Source: Sphagnum magellanicum
Taxonomy: Eukaryota > Streptophyta > Sphagnopsida > Sphagnales > Sphagnaceae
Reading direction: 5' to 3'
Length of the DNA stretch: 64,000 nt
Assembly: GCA_021904315.1 (NCBI GenBank)
Contig: CM038918.1
Location: 19,219,303-19,283,302, forward strand
Numbering within the stretch: the first letter of the stretch is position 1; each line of letters begins with the position of its first letter. This document shows positions 1-64,000 of this stretch, piece after piece. Made by a program: the position numbers and the translations under genes. Under the pieces are notes generated by a model. The model was not told the DNA's origin and ran no database searches. It was given only the letters and a program-made list of their open reading frames with translations.

Positions 1-3000
1 AATACACACCACGCATCTTGATGTAACAGGTCTTTCACACATTCATTACTGATTTGATTTTGATTAAAAATTTTATATTTTTTTTTCCTTGAAATTATGG
101 CGGCGTGGCTTGCGTCCTACACTTCAGCTACACAAGTGAATGAAGAATCACTTCTAGAGTCATCTTTAAATTTGACATTGACGTAGCATCCTCACGATAA
201 AAATCCCGAATCTCAAAAGGTGCATGCTCGTCTTAAGTTGAAACCCCTTGAGCTTAATGTTATCACATTTCTCCAACTTCTCACACTTAATGATCTTATT
301 GTAAGTGGACCCCGCTCTAATGATGAACTTGAAACCCTCAGTGAAGGTTGTTATGAACTAAAGACACTTCTATCTTCGCATGGTCTTCAATTCTCGACAT
401 TGGACATTATTGTTGATTGCATAATTCAATTCGTCGATTTCATCTTAATAACAAAGTGGATTACTTAGTTCACACATTCAATGCATTTTAGATTTTTCTA
501 ATTATGAACTATCACTATGGGATAACCTAGGATTCAACTTGTAATTACACTCCTCTTTGAGCTTATCCATAATCGAATAAATGCTTCATTCATTATGAAA
601 CTCATGTTACCATTGCCACCTTATCACATTATATTTATTTAGTCGTTAAGTTGTTTCGAATTAATCTTATGCTTATAAGGCTTGAAAATTGTTCTATTTC
701 CATTGGACCTTTCATTGACACCCCTTCAACCATTCCACAAATCTTAAACATCTTCACTCACATGATTACCCACTAAATACCATAACAAGACCCATGTTTT
801 GTCGAACATAATTTAACATCTATTTTTAACCCCAACCTTCTTGAGAATTCTCACCCCCTAATCATGCAACTGAGGTTCTAAAACTATGATTACTAACTTT
901 TGTTGAAAAAAAATTAACCTTACACCTCATTCATTTAATATCAAATTTAAAAAAAAAAAAAAAAACCCCCATGCAACCATGCACGCTTATCATCCCTTAT
1001 TCTAACATGAACTGCTAAAAACCTTTAATAATCTTACCACACTCGAATATCTGATGTAATTCTTAAAAATTGAGACTACTGCACATAGTTATGTTGGTCT
1101 GGTTCACATAACACTATAGTACACCTACAATGTACTATGAGAAATGATTTCAAACAAAATGCATGTTTATTTATTTAATAACATTAAAATTTTCAAGGAT
1201 CCCCAAAATTTATTTTGTTTATGGTAGTTAGAAAACCATTCAAAGACCAATTGGTATGTTTATTTTTCATCAATAGGGCATACATGACTTAATCAATTGA
1301 AAAAATTCATGTAAAACACAAAAATTTGAAATTTTCTTATGATATTTTAATGAATTGGGAGAAAAAAGACCTTGCCTGAGATTTGTATGAATTATTATAG
1401 ATATGTGAATTGAATATTATACAAAATCTTTAGTAAGTTTCAAGTTTTATTGACAACTCTCCACTAAAGACCAATAAAATTGTGATTCTTGGTTTGTGGA
1501 GCTTCAATCATTTATGCATGATGAAGAAATGGCTTTTTGTTGCACAATTGTGGAAGATTAAATGGTAGCTCAAACTAATGTAAGTAACTTCTAGAAACTT
1601 CAAAACAAAATAGATTGTTAAATCAAAGGAACAGAAGTAAATAAGTTGAGGTCATGGTTAAAACTTGAGTTAGAAATTAAGTCATTAGGTGCATGTGGTC
1701 CTTGTTGTAAATCAAACACAATAGATATAACTTCCTACAAATCAACTTTTCTAAGATTATAGTTTTTGTCCATTATGGGACCTTGCACATGTATTTAAAT
1801 GAATCTATCTTAATACAAGGACATGGTCCTTTATTTGCAACCATATAATTCCCAATTGGCTACTTGTGCATACTTTTTAACCTCATTATTTTCTTCATAC
1901 ATGTTTTAATTTTTTCATTAACATTATGAAAAAATACTTCACTCAAAAGTTATGGGCCCACAATACATAATCAAAGAAGTTTGAAGTAAAGAATTTCATG
2001 TTACATGGAAATTGGAAATTGAAATGTTGTTCAAACCAAAAGAACTTTAGGGATTAATCAATGGAAAAGAAGTGAAGTCAAATCCATTGAAGATGCTCCC
2101 ATACCTTTTGACTTATGAAAGTAAGTTTAAAAATAAACTTTGAAGCTTCTTCAATTTTTTTGACAACCAGTTCATGAGCATTAAAAAGGATCATAACCAA
2201 AGGGATCTAGGAGACTCTTCAAATTCAATATAGGAACTTTTCAAAATCAACATGTTTACAAAAGACTTGCCAACAAGTTCTTTCTCATGTGCAAGTTCTT
2301 AATGTTTCAGATGGAGCCACTTAGCATGATGGAAAAATATTATAACATTTCAACAAACTTGGAATTTGACTAATGAATTGGATGCCATTGTTAAACAAAT
2401 TTTATTCCTAAAGCAGTCAAGGTGATGATGAAGTGGATTTTAGTAATTACTTGTTAATTGTGATTCAAACTTGATAGTCAAAATTTTGATTTAATTAACA
2501 TTTTAGCACAAAATAAATAGTTTTTCAAAAGTTCAACAAAACTGAAAAATTATTTATGCAGAAATGGTAAAGGTATTATAATATTAGGCTACGACTAAAA
2601 GAAATGTTATCCATTGCAACCTTGAATTTATGAATTCTATGTGATTCATGTGTTTAAGTCAACTAGTTTTACAACTACAAATATGTTAATCCTATGTTAT
2701 GTTAGTTGTAAGTCATTTTAGTGGCATATGCAACTATAGGAAAGGTGAAACCAATTTTAGTCATGGATTTGACTATGAGTTATAATTGCTAGGGATTTAA
2801 TTGAAAATGTAAATGAAAAAATGTTATATTTCATTCAATATTGATGGCATTCATTATTGGATGATATCATAGTTGCTTTTGCAACTACAATGGTATGTTT
2901 GCAACTACAATTTAATACATTTTCCCACATGTGTAGGAAACATAAAGCACATCTAGCACAATGTTTTGTTTTTCAAATTGAAATATTATCCATAATATGT

Positions 3001-3990
3001 AAACTAATTTATCCAAGATGTGTATTTGCTACTACCTTCATGGGTTTTTCATGCTATTATCTATGGGTTTTTTAACACATGGGTCCATGGATAAATATTG
3101 TGACCATGGGTCACTAAATAAGTCTTATCATTATGAGTTTGCAAATGTCTTTCAACTATATTTAATGTTTAATTACATTTTTATTAATTTAAATTACATA
3201 ATAAGATATTGTATATAAAAATGCATAGAAATTATAATCTTACAAATTAATCAATTAATAATTATATCATTATTTGATATATTATAAACTAAGACTTACA
3301 TAGAACAATAAATTACATGGATTAAATGTACATAAAGTAGCTTGTATTTCAAATTTTGATTAAAATTTATTTTAAAATTAAAATTAAATATTTATGCACC
3401 ATTTACTAAATCATATTTTGGAAGTTTTTTATTTTTAAAAATAAATTTTAAGCTATTATATGTATTAAAATGAATGAACAATATAATTTCATAAACTATT
3501 AATTATATATAAAATATTATAAATAATAATCTATTTAGACCAATGTTAAGCCAATTTTATACATCATAAATAATATTTACATAAGAACATAAAATATAAA
3601 ATATTCATGAACTATATATAATTATTTTATGTAAAATTTTATTTATTATATCTTTAAATAATATAAAATAAATTCTTAGTCATAAATAGGATTAATATAT
3701 GGCAGAGATATCATTTTGCTACTATTATGTGAACCATTAAAAAAAGTAAAATCATGTGTTTAAATTTATTTTTTAAAACATCCACAAAAGTTTTATTTAA
3801 ATAAAACTTTAAGTTTTTGTTTCTTCAAATGAATTTCACAAGAGAGAAAAATAAATAAATACATAAATCATTCCAAAAAAAAAAAAGTGAAATATTGTTT
3901 GATTTGGACAAAATCTAAATGGATATTAAATAGTAAGTCACATTTGTGCAAGTTTGAAAATGAAATAAATAAATAAAATGCATCCCACAA
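1..3990. other. AT-rich intergenic desert, no gene recognised
   Basis: No reading frame here resembles a known protein; the longest are under 85 codons and compositionally AT-driven. The stretch holds poly-A runs (near 948-965), several short clusters of the heptamer GCAACTA or its complement (2660-2920), and from about 3130 to 3900 extremely AT-rich sequence with many short direct repeats of ATAAAT type. No promoter, splice pattern or terminal repeat could be supported. Confidence 0.6.
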
Positions 3991-4004
3991 TGTTTTCATA
4001 GCAA

Positions 4005-4170
4005 GTGGGGTGGCTTGGAGGTAAAGGGGTTGACCTTATATCTGGGGTCCACGGATCAAAACTCACAAATGACATTATGGTGGTCAATGGTGGAATGTTA
4101 TTAGATATCCGTTCTTTTCCTAGGCCACTTAAGCTAGGGCTCCCATTAGGCACACCTAAACCACTTATTT
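4005..4170 (+). repeat. tRNA-derived SINE-like sequence
   Basis: The head looks like a plant SINE: an A-box-like stretch (TGGCTTGGAGG then TAAAGGGGTTGACC) at about 4011-4036 and a B-box-like GGATCAAAACTC at about 4052-4063, the spacing expected of an internal RNA polymerase III promoter. A non-tRNA body follows to about 4170. No terminal T-run or target-site duplication could be fixed, so the ends are approximate. It could instead be a chance match, but the two boxes occur in the right order and distance. Confidence 0.45.
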
Positions 4171-7130
4171 AAATTAGGTGACCTATAAATGAACTATTTA
4201 ATCTATGTTTTTAAGCTTAGCTTAAATAGTGCAATATGTCACTCATTCATCATATTAAAAAAAAAAATGATAAAATGAAAATAATCATTTAAAAAAATAT
4301 ATATATATAATTAAATATATTTTAAATGTAATAATGACATTTGGTAGCATGTTACTATTAAAATGGAGTTGTGAATGTAGTCAAGTGAAAGCATAATAAT
4401 TACTTACTAGTGCAAAACTTGTTTACAATAACAATAAGTAGTTTTTTCTTTTGAAATAAAAGGGTTAATGAAATTAGATAGATTATGCTATGTTTTATAG
4501 GCTTTGGGAATTCATACTACAAATCTTTAAACTATCAATTTTGTAGACTCAAAAATCAAAGCATAGTAGGGCAAAACAATTTTTGATAAAAATGATATTG
4601 GCTAAAATCTTGAGAAAGATAACATTTTTTGAAAAAAAAAAGAGTTATTGTTGAGTGGGTAAGATTACTAATAGATAATTAATGATGCATTTAATTAAAA
4701 AAAGCATGTGCAATTATGCACCAATAACATGTTTTGCCTTTATTCAAGATTTCCAAAAAATATGAATAAAAAAGCAAAAACAATGTGCCCTAGTCCAATC
4801 ATTGGGGAAGGGTGCCCAATTTAATTCCTGCAAAGTGCCCCAACTTTGTTGATCAAGCTTATGGCCTTAATTAGCAAAGTGGGGCCCCTTAGTTATTGGG
4901 TGGTTATCCTTCGGTGACCAAATCACCTTGTTAGATCTTTTCATCTCTTGTCCTATAACAAATTAAACGTAAAAGGATAAGGCCACATTGTGCCCATGCT
5001 TGAACATCATCGACCCATTTTGCCAATAGATTAATGGTTGTTAATTTTTTACTTACACTCCCTTGTTAGAAAAAAAAAGTTTAATCTATATTAGGTAGAG
5101 TTTAATAGTTGGCCCAATATACAATTAGATCAACTTTGTTTTACCCTCATTTGGAAGCCTACCTACAAGGATTTTTTTTCCGAAGGAGGTACCCAAAAAC
5201 ATAACAATCATGGTATGAGTTATTTTTGATATCCTCCCACACTACAATTAAGATCATCAAGGCTTAATGACATTTGGTTTTTTCCCTAGGGCTTTGCTCT
5301 CCAAGATAATAACAAAAAACCATATTAGCTTACATTATAAAGTGGGACAATTTGGACTATTAGAAATGCAATTTTTTTGGATTAAGAATGAAATTAAAAT
5401 GTAAACTCATATACAACATTAACATTATCAAACTTTTAGTCATCCATGTTGTAATAAATTTAGTTGGAATCATATAAAAATTTATGGATTGAGTTCTTAC
5501 AAAATAATGAATTTGTAATGGACTTTTGAAATAATAACACTATCATTGTCATGCAAAAAAGTAAAAGATGTCAATTCAAAAAATATGTTACAATAATGTC
5601 AAAATAATAATTTAAAAGTAGGCCACCATAAAATGAAAACCTTAAAGTAAGATGCATTGAAACTTTCTCAATGCCAAAAAAATTGATTTAAAAAGTTTTA
5701 AATGTTGTGACTTTGGTTAATTTGATCAGGTTTTTTTCCATTTCACATTGAAATGTCCAAGCTTCATATGAATTTTTGACCAATCACATGTTTAGGGATG
5801 TCTTTATGGTGGCCTATCAATATCTATGATTAAAACATAAAAGATAATTATAGTATTTATAATTTGATTATCATTATAATTGCAGGAAATTAAGCTAATG
5901 TAAAATGCGGAGTCTTCAAAATGTCAAATGTGAACCACTTAACCATGCTTTTACCTAGTCACAAATTGGGATTCCATGTCATATTAACCTTCATCCATGA
6001 CAATGGATGAGATATTTTGGCCTAGTCACGAGGTTTGCAATTACATTTTCAACCTCATGGTTGTGTCATGTCTTTTGTGACTAGTTGTCATATGGCACTT
6101 GTCCTTGGTGACTAGAGAAATATTAATTGCAAGTGTTCATTATGACTAAAAACGAGTTGTAATTCAATCATTATTTTTCAAATTTTTCTAATGTATTCAA
6201 TGAAAAAATAATGAAGAAAGAAAAGGGAGAAACTTCACAAGCTATAGGTGAAGATGCAACACTAATGACTAAGTTCTAAAGAAAATCTTCATTTAGCAAT
6301 TGGTATTTGTAACTTATTTTTGTGGTTGCACACAATGCATGTAACTGAATTTTGCATCATTGCATAAAACAAGTTGCAACAAATGTGTAGTTGCATGTGA
6401 CATACCATATTTGGCATGTATATATGATATATTCATTTTCATTCATTTGTATTCTTGTAGCAAGTTGCATGTGCAACTACTTATGCAACTAAATAGAAAT
6501 CTTAATTTTACAACATGTATTCATTTTGGGTGCCAATTATTTGGTGACATGTGGTATTTAAACAAATTTTACTTAATACTTTTAATTGATTAATTAAATT
6601 TAAGATTAAATCATCCAACTTAGGGCTTATATGACATTGGCACATGGCACCTAGGTAGGTAAACTTGTAAATATGCTTTAATTTTATGATGGACGTACAT
6701 CCATTTTTGAATGCCAATTATTTGGTGACATGGCATTTAAAATTCACGTTTTGGTATCTAATATTTTTTTATTAATTAATTAAATCTACATACTCTCCAT
6801 TTTTGGGTTTATAGGACGTCAACATGTGGCATGACTATGTAGATAGGTAGGCCTAGAGGTAGGTATTTAAGTATGTTATGATCACCATTAGGCCTGAAAT
6901 TGTTACTACTATGGGAGTTGTGAGTAAATTCGACTTGATTCATTATAAGTAACGCATTGGAAAAGTTGTAAAAAGAATATTTAGGTATTCGCAAGGCACA
7001 AAAAAACTTATGGTTTCAATACTCAAGTTTAGATCTTGATGGGTTGTGGTCCAACGTGACTATTTTGGATCTTGTGATGTACATTGGGGAGGAATCATCA
7101 ATATTAGGAGATCAACTATCAAGTATTTAT
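4171..7130. other. AT-rich intergenic desert
   Basis: No gene recognised. A second cluster of GCAACTA or TAGTTGCA motifs lies at 6360-6490. Two partly similar stretches at about 6525-6600 and 6710-6790 both contain 'GCCAATTATTTGGTGACATG' followed by an AT-rich tail, so a roughly 190-bp local duplication is present. Confidence 0.5.
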
Positions 7131-7565
7131 TTATGTTATCAAATATTGTTCTTACTTAGTTCAATATAACAAACCAATTGTAGCACTTTGGAATAAAAAG
7201 ACAAAATACATGTCACATTGCAAGCAATCCATGAAACCATTTGGTTAAGACATTTCTTGTTATAAACTTGATTTCAAGCAAAAGGAAGCAATTATCGTTC
7301 TTATTGACAATCAAGGAAGCATTTCTTTTATCAAAAATCTAGTTCATCACAACTGGTCAAAGCATAATGACACATGCCATCACTACTTGAAAGAAACTGG
7401 TATACCGCAAATGAAGTAACATTCAAATATTATAGTAATAGCAAGATGAGGGCTAAACTATTGACAACATGGATTATTTCGAACAAAGCATTGTGAACGT
7501 AGCAAAAGATGGGTTTTAGACAACTTAGGATTTGATCTACCAAGTGGGACTGTTTGATTAAATGG
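7130..7565 (+). mobile_element. Ty1/copia relic: RNase H end and start of 3' LTR
   Basis: The plus strand carries the C-terminal RNase H region of a Ty1/copia polyprotein: a degraded TEAEYM-like segment, then a recognisable DNQGSISF block and the block that is normally 'skHID..YH'. At about 7540 the sequence AAGTGGGAC, a copia-type polypurine tract, is followed by TGTTTGATTAAATGG, which would be the 5' edge of the 3' LTR. Only this 3' end is present; the rest of the element is absent or unrecognisable. It is an old fossil with several breaks. Confidence 0.6.
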
Positions 7566-8640
7566 TATTTCAGACCATTTAATGGTCTTGAAACTTCTAG
7601 ACGTTTCTAAACAAATTTATAGATTTGTAATAGAATGAACTGATAAAGATTTGAAATAGTTGAGCAAATTAAAAATAAAACTTTAAAAGTGTATATTGGA
7701 TTTTTTTTCCAAAAATGACTATTGTGTACTCAAGGACTCACATATGCTCCTTAATCACATTGATCCATTAGACAAGACCATATATGATGAGGAAATGTGA
7801 ACCCTCTGTTTTAATCAAATAAACAATATGGGATAAAATTCAATGGATGAAACAATGTAACTCAATATTCTCTAAAATATTTCCAGAAAAAAGAAATGTA
7901 AGTTTGACTACAAACTTACAATTTTAGCATTCAAAATTCTTTAAATACTTACAATTCTAACTATAGAATTTCTCCTTATTAACAAGGGTCATGATGTGCT
8001 AAGTGATTTCTGAAATGCTCCTAGGTCACATTCATCTGCAAAACAAATGACGTATATAATGGATGAATGTGCTCCCAACATGGACGCTTTTAACAGATGA
8101 AACAAATCATGATGAATGAAGATGAAGATAGGACTCTAGTGTGAAAATGGAATAGTTAGACGTGGTCTGTGCAATATTATTGGTGGAAAACAAGTTATGC
8201 TATTGACATATAATGTATGGCTTCCACCAAACCTGAATGAAATAGAAGGTCACTCTAACAAGGAGTGGAAAACATTTCTTGTTCATAAGACATGATGTTA
8301 TGATGACAAAATTTTGGTTAAGTACCAATTGAATATCATAAAAAAGATTAATGGTTTTGATTTCAATTTTCATGACTTTAATGTTTATTTCTTCCTTGTC
8401 TAAAAGCCATTCCTCTGGCTGGAATGTGCATATATTTGCAACACAGTAATTGCATATGTGCATTGAATTATTTCCAATATATCATTTCATATTCTTGTTT
8501 CTCCTATTTTATCTCGTCATTTCCTTCATCCTTTCCATAAATTCATCTTTTCCCACGTCTCATATAGAAATTTTGTTTCCCCCCTCATTTCAGGAAGTTT
8601 GAGACAGTAGAAAGTTCACTTTTCCACTTGAGACCATGTC
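7566..8640. other. Intergenic, probable copia LTR body plus unassigned DNA
   Basis: The first few hundred bases may be the remainder of the copia 3' LTR that starts near 7551, but the far LTR end could not be placed. The rest shows no gene and no clear repeat. Confidence 0.35.
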
Positions 8641-8654
8641 GGACTTCCTCACAG

Positions 8655-9690
8655 GCCCCTTATGAACGATCCAGCACGAGATTTACTAGAAAGCTCAAAC
8701 TGCTTTGTTAGCTCTGGACAGCAGATGCTGCTGAAACATTGATTTTCCAACCAATTTTCTGTGTTGTCCGTCTTAGCAGTTCTGCAGGACAAAAAGAAAC
8801 CTTGCTTCAATCTTGTTTGCATGAGTAATCCAAAACCACGCATCTCCAAGTATTGAATTTGTTTTTTGAAAGATTTTAAAAACATCCTGAAAGAGGAGGA
8901 AAGCCTATCATTTACTCGAATGGAAAGATGAGGTATCAGCAAACTCACCAGAGTCATCTCCAATGATGTTCAACAACAGTGGACAGCAGAAGGCAGCCAG
9001 TATCAAAACAGAATTCAGCTGTCAAGGAAAACAGGTACAATGAGATCCACAAGCGCTCATTTGCAGCAACCCTAGATACCAACTCACTGTCAATGTGCAA
9101 ATCATCCTCTGAGACCTATTTCTGTGACATTGAGAAAAGCAATATTGACAAGTTTAACCTGTCCTTCCTGATGAGGTATGTATGAAATTGCAGGCAAATC
9201 TCCACAACCTTTGAAAATTACATGAGAATGAGTGCAGTCATGTAATCTTATAGACACTGCACAATAAGTGTCGTACTTCCCACCTGATTCATTTTGTACT
9301 GTGGTAGCATAATGCTGGTTATGGAGAGGCACAAAGTGGAGGATAGCAAGTAGTGAATTGGAAAAAGAAAAGCTATTACAACATGAAAACTCTGAAACCT
9401 TTGGGAACATGATAGAATCAAACTTTGCAGCAACCACTAAATGTGGAACTCTTAATGATGGAGAAGTTCAAATGATGTAGAACCAAGCTACTTCGTACAA
9501 GACCAACTAACACACAGCACCTTTGATGTACTTGCTCATGAATACACCTCCTGTCTTTAAGTGCAACTACGCTAGCACACGCATTCAGTACACCCAAGTA
9601 ATTGACGGGGTCTGGCTGCACACCTTCTTGATGCATTTGTTGAAAGAGTTCCAATGCCTTTTGTGCTGGACAGATTTTTTTATTTAAAAT
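8655..9690. repeat. Tandem segmental duplication, copy 1
   Basis: This block is repeated about 2.8 kb downstream. Matching anchors include 'GGACAGCAGATGCTGCTGAA' at about 8713 versus a one-base variant at 11507, 'CATTTACTCGAATGGAAAGA' at about 8910 versus 11694, 'AGGTACAATGAGATCCACAAG' (first 20 bases compared) at about 9031 versus 11816, and 'GTCTGGCTGCACACCTTCTTG' at about 9610 versus 12377. The copies differ by many substitutions and small indels, so the duplication is not recent. Each copy ends with a minus-strand PPR fragment. Confidence 0.75.
9520..9690 (-). pseudogene. PPR protein fragment, copy 1
   Basis: Read on the minus strand, this stretch encodes QKALELFQQMHQEGVQPDP followed by LGVLNACASVVAL and RCIHEQV, the hallmark wording of PLS-class pentatricopeptide repeat proteins, which bind organellar RNA one base per repeat. 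Only about one and a half repeats are present; outside them the frame dissolves. Full PPR proteins have ten or more repeats, so this is a fragment. It sits at the same relative place in both copies of the tandem duplication, so it was fragmentary before the duplication or decayed in parallel. Confidence 0.65.
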
Positions 9691-11440
9691 TGCACTGACA
9701 TGGAGATAGAGAGTAGCAGAGACAAAAGATTACCCACATTCAAGGAAACAAGGCTACAGCCAAATTTAATTGTTTGCAATGACTGCATACATGTGGCCCT
9801 TGCAAGACATGATGCTGTTGATACTGCAGAATGGGAAGCTCTGCTCTTTCTGCTGTAAAACTAGTTCTAGGTTTTCAGAGGGATAGCCCAGACTCAGAAA
9901 TTGCTGGCAGTTACTGCAACACTCCAGTTGGTTAGGTAGACAACTGGAACAAGAATGAAGCACCGAGTTGATGTTGTCCTCATGCTCATGAAATTGGTGC
10001 AGAGGCATCTCCACAATGTGCACGGGGATGAAATCAGAGGACATAACATAATGTGGCACTTGAGCAGATTGCTGCTAATGAGCATACGTTCACTTTACCC
10101 AGCCACACATCCCATTATTGTGCATCAGACAATACACAACAACAGGAAACTCTTTAGCATGTGCAAGATGAAAGATTGTCCCACCTGCTCACTCACAAGT
10201 GGTAGCTGTTGTAGTGGAACTATAGCAGAAGGAAGGACATGTGGTTGCAACACAGAGGCTGGAGAACAATGAGATGTTCCAGTCTTGCCAGTAAATTTTC
10301 TCTTTCTACATCCAATTTTGCCTCTTCTGCTTTATGTTCAGCTGCAGAATTCTCATGCTCCTCACTGCCACAAATTTGAAAAGTAACCGTCCAAAATCAA
10401 ATCATCCAAAGTGCACATGTGACAATGTCTAGGCCTTGTCCACCATTTACAGTGTGTAATACATAAGAAAGACCTATACGACAGAGAACAAAGTTGGCAT
10501 CACGAATTGTTGTTTGATCAGATGCATCTAATAAGAAGGAAATGCTTTACCATTTCAAATCATTTGCTCAATTTCCATACTATAAAGCTGCAATCTCATT
10601 GGATTGCTCCAGAGGAGGCCCATCTTTGGCCCAAACCTGTTGAGTGCAATAAAACTTTTCATATTATGATTTAAGTCAACTTGAATTGAGAGATGACCTG
10701 AATAGTAAGGTTACAGAGATCTGAAAACAGTTGGTAAATATTGAATTCTCTTTGCTAAGTATTGGGTTCTTGGACATTTTAAAAATCACCCTCCTCACTT
10801 GCACCTGCCAAGGATGGAAAAGACCAGATTAGATCAAAGAATAACTATTGTGATGAACCCACTCATTGGAATAACATTGATTTCTCATCAGCATTGAGGA
10901 CTGAAAAGCATTTGCTCCATGCTTTCCCAGCCAACTGTGCTCTCCAGTAGCCAATGACATTAGTACGAGTTCATAAGCACTGGGACATTAGAGACATATA
11001 CAAGTGTTGAGAATTCTGTAACTGATCAAGCCCATGCACAGATCTGCAGCAATTATTGAGACAGGGAATGATCCCATCTCTGAATAGTGGTGGAGGAAAG
11101 GTAATATGAAGAATCTGCAAATGCATGGCACATGTTCATGTCACATAAGAAGATTAATCCAATTATCATGACAAGGTCAATCTGATTGCAGAATTCAAGC
11201 TGTGCCCTACAGAGAACAGAAGCTACAGATCAACTTTGCTCTGTTGATGGCAAAGAATTGTTATTCCCGATCACACTGTTGCCTATAATAATAGATGGCA
11301 TAACTTACACTCACAACTTCAACTCAGCCACTCTCAAGTCCAACAACAACAGTTTCAGTTTATGCAACAAAAACAAACCTCTTCACCTAACAATGTTAGT
11401 GATAGCTACAAAAAGGACTGAAATACTTTTAAAACCATCT
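9691..11440. other. Region between the two duplication copies
   Basis: No established gene. On the minus strand at 9766-10059 there is an open frame of 97 codons with a Cys-rich centre (CSSC, then CCSNC about ten residues later) and a Gln-rich tail; I do not recognise it. The base composition is less AT-biased than the first 8 kb, which together with the neighbouring PPR and XH fragments suggests a former genic area. Nothing else could be supported. Confidence 0.35.
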
Positions 11441-11444
11441 GATT

Positions 11445-12545
11445 ATCAACATCAAATGATCCAGGACAAGATTAGTAGAAAGCCCAAACAGCAGCTTGTT
11501 ATCTCTGGACAGCGGATGCTGCTGAAACAACGATTTTCCCAGTCACTTTCTATATTCTCCATATTAGCAGTTCTGCAAGACAAAAGGAACCTTGCTTCAA
11601 ATCTGGTTGCACATGAATAATCCAAACTAACCGTCTCTGATTAATGGCTATTTCTTTTGACAAGAATATCCTGAAAGAGCAGGAAGCCTATTCATTTACT
11701 CGAATGGAAAGAACATGTATCAGCAGACTCACCAGGGTCGTCTCTGGTGATGTTCAACAACAGTGCACAGCAGAAGGCATTCAGTATCGAAACAGCATGC
11801 AGCTGTCAAGGAACCAGGTACAATGAGATCCACAAGTGGTCACTTGCACGAACGCTAAACCCTAGATACGAACGCAGTGTGCAGATCATCCTTGGAGACC
11901 TATTTCCGTGACATTCAGGAAATGAATATTGACATGTTAAGTCCATGCTCATGATGTATGCATGAAATCGGAGACAAATCTCCATGACATTATTATGAAG
12001 ATAACATGAGAATAGCCCTATGGATGTTGCTGAAAATTTGTCAATCTCCCACTTGATTCATTCGGTATTGTGGCAGCATAGTGTTGGTTATGGAGTGGTC
12101 TGAAGAGGAGGACAGCAACTAGAGAATTGGTAAACAGAAACCTTACAACATGTAAATTCTGCAGCCTCCACAAACAGAAAAAGAATCAAACTTCAGAGCA
12201 CCCACATAAAGTGTGGAACATCTAATGGACAAGAAGTTAAATGTTGATGATCAAGCTCTTACATACAAAAACATCTAACTCACAGTGACTCTGATGAAAC
12301 TGCTCCTGAAGCCACGTCACATCTTGAAGTGCAACTATGCCATGGCACATGCATTCAGCACACCAGAGTGGCAGGGTCTGGCTGCACACCTTCTTGTTGA
12401 AATAGTTTCAATACCTTTTGCCCTTGACCAGATTTCAGAAATATAACATTCCAAGAAACCATAACTCAAGATGGAAGCTTGGTGAAAACTCTTACAGCAT
12501 CTCCAAATGCTCTTACACTTTGCATACATGTCAACCAAGCTAAGA
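11445..12545. repeat. Tandem segmental duplication, copy 2
   Basis: Second copy of the block described at 8655-9690, in the same orientation and about 2.8 kb away. The offset drifts from about 2790 to 2770 bases along the block because of small indels. It again ends in a minus-strand PPR fragment. Confidence 0.75.
12330..12545 (-). pseudogene. PPR protein fragment, copy 2
   Basis: The minus strand begins with LVDMYAKCKSIW, a typical PPR segment, then after a frame change reads DAVRVFTKLPS, an in-frame TGA, VMVSWNVIFLKSGQGQKVL, KLFQQ and EGVQPDPATLV, then in the first frame again LNACAMA. This is the usual order of an S/L/P repeat series, broken by at least two frame changes and one stop. An AG acceptor (TTCTTAG) lies just before the first residues, at about 12542. 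Homology to the fragment at 9520-9690 covers its later half. Confidence 0.65.
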
Positions 12546-13560
12546 AGAAATGATACAAGAACTCAGCACTGCAAGGGGCAGCAAAGATCTTGGCAAGACT
12601 ACATACTACTACTTAGGGGTTACATGTTACATCCCACCAAACATGAAGAACTACGTACATCTGAAAACAACATTTCAAGATCACCTGTCAGCTCCACATT
12701 GGCAAAGGAATGAGGCAAAAAAATTTATCCCCAAACCCTGCACAGATGTGGAGTCTCTGCCCTAGATAAGCAGAGCCAATAAAATGGGGATGGCAATATT
12801 AATGCTCAGTTCATCTTTGGTGTTAAAAACACAAATAAACCTGTTTCAGGAAAATTTGGGTTCTTGGACCAGCAAAAAAAGCAGTCTAGTTATTACAAGC
12901 ATTTTTATGGACATAGCTAGTATGAAAATTTGCATGTGGAAAGCAACTACACTCCTGTCCATGCACATATGGTTCATGATGGAAGAAGGAGCAAAAGCCT
13001 CAAAAGTTCTATTTCCTCAGATTATGGTCGCAAACTTCAAACTTGTTTGTTGAGGCACAAATGGTTTCTTTCTTCTCAACCTGAGTGGCACCAGAGCACA
13101 CATAAAGCAGGCATCATCATCATCATCATCATCTATTCTCCCTCACACAGTGAGAGTAAGCAATCTGCAGATGCTCAAGTCTCTCCAAGAGTTGTCCTCT
13201 AAGCAGAAGCATCTGTTTGACAAATCTTTCATGCAAAAGCTGTCACCAACAACAGAAGCATTCCAAATGTTGCTGGCTAGGTTCCATTTCTCCAAAACAG
13301 GAGAACCCTGTACATAGGCATTCCATAGGCATGTCCAACTAAATAGTTAGAGAAAAACATGAGTTTGAGGGAGTCCTGCAAACCTCAAAAGAAAACCATT
13401 AAACAAAAAGAGAAAAAATGTGAGCAGGAAAGGGTTGATTTTCACACTTCAGCAGCTACACTTGACAGCTACAGCAAAACACAAGTAAAAGTTCATTCTA
13501 GGATAGGAGATAAAAGATAGTCTTAAGTTGTAACTTACATTCTGCTGCGAATTAGCAGCT
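12546..13560. other. Intergenic stretch with a CAT microsatellite
   Basis: No gene recognised. A run of about seven CAT triplets lies at 13112-13133. The 3' flank of the minus-strand XH gene occupies the right end. A CTCTGC..GCAGAG hairpin followed by CCAATAAAAT lies at 12755-12785 and recurs elsewhere in the window. Confidence 0.5.
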
Positions 13561-13566
13561 TGTCAA

Positions 13567-15102
13567 TCAAGCTGGTGTATTTCTTCTCGCTGTGTTTCTT
13601 CTTCTTTTTGCTGGTGCCTTGATAGGAGAGTCATTCTGTTTAATCAGCTCTCCAAGCTGTAGCACAATGTCTTTCATTGTAGCTTCCTTGTTGGTGATGT
13701 AGTTCCAAGGTACTTCAACTATGTACCTTCCACTTGGGTTGCATGTCATAATTTTTTTGAGCGCATCCGTGATGCTCGCACAAACCTCTGCCCCATAATC
13801 TTCACAGAGGCTCACAAGCTGTGGATCAGCTTCATCAATAACCTCCTACATGATTCCATGCAGATCCACCACATTAGCAACTTCTTACAAGCCTGACCTA
13901 ACTTTGCCTTTGTACTTACAAGTTCCTTCCTCATACATTACAAGGCATACCTTACCAAGCATAATCCTCCTGCACATTTCAAATTAGTTCAGGTTTTCAA
14001 AGTAGGTGAAGGGAACGTCCAGCTCAAGGATTATGTTGTTTGAGGGTGTTGGAACAAGGGCAGGTGGAAACAAGATAATCCCCAATGTGACTTGCCCTTC
14101 ACCTATACATAATAGTTTATAATTGTGATCAAGGATTAGGGAGTAAGAAAACACTTCAGAGAAAAGGACAACTTCTTGCATGCATTGAAGAAACTAGAAT
14201 TTACAGGACATAAAACAGACCTTCTATTCGTCCTTCCCCACTTGGATTTTCTGGAATGGGTTGAAGTCATTTGACCTCAACTTGGCATCCCATTCACTCA
14301 CGGCTTGTGACATGTGGTATTCCCAGCCATATTTGCTGTCCTCATACCTCTCCTGAAATGAATCAACACATGCTTCCGTGCAGAGTTCCCCTGCTCTTTT
14401 AATAGAGATGGGTACACTCTTTCCTATGTTATCTGAAGTATATCTTTTCAAAAGCTGCAAACAAAAGACAAAAAATCAGCTGCACCCATCTGCATTACTA
14501 TCGTCTTACAAATAGGATAAAGAATGGAGTTGATAGCTACCTTCTTGGCCTCTTGCAGTTCGTCATTTGTTGACATATGCTTTGTATTCAAGGCATTCAC
14601 CATATCGGTACGGTTGTCCAAATCCTCTCTGATGTTCAGTAACTCTTCCTGCAACTCCTGTATCTTTTTCTCATGCCGCTCACAGCGTCTCTGAGGGTCA
14701 TCATGCGCAATAGCTACTTCCAAAGCCCTTTGAACGTCTCTCTCCTCTGCAGCTAGTTTGGTTTGCACTTCGGTCTCTACCGACTTTGCTAAGATTGTCT
14801 GATCCGATTGGAACCGTAGCTCCAAATCCTTGAATGCTTCCTGCAGTCAAATTCCTACGTCATGCCGACTGTTCATCAAGCATCGACCATTGTTGATAAT
14901 TCCTACGTAAACATATATACACGATTATTCGCCAAAAATCATCATCATGGTTTGTAGACCAGAGATCGTTGCCCTCAAAACAGAAAGATTGGGTATGTGA
15001 TTAGTATAGAGTAAAGGACCATGCCTCGTGCTTCTTGGTCAGCTCCACCTTCTCCTGTTGTAGCTTAGCTTGTAATCTGACCAGTTCAGTCAGGACCTCC
15101 AT
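13567..15102 (-). CDS. Short XH-domain protein (FDM/IDN2-like)
   Basis: Four minus-strand segments join in phase 0: 15102-15025, 14840-14541, 14454-14221 and 13845-13567. The joined protein has an N-terminal coiled coil (MEVLTELVRLQAKLQQEKVE onward, about residues 1-120) and a C-terminal XH domain (SISEAD-type block EVIDEADPQLVSL, then LKKIMTCNPSGRYIV and VPWNYITNKEATMK), ending in a Lys/Arg-rich tail. XH proteins of the IDN2/FDM class bind double-stranded RNA complexes in RNA-directed DNA methylation in the nucleus. Intron 1 begins with GC rather than GT (CACGAG|GCATGG). Segment 3 has an in-frame TAG at 14226-14224, two codons before its GT donor; an earlier donor (ATCCAA|GTGGGG), also phase 0, would remove it. 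There is no XS or zinc-finger domain, and about 280 residues is under half the family's usual 630, so this is a truncated gene or a pseudogene. The ATG at 15102 follows CAG, which could equally be a splice acceptor. Confidence 0.65.
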
Positions 15103-15670
15103 CTGTCTTGGTGTAGTCTGTAGCCCTCTACTGATGACCACCAGTAAACTTCTGACTCAACAGAAAATCATCCTTCTTCGGAGTTCCCACATCAAGGGTG
15201 CTCTCTCATGAGACTATGAACTGTTTCACAAGAAACCAGACACACTGACAACACATATGTATTTTGAGAAGCCCCACAGACCGCTCTCGAGATCTCTCAA
15301 TCTTATCATCATTCCCCAGTCATCAACCACAAGGTAGTTCGTTACAATAAAATCCTGCCTACTGAGCCGAAAGGCGCAGCGGATTCATCATCGCCTCCAT
15401 ACAGAAAACCATCTCTTTCAATTACCAGCGCCTAATGCACTCAAAGACCTCCTTTGCTAAAAATCCATACTCTCCACTTAATAGCACAACCATACTTCAA
15501 GCTTCGTTGGTGTCCTGCATTCTACCAGCTCCGCCTCTTATCCTCGACCTCCTTGTTTGACGTCCATCAAAGCGCCCTTCGCAAAACAAGTTGCACCACC
15601 AAAAATGCATCCAACCAAAACCAAGTAGCTAGCAGGCGCCTTCGAAATTGAAAGCAGACAGTGCTCATAA
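15103..15670 (-). other. Intron or 5' leader region of the XH gene
   Basis: No coding sequence of the XH family was found here. On the minus strand a TTTGCAG acceptor at about 15672 opens a stretch that reads SKAPASYLVLVGCIFGGATC in one frame and ends at 15538; it is hydrophobic and unrecognised. It may be a leader exon, part of another small gene, or chance. Confidence 0.3.
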
Positions 15671-15674
15671 CCTG

Positions 15675-15890
15675 CAAACAAACAAATGCGAAAAAAATAG
15701 AAACAACAACAAAGTCCTTCACTCACCAACACCATCAACAACCCACAAACAAACCTGTCGTTTTCTGCTTTCAGTAGTTTACGGCAGGCAAAACAAATGC
15801 GAAGAAAATAGAAACCACAACAAAGTCATCAACTCACCAACACCATCAACAACTCGCAAACCTGTCGTTTTCTGCTTTCGGCAGTTGACG
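15675..15890. repeat. Two-copy tandem repeat of about 107 bp, with splice-donor-like sequences
   Basis: Units at about 15675-15785 and 15786-15890 share AACAAATGCGAA, ACAACAAAGTC, 'ACTCACCAACACCATCAACA' and 'CCTGTCGTTTTCTGCTTTC'. On the minus strand each unit contains GTTG|GTGAGT, a strong donor match, so the duplication may have created two alternative first exons for the minus-strand gene. Confidence 0.65.
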
Positions 15891-15938
15891 GCGCAAGACG
15901 CTAAATACCCCCCGCACCCCCCGCCCCTATCGAGCTGT
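15884..15938 (-). promoter_or_regulatory. G-rich plus TATTTAG promoter-like block, minus orientation
   Basis: Read on the minus strand: AGCTCGAT, a G-rich run (GGGGCGGGGGG, then GCGGGGGG), TATTTAGCGTCT and GTCAAC. It lies just upstream of the donor-bearing repeat and of the XH coding segments, where a core promoter would be expected; TATTTAG may serve as the TATA element. A closely similar block in the opposite orientation is at 17188-17240. Confidence 0.4.
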
Positions 15939-15999
15939 GCCCGAGCCAAGCAAAAAGACGAAAGAAGACTAGCCTGACATTTTTCTTTGAAACGCAGGC

Positions 16000-16179
16000 C
16001 CCCTTTCTGGGCCCTGACCGTGCAGCCCTGCGGAGAACCGTGTGGTTCTTCTGCAGGCTTTTAACTTTTGACTGTAGGAGTTATTTAAACTAGTGGGTGC
16101 CCATGACATTCGGCCACTGTGAAGTCCCCTGGTTTCTTTAAACTTGATTAGCGTTTTAATTTTTTTTAGAAACTTTTAA

Positions 16180-16210
<31 letters not shown>
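16000..16210. other. Unassigned sequence upstream of the minus-strand promoter block
   Basis: Moderate-GC sequence grading into a T-rich run; no gene or repeat unit recognised. Confidence 0.4.
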
Positions 16211-16211
<1 letters not shown>

Positions 16212-16214
16212 GTG

Positions 16215-16620
16215 ATCATCCAGTCGGACGGACATTTCATCCATCCCTTTAATCGGGACGAACAGTAGCTAAAAGAAAAAAAGCATTCTCAAAATTCGTC
16301 CTGTCATCAAGCCGGACGGACATTTCATCCATCCCTTTAATTAGGACGGACAGGAGCTAAAAGAAAAAAAAGTTAATCTTGGTCAATAGAAAAAAAATAA
16401 AAAATTGATTATGGGTTGTTCAAGGCTTAAATATTTTTTTTTTTGGTCTTCCCCTAAATTCGTCTTGTCATCAAGCCAGATGGACATTTCATCCGTCCCC
16501 TTAATCGGGACGGACAGTAGCTAAAAGAAAAAAAAGGTAGTCTTGGTTAATACAAAAAAAACCAAAAAAAAAAAAGATTCTGGGCTGTCCAATGCCTAAA
16601 TATTTTTTTTCTGGTCTACC
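16215..16620. repeat. Three degenerate tandem units (GGACATTTCATCC type)
   Basis: Three units starting near 16215, 16304 and 16470 share 'GGACATTTCATCC', 'CCCTTTAATCGGGACG' (with variants) and 'AGTAGCTAAAAGAAAAAAA'. Units 2 and 3 also share a tail 'TCTTGGTyAATA' and a stretch GGCTTAAATATTTTTTTT or its variant. Spacing is uneven, so units have gained or lost internal sequence. Confidence 0.7.
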
Positions 16621-16629
16621 AAATCTTTT

Positions 16630-16885
16630 GCCCCAAAAAATCAGACTGCCCCTGATTTTTTTTAATCTGAAATTAGTTACACTGGGGAAGTTACATCTGG
16701 GGAAGCTCCTCAAAAAATCAGATTGTCCCTGATTTTTTTTAATCTGAAATTAGTTACATCTGGGGAAGTTATATCTGGGGAAGTTATATATGGGGAAACT
16801 CTTCAAAAAGAAGCTCCTCAAAAAATCAGGTTGCCCCTAATTTCTTTTTTCTCTGGAGGAGTCAGTTACATCTGGGGAAGTTATG
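16630..16885. repeat. Minisatellite with TCTGGGGAAGTTA motif
   Basis: At least three degenerate units contain 'AAAAAATCAGATTGCCCCTG' or variants, TTTTTTTTAATCTGAAATTAG and one or more 'ACATCTGGGGAAGTTA' submotifs. The submotif itself is repeated two to three times within a unit. No coding potential. Confidence 0.65.
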
Positions 16886-16984
16886 ACTGAAAGAATTTTC
16901 CAGGCACTGCCCGGATAGACAGACAGACACCACTGTTGCTTTAATATATAAAATAGAAAGAAAATGAAAAAAATTTCGATGCCT

Positions 16985-17065
16985 AAATCTATGCAAATGG
17001 TTAGTACCATGCTCAATCCTTAGGAAATTTAGGTTTCGAACCTGCTATTAACAGCAGTAATAAGA
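16985..17065 (+). repeat. Possible tRNA-derived SINE head
   Basis: An A-box-like AAATGGTTAGTACCATGC at about 16997-17014 is followed 35 bases on by a near-perfect B-box, GGTTTCGAACCTG, at about 17032-17044. The spacing suits a polymerase III promoter. The cloverleaf stems are poor, so this is not a functional tRNA gene. Confidence 0.4.
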
Positions 17066-17187
17066 ATAAATAATTTAAAAATATAGAGATTGTTGACAAG
17101 TTCTTTTGCTGAATAAAAGAACATGTAGAACCATGCTGCGTGGTTTTACTCAGAACCATGCAGGCCTGAAAAACATGCGTAGGACAG

Positions 17188-17240
17188 AGCTCGATTGGGG
17201 GGAGGGGAGGGGGCTATTTAGCGTCTCACGTTGACGGCAA
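17188..17240 (+). promoter_or_regulatory. G-rich plus TATTTAG promoter-like block, plus orientation
   Basis: AGCTCGATTGGGG, a purine run of G tracts, CTATTTAGCGTCTCACGTTG and ACGGCAAG closely match the minus-oriented block at 15884-15938. Downstream GC-richer sequence runs to a donor-like TTTGAG|GTAAAA near 17355, as in a first exon, but no coding exon follows. It may be the promoter of a lost gene. Confidence 0.35.
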
Positions 17241-18068
17241 GTTCCATCGTCATCAGGGTTTCGTGCCACCAGTATTCGTCACAGAAGAAAGAACTGGGGC
17301 AGAAGCCAAAAGTTGAAAACTTTTTTTCTTTGGAAGATTGTGGTGCGCGATTTGAGGTAAAATTTGGAACATGGCAGGGTACAAATTCAGCCGCTGTTCG
17401 ATGGGGGTGCATAAGTACGGAGATCTAGCCGTTGGACTAGAAATCAAAGGTTAGCGTTTGATCCACATCTTGACGGCCTGCAATTTTAGTTCACATTGAA
17501 CGATGATCCGACCGTTGGACATCCTACTAAGGGTGGGTTGTTGTTTTTGTTGCCGGATCTGTTGTCATCAAATTTGGTTCAGTAAATTTGGGGGAAGCCT
17601 TTCTATCTCTGACAATAAATGCCCTAAAAGTACCCTAAAAGGGTTTGCCCTGAAGTCTTGTACTGATATGCACATGAAAAAGTGCTTGTACTAATTTCAG
17701 GCAAAGTAATGATTTGTAGATGCAATTGCCAATTATTTGTCAAAATTATCTCTATTTCTAATTTATTTCCCACTTTAATATATGTTTTTAAAGTGTTGGA
17801 ACTTGGGAACCATGGGTTAATTTGAATTTTTGAAATCCATATCCGAATCCATATGAAGGAACTTTTAATTTTCTTTCTAGGGTATGTTTTGGATCTCTCT
17901 ATTCATTTTTTAAAATTTTGTATATTATCTTTTGAACATGGTCACATGAACAATCCTCAAATCGGATTTTCCTTGAAGTATTTTAAATCTACTTGGGCAA
18001 TTTTTGGACAATAATCCATAAGAAGACATATAGGTTATGTAATTTCTTGAAGGGCCACTTATCAGGCC

Positions 18069-18110
18069 CATACTTATCAATATATAGCCAAATTTGGCTA
18101 TACAAGTATG
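18069..18110. repeat. Nested palindrome, TATAGCCAAATTTGGCTATA core
   Basis: The 20-base core is a perfect inverted repeat and is flanked by a second inverted pair, CATACTT and AAGTATG. Weaker relatives are at 18629-18650, 37093-37111 and 44864-44881. Confidence 0.7.
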
Positions 18111-18540
18111 AAAGTAAGAAATCTTGAGCACCTTGTCATGTTGAAGGCAGTTGTGGCAATTTTTTTGAAATTAAAAAATACATTATTACAGTGATTTTTT
18201 AAAAACAAGACAGGTCTGAATGTGTGATTGAAAAAAAAAATCAAAAAAACGACTGCCACAAAATGGTGAAAATTTGCCCACAAAGCGACCAAAGTACTAT
18301 GAGTTAATGTTCAATTACATTACTCGGGCTCCTACAATGAACCAGAGGATTAGTTTGAGTCACATATTACCCAATCAACAAGCAGCTCATTGCATAATGG
18401 CCTTGCCCCTTAAATGACATCCATAAGAATTTGATAAATATTTTAACATACTATTTACTGGAAACACATGGTGGTTAGCATGGTGAAGCCAAGGCCATCC
18501 TTCAATTATGCCAGACATGTTTCTATAGTGGAGTTCACAT

Positions 18541-18670
18541 CAGGGTTTTTTGGGGATTTTTAGTTTTGAGCCAAAGTGGCTATCATCCATAAAACTATGT
18601 AGAAAAAGTGGTGATCATCCTTAGGGAGATTTAGCCAAATCTGGCTATAATTCAGATTGGAAGTAAAAAG
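18541..18670 (+). repeat. Dispersed repeat, copy with GTGATCATCC and AGCCAAATCTGGCTA
   Basis: Contains, in order, TTTTGAGCCAAAGTGG, GTGGTGATCATCC and ATTTAGCCAAATCTGGCTATA. The plus-strand stretch 31540-31620 and the minus-strand stretch 44860-44960 share the same ordered blocks. Confidence 0.5.
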
Positions 18671-19644
18671 TTTTAATCACCTTTCTATATTTTTGGCTGC
18701 ACACTGAAAACTAACTATAGAAACTCACTTCTGGTGATTGAAAGCCCTCTAAAATAACTTCATTTTCAAAAAAATTATTTCACTTTTTGGCAAACTTTCA
18801 CCGGTAAAAAAGGCTTCCCCACATGACTCTAGAATGGAGGGATCCTAAACTTTTTGGTCATTTTACATTGCATCACCATGTCTCTGCCTTGAAGGGCAGA
18901 GCCAATAAAGCTCCATCCAAAGTTTGTTTCTTTTCAAAATTATGAGGGGACTCTTTGATTGACATATCACAAGCAGTGTTTATTGATTTCAATTCTGTGG
19001 TTTCTAAACTTTGGCAATTTTTCTCTAATATATACTTTTAAAAAAGAAATTTACCAAAATTTTCTCTCTTTTTTTGTAGCAACAGTACAAAAGTTGGCCC
19101 CAAAAAAACTCACTGAGATCCACAAGGGAGCCCTAGTCCCAAGTTGCATGTGGTTTGAAGGCACAGGAACAAAGGCTGTAACCTAAGTTCCCCTTGTGAC
19201 AATCTTGTGACAGCAGATGGCATAAGCTTTCCCAAGCTTAGCATAATGTGTTGTTCTTTGATTATGTGGTTTATGACATATGTTGTATTTGATGTGAACA
19301 AACATAATCATTTCTGTATTTTGTTTCATGTATGTAACATGAAAAAACCATATGTCCTATGGTGTTTACATAGTTTGTAGTAGACATTCACCAATTTCCA
19401 TGAGGTTATATGTGTTAGATATAGTACACTCAAATGTTATTGCAAAGGAACAATGTCAGATTGGGACCTGCTGAACTTATTGTCTAAATATGGCGATTTC
19501 ATAATAAAAATTCCTCAAAACCAGGCGAGTTTGGGGCTTTGTTTTTTTCACAAATATCCTTTGTATGTTTCACATTGGATTTTATTTTGTTCATCCCCAA
19601 GTGGCAAAAATTTGCCCCACAAAAAATTTATATAACACTTTATG

Positions 19645-19853
19645 GTGCATTCACACTTGATGTTAAGCCAGTGTTAAATGAAAATCTAGGTGGCATCATA
19701 GGTGGCACACACTGTGAAATGGACCATAGCTCAATGTTAAGTGAATGTTAGCTTAACATAAAATTTTCATGGCAACTAGTTTTAGGTCGTAAATGGCTAG
19801 CATGGTATTAGGGGACTCAACCGTGGAGTCCCTAACACCAAGTGTGAATGCAC
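19645..19853. mobile_element. MITE with 15-bp perfect terminal inverted repeats
   Basis: GTGCATTCACACTTG at 19645-19659 is mirrored exactly by CAAGTGTGAATGCAC at 19839-19853. The 209-bp body has no coding potential and contains an internal palindrome (GGGGACTC..GGAGTCCC at about 19811-19832). Size, TIR and lack of coding fit a non-autonomous DNA transposon; the superfamily is not assigned because no clear target-site duplication was found. Confidence 0.65.
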
Positions 19854-19859
19854 TTTTAG

Positions 19860-20165
19860 TCTCTGAAGCTAACCTGATTCTTAGAGTTCCCCCACCCCCA
19901 AAAAGTTCCCGAACTGGTTCCTTGCTCGCGTTCCCGTCCTGTTGTCTCTTAGCTTTCGCCAGGGACTTGAAAAACCAGAGCGTCAACGAGGAAGAACTGT
20001 CCAGGCGTTAAACTACACCGGCTTGGCTAAATGCTCACGCCTGATTGATTTCTCTTGTCCTGATCTTCTGTCTTCTTGCAGTGAAGGAATTCCTGGGGAT
20101 TGTCTTCAATTACATACACTTCCATATTTACGTAGTGAGGAATATCCTGTACGCCCAGGACCCAC
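19860..20165 (+). other. Exon-like GC-richer stretch, unidentified
   Basis: A GC-richer segment resembling a leader (19865-20010) is followed by a pyrimidine tract and TTCTTGCAG acceptor ending at 20080, then an open stretch reading VKEFLGIVFNYIHFHIYVV and RNILYAQDP before it runs into the LINE. The pattern looks like intron end plus internal exon of some gene, but I do not recognise the protein. It could also belong to the LINE 3' untranslated region read in reverse. Confidence 0.25.
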
Positions 20166-20206
20166 TTGAGAAGAAACCCCCAGAGGGGAGGGAGGCAGCA
20201 GCCCCA

Positions 20207-21085
20207 TCAAACATTAAAGAAATCCAAGAAATACAAGGGGGGCAAGAAGCACCACACGATGGTGACGCATTCAACCCCAAAGATGCCTAAGTGGCACCAT
20301 TCCGCCTTAAAGGCTTGATCAATCCTATCTTGAATACTAGGGTCCCGGGAGGACCGAAGGGAATTAATGGCCTTCCAAGTGGCCATTCCAACCTCAACGG
20401 TAGCAACCCAGGCTTGTTGAAGGATTTTCCTAGAGGAATACTGGTTATCAAAATGCTTCCGGCATCTCTCCGTCCAAAGAAAGTAGAGGATAAAACTGCG
20501 AAAGATGTCAAGCGGTTGTCTGATGTAGGAGAAGCCTCCTACATGGTACCCTTGGACTCCGTGAGGGTCATCTTCTCTTTCGAAGACAGCTTCACCAAGC
20601 AAGACGAAAGGCCAGGAAAAAAAGATGTCATTGGGCGCTCCCCATTTTTGCCATATGTGATAGAAGGCCTCCCAAGCCCGTTTGGCGAAGGGACACTCGA
20701 GGAGACAATGTTGAGGGGATTCAAGGGCCTCCTCAGTGCAAACCTTGCACGTGGGGAGGATCCCCATGCATTGTAGCCATGTGCCAACTGGGAGACCGTG
20801 GTTTAAAGTGAGCCATATGCGAGTGCCGACCTTCCGCGGTAGGGCGTTATGCCAGATTCTAGCAATAACTTGCGTGACGGTGGAGTTTTGCAGGTTTAAC
20901 CTTTGAATGAAGGAGCAGATGTTGGCGCTCTGGGTGGGTTTCCTTGCATTTCGGTATCCCCGCTTTACAGAATAGCCGAAGAAAGGAGAGTCACCCATTT
21001 GTGAGGAGGCCTGCCAATGCCACTCTCCCCGGTCCTAGGGAAGCCCATCAATGAAACCAGATTCGAAAATCCAGAGTAGCATGTT
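20207..21085 (-). mobile_element. LINE 3' fragment: zinc-binding RT C-terminal domain
   Basis: The minus-strand open frame 20998-20207 (263 codons) matches the C-terminal zf-RVT region of plant L1-type LINE ORF2: RIWHNALPRKVGTRIWL, then GILPTCKVCTEEALESPQHC and LLECPFAKRAW, giving the CxxC..HxxxxC zinc-binding pattern, then a Trp-rich tail ending FLDFFNV. The catalytic reverse transcriptase and endonuclease are absent; the element is 5'-truncated near 21085, the usual outcome of incomplete target-primed reverse transcription. The frame is undamaged over its length, so the insertion may be fairly young. No poly-A (poly-T on this strand) or target-site duplication was identified. Confidence 0.75.
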
Positions 21086-21180
21086 TTCTTGAATTCCATA
21101 TGTTGCCTTTTCTTTTTCTTGCATTATTTCTTGTTCAATTTCATTGGCTATTATTTATAAACTTTTTATGTGGAATTCAG

Positions 21181-21416
21181 GAAGTAATTGATGATGTAAA
21201 TGAAAGGTTAGTAAAACTCCACGAGGAGTTTGGTTCAAAATTTTGTGATATTGTGACAAATGCCTTAAAGGAAATCATGACATACAACCCAAGTGAGAAG
21301 TATATAGTGGAGGTTCCTTGGAATTACATCACTAACAAGGAGCTACCATGAAAAACATTGTTCTCCAACTAGGAGAAATCATTAAATGGGAAGGCGATAA
21401 AAATAATCTAGCTTGA
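21181..21416 (+). pseudogene. Orphan copy of the last XH-domain exon
   Basis: After a TGGAATTCAG acceptor the frame reads EVIDDVNERLVKLHEEFGSK, then NALKEIMTYNPSEKYIVEV and PWNYITNKE, the XH C-terminal exon also seen at 13845-13567 on the other strand. A one-base deletion relative to that copy, at about 21344, shifts the frame within the 'NKEATMK' block; beyond it MKNIVLQLGEIIKW is still readable in another frame. A GTAAGT follows the end at 21418. No other XH exons were found nearby, and a LINE fragment ends about 95 bases upstream. It is an unprocessed duplicate fragment, since intron sequence accompanies it. Confidence 0.7.
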
Positions 21417-21419
21417 AGT

Positions 21420-22780
21420 AAGTTACAAGCATTTTTATCTCTTAGAATGGATTTGTACTTATGTTTGCTAGTTTTGTTGAATGTATTTCAATAGTGAAAA
21501 CTAAGCACTATCCCTTCATGTTTCTCTTTTTTTCTTTGGCTATTGCTTTCTTATGTTTTAAACTCCGCACACTTAGTTTCTCAAATAATTTAACTATCGA
21601 TTTCTCTACATGATTATTTACTTGCTTTGGAGAAAGGGCAGGCCAGCAACAACATTCTCTTGGCGTTGGTAATAGCAATTTGCTTTGGGCTAAGGATTAG
21701 TTTATATGGGTTTTTCTACTTGAATAACTTTTGAGATGATTGAGTGTCTCACTACATGAAGGAAACATCATGATATGGGTGTTTTATGTCTAATTTGATG
21801 CATCATGTTTTGAAACAAAAAATAACCATTAATGCTTCATCAACCAATTTTGAAGTTGAAACCTCGATTGAGGAAATGGAATTTTGACAGCAAAATGTCC
21901 AATATTGTCCTTGACATTATGTAGTGTGTTGAATCCCACAAGCATTAAATCATATGAGAACCAAACTAAAAACAAATAATCATGAATTTATTTCATTCTT
22001 TTGAGATCTACTTTCCATGAAGCATGAGGGTTGATATAGCAAAACCTAGATGACCTGATGGAAAATCCAGGTACAATGTCAAAGGAGATGGAAGCCCTCG
22101 ACGGGGAGATGAAGATGTTAAAGCAAAGGGCTGAACTAGGGTAAAAACACTCTAAGGTGGACCAAAAAGGGCACATGTGGAGTCCTTAATAGTACATTTT
22201 TGTAATGTATTTTCATTGTGACCAAAATGTAACACCATCTTATAATCACTTTATCTTAAAAGTAATTACATGGGCACCTCTTAAACATCCTAAAATTAAG
22301 GTTTGTGAAAAATATATATAAATTCCACAAAAATCATGTCCAAAAGGACTTCATAGAAATATTTCATAAAATTCTTCTATAAAGTCCTTGTACTTCCATG
22401 TCATCTTGAAAATGGTTTGGAAACCCTTATTTTGAATTTTTCATGACATTTATAAGGTGCAAAAATAAATAAATGACTCCACCAATGCAAAATTTGGAAA
22501 TTGTGAATCCATAAGCACGCCCTTTGTGTATTGTTACATTTCAGGGGGTCAAATGTAAAAGTCCCTCATTTGAAATGTTTTTATTTTTATTTTATTTTAT
22601 TTTATTTTTACAAATAAATGTAGTTAGAATCATTAAATTGAATCCCTTTAAAATAATTATTATAATAAATACATGCACCATACATTTGAACCCATAGAAG
22701 TGCAAAAAAATTGGCCCATTACATGGATTTGTGAACACTTTAGTTTGCAACTACCCACTAATTAACTTGTACCACCACTA
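21420..22780. other. Intergenic, AT-rich, with TTTTA microsatellite
   Basis: No gene. A (TTTTA)n run of about six units lies at 22578-22611. Nothing else recognised. Confidence 0.5.
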
Positions 22781-24060
22781 GATGGAGGAATTTGATAACC
22801 TCAAAATGGAATATGCCTTCATGAAGACAAAACTCTTAATTTATCAATAGAGGAACCAAGTGAAGCACTAGGCATTGCACAAGGAACAAGTTGGTCAAAT
22901 CATTCAGGAATCATTTGAAAGCTATTAGAAGGACAAGGAGTTTTACCAACAAAGGTTGAAGGCTTATTGGAAAGTAATGCTTCATTTAGTGATGCCCCCA
23001 TCTGATTTCGACATGATGTAAGCACCTTCTGGATTTGCCATTGCATTTAATACACAATATAGTGAAGAGCAAAATGAAGGAGTTCAAATGGAAATAGATT
23101 TTGATACTATCGCGATATATCAAATTAGAAGGAACTTCCCATTATTGGAAACATTTTCGATATTACAAACCTTTCCAATATTGCAAAGAAATCTAGAAAC
23201 GTTAAAAACCCTATAAAAATTAACATGGTTTCCACCAATTTGAATGCCCTGGTGATTTCTAATGCCACAATTAATGTAGACAACAAAGTTCCTATGGGTA
23301 GAACCATTAACAAGAGTTGACTTTTGTACGATCAGAAACAACCATTGATCTTATTGTGATTTTAATGGGTACTTTAACTGCACTAGAAAACATATAGTTA
23401 AATGTTGTGATAGAGGTGATAGAATTAATAGAGGCTTCTATAATGGAAAAAAAAACTTAGTTTTTTTTTAAAAATAAATATAATTACAAGGACATAATCC
23501 CAATCAAAAAGGGGATGATGTTGAAAGTAGAATTTTACCAAAACATTTTTTCCAATTTTTTGTCATTGAAATCGGTTATCAAATGTTTCGTTACCAAAAA
23601 TCAATTATCGGAATTTTTTTACTAAAAACATGTTACTGATTTTTATTTATTGAAACCAATTTTACTAGAGAATTAGATTGAATAATTTTAGGATTGATTT
23701 TTTTGGGATGGGGCTAACTACCTATTCCACTATTTTCTAAGTTTCTTCTTGAAGGTATTTAAAGCTCTATAACTTTGAAGACTATACAAAGGAGTATTTG
23801 GAATAAATTAACTTTTTATCATTTTTTGTATTGAGAAATTCTACTATTCATTTTTCTTTTTGTATGTATGAATACCTTGTATCTTGTGTGCAAAGTCTTC
23901 TTACTTGTATTTGTTTCATATTTGTTTTTGGAGAAAATTTATGAATATGTCCCATTAAGTTTTGACAAGCCTCTTGTGTTTCTAGCTTTTTGCTTATCCA
24001 AAGAGAGTAAAAAGATTCTATCTTTTGCCCCCCTATTTTATTCATAAATCAAAAACCCAA
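22780..24060 (+). mobile_element. Possible LTR-element relic with polypurine tract and LTR-like end
   Basis: The stretch 22780-23320 has scattered coding-like composition but no assignable domain. At about 23505 AAAAAGGGGATGA, a polypurine-tract-like run, is followed by TGTTGAAAG, a usual LTR start, then about 500 bases ending in sequence typical of a retroelement leader. The other LTR was not found. Family unassigned; old and broken. Confidence 0.3.
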
Positions 24061-27000
24061 TACTTCACTGAATGGCCTTAATAATGGGGGCCTCTATTTG
24101 ATTAGAATGAAGATGGAATGGGGGGTTCTATTTGCTCACAATGAGGATGGATAACTACATTTAGCAAGGGAAGGTGGTCATTCTCACCACAAAATTGTGC
24201 TTGTAGTTAACATGGCAGGATGTGAAATTGAAAGGACACTTTTGACTATTGTTCAAATTGACCCGAATATGTCAATGTTTGACCACCATATTGTTATAAA
24301 TTTGCTTACCCTTTAGGATGGACTAACAATGGTTTGCTATGGTGTGGATACCTTGGACACAAAACAAACAAAAGGTGGTGCAATTCATTCAAGGTGTAAT
24401 TATATTGGCTTTAGAAGGGTTTAGTGACATGGTTGTGAAATATGGATGCTACAAGATGGCCAAAATTGCCAATGAGGGTTCCGAATCTTGTTCCCTTTCG
24501 TTTGATATGGGGAATTGATGAATTGAAGGTAGGTGAAAAGGAAAGTTTGTTAGTAATGGGATTTTGAAGTATGTTGAGTTCTGGAAGCTTGGGATGTCAA
24601 AGGATGATTTGTATGCTAGAATTATGGATCCTTATGTAAAATACTAGGAGAATATTTTGGAGCTACTATCAAAACCTATCCCATGGCATAGTTCTATTTT
24701 ATTAGAAAGCTTTTGGCCTTCTCACAATTGGAGAGCTAATTATGAACACACATTCATTTGTATTATTGTTGGTGTTGACCCTAAAGATCATGTCATCCTT
24801 CCATATTGTGGGCTTAAAACCTTGTGACATTCTATGAGCACTATTACATACATGCCCTTTTGTGACTTGTTTGTTAATAATTTTGTTCTTGTGCGGCCTT
24901 CAGACCCTAAAATCTATCTTGGGAAGGGCTCAAGTGATGTTACTATTTAATTCAATTAACATTTGTAATTTGTTTTAAAACAAATGTTTCTTTAAATGTT
25001 ATGTATTTGAATGGGTTTAAAAACTAAATTACAAAAAATAAGATTGAGGATTTAATGGTTATGTTAGGTTGAATTGTGGGTTTTGTACTAATATAATTGT
25101 TCAAACTTCATGTTAAAATTTATGTAATTATTGTGGTGAACAAAAATCTTTGTTGTGTTTCTAGATAAAACATCTAGATAATGATTTTTTAAAGATATAT
25201 TATTGCATGTTCTTCAAACTTAAATCAATCTTGGAGGATGACCCTCCACATTTGCCCATCAAGTTTTAGTTCAATCAAAGGTGTTGATGAAGAGAAATTG
25301 TCATTTGAATGGTTGGGTGTCAAAAACAATTGAAGACAATCAAATATGAAGAAAAAAATCTTAATTTTTCTCCTACCATTTGAATTGATTTTTTTATATG
25401 CCTAGACATAGTAGTCACAAATATGTGTGTAAAATTACAACTTCATTCAATGTATGTAGCAAAAGTAATATAAGTGAATAGTGGTTAGGGTATAATTTGA
25501 CCCCTTGTGGTTCACATGTTTATATCTATTAAATACACTATTAGAATGTTGTGAAATTTGGTGAATATATTGTGCACACAATTTTCAACAATTTCTTAGA
25601 ATTGCAAACGTATCAAATGTGATCTTTATGTCATTTGATTAAATATTATAGAGTTAAATTGAAGACGATAGGTGCAACATATGATTTTTTTGCACAACAT
25701 ATTAAAACAAAAGTTGTAGTTTTCAAATTAATTTTCATAAAGCTAATGTTCATTAGATTACTAATTATTTAGATTTTAATGCTCAAAGTAGTTTAAGGCT
25801 TAAAACCCTAAATCTTAATTAACTTGTACATGGACTTTTAAGGCACATCTAAAATTAATTTAGGAAAATCCGACTTAATTTATTACTATTTATTCATACT
25901 TCAATTTGAAGGTTTAATTGTTTGTAAATTCTTGTGTTTCATTTACATCCATATAATTGCATTTTCTTTATACTAGGCATGCATTGGGAATTACAAGTCC
26001 ATGTCATTGCATATATTGTTAAACATATAAAGATGGGCTTTCCCTAAGTCATGAATGTGTGGTTGTTATGTGAAAGTTGAGGTTTTGCAAGGGGTTACAA
26101 GCAAGGTGGAGGGGTAGGTTTGGTGCAACCTCGATGTCCAAAGGGTGCACATCCTTTGGGCCACCATTTTTTTGCTTGTACACCAACGACATGTAAAAAA
26201 ACAAATGACCCAAAAGGTGCAAATGATGCTTCACAAAATTCCATCCCTTTTGATTTGAATCCTATTGTCCCATTATTGCAACCTTTAAATCTTCATTTAA
26301 CTTAGGTTGGGGCATACTTGTGTGGGGGCGCATGTGGTAGGTTGTTCATTTTACGGGAATTTCATTGTGTGTTTGTGATGATGAAGTTGAATTGATGGCT
26401 AACAGGATTGCATGTCATTCCAAAGGTGAGGCTAAAATGACGATTAATTCATTGATGGTCATTATGGGAATGTAGGTAGAACCACATCCCTTTTTGTCTT
26501 TGAACCTTGACATCAAAAGCCAATACTAGTGTAATTGATTTATTTTGGGTTCAATGGCAACAATGGCATTAATGGGCACCTTTGAAGGATTACTAAGTGA
26601 TGGTTTCATGTGAAAAGGGGTTCATTTTAGGGCATTATCACCAAATTAAACATAAATACTTCATATCCTATTTGGAATTGGATTCATTGAAAACCATTGA
26701 TCAAACACACATCATGAGACACAATAATTTTTTGAGAACAATGGGAACCACTGAAATGAATCACTTCATTGGAAACTTTGACTCATGTTGTGACCTCCAA
26801 CAAATGAAGAACCCCACATTGTTCACCCCATTCATGGCATGGAAATATCTTTCCAACATAAAAAAAATGTTACACCCAAATTTGTCATTACATTCAACAA
26901 ATCAAAATGTGGCACCTTCATTGGTCTCCAAACTACATATCACATCCAATACCACGATGAATAGTGGAACAATACTAATTTTTTGACAACAACTTCATCA

Positions 27001-28290
27001 ACTAATTACAATTATGGGTAAATTGTTGTTGTTGCATGCAACATAATTCTTTTGAAGAACTTTGTTGCAACTACCAAGGGGTTAGAATGGACATATTGCA
27101 AAAAAATTCCAACAAAATCCAAATGAAAGTTTGTGGTCTACACTTCTGCCCATTTGTGTCACCTTGTCAATGTAACTCAAGGATCACAAAAGCCCAAGTT
27201 GTACAATTTTGGCATGGGATTTTGGTGAAAGATTTGCAACAATGAATACGAGATGCCATGTTGCTTCACATTGGTCAAGTTCAACTTGTTGATAAGTCCC
27301 AATTGTTGAATGAATTAAGTTCAACATGATAAAAAAAAATGTTGTGAATATTATATTTGGCCAAGACCAATAAGTTCTTGAATCCCAATAACTTCATAAC
27401 ATTGGAAACAAAATCAAGTCAAATAAAGCCAAGGTTGGCCCAAAGGACTCAACCACAATTAACAAGATTTTTTTAATGGATTGTTTAAGCTCAAAGAAGG
27501 GGTAAAGTGGTAACCACGGAGGAGCACATTGACAAACATTGGTGTGAACAATGTGATAAGATGCAAAGACAAATTCATCAACTCCATAATAGTGTTTTCA
27601 TTGTCATCACATGGGCCATGAAGTCAATTTGCACCCAAAATTATATCTAATTCACAATTCAACATAGTGCAACTCAATGGCATACATTCATGAAATGTCC
27701 AACAAAGAAAAAATTCTTGAAGGAGGAATTGAAACTAATCTCAAGTTTACAACCACGGCCATGGAAATAATTCCAATGATCTTGAAGGTCAAATGACTCT
27801 TTTAAAACACATGTTTGCTAACATAGATGTTCATGATTCGAAAATAAAAAGGAAAACTAAGAAAAACCATGAATCACAAGTTAAGGCCACCTTACCCAAA
27901 TTGTTTGATTATGGGGCACAACACTTGATGATTGGATGAGCCACGACCATTACTTTGGGACTTACAAAGGCCAATTTGGAACCATGCCCATACCAAATCC
28001 AAACAACCATCAATGAATCAAATAAGGGACAAAATACGACCCATGAACCATTAATTGTAATTGTCATGATGTTGTGATGGTAGGTGAATCTTGATTCATT
28101 AGTGCATGCCATTATCTTTGATTTTACAACGTCTCATTCTTGAAATAAATTTCAAAAATACACAATGCATTTTACATAAATTTATAGTTGAACAATAGCC
28201 TATGAAGTAATATATGTTTGAATTTTTTAATTTAATAAAAGCTGATTTAATTCAAGTCAACATGCAAAATGACTTTGTGCATATCCAACC
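24061..28290. other. Long AT-rich region with decayed coding-like patches
   Basis: No gene could be supported. The plus-strand stretches 24300-24830 and 26340-27400 have coding-like composition with several frame changes and stops and no recognised motif; they are probably old mobile-element coding remains. No terminal repeats were found. Confidence 0.35.
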
Positions 28291-29270
28291 CAATTGCATT
28301 CATCTTTGGGATGTAGCCGGACAATGGGTGACCGTTCTAGAAAACTTTCTGGACTGGACTTAACATGTGAACGAGGGGACGGTTTGGCCGCCTCTGATGG
28401 AGAGTGACGGCGGATTTCTGATTTTGTGTTGATGGTATTTCCTTTGCATGGAATGCATGGCTCTTTGACGACGAATTTGATGAGGGATTGCGGTGCCTCA
28501 TTGATGAGCTTTGGAGGGGAACAATCTGCTAAGGGCTAACCAAGCTTCTAGAAGAAGTTAGAAACGGCTAGACGAAGGATAAGTATGACCTTAATTTAAA
28601 CAGACGAGGGGAATAGAACGTAGGGACAAGAAAAAGAAGAACCAGTAAGGAAGGAGGTAGAGAATGTAGACGTTGGGAATAGAAGTGGAGAAGAACTCTA
28701 GATGGAAGGTAGTCAATCTGTTTTTTTTGTTGGTGATGCTGTGAGAGAAAGGAAGAACAGAAGCTTAGCAAGCGTTCTAGGTCGGTCTGCATTATTTTTC
28801 TCTTTTGCTGCGATCTGCAACTGACGGACGCGAGCTTCTGAATCTAGGAGTAGTAATAGATCAAGATAATCCCAGTAGCATGGATGCTTGTGCAGTCGGA
28901 GTATTCGACATGAAATAAAGATCGAACAATTGTTTTGAGGGTTCGGTTTTGTGTCTGACTTGTCATCTGGTTGTGTAGCTACATGATGAGAGATCCGGTT
29001 TGAGGGTCATGGGTCGAATCGCACATTGTCTCGGTAGATTTGCAGTTTCAAAGGAGTAGCTTATGTGCTTAGAGGTTGTAGTGTGTGCTTCGGGAGAGTG
29101 GTATTGTACTGCAACAATATTAGGAGAGCAGCTGAGAGTGATTGTCCCAGAAAGAATGTAGTTGTGGGGGCAAGAGGGGTCGGACGAGTACCTGTGCGAG
29201 TTCTGTGCCTTGGATTCGTTCGTGTCCCCCTTCTTTTTGATTACAGGGACATGTTGTTTGAACACACCAA
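28290..29270. other. GC-richer patch, unassigned
   Basis: Base composition rises sharply here relative to both sides (many CG dinucleotides, for example 28365-28410 and 29150-29230). No reading frame resembles a known protein. At 28970-29030 TAGCTACATGATGAGAG and, 35 bases on, GGGTCGAATC resemble polymerase III A and B boxes, so part of the patch may be a tRNA-derived SINE. Confidence 0.35.
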
Positions 29271-29279
29271 AGGATATCA

Positions 29280-32130
29280 ATTGTATAAATATATATATAA
29301 TTTGACTAATTTTTTCTAATTAAAAATTGACTTATTGAGTGTTGAAATCAAATTAACAAGGTATGACATAATTTGTTTAGGGAAAACCTTGTTGTGAAAA
29401 TGATTTTTTGCCACATTTTATAAATTTTCATTTATCAAATTTATTTTTTCCATTCCAAAATCAATATTCTTCAAAGAATGTATTTTGATACCAAGAACAT
29501 GATCACTTGTCATTCTTATGTGTTTTTTAAACATTAGATCATAAAACACATGATACCATTTTTTGGGGGGAAAAATGGAAGAATCCATTTTACCAAAAAA
29601 CAAAAAACATGTTAAGGCCAAGGGGGGGGCACCCCCCCCCCTCCTTCCCCCCCAAGGTAATAAAAATATTATTGCCCTTAGATTATGGAAAAAGGTGGTA
29701 TGATTTGGAATGAATTTAGTGAGGATAAAGTATTCAAAAACATTTTTTAAACATCATAACTATTGCTTAATATGCATTATAAGGACTCTCTTTTTTTGAG
29801 AAATTATTTAAACATATATTTACATAATAATATAATGCAAAATCATTTAAGATCGTAAGAAAGTTTTAACAATTTTTTTAACTTACAAATGAAACTATAT
29901 CAATAACATTTTAGAATGAACATTCACCCAAAGTGGTGAATGTGCTTCCTATTATCTCATTTGCACCTTCATCTATAGTGTTACAATGCCAAAACAACAA
30001 ATACTTGTGAAAGATAATTAAAACAACAATATTATATAATGGGTACATAATTTCCCTTCACATTCCCAAATCCATAACTTCAATTCCAATGAATATCACC
30101 AAGTACATATAGTTCCAGTAATGGAACTCCCAAATTACGCACATTAATTCATTATGTGGCTATAGTTCCAACAACTTTTTCACACACACCTTTTTAGAAT
30201 GATGTTCCCCCTTCTTCAAGTCCTTCCCTCCCATTAGATAACCAACCATTATCGAGATAAATGATGATTACTTAAAAGGTCATAGGCTACTTTGTGTTCT
30301 ATTATCTTTGGACCTTATATTTATTTCTTAGTTACTACAATAGTCCCTTTTAAATCAAAGGGGGCTAAGTGAACAAATTCATTTTTAACTAAATAGTTTT
30401 TTAATAACATGTTGTTGTAGTACCTATAATAGTCTTATTGTTCACCCTTAACAAACACTATAAGTCATAATGCACATAATGATTCATTTAAATCACATTA
30501 GTCACAATAACCAAAGTAAAAAACTCCATGTGCATGCCACATCCACCATGTTTATAACATTTTGTTCAATTTGATTATATATTTAGCATTTTTCAGTCAT
30601 AATGAACATACTTTAACGTTGGTCAAAATGGGTAGTGTTAATCATTTCAGATTAATAACCTTGATTTTATAGTTAGTTTAATCAAGATGTTGTTAGCATA
30701 AAAAAAAAAAACATGGTTTTGTAATAATCATTGACAAGTTAATTTTTTGATTGTTCAACATTTACAAGTGAGACCACAAGTTAACCATTAGGGTTTTGGT
30801 CATGTCATGATTTGTGATTATGATAAATTGTATTATGTAAGGTGAGAATATATAATTAAAATCATTCTACATTTAAATTATGATGTGTACATGTGAATAT
30901 ACATTACATAAAAATATTTTAGAGGTAGTTGAAATTAAAATGATGAACTTTTAAGCATTAATTAATTGTTTTGAGACAACAAACATTAATATGTTTTGGA
31001 TTTGGTGAAAGGCTAGGGATGACAACTCATGTGCATGAAAATGTTGACATCAAAATTTCCAGATTATTTAATTAATTAAATATGGAAGGCATGTGATTAG
31101 TTTCAAGAATTAAATCCACAACTTTTGATTAAGATAACGTGAAGCATCATTTCATCCATTTGTTCTGTCATCCATCCGTCCATCTGTCTGGTCATCCATG
31201 TGAATCGACACCTTGGAAGCTCTGAGGTTACTGGTTGCACACCATCCCTCTACTGAGTCTGACATTGCAACTTTCTACCCACCAGGAATGGGAAGGAAAT
31301 CTATCCATCATGCAATGCTCTCCCAGTTAGCTACTTCCCAAATGCCCAACTTGGTCGGTGAAATGGCCTCCAAGTTATGGCCAGTGAAATTTTTTATTTA
31401 TAAAAAAAACCAAGAATGGCCCTTCATCCATGTCCCTATTTAGATACATCATCATCCTCCATGTGCTGCTTGCTTGCTAGACGGTGCATAAATAATCACC
31501 ATGTATGATGAATAATATTTACACATGACCACATGTAATGTGTTTTTTTGTTTTTTTTCGGTCAATTTTGTAACGTAGCCAAAGTGGTGATGATCCACAT
31601 GAATAATTAACCATATAGTTTAAAAGTGCTGAAATCAATTAATTTTAAAATATTTTCAATAGTTAATTTTTTTTTTAAAGAGGAAAAATGTGAGATTTCT
31701 GTCGATACATGGTTCAAGAATATTTTAGCCAAAAACATAAAAATAAGTTATAACAAGACAAAATGTGGCATAAAATTTGGTAATTTAATAAACAATAAAT
31801 TTTTTTATGAAATGTCCAATATGCTTTTGATATCTCTGTTGCATTGGTGCATTTGTCTGAATATGATCAATTTGTGTATGTTAATAATTAAGTTCTTTAA
31901 AAAATGTAAATGTATTTGTTATAAAGGTATGTGTGTTTTGGCAATGAGAAGAAACATGCAACGATAGTGAAGATTGGAGACGAAACACTCGACGAAAGTG
32001 GAGCAACATATAAATGAAAGGGTGAAGTGTTTGTAATTGATATCTGAAGTTTCTTTTTCTGCTTCCATTCTCAAAAATTAACTAGCTAGCAAGCAAGCTT
32101 GGAGAAGCAAAGGTTTTCTCCAGAGATGAC
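29280..32130. other. AT-rich intergenic desert
   Basis: No gene. Notable only for G8-CA-C10 at 29622-29641 followed by further C runs, and for a dispersed-repeat copy at 31540-31620 (TAGCCAAAGTGGTGATGATCC). Low-complexity CATCC repeats lie at 31150-31200. Confidence 0.5.
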
Positions 32131-32140
32131 AATGTAATAA

Positions 32141-33601
32141 GAAAATAGGCTCAATGATGATCAACGCAACGCATACAAAACTATTTTGAATGTCATGATA
32201 AACAAAGAGGGCAAACTGTTCTTTGTGTATGGCAGTGGTGGAACCGGCAAAACATTTGTTTGGACAATGCTTCTATTTCCTTTACGAGGGCAAGGTGAAA
32301 TCGTGCTTATAGTTGCTTCATCAAATATTGCATCTTTGCTATTTTTGGGTGGCAGAATCGCCCATTCAAGATTCAAGATTCCAATTGATCTACACGATGA
32401 GTCGACTTGCAACATCACACAACAAATGAAAGTGGCCAAGTTGGTGCATAAAATTGATATGATCATTTGGGATGAAGCATCGATGATGCATTGTCGAACT
32501 TTCGAAACTATTAATCGGACCCTGCGTGATTTGATGCAATTGGATGACGCACATGCAACCGAAAAGATCTTTGGTGGGAAAATCGTGGTCCTTGGTGGGG
32601 ATTTTTGACAGATCCTACCTATTGTTCCCAAGGGAGGACGAGAAAACATTATTAGTGCTTCGTTGCCTCGATTGCATCTTTGGCAGCATGTTACGATTTT
32701 TCGTCTTCATATCAACATGCGAGTCATGGTAGCCAATTTTGAAGAGCAGCGAGAGTTTGCCAAATGGGTGTTGAATGTTGGAGACGGCAGTTTTCCTGCC
32801 ATTGCAGAAGAAAAAGGTGTCAATCCAGGTTGGATCAAGATTTCGTCCCATATGAGGTTGCCAGCAGAAGATTACGACTTAAAAGAATTAATCCAAACCA
32901 TTTATCTGAATCACCAGCGCCACTTTGGAGATGCCATGTATCTTATGCAACGCAACATTCTGGCCCCCAAAAATACTAACGTTGATGAAGTCAACAATGT
33001 AATTCTAGAATCGTTATTTGAAGAATTGCACACGTACTTGAACGCAAATTCTTTGACTCCGACAAAAGAAGGTGCAAGTGCTGTTGTAGGAGTTTCAATG
33101 GATTCATTGTATCCGGTGGAATTTCTGAACACTTTGCAATTCAGCGGTATCACAAATCATAAGCTGGAATTCAAAGTGGGCATGCCAATCCTTTTGTTGC
33201 ACAATCTCAATCAATCAATAGGATTGTGCAATGCTACGAGGTTGATTGTCAAGAGATTGGGTTAGCATATCATTGAAGCGGAGATTAGCACAAGGAACAA
33301 TGTCGACAAATGTGTGTTCATACCCCCCATCCTCATGTCCCCCTCTAGGACTAATTGGCCATTTGTTTTGCGTCGTCCTCAATTTCCTGTTGGAATGACA
33401 TTTGCGATCACAATCAATAAGAATCAAGGTCAGACATTGAACAACATTGGGATATATTTGTCGTCTCCAGTCTATTCCCATGGTCAGTTGTATGTTGCTA
33501 TCTCACGGGTCACAAGCAGTGCAAACATCAAGATTTTCAGTGGCAAGGGTCCCGATGGATACATGCAGAATGATGTATATAAAGAGGTTTTGGAAATGTA
33601 G
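32141..33601 (+). pseudogene. Pif1-like helicase, Helitron type, with premature stops
   Basis: The frame reads RLNDDQRNAY, then the Walker A loop GSGGTGKTFVW, Walker B MIIWDEASMM, motif III VLGGDF..QILPIVPKGGR, a motif IV INMR, later the motif V block [15 protein letters not shown] and motif [15 protein letters not shown], ending KEVLEM. This is the superfamily 1B 5'-3' helicase of Pif1/Helitron RepHel proteins, which unwind DNA during rolling-circle transposition. A TGA at 32606-32608 interrupts motif III and a TAG near 33262 follows RLIVKRLG; no frameshift was needed between them. The frame is closed upstream by a TAA at 32138, and no Rep (HUH) domain was found, so only the C-terminal part of the element remains. 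With Rep and RPA domains missing, a host PIF1 relic is the alternative; the motif wording is closer to the Helitron group. Confidence 0.75.
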
Positions 33602-33720
33602 TTTGTAATTGTAATTTTGTAATATGTACTGTCAAATACACACACACTTGTGCCTAATGCACTGGGTTCAAACTAGTGATGTAGTAAAGCAATAAAGCTT
33701 TCAAATGTGCCTGAATGCAG

Positions 33721-34440
33721 TCAAACTTGTGACATGAAAATATGCTTAAAGATGTCACATCTGAATTCTAAGAAACCTTTTAACGTTTCTGACAACGCCC
33801 TCAGACACATCCCTAATCTTCGATACCTTATTTGTTGGCTCTGACCCCTTATGTTTCTTTGACTTTCTTTCCCCTTCTGCACCTCATCAGCCAGGTCCAC
33901 ACCATCTACTGGTCCTGGAGCTCTTGTCTTTACCCCCTTCTCCTTTGACTCCCTTCTGGTCACAACTGCTTTGTCCATTGTGAACCCTTTTGTCTTGGAT
34001 TTCCCACCAGACTTACTACATTTAGTCCTTTTCACTATCTCCTATGCGTCAAGATCATTGACATTTTCCACCTTATCATCAACCTTTAGATTCACCTGGG
34101 TCTTTTCTACACTCACATGCTGCTGAGTCTCAATAGGGTTTACATGGTCGTTTGGCTCCTGGCCACTTTGAATGTTTTTTCCATGTTCCATGAAGGTCTA
34201 TTCAGCACCAATTGATCTTTTCCCATGGAGAGACTTCAGGTTTCCATCTGTCACTAAGGTGAAGGCGCTTATAGGACTAACAATTTCATGAGGTTCATGG
34301 TGATCACCTGAAGTTGGGACCACCACAGCAGCTTCACCCTTTAGCTTTCCATTCCCTTCTTGCAACACATCCCCCCTTGTGCTAACCAGAGGAGCTTTCC
34401 TCCTAGCCCAGTCAGTAGCCGTCACTAATACGTGTCAAAA
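33721..34440 (-). pseudogene. Lys/Ser-rich coding relic, possibly LINE ORF1
   Basis: Two minus-strand frames, 34425-34198 and 34035-33721, are linked by readable sequence with stops. The predicted protein is rich in Lys, Gly, Asp and Thr with little hydrophobic core, ending in a Cys/Phe-containing tail, which resembles the variable C-terminal part of plant LINE ORF1. No zinc knuckle or DUF4283 block was seen, so the assignment is weak. Its first part (34440-34264) is shared with the flank of germin-like copy C at 55225-55396, its second part is not. Confidence 0.3.
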
Positions 34441-35240
34441 TTGTGTAGGCTGATCTTTTTTGCCATGACCCCCTCTGAATTTTCCAAGATCATTATACTT
34501 CACATTAGTAATTGATACCAACAAAATCAGTCCTTAACATGGACTTTCTTAATACAAAATACACCCTATACCATACCAAAGATTGGACACTCAAGCAAAC
34601 CAAGACCCACTGGTTAATCTCGAACTAACCCCTCGCTCTAGTTTTTTGAAAATAAAAATGGGAACCCAAAATTCCAGGTCTGACCTTAAAAATTTCCGAT
34701 GAACCGCTTCTGGTTCCAAAACTGTGGGTCCAAAAATCAAACCCCATTCCAGTTTGGTTTAAACTTTATACGGAAGTCTAGAACTGGAACCTTCAAATCT
34801 AACTAACCAAATCAGGTAACCGCTGACCATTGGTACAAACCAAGTAAGTCTTCTTTGGGCACTGGTATGGAATTTAAAATGCTTTTCTACATGAAAGTAC
34901 ATTCAAATTTGACATAAATTCTAATATTTGAAATTACAACAATTAAGATTATAACGATGTACATGTAAGGCAAAACCAAATTCAAATAATTTTATGATTG
35001 CTTGAACAAATTACATGATCAGTCCATTGGATATGATTCATCATCATGATCTAAAACGAAAAATTCCAAAATTCTTGACTATGTAAATAAATTAAACCTG
35101 TTGCTCAAGACTTGCAAGGTTGGTGTTGCACAAATCTGTAAGGTCGCCCAGGCAACAAGATTGAAGGACTAGTAGAGAGTAAAGCCAGCCGACTCTTTCA
35201 TTCACAGCTTGGAAGTAGACTCTAGTGCATAAATACCAAG

Positions 35241-36178
35241 TCACACGGAAGGAAGAGAGGCTTGGAGATATTTGAGCGCTGTGGCATTTATTCCCAGGGA
35301 CGTCTCCAGCACTGCATCGGGGATGTTGCTCCCCAGCAACTGATTTGCTACAAATAATAACCCAGGATCCTGCGAAGTCAGAGCGTTCAAGGAAGCGGCA
35401 TGTCCAGTACCTACGTTGATTTGGAAATGGATAGTGCCTTTCGGAAAGACGTACATGTCTCCCACTTGCAGGGTTTCTGCGTACAGCACACCTTCGTAGC
35501 TCACAAATCCCGTGAAAATGGTGCCTTCCAGCACGTACAATGTCTCCGAAGCCAAAGGATGGGTATGGGGGGGAATAACTCCCCCGGGACCGAAATCCAG
35601 TCGGGCGTGGGAGATGCCGAGTGTGTTGAGAGCTGGGTACAAGAACACAGTTGCAAATGTTGCGGAGGCCTTTATACCGGTGGTATAGCCAGTCGCTGTT
35701 CAATACATCACCGAATGGCCCAATTCAGCAAGATATGAGACAAGAGTGTTAAATTTTCAGTCGTGTTAGAATGCGATGGGTACATCATCAGCTGGACTAG
35801 CATATAAGAAAAGCAATCATCTGTGACGTGCTGGCGAATTATATAAACATGTTTGAAAGCTTTTTATATGTCGAATTGCGAATTACCAGCTGTACGGAGG
35901 CCCGTGAAGAGGAAGTCTTTGGAAGTAACATTTGCGCTGGGCTTGCAAGGAAAGCCATTGACTTTTACAGGATTGGTGGGGGACAGATCTGCCACGCAGA
36001 AATCCTGCAATTGATCTGGATCCGAGGCTTGCACCATGGTCGACGTCATTGCAGCCATGATGACTAGTAGTGCTAGCGCAGTGCACGCGAACACATGATG
36101 CACGAGATTTGCACCCCACGGTGAGCTCCAAGCCTGGCCGCTACAGGAGCGTGGATGATCAGTACTGTAATTCTTCAT
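35241..36178 (-). CDS. Germin-like protein, copy A
   Basis: Two exons, 36178-35887 and 35695-35241, flank a 191-bp GT-AG intron and encode 248 residues. Residues about 28-51 form a hydrophobic signal segment (FACTALALLVIM) after an unusually long polar N-terminus; secretion to the cell wall is expected for the family. Cys61 and Cys78 are the conserved disulfide pair. Germin box 1 is PPHTHPLASE (His141, His143, Glu148) and box 2 is GDMYVFPKGTIHF (His187), so all four metal ligands of the cupin barrel are present. N-glycosylation sites NVT (83) and NAT (234). Germin-like proteins bind manganese and form stable hexamers; some have superoxide dismutase or oxalate oxidase activity, which cannot be read from sequence alone. 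A TATA box lies about 265 bases upstream. It differs from copy B by Pro instead of Leu at residue 20. The gene is divergently paired with copy B. Confidence 0.92.
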
Positions 36179-36442
36179 GGCTGCAGCTTACAGTGAAAGC
36201 TCAGTGACTTATCGAAATCAGCTGGAACTCTAGATCTAGTGCAGCTGGGTTGGCAAACCTGAAGAGAGTACGTAAGGTTATGTAACTGAGTGTATGAACT
36301 AGCACAAGCTGGAGCTCCTGGATAATTCCCTGCGTGAGATGTGGGAAAGTGCTCAGTTTATCCCTGTCAGAAGTCCCCTCTTATAACTACACTGAATACT
36401 ATGCCGGTGGTGTTTGATGTTATCTGACAATTCAGCATCCGT

Positions 36443-36450
36443 TTTATATA
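36443..36450 (-). promoter_or_regulatory. TATA box of germin-like copy A
   Basis: TATATAAA on the minus strand, 265 bases before the ATG, implying a leader of roughly 230 bases. It is the exact mirror of the copy B box. Confidence 0.6.
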
Positions 36451-36627
36451 CAATACTGCACACAAACTAAGCACACGCGTAATTATGTAACCAGAATGAA
36501 ATTTCTCAACCTTCAATGTCAAGATGATGTGAAGTGTGATTGACTGTTGAAACAGGACTGTGCAGGTTCCGGGATATGGTGGGTACAGGTTCGGGGATAT
36601 TGTGTTGGGTGATTCTGGCGCCAGGAT

Positions 36628-36886
36628 CGCATTCATCGTCACGCATTGGAATTTAGAACGCACATGTTCATGAGTAGGGCCAGTGTGTTTTTGTCTTCAA
36701 ATCTGCAGTGTAGTAGGGCCAGGGCGAATTGACTCCGAGAATAGAACTTTCATGCGAGCCAATGTGAAGGCCCAGCATCGCATTCATCGTCACGCATTGG
36801 AATTTAGAACGCACATGTTCATGAGTAGGGCCAGTGTGTTTTTGTCTTCAAATCTGCAGTGTAGTAGGGCCAGGGCGAATTGACTC
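36628..36886 (-). repeat. 151-bp repeat units upstream of copy A (1.7 units)
   Basis: One whole unit (36628-36778) and about 108 bases of a second (36779-36886) continue without a gap from the promoter. The match stops inside the unit at GAGTCAATTCGCCC; beyond is unique spacer. Confidence 0.85.
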
Positions 36887-37230
36887 TTAGATTGGGATCA
36901 AGGTGAAAACCGTAAAAACCCATTTAACCCCCAAAACTGGCCAAAAATATGTGGTTTTTGGGTTTTGTGTAGCCAGATTTTCAACAAAATCTAAATTTGT
37001 TTCCTGAAAATAGCCAGATGTATGTATTGGGTTCTAGTATGTAGCCAAAAACGCGAAAGATCCGTAAATATTTTGACGTTCATATGCAGTTTGTAGCCAG
37101 ATTTCTGGCTAAAGTGTTCTACTGATGATGGCAACTTCAGCTACATAACAAAATAGAGAAAAAAAGGGTTGATTGTGACTGGATGCAACCTCGCAACCTA
37201 AATCTGATCGAAAAAAGAACTTACGGCGAA
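36887..37230. other. Unique spacer at the centre of the palindrome
   Basis: This 344-bp AT-rich stretch is not mirrored. It contains repeated AGCCAGAT or TAGCCA motifs, including a short palindrome GTAGCCAGATTTCTGGCTA near 37093, related to the dispersed palindrome at 18083. No gene seen. Confidence 0.6.
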
Positions 37231-37834
37231 ATGCTGAGCCTTCACATTGGCTCGCATGAAAGTTCTATTCTCGGAGTCAATTCGCCCTGGCCCTACTACA
37301 CTGCAGATTTGAAGACAAAAACACACTGGCCCTACTCATGAACATGTGCGTTCTAAATTCTAATGCGTGACGATGAATGCGATGCTGAGCCTTCACATTG
37401 GCTCGCATGAAAGTTCTATTCTCGGAGTCAATTCGCCCTGGCCCTACTACACTGCAGATTTGAAGACAAAAACACACTGGCCCTACTCATGAACATGTGC
37501 GTTCTAAATTCCAATGCGTGACGATGAATGCGATGCTGAGCCTTCACATTGGCTCCCATGAAAGTTCTATTCTCGGAGTCAATTCGCCCTGGCCCTACTA
37601 CACTGCAGATTTGAAGACAAAAACACACTGGCCCTACTCATGAACATGTGCGTTCTAAATTCCAATGCGTGACGATGAATGCGATGCTGGGCCTTCACAT
37701 TGGCTCGCATGAAAGTTCTATTCTCGGAGTCAATTCGCCCTGGCCCTACTACACTGCAGATTTGAAGACAAAAACACACTGGCCCTACTCATGAACATGT
37801 GCGTTCTAAATTCCAATGCGTGACGATGAATGCG
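37231..37834 (+). repeat. Array of four 151-bp units upstream of copy B
   Basis: Units start at 37231, 37382, 37533 and 37684, each exactly 151 bases, beginning ATGCTGAGCCTTCAC and ending GACGATGAATGCG. Differences between units are single substitutions (for example ATTCTAATG in unit 1, CTCCCATG in unit 3, CTGGGCC in unit 4). Each unit contains GAATTTAGAACGCACATG on the opposite strand and an open frame through all three phases that is only a by-product of repetition. Confidence 0.95.
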
Positions 37835-38011
37835 ATCCTGGCGCCAGAATCACCCAACACAATATCCCCGAACCTGTACCCACCATATCCCGGAACCTGC
37901 ACAGTCCTGTTTCAACAGTCAATCACACTTCACATCATCTTGACATTGAAGGTTGAGAAATTTCATTCTGGTTACATAATTACGCGTGTGCTTAGTTTGT
38001 GTGCAGTATTG

Positions 38012-38019
38012 TATATAAA
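38012..38019 (+). promoter_or_regulatory. TATA box of germin-like copy B
   Basis: TATATAAA, 265 bases before the ATG. Copy C lacks it because of a 5-bp deletion. Confidence 0.6.
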
Positions 38020-38283
38020 ACGGATGCTGAATTGTCAGATAACATCAAACACCACCGGCATAGTATTCAGTGTAGTTATAAGAGGGGACTTCTGACAGGG
38101 ATAAACTGAGCACTTTCCCACATCTCACGCAGGGAATTATCCAGGAGCTCCAGCTTGTGCTAGTTCATACACTCAGTTACATAACCTTACGTACTCTCTT
38201 CAGGTTTGCCAACCCAGCTGCACTAGATCTAGAGTTCCAGCTGATTTCGATAAGTCACTGAGCTTTCACTGTAAGCTGCAGCC

Positions 38284-39221
38284 ATGAAGAATTACAGTAC
38301 TGATCATCCACGCTCCTGTAGCGGCCAGGCTTGGAGCTCACTGTGGGGTGCAAATCTCGTGCATCATGTGTTCGCGTGCACTGCGCTAGCACTACTAGTC
38401 ATCATGGCTGCAATGACGTCGACCATGGTGCAAGCCTCGGATCCAGATCAATTGCAGGATTTCTGCGTGGCAGATCTGTCCCCCACCAATCCTGTAAAAG
38501 TCAATGGCTTTCCTTGCAAGCCCAGCGCAAATGTTACTTCCAAAGACTTCCTCTTCACGGGCCTCCGTACAGCTGGTAATTCGCAATTCGACATATAAAA
38601 AGCTTTCAAACATGTTTATATAATTCGCCAGCACGTCACAGATGATTGCTTTTCTTATATGCTAGTCCAGCTGATGATGTACCCATCGCATTCTAACACG
38701 ACTGAAAATTTAACACTCTTGTCTCATATCTTGCTGAATTGGGCCATTCGGTGATGTATTGAACAGCGACTGGCTATACCACCGGTATAAAGGCCTCCGC
38801 AACATTTGCAACTGTGTTCTTGTACCCAGCTCTCAACACACTCGGCATCTCCCACGCCCGACTGGATTTCGGTCCCGGGGGAGTTATTCCCCCCCATACC
38901 CATCCTTTGGCTTCGGAGACATTGTACGTGCTGGAAGGCACCATTTTCACGGGATTTGTGAGCTACGAAGGTGTGCTGTACGCAGAAACCCTGCAAGTGG
39001 GAGACATGTACGTCTTTCCGAAAGGCACTATCCATTTCCAAATCAACGTAGGTACTGGACATGCCGCTTCCTTGAACGCTCTGACTTCGCAGGATCCTGG
39101 GTTATTATTTGTAGCAAATCAGTTGCTGGGGAGCAACATCCCCGATGCAGTGCTGGAGACGTCCCTGGGAATAAATGCCACAGCGCTCAAATATCTCCAA
39201 GCCTCTCTTCCTTCCGTGTGA
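38284..39221 (+). CDS. Germin-like protein, copy B
   Basis: Exons 38284-38575 and 38767-39221, the split codon (Ala98) spanning a 191-bp GT-AG intron, give 248 residues. Domain content is as in copy A: signal segment, Cys61/Cys78, box 1 HTHPLASE, box 2 with His187, and a C-terminal helix pair ending YLQASLPSV. Usual family length is 210-225 residues; the extra length is all in the polar N-terminus before the hydrophobic segment, so a shorter protein from a downstream start would lose the signal peptide, and the first ATG is preferred. It faces away from copy A, and the two share a 2.1-kb intergenic region that includes the 151-bp array, so expression may be coordinated. No disabling change seen. 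Confidence 0.92.
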
Positions 39222-39629
39222 CTTGGTATTTATGCACTAGAGTCTACTTCCAAGCTGTGAATGAAAGAGTCGGCTGGCTTTACTCTCTACTAGTCCTTCA
39301 ATCTTGTTGCCTGGGCGACCTTACAGATTTGTGCAACACCAACCTTGCAAGTCTTGAGCAACAGGTTTAATTTATTTACATAGTCAAGAATTTTGGAATT
39401 TTTCGTTTTAGATCATGATGATGAATCATATCCAATGGACTGATCATGTAATTTGTTCAAGCAATCATAAAATTATTTGAATTTGGTTTTGCCTTACATG
39501 TACATCGTTATAATCTTAATTGTTGTAATTTCAAATATTAGAATTTATGTCAAATTTGAATGTACTTTCATGTAGAAAAGCATTTTAAATTCCATACCAG
39601 TGCCCAAAGAAGACTTACTTGGTTTGTAT

Positions 39630-41200
39630 CCGTTTGTTGGGTTAGAATTGAACGTTTGAGTTCGAAATTTTAGTATAAAGTTTAAACCAAACTGGAATCG
39701 GATTTGATTTTTGGACCCACAGTTTTGGAACCAGAAGCGGTTCATTGGAATTTTATAAGAGCCAGTGTACCTGGAATTTTGGGTTCCCATTTTTACTTCC
39801 TTGTGGAATCAGAACTAGAACCGGACAAGTAGGTTGTTTAAAGGAAAAATTTTTGAAAAAAAGAAAACTAGAGCCACCTAGGTCAGTTGGACGTTAACCA
39901 GTTGTACAAATAACCACTGGTTCTGATCTAGGTTACTCAAATTTACCCACAATCAAACCAAAACTAGGTTTGATTTTCAAAACCAGAATCAAAATTTAGT
40001 TAAAATTTCCAGATTCCAAATGATTCCATATAGAATTCATGGAACCAAAATTTTCAAAATCGAAACTTTTAAAATTTTAATTTTTCAAAATCAAAACTAG
40101 AGGTTCATCATAAAAGTAAAGAACCACACAATATTGGTTTGTACTTAGTCACATTTTGCTTGAAAGTATTTAGTAAATTTAACTAGAAGGAAAATTGCAT
40201 TTGGGCTCATTCAAGGTTGGGGTTCCAAATTTAGGAACGTCTAGAATTAAAAAGAATCTACAACGAATAATTATAATAGATTTTATTAATGTTTAATATG
40301 TTTTAACTATGATGTACTGTTGTGCTCCCATAATTGGAATATTGAGAAAACAAGCTTTTAAAAAAATTAATAATTATTGGATGTTGTACACATAATTTAA
40401 GTCCTTGAAAGGACACTAAATTGAGACCTTGACTGAGTTATGATGATTTGTCCGTATTACCATTTTTAATGCAAAGTTCTTGGATTGCATAAAATGATTC
40501 GCAATTGGTTTTTAAACATTCCATACCAGGAAAACATACATTTCCCGTTATACAGCTACACGTTCGTTAGGTCAATATTTGAACGAAAAAAAATCGTATG
40601 AAAATGTTGCTTGTTTGTTGTTGGCTATAGAGCTGCAGCAGCTGTGATCATATAGCCTTACGCAATTTGATTTTGCATGCGCGTCATTCAAGGAGTTTTG
40701 ATTCTCGGTGCATACAAAAATTTGTAGAAGTAGATTGTAAAATTCGTTTGTTTATTTGTTTGTTTTTCTTTTTTGGGTTTGTTTTGTTCCATTGTCAAAA
40801 AATATTTTGCAAATGTGCCTTGTTTCATGCATGATTCTCCTGTGGGATTTCCGATCATACTTTCGCTTACTGATTGATGGAATGACAATCTCTGAGCTGA
40901 ATTGGGTGGTGCCATCTGGGTTCCAGTGTTTGAGATTGTTTTGTGTATTTGCTCACATGGGTGAAGAATCAGTGGTTTTACAAAACAGGATTTGGAGGAA
41001 GATTTGTGTTTTTCCAGTAGTTTTTTCTGACTATCCTCGCTGCGCGTACATTTTCATCATCACAACCTGCGGTCGCGCATCATCTACAAAATTTATTCCT
41101 TGATCAAGTTCACCAGCTGCTTCACCCATTTGTGCTAAAGCTCCTGAGAAGCCAAGAACATGCAAAGTTGGCCGCACTCGACAAGTACACCAGCTGTAGG
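39630..41200. other. Diverged 3' flank of copy B and intergenic DNA
   Basis: From 39630 to about 40140 the sequence is rich in AACC, GGTTC and AAAACC words and is distantly related to the 3' flanks of copies A and C. From 40140 to 41200 nothing is recognised. Confidence 0.45.
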
Positions 41201-41228
41201 ATGTAAGCAACTACTGAGCTGCACGTTG

Positions 41229-42460
41229 ATGGATGCATGTGTTTCGGGCAAGCTGCCAGAGATGGAATTGGAGCTGATATTTGCTCGATTACCACTGAAG
41301 GATATTGTGCGTCTGCAAGCCCTGAATACCCATTGGAAGTTGCTTATCCGCAGCTCTTTTTTCCAACAACACATGGAACAAGCTATTTCTCAGGGAGGTG
41401 CAAGGTTTGGACTCCTCACCCAAGTGATCAAAGGACCTCGTTCCCTTTGTTGGGATTTCCACATCTTCGATGCTCCAGCTTGTGAATGGAATCACTTCCC
41501 ACTCTCAGGACCAACAGACACAATCTCAACAGGCATTTTCCCCATTGCAGCAGCTGGAGGATTGGTATGCATGAGTAACGTGTACGGGGAGCGAATCTTT
41601 GTGGTGAATCCTGTCACCATTGTTTGCAGAAAACTCCCACAAGATCACATCTCTGGCAACATGAGTGGTTGGACCAAGTGCCAGTTCCTGGCCATGGCTT
41701 TGATGCAAGTCATCATTGACAATCATCGTCAGCAGCAGCAGAAAACAAGAAGGCAAGGTTACAGTCTTACAATTGTGCTAAGTCAGCAGCCATGGCCAGA
41801 AGGCTCCAACTTGAGTTCACTTCTCTGTGAGAAACTGGTGAATGTGTCCCATTTCAGTTTTTCTGTTTATGATTCAGCAGCCGATCGCTGGAGCAAAAGA
41901 GACACCCTGAATGATCCTAACCTACTGAGGAACAAGGTCTTCAGACTCTTTCCTAGTGGAGCAGCTGTAATGGCATCCACTGATGCTCTGGGGAATCAAG
42001 TGTGTCATCTCATTCCAAGGTCACTTGATGTCGTATCAAAACCTGATTGCATGGAAGCTGCTTCAAATGACTCAAATTATGGGGCACTTGCTTATGGTGT
42101 CAGATTGAACTGGTTCCCACGATCGGTGGGATGTATACAAGCTCCAAAGTGCGGGTAAGCTGGATCAGTGGAAGAAGGTAGCTTCTGTCCCAGCTCAATC
42201 CACCTCTCAGTTTTTGTGGGATTGTAAGTGTTTCATGGTCTGTAATGACAAACAGCTGGTCCTTGTGAAATGTCATGCTAACAAACAAGTTGTCAGTTTC
42301 CATGTGTGATTTGACCACATGTACTTGGCAAGACTTGCCTTCAATATTCCCCTCATATGTGGGGACTGGTAGTGATTTGAAGACCAATGAAATTAACATG
42401 GCGTGCCTGGCTGGATGCACATTTGAGATCAAGTTTGAGCAGTCCCGTAAACACGTTTAG
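41229..42460 (+). pseudogene. F-box/kelch-type protein gene with two frame changes
   Basis: The start ATG at 41229 opens MDACVSGKLPEMELELIFAR, then LPLKDIVRLQALNTHWKLLI, a clear F-box (about residues 8-45), the module that ties substrate receptors to Skp1 in SCF ubiquitin ligases. The following FHIFDAPACEWNHFPL, FPIAAAGGLVCMSNV and VVNPVT blocks are the plant F-box-associated/kelch pattern. The frame runs on to 42158, but homologous sequence changes frame near 42120: DRWDVYKLQSAGKLDQWKKV is in the next phase, and near 42300 the phase changes again to CDLTTCTWQDLPSIFPSYVG, ending at the TAG at 42460. Two single-base changes thus separate three readable parts. Either it is a young pseudogene or the assembly has two base errors; no introns fit these junctions. 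An in-frame ATG at 41160 lies upstream but adds nothing F-box-like. Confidence 0.75.
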
Positions 42461-43060
42461 AACTCTGTAATTGCTGCTGAAGCTCTTGCGCTCATCGAGA
42501 GAATAGGGCTAATGTAAAATAGAACTCTTTGTTTAATCTTTGTACTTATGATGCAGCTGCCTGCCTTGAGAAAGCACAGCTTCTTTTCAGGTCCCTCTGA
42601 AGAATTGCTCAAGAATTGTGCTGGATCTTCAACCAAAAAGAAAAAATCTCCGAATCTTGTAACATAAAAACTGCCACTTTTATGCAATACTTTTTTTTTC
42701 CAGTGGCGATTGTGTGGGAATAAAGGACTGAACTTGGGACACAAAATTTGTTTGTTGTGAACCGTATTTCCCAATCATGAAATGTTCAGAAAATTTGGGT
42801 CTAAATTGAAGATGAGGACATGAAGTGTACTACACCATTTGGATTCTGCGGAACTGAAGGTACCTAACAAAAGTGGGCACGCAGAGATGAGCATCTGCAA
42901 ACTCCTTGACTCGGTCACTATTTGTAAACATTCTGCAAAACTCCTCGACTCAGTCAATGAGTGGAAACATTCTGAATTTGCTGGCTCGTCCCCAGAGGGA
43001 CAAGACTTCCATGTACAGGATTGCGGATACAGGAATCCACTTTGCAGCTGACAACGGGAG
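42461..43060. other. 3' flank of the F-box gene
   Basis: No gene. A two-copy tandem repeat of about 38 bp (CTGCAAACTCCTTGACTC then CTGCAAAACTCCTCGACTC) lies at 42895-42972. Confidence 0.45.
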
Positions 43061-43064
43061 ATGT

Positions 43065-43369
43065 AGAGTATCTCCACCCCAAAACTGTAAACAACTCCTT
43101 TATGTTAAAATAGAATAGTGTTTAATGATCACTGTCCCCACCCACAAACGTCATAAAAGTCCCTTCAAACAGTCAAAGACCATTTACATCTTTACATCTA
43201 GACGAGTAATTAGTCACTGTCAAAATCCATAGTAGGAAAAAGATTTTAAGAGGTTAAAATGACCACTGCAAAATGGACATCCATACAAGAGCGCGGCAGG
43301 ATTTACCCTATCCTGCTGCAAGATTTAATGAAAATGGGTGTTTGCAGGTGTGGGGTGGAGATGCCCTCA
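43065..43369. mobile_element. MITE-like element with ATCTCCACCCC terminal inverted repeats
   Basis: Left end AGAGTATCTCCACCCC..CTGTAAAC at 43065-43092 is mirrored by GTTTGCAG..GGGGTGGAGATGCCCTC at 43340-43367. The 300-bp body is non-coding. The terminal wording and size are those of plant non-autonomous DNA transposons; no clean target-site duplication was found, so the superfamily is left open. Confidence 0.55.
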
Positions 43370-46300
43370 GCTGTACTCTTTAGGCATACCCTCTATACCA
43401 CATTCACTTATACTCAAATTGCCTAAGCTTTTGATTCATGGTTTCATCACTTCTTGTGATTTTGAGTCAATTTTCCAAAATCAATGGTGATGATGTGAGT
43501 GGCTCTTTTTGGGTAGACCAAAATTTAGGAGTAAAATATTTCACGGTAATGTTAATTTTTGGGAAAATGATGTTCAATCTTATCCTCCATAAGACTTATA
43601 GGCAAGAGAAAATGACAACAAAGCTGTTTTGAGGGTATTTTTAGCCACATATGGTGCTAAATTTATTGGCTCTGCCCACGGGAAAGACTAGACTAGACAA
43701 TGGTGTGTAGGATGTGGGCATAAAATTTTGACTCAAATTTGACCCAATTTGTGAGTAACACTTTGATACTATGTGTGCAGATGACAGACCTGCATGTCTC
43801 ACAGAAGTGCATCATCTAGATGAGAAGTTTTAGGTCCAGTAATGAAAGGTTTTAGTATGAAGTTTGAGCTGCCATAATGGGCACAGAATTATGCAAGAAG
43901 CTGCTTGTTAGCCTTATCCTTTGAATTTTATAATGAAAATTTCTAAAATTGGTTACAATTCCTTCAATGAAATGGGATGGTGGGTCACAATTAATCTCGA
44001 ATAATAAGATGGTAGGATAAGTTATGGGGAGTTTCAAATTAGTGGAAGCCTTTGTGTCATATTGGAGCCCTGGTCCCGTGGTTTGGATGTAACCTCACAG
44101 TGTAGTTTGATGGCCCTTAGGAAAAGTACAATCTAGTCTGGTTGAGACATTTAAGGAGGTAAAGCCCTGTTATCTGCACACAATAAAACAAGATTTTGTA
44201 GTAGGTAATGTATGGCTAATATCCTAGTACCTTTACCATTCCTACATCTTCTTCCCAAAAAAAAAAAAAATTCATTTTTTCATTCCTGCAATAAGAATGG
44301 AGTTTTTCTGAAATTCTGACTACCATTGAGGTGGTGGAAAAATTCAACAAATAGGTAGTTTTTGGAGCAAACAATTTCCAGCATTTCGGGAAGGTAATTT
44401 TGAAAAAATATTGCATTTATAAAAAATAATCTAATTTCTGCTGAAATGGTGAAGGTACTATGGTAATTGGCCTGTACCTTGGTATACATGTACATGATAG
44501 TGCAATTTGTCACAAATTTTAGGATTTTCAACTTTGCACATTTTCATGACACCCATGAGAGCAACCCTAAACCTTACATGTACCCATATTCATTATATGA
44601 AGGACATGTCCAAAAATTGCTCAAAGTAGATTTGTATTTGTTCTTTTCTTCATGGATTTATGTTCAATGGATAGCAGCGTTCGTTTCTGTCTGGCTATAT
44701 ATTTTTTCCAAAAAATTGTTCTGTTGAATATTCCCTTTTTAATTTTGAAAAGGCCAATTTTTTTCTTAAAATTAAAATTTCGCCATGTTTCTACACATTG
44801 TTCAAGCAAGTAGTCAGGATATAAAAGGTTTTTTTTATAAAAATTCTACTTTAATAGCTAGTCTATAGCCAAACGTGGCTAAATCTACTTGTGGATGATC
44901 ACCAATGTGGCAACATCACAAAATTAAAAAGAAAACACTGATGGATAATACTTTTTTTCTAAAACAACTAGATAGATCCAAAATATATTCCAGAGAAAAC
45001 TATTAATTCACATACAGATTTTGGAGGATTTCAAACAATCAAATAGAGCCATGATTCCCAGCTTGAGTTTTTTTTTTTTTTTTTTGAATTTTGTGATGAA
45101 AGAAATTGGGCAAAATTTCCCAAAACATTAGCAAATTAGTTCCACTAAAAGATGAAATTTCCAAAAATCTCTCGATTATTTTTTCGAAAGATGATAAAAT
45201 GTATTGGGGAGGGGGAAAAAAAATCGCATTGTTCCCGCACTCTGGAACTGAAATGACATCTATTAAGGTTGGGAAAATTATTAAAATATAAAAAACACAT
45301 AATCTCAAAATGTAATTGCATCTTATCGGATGATCGCTCATGTGAAAATTTATCACTAAATTGTTACAATTACTACATATGATAACAGGTTTCAAAAAAA
45401 ATAAAAATTGAATAATTAACGTTCTTACTGAATTTGTGAAAGTTTCTTGGGCCCTGGCCCCACAGGGACAGGGACTATCGCATTGGATCCAACTTTTGGA
45501 AGTTTTTCATTATTAGAACCAGTTTCACATTAGGAGAACCGGTTTCTTTGGTGAAAGTGTTTAGACTGTTTAGAGTGGAATGTATTTTTTTGGTGTTCAG
45601 AGTGTGGACACAGTACGTAGATGTACAACATCTTATCTATTGGCAGGGCCAGCGTGTTTGTGATGCCTTGTTCAAACATTGGCATCCAGAAGTTCAGCAT
45701 AAGATTTTAGGGGAAATCTTTTTTAGGGTATAAAGTAGCCGTTATTATGAGAGATGAAAAATGCTTCCCCAATTTTATTTAATCTCCGCATGAAACGGAT
45801 CCCGTCACAAACATAACTACCAGTAGCTCGGAATCCAACGGTTGGATATCCTTTCGACATGACTTTCGACTGAACAACATTTCAACCCTACTTCCGTCCG
45901 TGTACACACATTCTCTTTTGCTGTGTCCAAACTGGGCACTGGGTTCCTGGCCTAGTTATTTCAAGTGCAATCTTATGTGTCTGCTTGTCTATTTATGTGT
46001 CCACAAAGTTACAAGAAGCTAAGTTGTTACACTTTTGGTTTCAGGTTTGCAAGCCCTCTGAAATCTTGCAGTTGTCTTCTAATATCTTTGATTATGAATA
46101 TGTTTGCTTGGATGGTTAGTCATGAAGAAATTCAAGGTGCTCTATGATTTTGAGACCTAACCCTGTCCAAGTTTTAAGAACTGATCCACAGTCTGTTGTT
46201 CCCATTGTGAGAGCTTCCCTTTCTATCAAGAGTTCTCATGGCAGGTTGTCCTGAGCATGTTCACTTCTATTGATACTGCTCCAGAGTTTCACCAACAGTC

Positions 46301-46950
46301 CAAGTCCCTGAATTGTGATACAAATTGGGAAGTAATCAAACCAGCAATGAAATGCTGACTATATCTACATGATCTAGACCAGACATGATCTATTCTCACT
46401 CCATGTGCATGATCTAGTCTGGTCTCAATTGCTGCAGAGTTCATATGACCACCACCCATTAGTGAGCAAACTTCACCAAGGATTGAGTCCTGTCATATTG
46501 TAAGGAATTTCTAAGATGTGGTACCCCTAATAGTGCTTCCACATTGGCATGCTTCTTGTGCACTCCATTGCACAGTATCTATGATAGATAGAACTCTGCA
46601 GATCATATGAATGTCATAGTTAGTAATAAAATGAGTGGTGTGATTAGTGGGCTGGTGTGGGCACTTGTGTTAATTAGTCATTGACAATACAGTTTCCTGT
46701 TCATGTAATTAAACAAACAGGTTGAGCACTAACTTACATAGTCTATTTCCATCCACAGTATCAAATTGTAGAATGATTCACCTTTCAAGTCTGTGGAATT
46801 GCCATATGTTGATACCCTAATCTATGTTGTGATTGAGATCACTGGACTGGTGCCAGCCCTAGCAGGGATTAGTCATTGTGGCGATTTCAGTTTCCAATTT
46901 ATGAATACCAAACGGATTATTTTGCAGAGAAAGGTAATTTAAGCATCCTC
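43370..46950. other. Intergenic, repeat remnants
   Basis: No gene. A reversed copy of the dispersed repeat (TATAGCCAAACGTGGCTA, then TGGATGATCACCA) lies at 44860-44960, and TTTATTGGCTCTGCCC at 43662-43677 is the reversed form of the motif at 18890. Partly similar stretches at about 46620-46740 and 46825-46920 (ATTAGTCATTG followed by CAGTTTCC) suggest an old local duplication. Confidence 0.45.
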
Positions 46951-47044
46951 TGTGACATCTGGGACCTGAATGTACTTGAAGTGGACCCTGTGAAGGTTGT
47001 ATAAAACAACTACTCATGTGAATAGGACTGCAAATTGACCATTA

Positions 47045-50000
47045 ATGAACTCAATGGTTGTTGGAGGGTGTAGAAGTGCAAATGTTGTGCATTCAAAAGG
47101 AAGATACCAAGAACCAATTGCTGTAATTGCACCAATTCTTGATCACAGAGATGGCCATTATGTTAGGCCAAATAGAGTAGTTCTTAAGTATCTTGATTTC
47201 AAAAAAGATGTTGATCTAGATGCTCATGTCAAAGTGTTCAATTCTGTGGTAAAAGAAAATGTAAAGACTTTTCAAGAATATATCATCAATGCATTTAGCT
47301 ATACACTAAGAGATACAACATCAAACAAGTGCCATAATTACATGTCAAAATTTCCTAACTACATTTTTTTGGAGCTTACCCAAGTATTTTGCAAACATCA
47401 TCGAAAGATTCAAAATGATGAACAAATATACATGGAGCTGAAGAACATGAAGTAGGAGGAAACTAAGAGGGTGGAGGTTTATTGTGAGTGGATTCAAAAG
47501 TTGGCTCATGGTTTATAAGTACCAACCATAGACAATTTTCTAATTATTGTGTTTAGAACGGGTTTGTAATCATATGTTAGAATTGTGACGATAAGGATGA
47601 AACGGTCAACATTACAACAACATAAAAAGGTGGCAATGTTGGGTGAAAAAGGTATGACTACCATAAAAGCAAAGAGTGCACTATTAGTACCATAGAGTAT
47701 CAAATAGGCAATACTAACAAAAAAAAAAAAGTAATACATGAAAGACTAACAAACATTGCACAAATTATGGGATGATAAATCACAATGTGGAGACATGTAG
47801 AAAGAAAAAAAAGTAAACCATAGTGGCAACCACAGAGGTGGCACAACCAAGTCAAAAAGTATAAAAGACATCATATGCATGTCACATCTATGGTTTAAAT
47901 GGCCATAAAATGATAGATTGTCCAAAGTTTGCTAAGATGCATAAAATGTTTCATGGGAAATATGTGATAGTAGCAGAGGTTCAACCTATTGTTAAGACAC
48001 AAACAATCATTGCAGATGTGAATGTGATGGATGTTAATGCTACCACAAGAAATAAAGTAACTGAAAAATAAATGTTCAAGGATAGAGAGCCAAGAAAAGC
48101 AAAAAGTGTTGTTGATAGGGAAAAAGAAGAGTAGTTGAAGAAGTCTATGGTGGAGACAATTCAATAGATTTAGAAAACACAAACCTAGATCAAAAGGCCA
48201 TTCACATCCATGAAGGGATGGAACACAACCTAGCTGGGTATGCCAAATACTATTCTTGTGGATGCACAAAAATCTTAGGAAGTAATGAATTAATAAAAAA
48301 AACTGATTACAGTAAAAGAGATTTTTCTGGACATTGGTAAGCAAATGTTAGAAAAAAGTTATATTTTGAATTTATGATAATTACTTATAATAGCTCTTGA
48401 ACTAAAAAAATTATCTTTGGCAGAAGTTGGAACCAGAGAAAATTCAAAATGTAAGTAAAGTAACCACAAATAAACAAGTTGGTTATTTAGTACCAAAAAT
48501 AGGGACAATTGTTTTAACAATAGATAATCATATGGTAGTTATCCAAATACAGATTGGGAAGAATATAATAGAAGATGTGTTTATGGATGAAGGTTCTGGA
48601 GTTAATATTATCACAAAACAGATGAGATTGAGGTTGGGGCTTTTAAAGCCTAAACCTGCACCATATAATCTAAAGATGACAGATCGAACAACCACAAAAC
48701 CAGTGGGGTTAATCAAAGATCTAAAGATATATGTTCATGGCATTCCTTACAATACTTCAAAATAATGTGGTAGATACTAGTTATTCCATGTTGTTGGGGA
48801 GACCATGGTTGAAGGATGCTAAAGTGGCACATGATTAGGGTAGTAACATTATTACCATACAAGGGAATGGGACAATCCAAACAATTTTGGTTAGCAAAAC
48901 ATTTGGGAAGTGAAATAAGAAGACCAGAAGTGTTACTATGCTATGATATCAGAATGGCATCACAAATGAAGAAGAAGATATCATCTTTGCTAGAGAACCA
49001 GAATTGTTCTCCATAGGAATAATCAATTTACCTGCGACAATTCAATCTATGAAAACCATAGATGTGGGGATCATGGATACGGATGTGAAGACTAGTATTT
49101 CAAAATAGGAATTTGAAGTACAAAACAGAGAAAAGAAGATATCTTGCAATAGATATGAGCCAAAAGTAGCTTTGGAGGATAAGGTGTATCTAGAAACATA
49201 CTATAGACATTAACCAAGGAGTGTTATAATGGATGAAACTCTAGTAAACATCAAAGCATAGGGATTGCAGATAGTTGGATGGACATTAATTGAAGATCAA
49301 TAATTGATGAAGCTTAATCTGGAAATTGTTACAAAACCACAGATGGTGAAAATTAATGCATAATTGGAAAACAAGTAAGGTGCTAGAAGTGGAGCAGCTG
49401 TTGAAGGAATTCAAAGATGTTTTTGCATGGACATATAAAAATATGAAAAGGATTCCACCAAAGTTAGCACAACACAAAATTAAGTTGCATTAATATATTG
49501 TTGACACATCAAACCAGGTATAAATTAAATCCAAACTATGTTACAAAAGTCAAACAAGATATAAATAAATTGTTAACAGTTGGATTCATTGAATATATAA
49601 AAGAAGCTACATGGTTGTCACCCATAGTAGTAGTACCCAAAAAAAATGGCAAGTCAAAAATCTATATAGATTTCAAAATATTAAATGTAACCACAAAGAA
49701 ATATCCATACCCATTACCTTTCATGGGTGAAGTGCTGAACACAGTAGTAAAGTATGAGGCATATTCCTTCTTAGATGGATATTCAGGATATCATCAAATA
49801 TCTATAGCTCCAGAGGACAGATACAAGAATGCATTTGTTGCATATTAGGGGGCTTTCATATGGAAGGTGATGTTGTTTGGAATTAAAAATGGACCTCCAA
49901 CATATCAAAGAGTATTTGGACAATTTTATGAAGATATTTTTGGATGACTATACAGTTTATAATTACATGGAGAATCATTTGTAGAAGCTTAGATTATGAT

Positions 50001-51565
50001 TTCAAAAATCCAAAGAATATGGCATTAGTCTAAATCCAAAAAAAAAAATGCATTTATGGTATTTTCAAGGATGATTTTGGGTTTTATTATTTTGAAGGAA
50101 AGGAAACTACCAAATTCAAAGAAAATACAAGTAATTGTAAACATGCCACCACCTAATAATCCCCAACAAATTCAAATATTCAATGGGATGGCATAGTTTT
50201 ACAAAATGTATTATAAAAAATTTTGCTTTTATTATAACACCTATCACTAAACTGACTAGAAAAACAAAGATTTTGTAATGTGTCCTCAAACTCCTTGAAA
50301 GACCCAAAGGTGGGTCCTAAAGCGAAACAACAAAAGAAAAAGAAAGTTGGCACATGTTCATTAACTTGTAGCACTTCAGGGGTAAGAGGCCATGCTAGAG
50401 TTTCGGGATGGGATTAAGATGAACTCACGAGCAAAAATTCAAAATAAAATCAACCTACACAATTTAGAAAAGAGGGTGGTTGATGCAAATTGAATGGAAA
50501 TGGTGAGGCGGACTTAGTAGGGACAACCTTAAGCACAAGCTTTACATGACCCGCAACCTTTGGGAGGAGGCATCATTTTTCTCCCTATGATATATTATGT
50601 GCCTATTTGCGGGGACTACATCCAAATGTCACTTTTCTTTGAAACTCCTAAGTGGGAGTCCTAAAATTAGGACTTTTGTTATCCCAAAACTTTGGATGCC
50701 CATATCTTTTTCAAATCAAATTTGTTTTGAGAATGAAAATGCAATATTTTATAGCCCTTGAAAATATCTTTCCAAGGGTGAATATTATGGTTGAATCGAA
50801 CCTCATATGACCCCTACTTTCAAGGGCTTTGTGGTTGGGAGTCAAATTCCCTATTTGACTCTTGCCCCTTCTTTTGATCATAATTCATGCAAATGGGTTT
50901 AAATGAACAATACAAAGGCACTTTAAGCATCTACGCTTCAAGACCTTTCTAATGGTGGCTTGGGGGCCCAATTTTATGTTTTTTTACCTTTCCAACCAAG
51001 GCTTTGAACATTTGCAACTCTCGTACGAGTGCAACTCCCAAAATGGGAATGCACTTGGGAGTCATTGGGCTTCATCCCTTGCACTCTCCCCCATTTGTGA
51101 AAGTGTGTTTCACAGCTAAACACACTTTTGGCCTCATGGGCCCTTACATTTCACATTTAGTTATGAACCTAATATTAAGGTTACGACATTTTTCTTTGGA
51201 CAAAAGTATATTGAAACACCAATATTACTATCACCAAATTAATAGGTGGAATATCATGTTCATATAGATGCGTCCTTGTTAGTTATGGGGATTATGTTGT
51301 TTCAAAACCTAACAAGGAAAAATGATTAACTAATAGTGTATGTTTTTAGGCATTTGAACATAGCAAAAATAAAATTATAGCACAACATCCAGAGAGGCCT
51401 TAGCGATGGTTTTTTCTTTGCACAAGTTCAAACATTATTTGTTGGGCAATAAATTTGTTTTTTATGTAGATCATATGGCATTGGTCTATTTGGTCAACAA
51501 AGCACAAGTTTCAAAGAGAATAGTTAGATGGTTGTTATTGTTCTTCAAATATGACACTAGTAGAA
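47045..51565 (+). mobile_element. Ty3/gypsy relic: gag, protease, RT, RNase H, with insertion
   Basis: Plus-strand parts in order: gag core (47045-47640), a zinc-knuckle area (about 47875-47930), protease-like segment (48427-48765), reverse transcriptase (49498-50210) and RNase H (about 51254-51565). The order gag-PR-RT-RH fits Ty3/gypsy. Roughly 960 bases at about 50275-51240, between RT connection and RNase H, are unrelated and look like a later insertion. Integrase and both LTRs were not found; the 3' end stops at the start of an AT-rich desert. It is an old, heavily broken fossil with numerous breaks. Confidence 0.8.
50275..51240. other. Insertion of about 960 bp within the gypsy relic
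   Basis: The gypsy coding similarity stops at about 50275 and resumes at about 51250. The intervening sequence is less AT-rich, has no recognised protein, and has no clear terminal repeats; similarity between TTTGGG..AAACTCC words at its two halves is weak. Confidence 0.4.
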
Positions 51566-52887
51566 ATTGGCCAAAATGTAATCATTATATTTGCAACTAC
51601 ATGCAATTATTAATTATTTGCAACTAGATTTGGACATTTTTGCAACTATTTATTGTGTTGGTCATATTTGTGATTATAATGCAACTGGTTTACAACTATT
51701 TCAGTGTTCATCCTTCCATGTGAACAACATTTAGTTTAATTTTCATCCAAGAAAAACAATTTATGTCCCATTAGTTGCAAATGTGACCAATTTATTTGTA
51801 ACCTTATGATTGTACAAAGGTGTATTTTGTGAATTCTAAGGAATATAATTCGGTGTATTAAAATTTATAAATGTATATTTTGAATTTATATGAACAACCA
51901 TATTAAATGTCTATTCAAGTATTATTATTAACATAAATGGCCTTAATATTATGGTTACATTAATAAGTGTATATTTTGAATATATTAACATTTTATATAA
52001 GATATTGGCTAAATATATGATGCCCATATTAAAAGTTTCTCCAAACCATCTTATTATATTTCTTGAATTTACTACAAATGACATTTATTATTATTTTTAT
52101 TAATATTATATTATATATTTATAGTAATTACATGTAATAGAAAACTTAATATATTAATATATTGTTATTAAATTCTTTTCAAATGACTAATGTACTTATT
52201 AAGAATTCATTTTTATTTATTAAAAAATAAAAATGAATTAAAATAAATCATAATAGCTCTAACAAGTTACATAATAATATATAATAATAATAATAAAATA
52301 ACTAACCTATGCTAACTACAAATTACAATATTATTATTATTATAAGTAATCAATTATAAAATTTTATTAAATTAATATAATAATTACTAACAAATATTAA
52401 TATATAGTTCTAAGTTTTTATATTAAAAATTTATAAGTGATATTTAGTAATTATTAATAATTCAATGATTATAGTAAATGAATGATATCTAGTTTCGGGG
52501 TACTTATTTTTGTTTCTGTTCATTAGTGGAAAGGTGCACCCACAGTTTTTTTGCCCCTGAAGGAGCCATTTGATTGGCCCATCACCAATATGTTTGACAC
52601 ATGGGGAACTTTACAACATAGAAACGTGAATATACTTCCCTCCTCAAAATAAAAACATGCTTTGTCATGCTTCCTTTGCCCTCTGTCATCCCCTAACTCC
52701 TTTACAATCTATATACAGATGTTGGTTGAGCGATGGCTGAACAATACGGGTTGAAAAATGAGAAGCTAGATGTCCTAAGAAAGAAATTGGGAGCTTGGGA
52801 ACACATTAAGAAGAAAGAAAAAATGAAAAATCCCACTCTACCCCATTCCCAAACCCAAAAGAAACAAAAACTTGCTCCCCAGACTGC
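51566..52887. other. AT-rich desert between the gypsy relic and germin-like copy C
   Basis: No gene. 51580-51700 holds five GCAACT words. 51800-52490 is extremely AT-rich with ATAATAATA runs. The last 350 bases are unrelated to the sequence left of the copy B array. Confidence 0.55.
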
Positions 52888-53204
52888 ATGCTGAGCCTTC
52901 ACATTGGCTCGCATGAAAGTTCTATTCTCGGAGTCAATTCGCCCTGGCCCTACTACACTGCAGATTTGAAGACAAAAACACACTGGCCCTACTCATGAAC
53001 ATGTGCGTTCTAAATTCCAATGCGTGACGATGAATGCGATCCTGGCGCCAGAATCACCCAACACAATATCCCCGAACCTGTACCCACCATATCCCGGAAC
53101 CTGCACAGTCCTGTTTCAACAGTCAATCACACTTCACATCACCTTGACCTTGAACGTTGAGAAATTTCATTCTGGTTACATAATTACGCGTGTGCTTAGT
53201 TTGT

Positions 53205-53222
53205 GTGCAGTATCTAAAACGG
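53205..53222 (+). promoter_or_regulatory. Promoter of copy C with TATA box deleted
   Basis: Copies A and B read CAGTATTGTATATAAAACGG here; copy C reads CAGTATCTAAAACGG. The 5-base loss removes TATATAAA and leaves no close substitute within the next 60 bases. Confidence 0.6.
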
Positions 53223-53482
53223 ATGCTGAATTGTCAGATAACATCAAACACCACCGGCATAGTATTCAGTGTAGTTATAAGAGGGGACTTCTGACAGGGA
53301 TAAACTGAGCACTTTCCCACATCTCACGCAGGGAATTATCCAGGAGCTCCAGCTTGTGCTAGCTCATACACTCAGTTACATAACCTTACGTACTCTCTTC
53401 AGGTTTGCCGACCCAGCTGCACTAGATCTAGGGTTCCAACTGATTTCGATAAGTCACTGAGCTTTCACTGTAAGCTGCAGCC

Positions 53483-54420
53483 ATGAAGAATTACAGTACT
53501 GATCATCCACGCTCCTGTAGCGGCCAGGCTTGGAGCTCACTGTGGGGTGCAAATCTCGTGCATCATGTGTTCGCGTGCACTGCGCTAGCACTACTAGTCA
53601 TCATGGCTGCAATGACGTCGACCATGGTGCAAGCCTCGGATCCAGATCAATTGCAGGATTTCTGCGTGGCAGATCTGTCCCCCACCAATCCTGTAAAAGT
53701 CAATGGCTTTCCTTGCAAGCGCAGCGCAAATGTTACTTCCAAAGACTTCCTCTTCACGGGCCTCCGTACAGCTGGTAATTCGCAATTCGACATATAAAAA
53801 GCTTTCAAACATGTTTATATAATTCGCCAGCACGTCACAGATGATTGCTTTTCTTATATGCTAGTCCAGCTGATGATGTACCCATCGCATTCTAACACGA
53901 CTGAAAATTTAACACTCTTGTCTCATATCTTGCTGAATTGGGCCATTCGGTGATGTATTGAACAGCGACTGTCTATACCACCGGTATAAAGGCCTCCGCA
54001 ACATTTGCAACTGTGTTCGAGTACCCAGCTCTCAACACACTCGGCATCTCCCACGCCCGACTGGATTTCGGTCCCGGGGGAGTTATTCCTCCCCATACCC
54101 ATCCTTTGGCTTCGGAGACATTGTACGTGCTGGAAGGCACCATTTTCACGGGATTTGTGAGCTACGAAGGTGTGCTGTACGCAGAAACCCTGCAAGTGGG
54201 AGACATGTACGTCTTTCCGAAAGGCACTATCCATTTCCAAATCAACGTAGGTACTGGACATGCCGCTTCCTTGAACGCTCTGACTTCGCAGGATCCTGGG
54301 TTATTATTTGTAGCAAATCAGTTGCTGGGGAGCAACATCCCCGATGCAGTGCTGGAGACGTCCCTGGGAATAAATGCCACAGCGCTCAAATATCTCCAAG
54401 CCTCTCTTCCTTCCGTGTGA
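53483..54420 (+). CDS. Germin-like protein, copy C
   Basis: Exons 53483-53774 and 53966-54420 with the same 191-bp intron encode a 248-residue germin-like protein. All metal ligands (His141, His143, Glu148, His187) and Cys61/Cys78 are kept. Relative to copy B it has Arg for Pro at 80, Val for Gly at 100 and Glu for Leu at 116, the last from two adjacent base changes just before the PALNTLGIS block. Reading frame and splice sites are undamaged, so the protein would still be made if transcribed, but the TATA box is gone. It is most likely a weakened or silent paralogue; a TATA-independent start cannot be excluded. Confidence 0.9.
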
Positions 54421-55224
54421 CTTGGTATTTATGTACTAGAGTCTACTTCCAAGCTGTGAATGAAAGAGTCGGCTGGCTTTACTCTCTACTAGTCCTTCAA
54501 TCTTGTTGCCTGGGCGACCTTACAGATTTGTGCAACACCAACCTTGCAAGTCTTGAGCAACAGGTTTAATTTATTTATATAGTCAAGAATTTTGGAATTT
54601 TTCGTTTTAGATCATGATGATGAATCATATCCAATGGACTGATCATGTAATTTGTTCAAGCAATCATAAAATTATTTGAATTTGGTTTTGCCTTACATGT
54701 ACATCTTTATAATCTTAATTGTTGTAATTTCAAATATTAGAATTTATGTCAAATTTGAATGTACTTTCATGTAGAAAAGCATTTTAAATTCCATACCAGT
54801 GCCCAAAGAAGACTTACTTGGTTTGTACCAATGGTCAGCGGTTACCTGATTTGGTTAGTTAGATTTGAAGGTTCCAGTTCTAGACTTCCGTATAAAGTTT
54901 AAACCAAACTGGAATGGGGTTTGATTTTTGGACCCACAGTTTTGGAACCAGAAGCGGTTCATCGGAAATTTTTAAGGTCAGACCTGGAATTTTGGGTTCC
55001 CATTTTTATTTTCAAAAAACTAGAGCCAGGCGTTAGTTCGAGATTAACCAGTGGGTCTTGGTTTGCTTGAGTGTCCAATCTTTGGTATGGTATAGGGTGT
55101 ATTTTGTATTAAGAAAGTCCATGTTAAGGACTGATTTTGTTGGTATCAATTACTAATGTGAAGTATAATGATCTTGGAAAATTCAGAGGGGGTCATGGCA
55201 AAAAAGATCAGCCTACACAATTTT

Positions 55225-55396
55225 GACACGTATTAGTGACGGCTACTGACTGGGCTAGGAGGAAAGTCCTCTGGTTAGCACAAGGGGGGATGTGTTGCAA
55301 GAAGGGAATGGAAAGCTAAAGGGTGAAGCTGCTGTGGTGGTCCCAACTTCAGGTGATCACCATGAACCTCATGAAATTGTTGGTCCTTTAAGCGCC
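55225..55396 (+). pseudogene. Part of the LINE ORF1-like relic carried by copy C
   Basis: This segment is the counterpart of 34440-34264 and carries the same Lys/Gly-rich coding relic, cut off at 55396 where the copy A match ends. It shows the duplication breakpoint falls inside that relic. Confidence 0.5.
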
Positions 55397-55789
55397 AAAG
55401 GGATACATCAAAGGATTCTAGGTGCATAGAAGGCTAGGTTGTTTAACTGGTTCTTCTGATGCAATCTTGGTCTTTGATTGCAAATATGGTAGTTCGGTAT
55501 GAAATAGAAGAGACACCTAAAAATATAGGTTTCCTTACTAGTAAGACGTGCCTCAATGCAGGTGCCTCCGGTATACCACCAAAGTGTATTTTGTTGCAGA
55601 ATGATAAATCATCATGCCCTGAAATTTGTCATTTTTGCCACGTTGCCACTATGGGATCTCATTTGAATTTAGGTTGAAGACGAAAATGGTATTGGTGTTG
55701 ATAATGTCCTGCAAATTTTGGATTAGCCATAGGTCCTAGAAAAGATAATTGATAGCTAAATTTCAAGGATTTCATTAGGCAAACTTTGT

Positions 55790-57160
55790 GTGATTTTAAA
55801 AGTGCGTGTGGTTGTAGAATATAAATTCAGAAAGCCGAGGTCCTCGCAAAATCACCTTTGGGATTTGAATGGAGGACTAGAATCTACTCCTATCCCTATC
55901 AACCTTCCACAAAACATGCAATTGCAATCTGCTTTCATTTATATAAGAAATAGCATTATTAGTGAGTCTGTGATATAGTTAATTAGGGATGTTTGTGAGT
56001 TTTCTGCAGATGATTATTGTTCAGGTTGTCATTGTCATTCCAACTGTGTTGTAGCCGCAAGTGGTGTAATTGTGCTCACCAAACATATGTTCATGGGGAA
56101 TTTGCCTATACATTATCTGGATTGCTCAGAGAACGACTCATAAATAAGGTTTGCATTTTACATTACTGGTTATTTCAAATTTGAAAGATGCAACTTAAGT
56201 GTGCTAGATACATCACTAGTGTGGGCGAAGTTGTGACATGTGTTATGTGCATGACCTCAGTGCCTTGGTTTGGTTGAAGCTGAAAACACTAGATATTGCA
56301 CAATGGGGAAGTGTATTTTGTCTACTAATAGAGATAGGGGACAACAATGCAAGGGCCATATTGAGCCCAAGAATATATCTGGGAATGCAGCAAGTTATGT
56401 GATTGCAACATGGATTGTGGGAATTGAGTAATGCAACAAGGGATGCACTATCATCTAAAGGTATGGTGAACTCTATCTTCTAAAAATTATCTTCATTTAT
56501 TCTAATCTTTTCAAATGATACATGCATCACAGATTCTAAATTGTGACTTTCTATTTTTCAGGTCTTTTGGGCAAACAAAGAAAAGGGTTGGGGGATCAAA
56601 ACACTAAAATACCTTCCAACTGGTGCATTTATATTTGAGTTCGTGGGTGAAGTTGTGACAAATACTGAACTAATGTAGCAAATCCAAGATCATTGGAAAA
56701 ATGGTGAATCCACATACCACTATGGAATGCATTTAAATGCAGATTGGGCCTCTGAAATGATTACCAATGATGATCAAGCATTGTGCTGAACACTAGGGGA
56801 TGCACAACACTATGGGAACATCTCAAGATTTCTAAATCATAGATGCCGAGACACAAACTTGATAAAGATGCCTCTCAAAAATAGACAACCAAGTTTCATA
56901 ATATTATTAGGCAAGTTGTTGATATAATCTTGTTAGTCAATCATAGAGTGTCAACATTGGCATTATGTACAAGGGAGTTTTTGACATACCCACACTTGGA
57001 TGTTTTATATGTGTAGGTTTCATTCTTTACTTGTTGCAAAGTCACAACATGCAAGGAATTATCTTGGGACTATGGGATTGATTTCTCCAACATTTTTAGT
57101 GGCATGCAAACATTCACATGTTGTTGTGACAACGCATGTACTATAAGGGTCGTGGAGTAA
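55790..57160 (+). pseudogene. SUVR-type SET-domain histone methyltransferase relic
   Basis: Exon-like pieces appear in the right order for plant SUVR proteins (nuclear histone H3K9 methyltransferases). First, GGLESTPIPIN..FIYIRNS at 55870-55975; then a pre-SET segment DDYCSGCHCHSNC and, one frame over, CNCAHQTYVHGEFAYTLSGL at 56005-56150; then CNMDCGN, an in-frame TGA at 56425, VMQQGMHYHLK ending at a GT donor after 56460. After a 101-bp intron with TTTTTCAG, the SET exon from 56562 reads VFWANKEKGWGIKTLKYLP, TGAFIFEFVGEVVTNTEL and YGNISRFLNHRCRDTNLI, the N-H-x-C core. The last exon from 57017 reads FFTCCKVTTCKELSWDYGID with post-SET Cys and ends at TAA 57160. At least one frameshift and three in-frame stops are present. 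Introns are retained, so it arose by DNA duplication, not retroposition. Confidence 0.72.
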
Positions 57161-57164
57161 AGTT

Positions 57165-59575
57165 GCATGTGTAAATAGAACCCATGTAAATTATGAGGTG
57201 AACTATCTATACATAATTTACATATGTATTAACATGTAATATTTTTGGGGTGTAGATTTTGGACATTCATGTAATCTTGTGGTAAACATGTGGTACAACA
57301 ATGTACAGTATAATTTACATGGGTCACATTTTGGTACATTTTACTTTACTTTAAGTACTATCTTGTACCAAGTGACTATAATTATTGCAACATTACATTG
57401 TTGTTCTTTCTTGCAAGATGTATTGACATTCTAAAATTGGGGAATAATTTAGGTAGTTGAGAAAGCATGAGAATGAAATAATAGTCTTACTAATTGAAGT
57501 AGCTCATGTGATGTTGTAAAAGAAACTAGATGCCATTTTGTTGTTGTGTGAATAATTTGCATCTAGTAGAACAAATGAAGGGTGTAGTAGAAATATGAAT
57601 ACTTGTGCAACATTATTACATGTTTTAAGATGGCAGCCAATAGTTGATCAAAGTGATTTGGGTGTTGGTCAAATTTACTTACTAGCGTAGATTGGACTTC
57701 AATTCAATGAATCAATTAAATGGATTGGACTTCAATTCATTTATATTAGTTCAAGTAATTAATTAATTTAATGCCATTCACCAATTTGGTGATTAATTGA
57801 AGTTGATTTCACCTAATTGAAATCACTTTCAAATCACTAGTGAATTCACCAAATTAAATGATTAATTTAGTCAATCACCCAACCCACCAAATCAATTGAA
57901 TAAATTAATTGAATTGAATTCAAAAATGATTTTCACGAAAATGAGTATTAAGTGAATTAATCATTTGATTAGGTGAATTAATGATTAATTGAAGTCTAGA
58001 CAATTCACTTCATTTATAATATGATTTGGACATCAATTATCTGAATTAATTTTTAAATTGAAACTCCTAATATGATTAAAATTCTTTCTACACTTAAGGC
58101 ACTAAAAAATCTTTAGATTGTGACCAGATGACTATATTCATCTTTCACCCAAAGTATCCCTAATGAAACCTCCTATTGAACTAAACCCACATTCCCAAGC
58201 TTGTAGTTCCTATTAATTCATAAAGATTTTATTTTAAATTCCAAATGTTTAGGTTTTTTGTAGTTGGATTATCCATAGGAAAGAGTGAAAAATCACCTCA
58301 TTTTTTACTAACAAATTGATGATTGCCAATTGCAACAACCTTAAATAACATTAATCTTTTAACTCAAAACCACATTGTTGAAATAGTCACATTGGGCTAT
58401 AAAAAACATTAAGTTCTAATTGTAAACATCAATGTTTGAACAAAAGTCATCTAGTTAACCCTTTCCTAAAAATAAAAACCCCTTATACTCAATATCAGTT
58501 TGCCCAATATGCTAATATGGTGTTCCTAAATAGGTATGCCAACGTTGAAGTTGCCTAGTATATAATTGTTTTATGTAATATACATCACATCTATGTGCAA
58601 ATTATGTACATAGGGCATGACCCATAAAAACACATGCATATACAAATTCAAACTCATATATAATATTAATAAGATTGGGACTTGACTTCAATTTTATCAT
58701 CATAGATTTTCATTTTCTATTTTATCTTTATTAACATAACCTAATTGGATACACCATTGGGTACTTTTGGAAAATTTTACATGTGCATTTGGATGGTGAT
58801 GGAGGGGAATACCTCTCATTTAGTTCCACTCATCTTGAGATTATTTCCCAACTAACCTACCTTGATAATAACCATGATTCTTTCGCATATGTGGTAGCTA
58901 ATTTACTCTACTTCGAATTGTAATTTGCAAAATTGAACTTTGATGAAATATAAAGGACATGTGATGTGGAAAACCCACCTGAATTTGCAAAGACAAACAT
59001 GACTTTTCTATAGTTGAAAATTTGAAAGACAATATCAATATGTGCAAAAACATTTAAATTATTGTACAAATTCTTAATTTGTAGAACCATATTCCTGTAA
59101 CAAACAAGTTATTTTTCAATGTTTGCTTGATCCTGTACATTTCGAAAAAACTTGTCACGGATTTTTCAAAAACCCATCATGATTTCTTTATTTTTGTCTT
59201 ACCTATTCCCTAGTCATTATAGGTCCAAAACAATTCCTAAACAATGCATAAAATTATGCATAAAATAACATTAATCATTTATTATAGTAACAATTTGGTA
59301 GAGAGTGCTTTGAAAAGGTCCAAGGGGTGGATCTAAATACTTTCTAAAGTAAAGACACTTTGAAAAAGCAGTCCCTATGTACTTGATTCCTTGTTTGAAT
59401 GCTTGGTGAATTTAGTGTTTAGTTTAAGAGCTTTTAAAACATCATAAGAAATAGAAAATGTTTTGAAAAGGTCTAGATGGTAATAGATTTCAGTGCTTTC
59501 TAAACTCTAAGGACCTTTTTAAAAATGATTATTTATTCCTGACTTGTCATGATTAGTTTTTTATAAAATAAGATA
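57165..59575. other. AT-rich desert with a cryptically simple patch
   Basis: No gene. From about 57690 to 58050 the sequence is built almost wholly from overlapping AATTGAA, GATTAATT and TTCAATT words with no fixed period. Confidence 0.5.
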
Positions 59576-59659
59576 GTCAATTTGGCCATGTTTATAATTT
59601 CACTTTCATGGTTGTTGGGTTGCATTAAGTTGACTAGGATTGTGTGGTTGTTTTGGGTA

Positions 59660-60065
59660 GTTGGTGTTTTTTACAACATTCAAATTGAGGAATCCAAGCA
59701 TTCCAATGATGTTTATGAAGTTTCATCACTTGAAACCATGGTTTGCCAAGCATCTAAAGGAGTGGAACACCTACTATCATAAGTATCACACAAAATTCAA
59801 TGATTTAAGGCTTGGCTTTAATGCTATGAAGGCAATGGAGAAGGATGTCCACAAGCAATATGCATGTTCTAGTGAGGGCGTATGTAGACTGGAGGTGAAT
59901 AGTGGGTGTGCTAGTGAGGTCAATTGTGTTGCCCACATTCAAACATATGATACATTTACCTCACTGTTGAGTTCAATTTTGTAAAGTTCCATAAGAGGGG
60001 TTGTATCATGGGTGAATGCAACATGTGTGGCATCCACATGTTGAAGGTATGTCCAACATAGTTGT
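59660..60065 (+). pseudogene. Transposase-like fragment of an unclassified family
   Basis: One frame reads KPWFAKHLKEWNTYYHKYHT and KFNDLRLGFNAMK, then Cys-rich QYACSSEGVCR; near 59968 another frame continues VKFHKRGCIMGECNMCGIHM and LKVCP. From memory, the W-N-T-x-x-x-x-Y-H plus GECxxCGxxxLxxCP pattern belongs to a repeated protein family in genomes of seedless plants and algae that is probably a DNA-transposon product, but I cannot name the family. It has at least one frame change and no terminal repeats were found. Confidence 0.4.
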
Positions 60066-60179
60066 TTACTATTGAAATGACATAGTGGTGCAATATTGGG
60101 CACCAAATGGTGGGTAAAAATGCTAATGGTGAGAACAAAAAGGTTAATAGGGTTATTGGTAGAAATGAAATTTAAATTC

Positions 60180-61435
60180 CTACCTAACATTTCACATTAC
60201 TATAACAACATATTTGCATTTCACATGCCTATGTTCACTAATTATATTTTAAGTTTGAACAAACTTAATAATAACATTCATTCCAACATCAGATTCATGG
60301 TTATTACATGTAATCATAATCTACATTTCAGAATACATTATAAAAAGTTCCAAAAACAATATTATAATTAATTTCATCATAATCTGACATTATGGGAAAT
60401 TCACACAAAAGATGAACATAGAATGCACTATAAAAGTCTTTGCTTCTTTGTATTATTCAAAACATGAGTCCAAATTACATGTAATCCCGTGTTTTGTTGA
60501 AGAAAATCCCAAAACAACAATTAAAATATGTGCTATATCAAAACAAAGTTTGTGGTTTTCTACTACAAGTACCTTTGGCTCTTCCTATTCTTTTCTTTAA
60601 AAAAACTCCAACTCATCTTCTTCTCCTCCTTTTGTTTTCCAAAACTTTGCCTCTTTTGAACCATCCCAAGTCACATCATTATGATCCAAAACAGCAAGAA
60701 TTCAAAATTCAAACTAACAAAAGTTCCCTAATTAGTCTTTATCCTAACGGCCTTGTTCATCTCGAATCACATACTCAGCTTACCCCCTTAACATTACCCC
60801 TTCTATACTTTTGATTATTGTCTACGAAATCTTTTTAAAATAACATAAATGAAATGTAATATTCTATATCCTTGTAAACATTTGTTTCCCCTACCACAAT
60901 ATTGTAATCCTAATCTACACAAAAACTAATGGTTTTATATCTATGTTTTGTTTTATAGTTTTGATCTCGGCCCCACTAATTCAATTTGTGGTTCAATGTC
61001 TAAATATCTTGGATATCTCTTCTTTTGGTGCTAAAAAAGCCTCCACCTTTTCTTATTCCTGAGTTCCTTTTAATTCTTTTTCTTGTTGACCCCTTCCTTT
61101 AAGGTCTTGTGGTATCTTTGGTTGTACCTCCTTGTCCTGAACTATTCCATTTCAAAGGTCCTATTATTCCTCAATTTGTACTTCATCCTCGTGAACTATC
61201 CCATTGGGCCTTACTTTTGTCTCTTCATCCTAATTCGATACCTCTATACTTGTTAAATTGCCACAAATGAAATCTGGAATTGTTTTTTTATAAGCTTCCA
61301 ACTTGAATTTTTTCATTAGCACTATGTTGAGCCAATTTTTTCTCCAACTCCTTTGTATTAAAAATTCAAGCCATGATCCCTAATATAAGTCATACGACAA
61401 TACCTGTCAATTATCACATAATCTAGTCACAACCT
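60180..61435. other. Intergenic AT-rich sequence
   Basis: No gene or repeat recognised. Confidence 0.45.
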
Positions 61436-61439
61436 GTCA

Positions 61440-62690
61440 CACTAATTGTACCAAGTAAAACCAATATGATACCTACTTCAACATACCCAATGTGGTATAA
61501 TGTCATACCCCATTTTGTGCCTTTAAATCTTAATTTGTATCCAACTTCTCAAACTAAAGCAAAAGGACTTGATTCCTCGATCTTTAGGAATTATACACGT
61601 TATGTACCTAGGAATGTGTACCCAGTAATTGAACAACCTATTTTACCACTAACATATATACCAAACTTTGTTGGAAATCAATTTCATACAATGGTTCAAC
61701 TAGTGACTAGCAAGGACATGCAACCTATTCAACAACCTATTACTGCATCAATGCTAACCATTGTACATGTTACTACTAGTTTACCAACTTATGTACTAAA
61801 GGTTCTGATCACTAACCACCGAAAGGAAAACAACCTAGAAACTCACTTGGAAGAAATTCACCCAGAAGAGATCCACCTAGAGAACCACCTTTTAATCCAC
61901 CTATTGGATCTTTTGGATGGCCAACACTTAACCCACGCATGTTTATACCACCATGGTATCAACCACTTGTTGTGTAACATGTACCAAAACTAGTAACCAA
62001 GCTGCCATAGAGGAAACTACAATATCCAACCGATGTCAAAGACACTAATCCAGATGCTCACATTAGAGTATTCAAGAAGGCCATTAAAGCTAATGGTGAA
62101 ACAATGGAAGCTAACATCATCAACCTATTTAGTTTTACTTTCAAAAATAATATCTCTAAATGGGGAGAAAATTACATTCGAAACATCCAAATTGCACTTT
62201 TAAAAAGTTGGAACAAGCATTTTGCAAGCGAGTCATAACAATGAAAAATGATGAAGAGGTTTATATGCAATTATGAAACATACAACAACAAATCGCCAAA
62301 CGTGTTGAGGTTTATTATGAACACTTGTTGAAATTAACTAACTATCTACAAGTTAAAGCAACAAATGTTTTTCTCACCACTATTTTCAGGGCAAGTTTTT
62401 ATTACCTCACCTAAGATTAGCAACTGAAGGTATGAAAAGAAATACCTCAATTAAGCGCAAGGAAACTGTTGTAATATGTTAAGAAAGTGGACATGTTAAT
62501 ATGATTATAATGTTTTACTAACCACACTGGAAGCTAATGCAAGATTTAAACCTATAGTACCTATTGTGATAGTTAAATTAGCATTAACTTGTACCAATTA
62601 TGGTAAAATTGGTCATGTAGTGGAAACTTGTCATAACAAAAAAAAAAAAATGCCAGTTGAACTTTTGAGGTCCCCACAACTAATTAATAT
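61440..62690 (+). mobile_element. Ty3/gypsy gag relic
   Basis: A Pro/Thr/Ile-rich leader region (61466-61990) is followed by a gag core at about 62030-62400 and a zinc-knuckle remnant near 62585-62640. The order and wording parallel the gag of the relic at 47045, so both come from the same gypsy lineage. No pol or LTR is seen; old, with numerous breaks. Confidence 0.6.
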
Positions 62691-62885
62691 GATATGAGTC
62701 ATAAATATACTACCATATAGCCTTGTATATACCCACCACTTAGTTAGAATTACATGACTCGGCCCTTTCCCCCCCCCCCCCCCGCCCCCCCATTAAGAGA
62801 ATCACACTAATGCCCACTTTACACAAGGAGTCAAGGCCAAGGATCAACTCATATCAAGCATTCATATTGGTGCCAAAGCGGAAAT
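62691..62885. other. C-rich tract and flank
   Basis: C15, one G, then C7 at about 62768-62791, flanked by ordinary sequence. Confidence 0.5.
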
Positions 62886-62888
62886 CAG

Positions 62889-63203
62889 CCCCACCGGCTT
62901 TACACTAGAGTCTAGGAGTCAAGGCTGAAGTAGAAAAAGTCTTTTCAATCTGCCCCAAGTTACTAATAAATGCTGGACTTTATGGCCTTGTGTTGGCACC
63001 AAGGCTAAATAAGGATAGCTATTAGCAACGAATTTGGGAAGCCAATTTGCAACCCTTGGGGCCAATGTTCCAGTATTTATTAATATCCTGACATCAATGT
63101 TCTAACATATTTATTAGAAAGTTGGGGCCAAAGAACAAGCCAAAAATGCTCAAAGTTGGCCCCTAGTTTTTTCAGCCCTGACTCCTAGTCTAAAGCTGGC
63201 CTC
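62889..63203. repeat. Fold-back element of about 315 bp
   Basis: Outer arms 62896-62930 (GGCTTTACACTAG..GGAGTCAAGGCTGAA) and 63170-63200 (TTCAGCCCTGACTCCTAG..AAAGC) are imperfect inverted repeats. Inner arms GCCCCAAGTTACTAATAAAT at 62952-62971 and TTTATTAGAAAGTTGGGGC near 63109-63127 are too. The whole would fold into a long hairpin with a loop of about 130 bases. No coding sequence. It may be a MITE or a hairpin RNA source. Confidence 0.55.
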
Positions 63204-64000
63204 ACATAACATATCTTGGCAAGTTCTATCATTTTCAGAAATGATAAAATCTATTTTGAAAAATCTTTTCCAAAAGGCAAAAGTGCTGTGAAAGAGAACA
63301 GAGAAATTTAATTAGAATATTCAGGGATGTTAAATTTCCCAACATGGGAACCAGAATTTTTCTTCTAGCAAACCAGCAAATTGTACCCCCCAAAAAATCA
63401 AAAGATGAATATTTTGTCACAGATTCTTGCAAATTTCGCCAAATTTGATCACATCCCCAAAAAAAGAGTTTGCCAGATTTAGACAAGTCCACAGTATTAA
63501 GGCAGGTATAGGGTTTCTACCAGAATTTCTACTGTTTTGAGAGTTTTCTAAGAACTTGTCACCATGAATGGTAAATCCTTTTTGGAGTGATCATCACTAG
63601 ATGATATATCCTAGTGCTAAATCACCAAAATGAAAAAAAAGAAAAGAAAAATAAGGGGAAGAAAAAAAAAAAAGAGGCTGATGGGGAACCTTCAAAAAAA
63701 ATTTAAATCATTGGACACTTGACATTTTGAAATTGCTATGGTAGGTACTATGGGACATGCAAAACTACTTGAGAGAGCCAATAAAATATGGGGTAAAGAA
63801 AAATGGGCATATTATGATCTAATCTGGGAATTATAGGTAGGGCGCTCGTAGGAAGGGCTATTAAAAGTCCAGGCCAAAGATAGTGGCAGCCAATTTGGAT
63901 AGTAGCGTCATGGGGTGAAAAGGGCCTCACTTTTTTCTCTGGTGGGTTTGGGGGCGGGGGAAAGGGGGCAGAGTTTTGGGGCACAGAAGAGAAGATTGTT
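63204..64000. other. Intergenic end of the window
   Basis: No gene. GAGCCAATAAAAT at 63775-63787 repeats the motif at 12773 and 18900. A G-quadruplex-capable run, GGG-TTT-GGGGG-C-GGGGG-AAA-GGGGG, lies at 63944-63968. Confidence 0.5.

What the first reader, a model, noticed from the sequence alone, without database searches (positions are those of the whole stretch)
34835..39627. Head-to-head germin-like gene palindrome with about 2-kb arms and almost no divergence
Genes A and B mirror each other with a constant coordinate sum (74462) for starts, splice sites, stops and flanking frames, so no indel separates them over about 2 kb; one amino-acid difference (residue 20) was seen. Large near-perfect inverted repeats are unstable unless young or kept alike by gene conversion. 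The two promoters face away from a shared intergenic region, a setting in which co-regulation or antisense read-through into double-stranded RNA is possible. The unique 344-bp spacer and unequal repeat counts argue against a simple chimeric-read artefact.
Basis: partly seen in the sequence, partly recalled or inferred. Interest (0 to 1): 0.75.

Follow-up and report, generated by a model that had tools for sequence, protein, structure and literature searches.

The report
Young inverted pair of germin-like genes
Two nearly identical copies of a plant germin-like gene sit back to back, and a third, slightly older copy lies nearby, so this looks like an ordinary recently copied gene cluster rather than a new kind of genetic device.

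Summary
Arms 34834-36886 (A) and 37576-39628 (B) mirror each other over 2053 bp with one substitution and no indel. Each holds an open two-exon, 248-residue germin-like gene. A and C match along 2.5 kb, 3' flank included (19/1941 differences inside, 4/568 in the flank). B equals A inside but differs at once beyond 39628 (25/166). B and C share the start of a 151-bp upstream repeat that A lacks. A's outer edge abuts an 8-bp word that recurs 13 bp past its inner edge, which suggests that A is an inserted, truncated, inverted copy. So this is a young three-copy cluster in which A and B shared one very recent copying step. Either A was copied from B, whose flank then changed, or A and B were homogenised by gene conversion; this sequence does not decide. 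The double-stranded-RNA idea is untested: the genes are read outward, so a transcript entering from outside would be needed. No genome, read, expression or small-RNA data were available. Near-identical neighbouring duplicates are familiar in plants. Interest is low to moderate.

The parts
34834..36886 (-). Arm A of the palindrome: germin-like gene, upstream region and about 1.7 copies of the 151-bp repeat
   Evidence: 1 mismatch in 2053 bp against B, no gaps
35241..36178 (-). Germin-like gene A: exon 1 36178-35887, intron 35886-35696, exon 2 35695-35241; 248 aa
   Evidence: Spliced frame open; its only protein difference from B is P20
37576..39628 (+). Arm B of the palindrome
38284..39221 (+). 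Germin-like gene B: exon 1 38284-38575, intron 38576-38766, exon 2 38767-39221; 248 aa
   Evidence: Spliced frame open; Cupin_1 E=3.9e-27 on exon 2; barley germin chain 2et7_A E=9.3e-40
52882..55396 (+). Third copy C of the unit, including the 3' flank shared with A; germin-like gene exon 1 53483-53774, exon 2 53966-54420; 248 aa
   Evidence: 98.8% to A over a 2522-column alignment; spliced frame open
36887..37230 (.). 344-bp stretch between A's array and B's array, unique in the window
37231..37840 (+). 151-bp tandem array upstream of gene B, four units; its first base corresponds to C's unit start at 52888
   Evidence: unit B2 equals C's unit, 0/151 differences
36628..36886 (-). 151-bp array upstream of gene A: one full unit (36778-36628) and a 108-bp partial unit (36886-36779)
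34264..34833 (-). 3' flank of A shared with C (4/568 differences, 1 gap column) but not with B
34256..34263 (.). AAGGTGAA abutting A's outer edge; the same word at 36900-36907, 13 bp past A's inner edge; possible target duplication with filler
   Evidence: at random window positions an abutting 8-mer recurs within the other 30 bp in about 0.1% of trials; six edge choices were looked at
39629..40133 (+). B's own 3' flank: its first 170 bases are 86% like the A/C flank; bracketed by TTGGTTTGTA at 39619 and 40134; possibly a repeat element
   Evidence: a 10-mer recurs within the next 600 bp at 1.6% of random window positions

Best explanation
A young, three-member cluster of germin-like (cupin) genes in a plant nuclear genome. 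A unit made of the 151-bp repeat, promoter region, two-exon gene and 3' flank was copied to give C and the ancestor of A/B (about 1% divergence). Much later a copy of B, still with a C-type 3' flank and cut short at its array end, was inserted upside down beside B; that copy is A. B's 3' flank was then replaced from 39629 on by a related sequence, and A gained one amino-acid change. The three genes would each be read from their own promoter copy as ordinary genes. Shown: the three-copy alignment, the divergence steps, the truncated array of A and the open frames. Inferred: the order of events, the insertion, the flank replacement, and that the genes are expressed.
For: A-B interior 1/2053, no gaps; A-C interior 19/1941 and flank 4/568, not different from each other (Fisher p = 0.80); A-B falls from 1/2053 to 25/166 at 34833/39628 (Fisher p = 3e-28) (all). 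Between 36779 and 34834, 18 substitution sites group A+B against C, 1 groups B+C against A, none A+C against B. B's array units lying wholly outside the A-B tract are young too (B1 1/151, B2 0/151 from C). B and C start at the same base of the repeat (37231, 52888), while A is truncated. The 8-bp word abutting A's outer edge recurs 13 bp past its inner edge. Protein: cupin with germin relatives.
Against: B's flank beyond 39628 is 86% similar to the A/C flank in register, so the flank replacement must have used a related sequence; no further copy of it was found in the 64-kb window. The 8-bp word was found after the fact, is not at the inner edge itself, and no such word of 8 or more brackets B or C.
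Confidence: 0.46

Rival explanations
1. Gene conversion: A (from a C-type source) and B were separate neighbouring units whose 3' flanks had diverged by about 14%; a recent conversion, A-type onto B, erased the differences over the gene and array and stopped at 39628, where the flanks carry indels.
For: Sharp fall in A-B identity next to in-register flank of 86% identity; a further homologous patch in the flank (score 33 against a shuffle maximum of 28, 0 of 200); TTGGTTTGTA borders B's flank element and its first 8 bases border the shorter one in A/C, as if one old insertion were shared; A-C divergence is even across interior and flank.
Against: The conversion would have to be complete: no A+C-against-B site in the interior and no old divergence in B's array units outside the A-B tract. 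Sequence beyond the flank element is not detectably homologous between B and C (51 of 200 shuffles score as high).
Confidence: 0.43
2. Assembly artefact: a mirrored read, or two haplotypes joined in inverted order.
For: Large near-perfect palindromes are a known place for assembly error (general knowledge); no reads were available here.
Against: Different outer flanks on both sides, a unique 344-bp spacer, unequal array lengths, and a base at 36120 private to A while B and C agree.
Confidence: 0.08
3. The unit is a gene carried by a transposon (for example a Helitron, since a PIF1-type helicase relic lies at 32141-33601).
For: Helicase pieces next to A; same 5' start of the unit in B and C; an 8-bp direct repeat near the edges of A.
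Against: Unit ends show no inverted repeat (2 to 7 of 20 bases match in four edge pairs); no shared word of 8 or more within 60 bp of the edges of B or C; no Helitron-type ends seen by eye (end motifs recalled); helicase pieces are not repeated beside B or C and their frame holds in-frame stops.
Confidence: 0.03

Closest known systems
Germin-like protein (GLP) gene family of plants
   Same: Cupin domain, germin box, similarity to barley germin; several copies close together (that GLP genes often cluster is recalled)
   Different: Two of three copies are mirror images with 1 difference in 2053 bp; 51 residues precede the part that aligns to mature barley germin
Soybean CHS inverted-repeat cluster (I locus) and soybean aquaporin inverted repeat (passages of PMC3534067)
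   Same: Inverted repeat made of gene copies; a possible source of small RNA
   Different: No small-RNA data here; arms hold complete genes read outward, no outside promoter shown
Palindromes with arm-to-arm gene conversion on sex chromosomes (PMC3403216, seen only as a search listing with the start of its abstract)
   Same: Near-identical inverted gene copies
   Different: 2-kb arms, sex linkage unknown, repeated conversion not shown

Membership tests
Germin-like proteins (cupin superfamily) | Cupin_1 domain above the curated cut-off | tested here: met
   PF00190, 95.1 bits against a cut-off of 22, E=3.9e-27, on exon 2 of gene B
Germin-like proteins (cupin superfamily) | Germin box GxxxxHxHPxAxEh (consensus as quoted in PMC3011853) | tested here: inconclusive
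   GVIPPHTHPLASET in the translations: all fixed letters match, but the last position is T, not clearly hydrophobic
Germin-like proteins (cupin superfamily) | Metal-site histidines and glutamate shared with barley germin | tested here: met
   HxH...E and the H of PKGTIHFQINVG align with barley germin; their metal role is recalled
Germin-like proteins (cupin superfamily) | Enzyme activity (oxalate oxidase or superoxide dismutase) | not testable with these tools
   Needs protein assay
Gene-conversion-maintained palindrome | Inverted arms more alike than the time since duplication allows | tested here: inconclusive
   Arms 1/2053 against flank 25/166, but the flank may be a replaced or repeat sequence and B's array outside the arms is young
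siRNA-producing inverted repeat | 21-24 nt RNAs from the arms | not testable with these tools
   No RNA data

The most novel reading that the evidence does not exclude
The A/B palindrome is kept near-identical by repeated arm-to-arm conversion, and transcription entering from outside (for example from the helicase side) yields small RNAs that act on all copies including C.
Probability: 0.05. Interest if true: 0.5.

Novelty: new member of a known kind. Interest (0 to 1): 0.24.

Why it matters
It is a small, clear case of three young gene copies whose edges let the order of copying be argued, and a candidate place to test whether natural inverted gene pairs make small RNAs. It does not by itself change any general view.

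Tried and rejected
Transposon-carried unit: four edge pairs checked for inverted ends (2 to 7 of 20 bases match) and six for shared words; only A has one, of 8 bp. Helitron-type ends were looked for by eye only, with recalled motifs. Spacer as relic of a further copy: no other match in the window; against C's upstream DNA it scores no better than shuffles (199 and 157 of 200 as high). Spacer against its own reverse complement: 8 of 200 shuffles as high, not followed. DNA beyond A against DNA beyond C: 2 of 200 shuffles as high, but the match is a 26-column stretch out of register, not used. DNA beyond A against DNA beyond B: 61 of 200. More germin-like copies in the window: tblastn finds A, B and C; two other hits have E = 1.3 and 4.6. 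B's 3' flank as a dispersed repeat: no further copy in the window, undecided. Whole genome: none is held.

Papers: five searches paired germin-like with inverted duplication (1 paper), gene conversion, fern (15 of 245 listed), bryophytes and head-to-head. No listed title or abstract start reports a germin-like palindrome; the bodies of these papers were not read, apart from one passage of PMC3011853 and passages of PMC3534067 (listed). Searches (12 of 50 listed; 10 of 50 listed) were background. Only open-access full text was searched.

Ages printed rest on recalled substitution rates and are not relied on. One of the 19 A-C interior differences (36779) is the edge column of the alignment. The A-C count leaves out 36780-36886, where C has no counterpart. 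The variable-site print skipped columns 520-560 and those from 2450 to the end of the interior; one search recounted all. Viral, metagenome and prokaryote collections were not searched for relatives, because a plant nuclear gene is not expected there.

Searches showed the 8-bp repeat at A, so A is now read as the inserted copy, and the odds moved from 0.52/0.38/0.08/0.02 to 0.46/0.43/0.08/0.03. That draft's distance of 265 bp for the TATA-like stretch is now 272.

Full report
Observation. The inverted pair is real in this sequence. With the sum of coordinates fixed at 74462, positions 34834-36886 and 37576-39628 differ at 1 of 2053 bases and no gap is needed. The difference (36120/38342) changes residue 20. 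The two genes point away from each other; start codons are at 36178 (-) and 38284 (+).

What the genes are. Each of A, B and C has two exons, a 191-bp GT-AG intron and 248 codons without a break. Exon 2 of B carries Cupin_1 (E=3.9e-27); exon 1 alone matched no family there. The whole protein matches barley germin/oxalate oxidase (best E=9.3e-40, residues 52-243). The residues before 52 include a hydrophobic stretch that I read as a signal peptide (inference). The germin box quoted in PMC3011853 (one passage seen) is matched except that its last, hydrophobic position is T.

The missed third copy. Self-comparison shows a third unit, C, at 52882-55396 on the + strand, with an open gene that differs from B at residues 80, 100 and 116; A differs from both at residue 20. 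Of 5 coding base differences between B and C, 4 change the protein; numbers are too small to judge selection. At residue 116 C has E, as barley germin does, so L in A and B is probably the newer state (inference).

History from the three copies. A against C: 19/1941 inside plus a 5-base gap, and 4/568 in the 3' flank plus one gap column; the rates do not differ (Fisher p=0.80). A against B: 1/2053 inside, then 25/166 with 22 gap columns in the next stretch (p=3e-28). Over 36779-34834, 18 substitution sites set A+B against C, 1 sets B+C against A, and none sets A+C against B. On the array side, B's first repeat starts at the same base as C's (37231 and 52888), and B's first three units differ from C's by 1, 0 and 1 of 151. 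A's array stops part-way through a unit. So C resembles the full unit, A lacks one end and B has a different other end: neither A nor B is a plain copy of the other as they now stand.

A as an insertion. The word AAGGTGAA abuts A's outer edge (34256-34263) and recurs at 36900-36907, 13 bp past A's inner edge. At random window positions an abutting 8-mer recurs within 30 bp of a second point in about 0.1% of trials; any shared 8-mer within 30 bp occurs in 1.3-1.6%. I looked at six edge choices and found nothing of 8 or more at B or C. This fits a truncated copy inserted with a short target duplication and some filler; it is suggestive, not proof.

Copying or conversion. B's flank next to 39628 is 86% similar to the A/C flank in register over 166 bp, with a further homologous patch (0 of 200 shuffles as high). 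TTGGTTTGTA ends the unit and recurs at 40134 in B; its first 8 bases recur at 55058 in C. Such recurrences happen at 1.6% (10-mer in 600 bp) and 3.1% (8-mer in 300 bp) of random positions, and I noticed them after the fact. If the flank is one old insertion shared by all copies, the interior of B was homogenised by conversion. If B's flank is a later replacement, A is a fresh copy of B. The lack of any old difference in B's gene and array favours the second slightly; the in-register flank favours the first. I give 0.46 to 0.43.

Function. The simplest reading is three ordinary germin-like genes with copied promoter regions. The 151-bp repeat differs in number (A 1.7, B 4, C 1). C lacks five bases (B 38011-38015) of a TATATAAAA stretch that B has 272 bp before its start codon and A shares; any effect on expression is unknown. 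Double-stranded RNA would need transcription from outside one arm. Natural examples of gene inverted repeats making small RNA are described for the soybean CHS cluster and an aquaporin repeat (passages of PMC3534067).

Limits. No whole genome, reads, RNA or relatives from other species were available. The species was not identified; 'plant' rests on the gene family and the intron. Nothing here shows expression.

Noticed in passing
32141-33601 (+): PIF1-type helicase relic in one frame with two in-frame stops, reading towards arm A; possibly a decayed Helitron.
   Followed up: partly
38011-38015 and 53214: C lacks five bases of a TATA-like stretch that A and B have upstream of the gene.
   Followed up: no
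34256-34263 and 36900-36907: 8-bp direct repeat AAGGTGAA near both edges of the A segment; possible target duplication.
   Followed up: partly
41160-42158 (+): Single-frame F-box protein of 332 aa beyond B (E=0.00027, just above the curated cut-off).
   Followed up: no
49468-49848 (+): Weak reverse transcriptase match (E=0.00014, below the curated cut-off).
   Followed up: no
20207-21034 (-): zf-RVT domain (E=5.4e-12), probably a retroelement remnant.
   Followed up: no
8665-9630 and 11455-12396: Direct repeat of about 1 kb at 76% identity.
   Followed up: no
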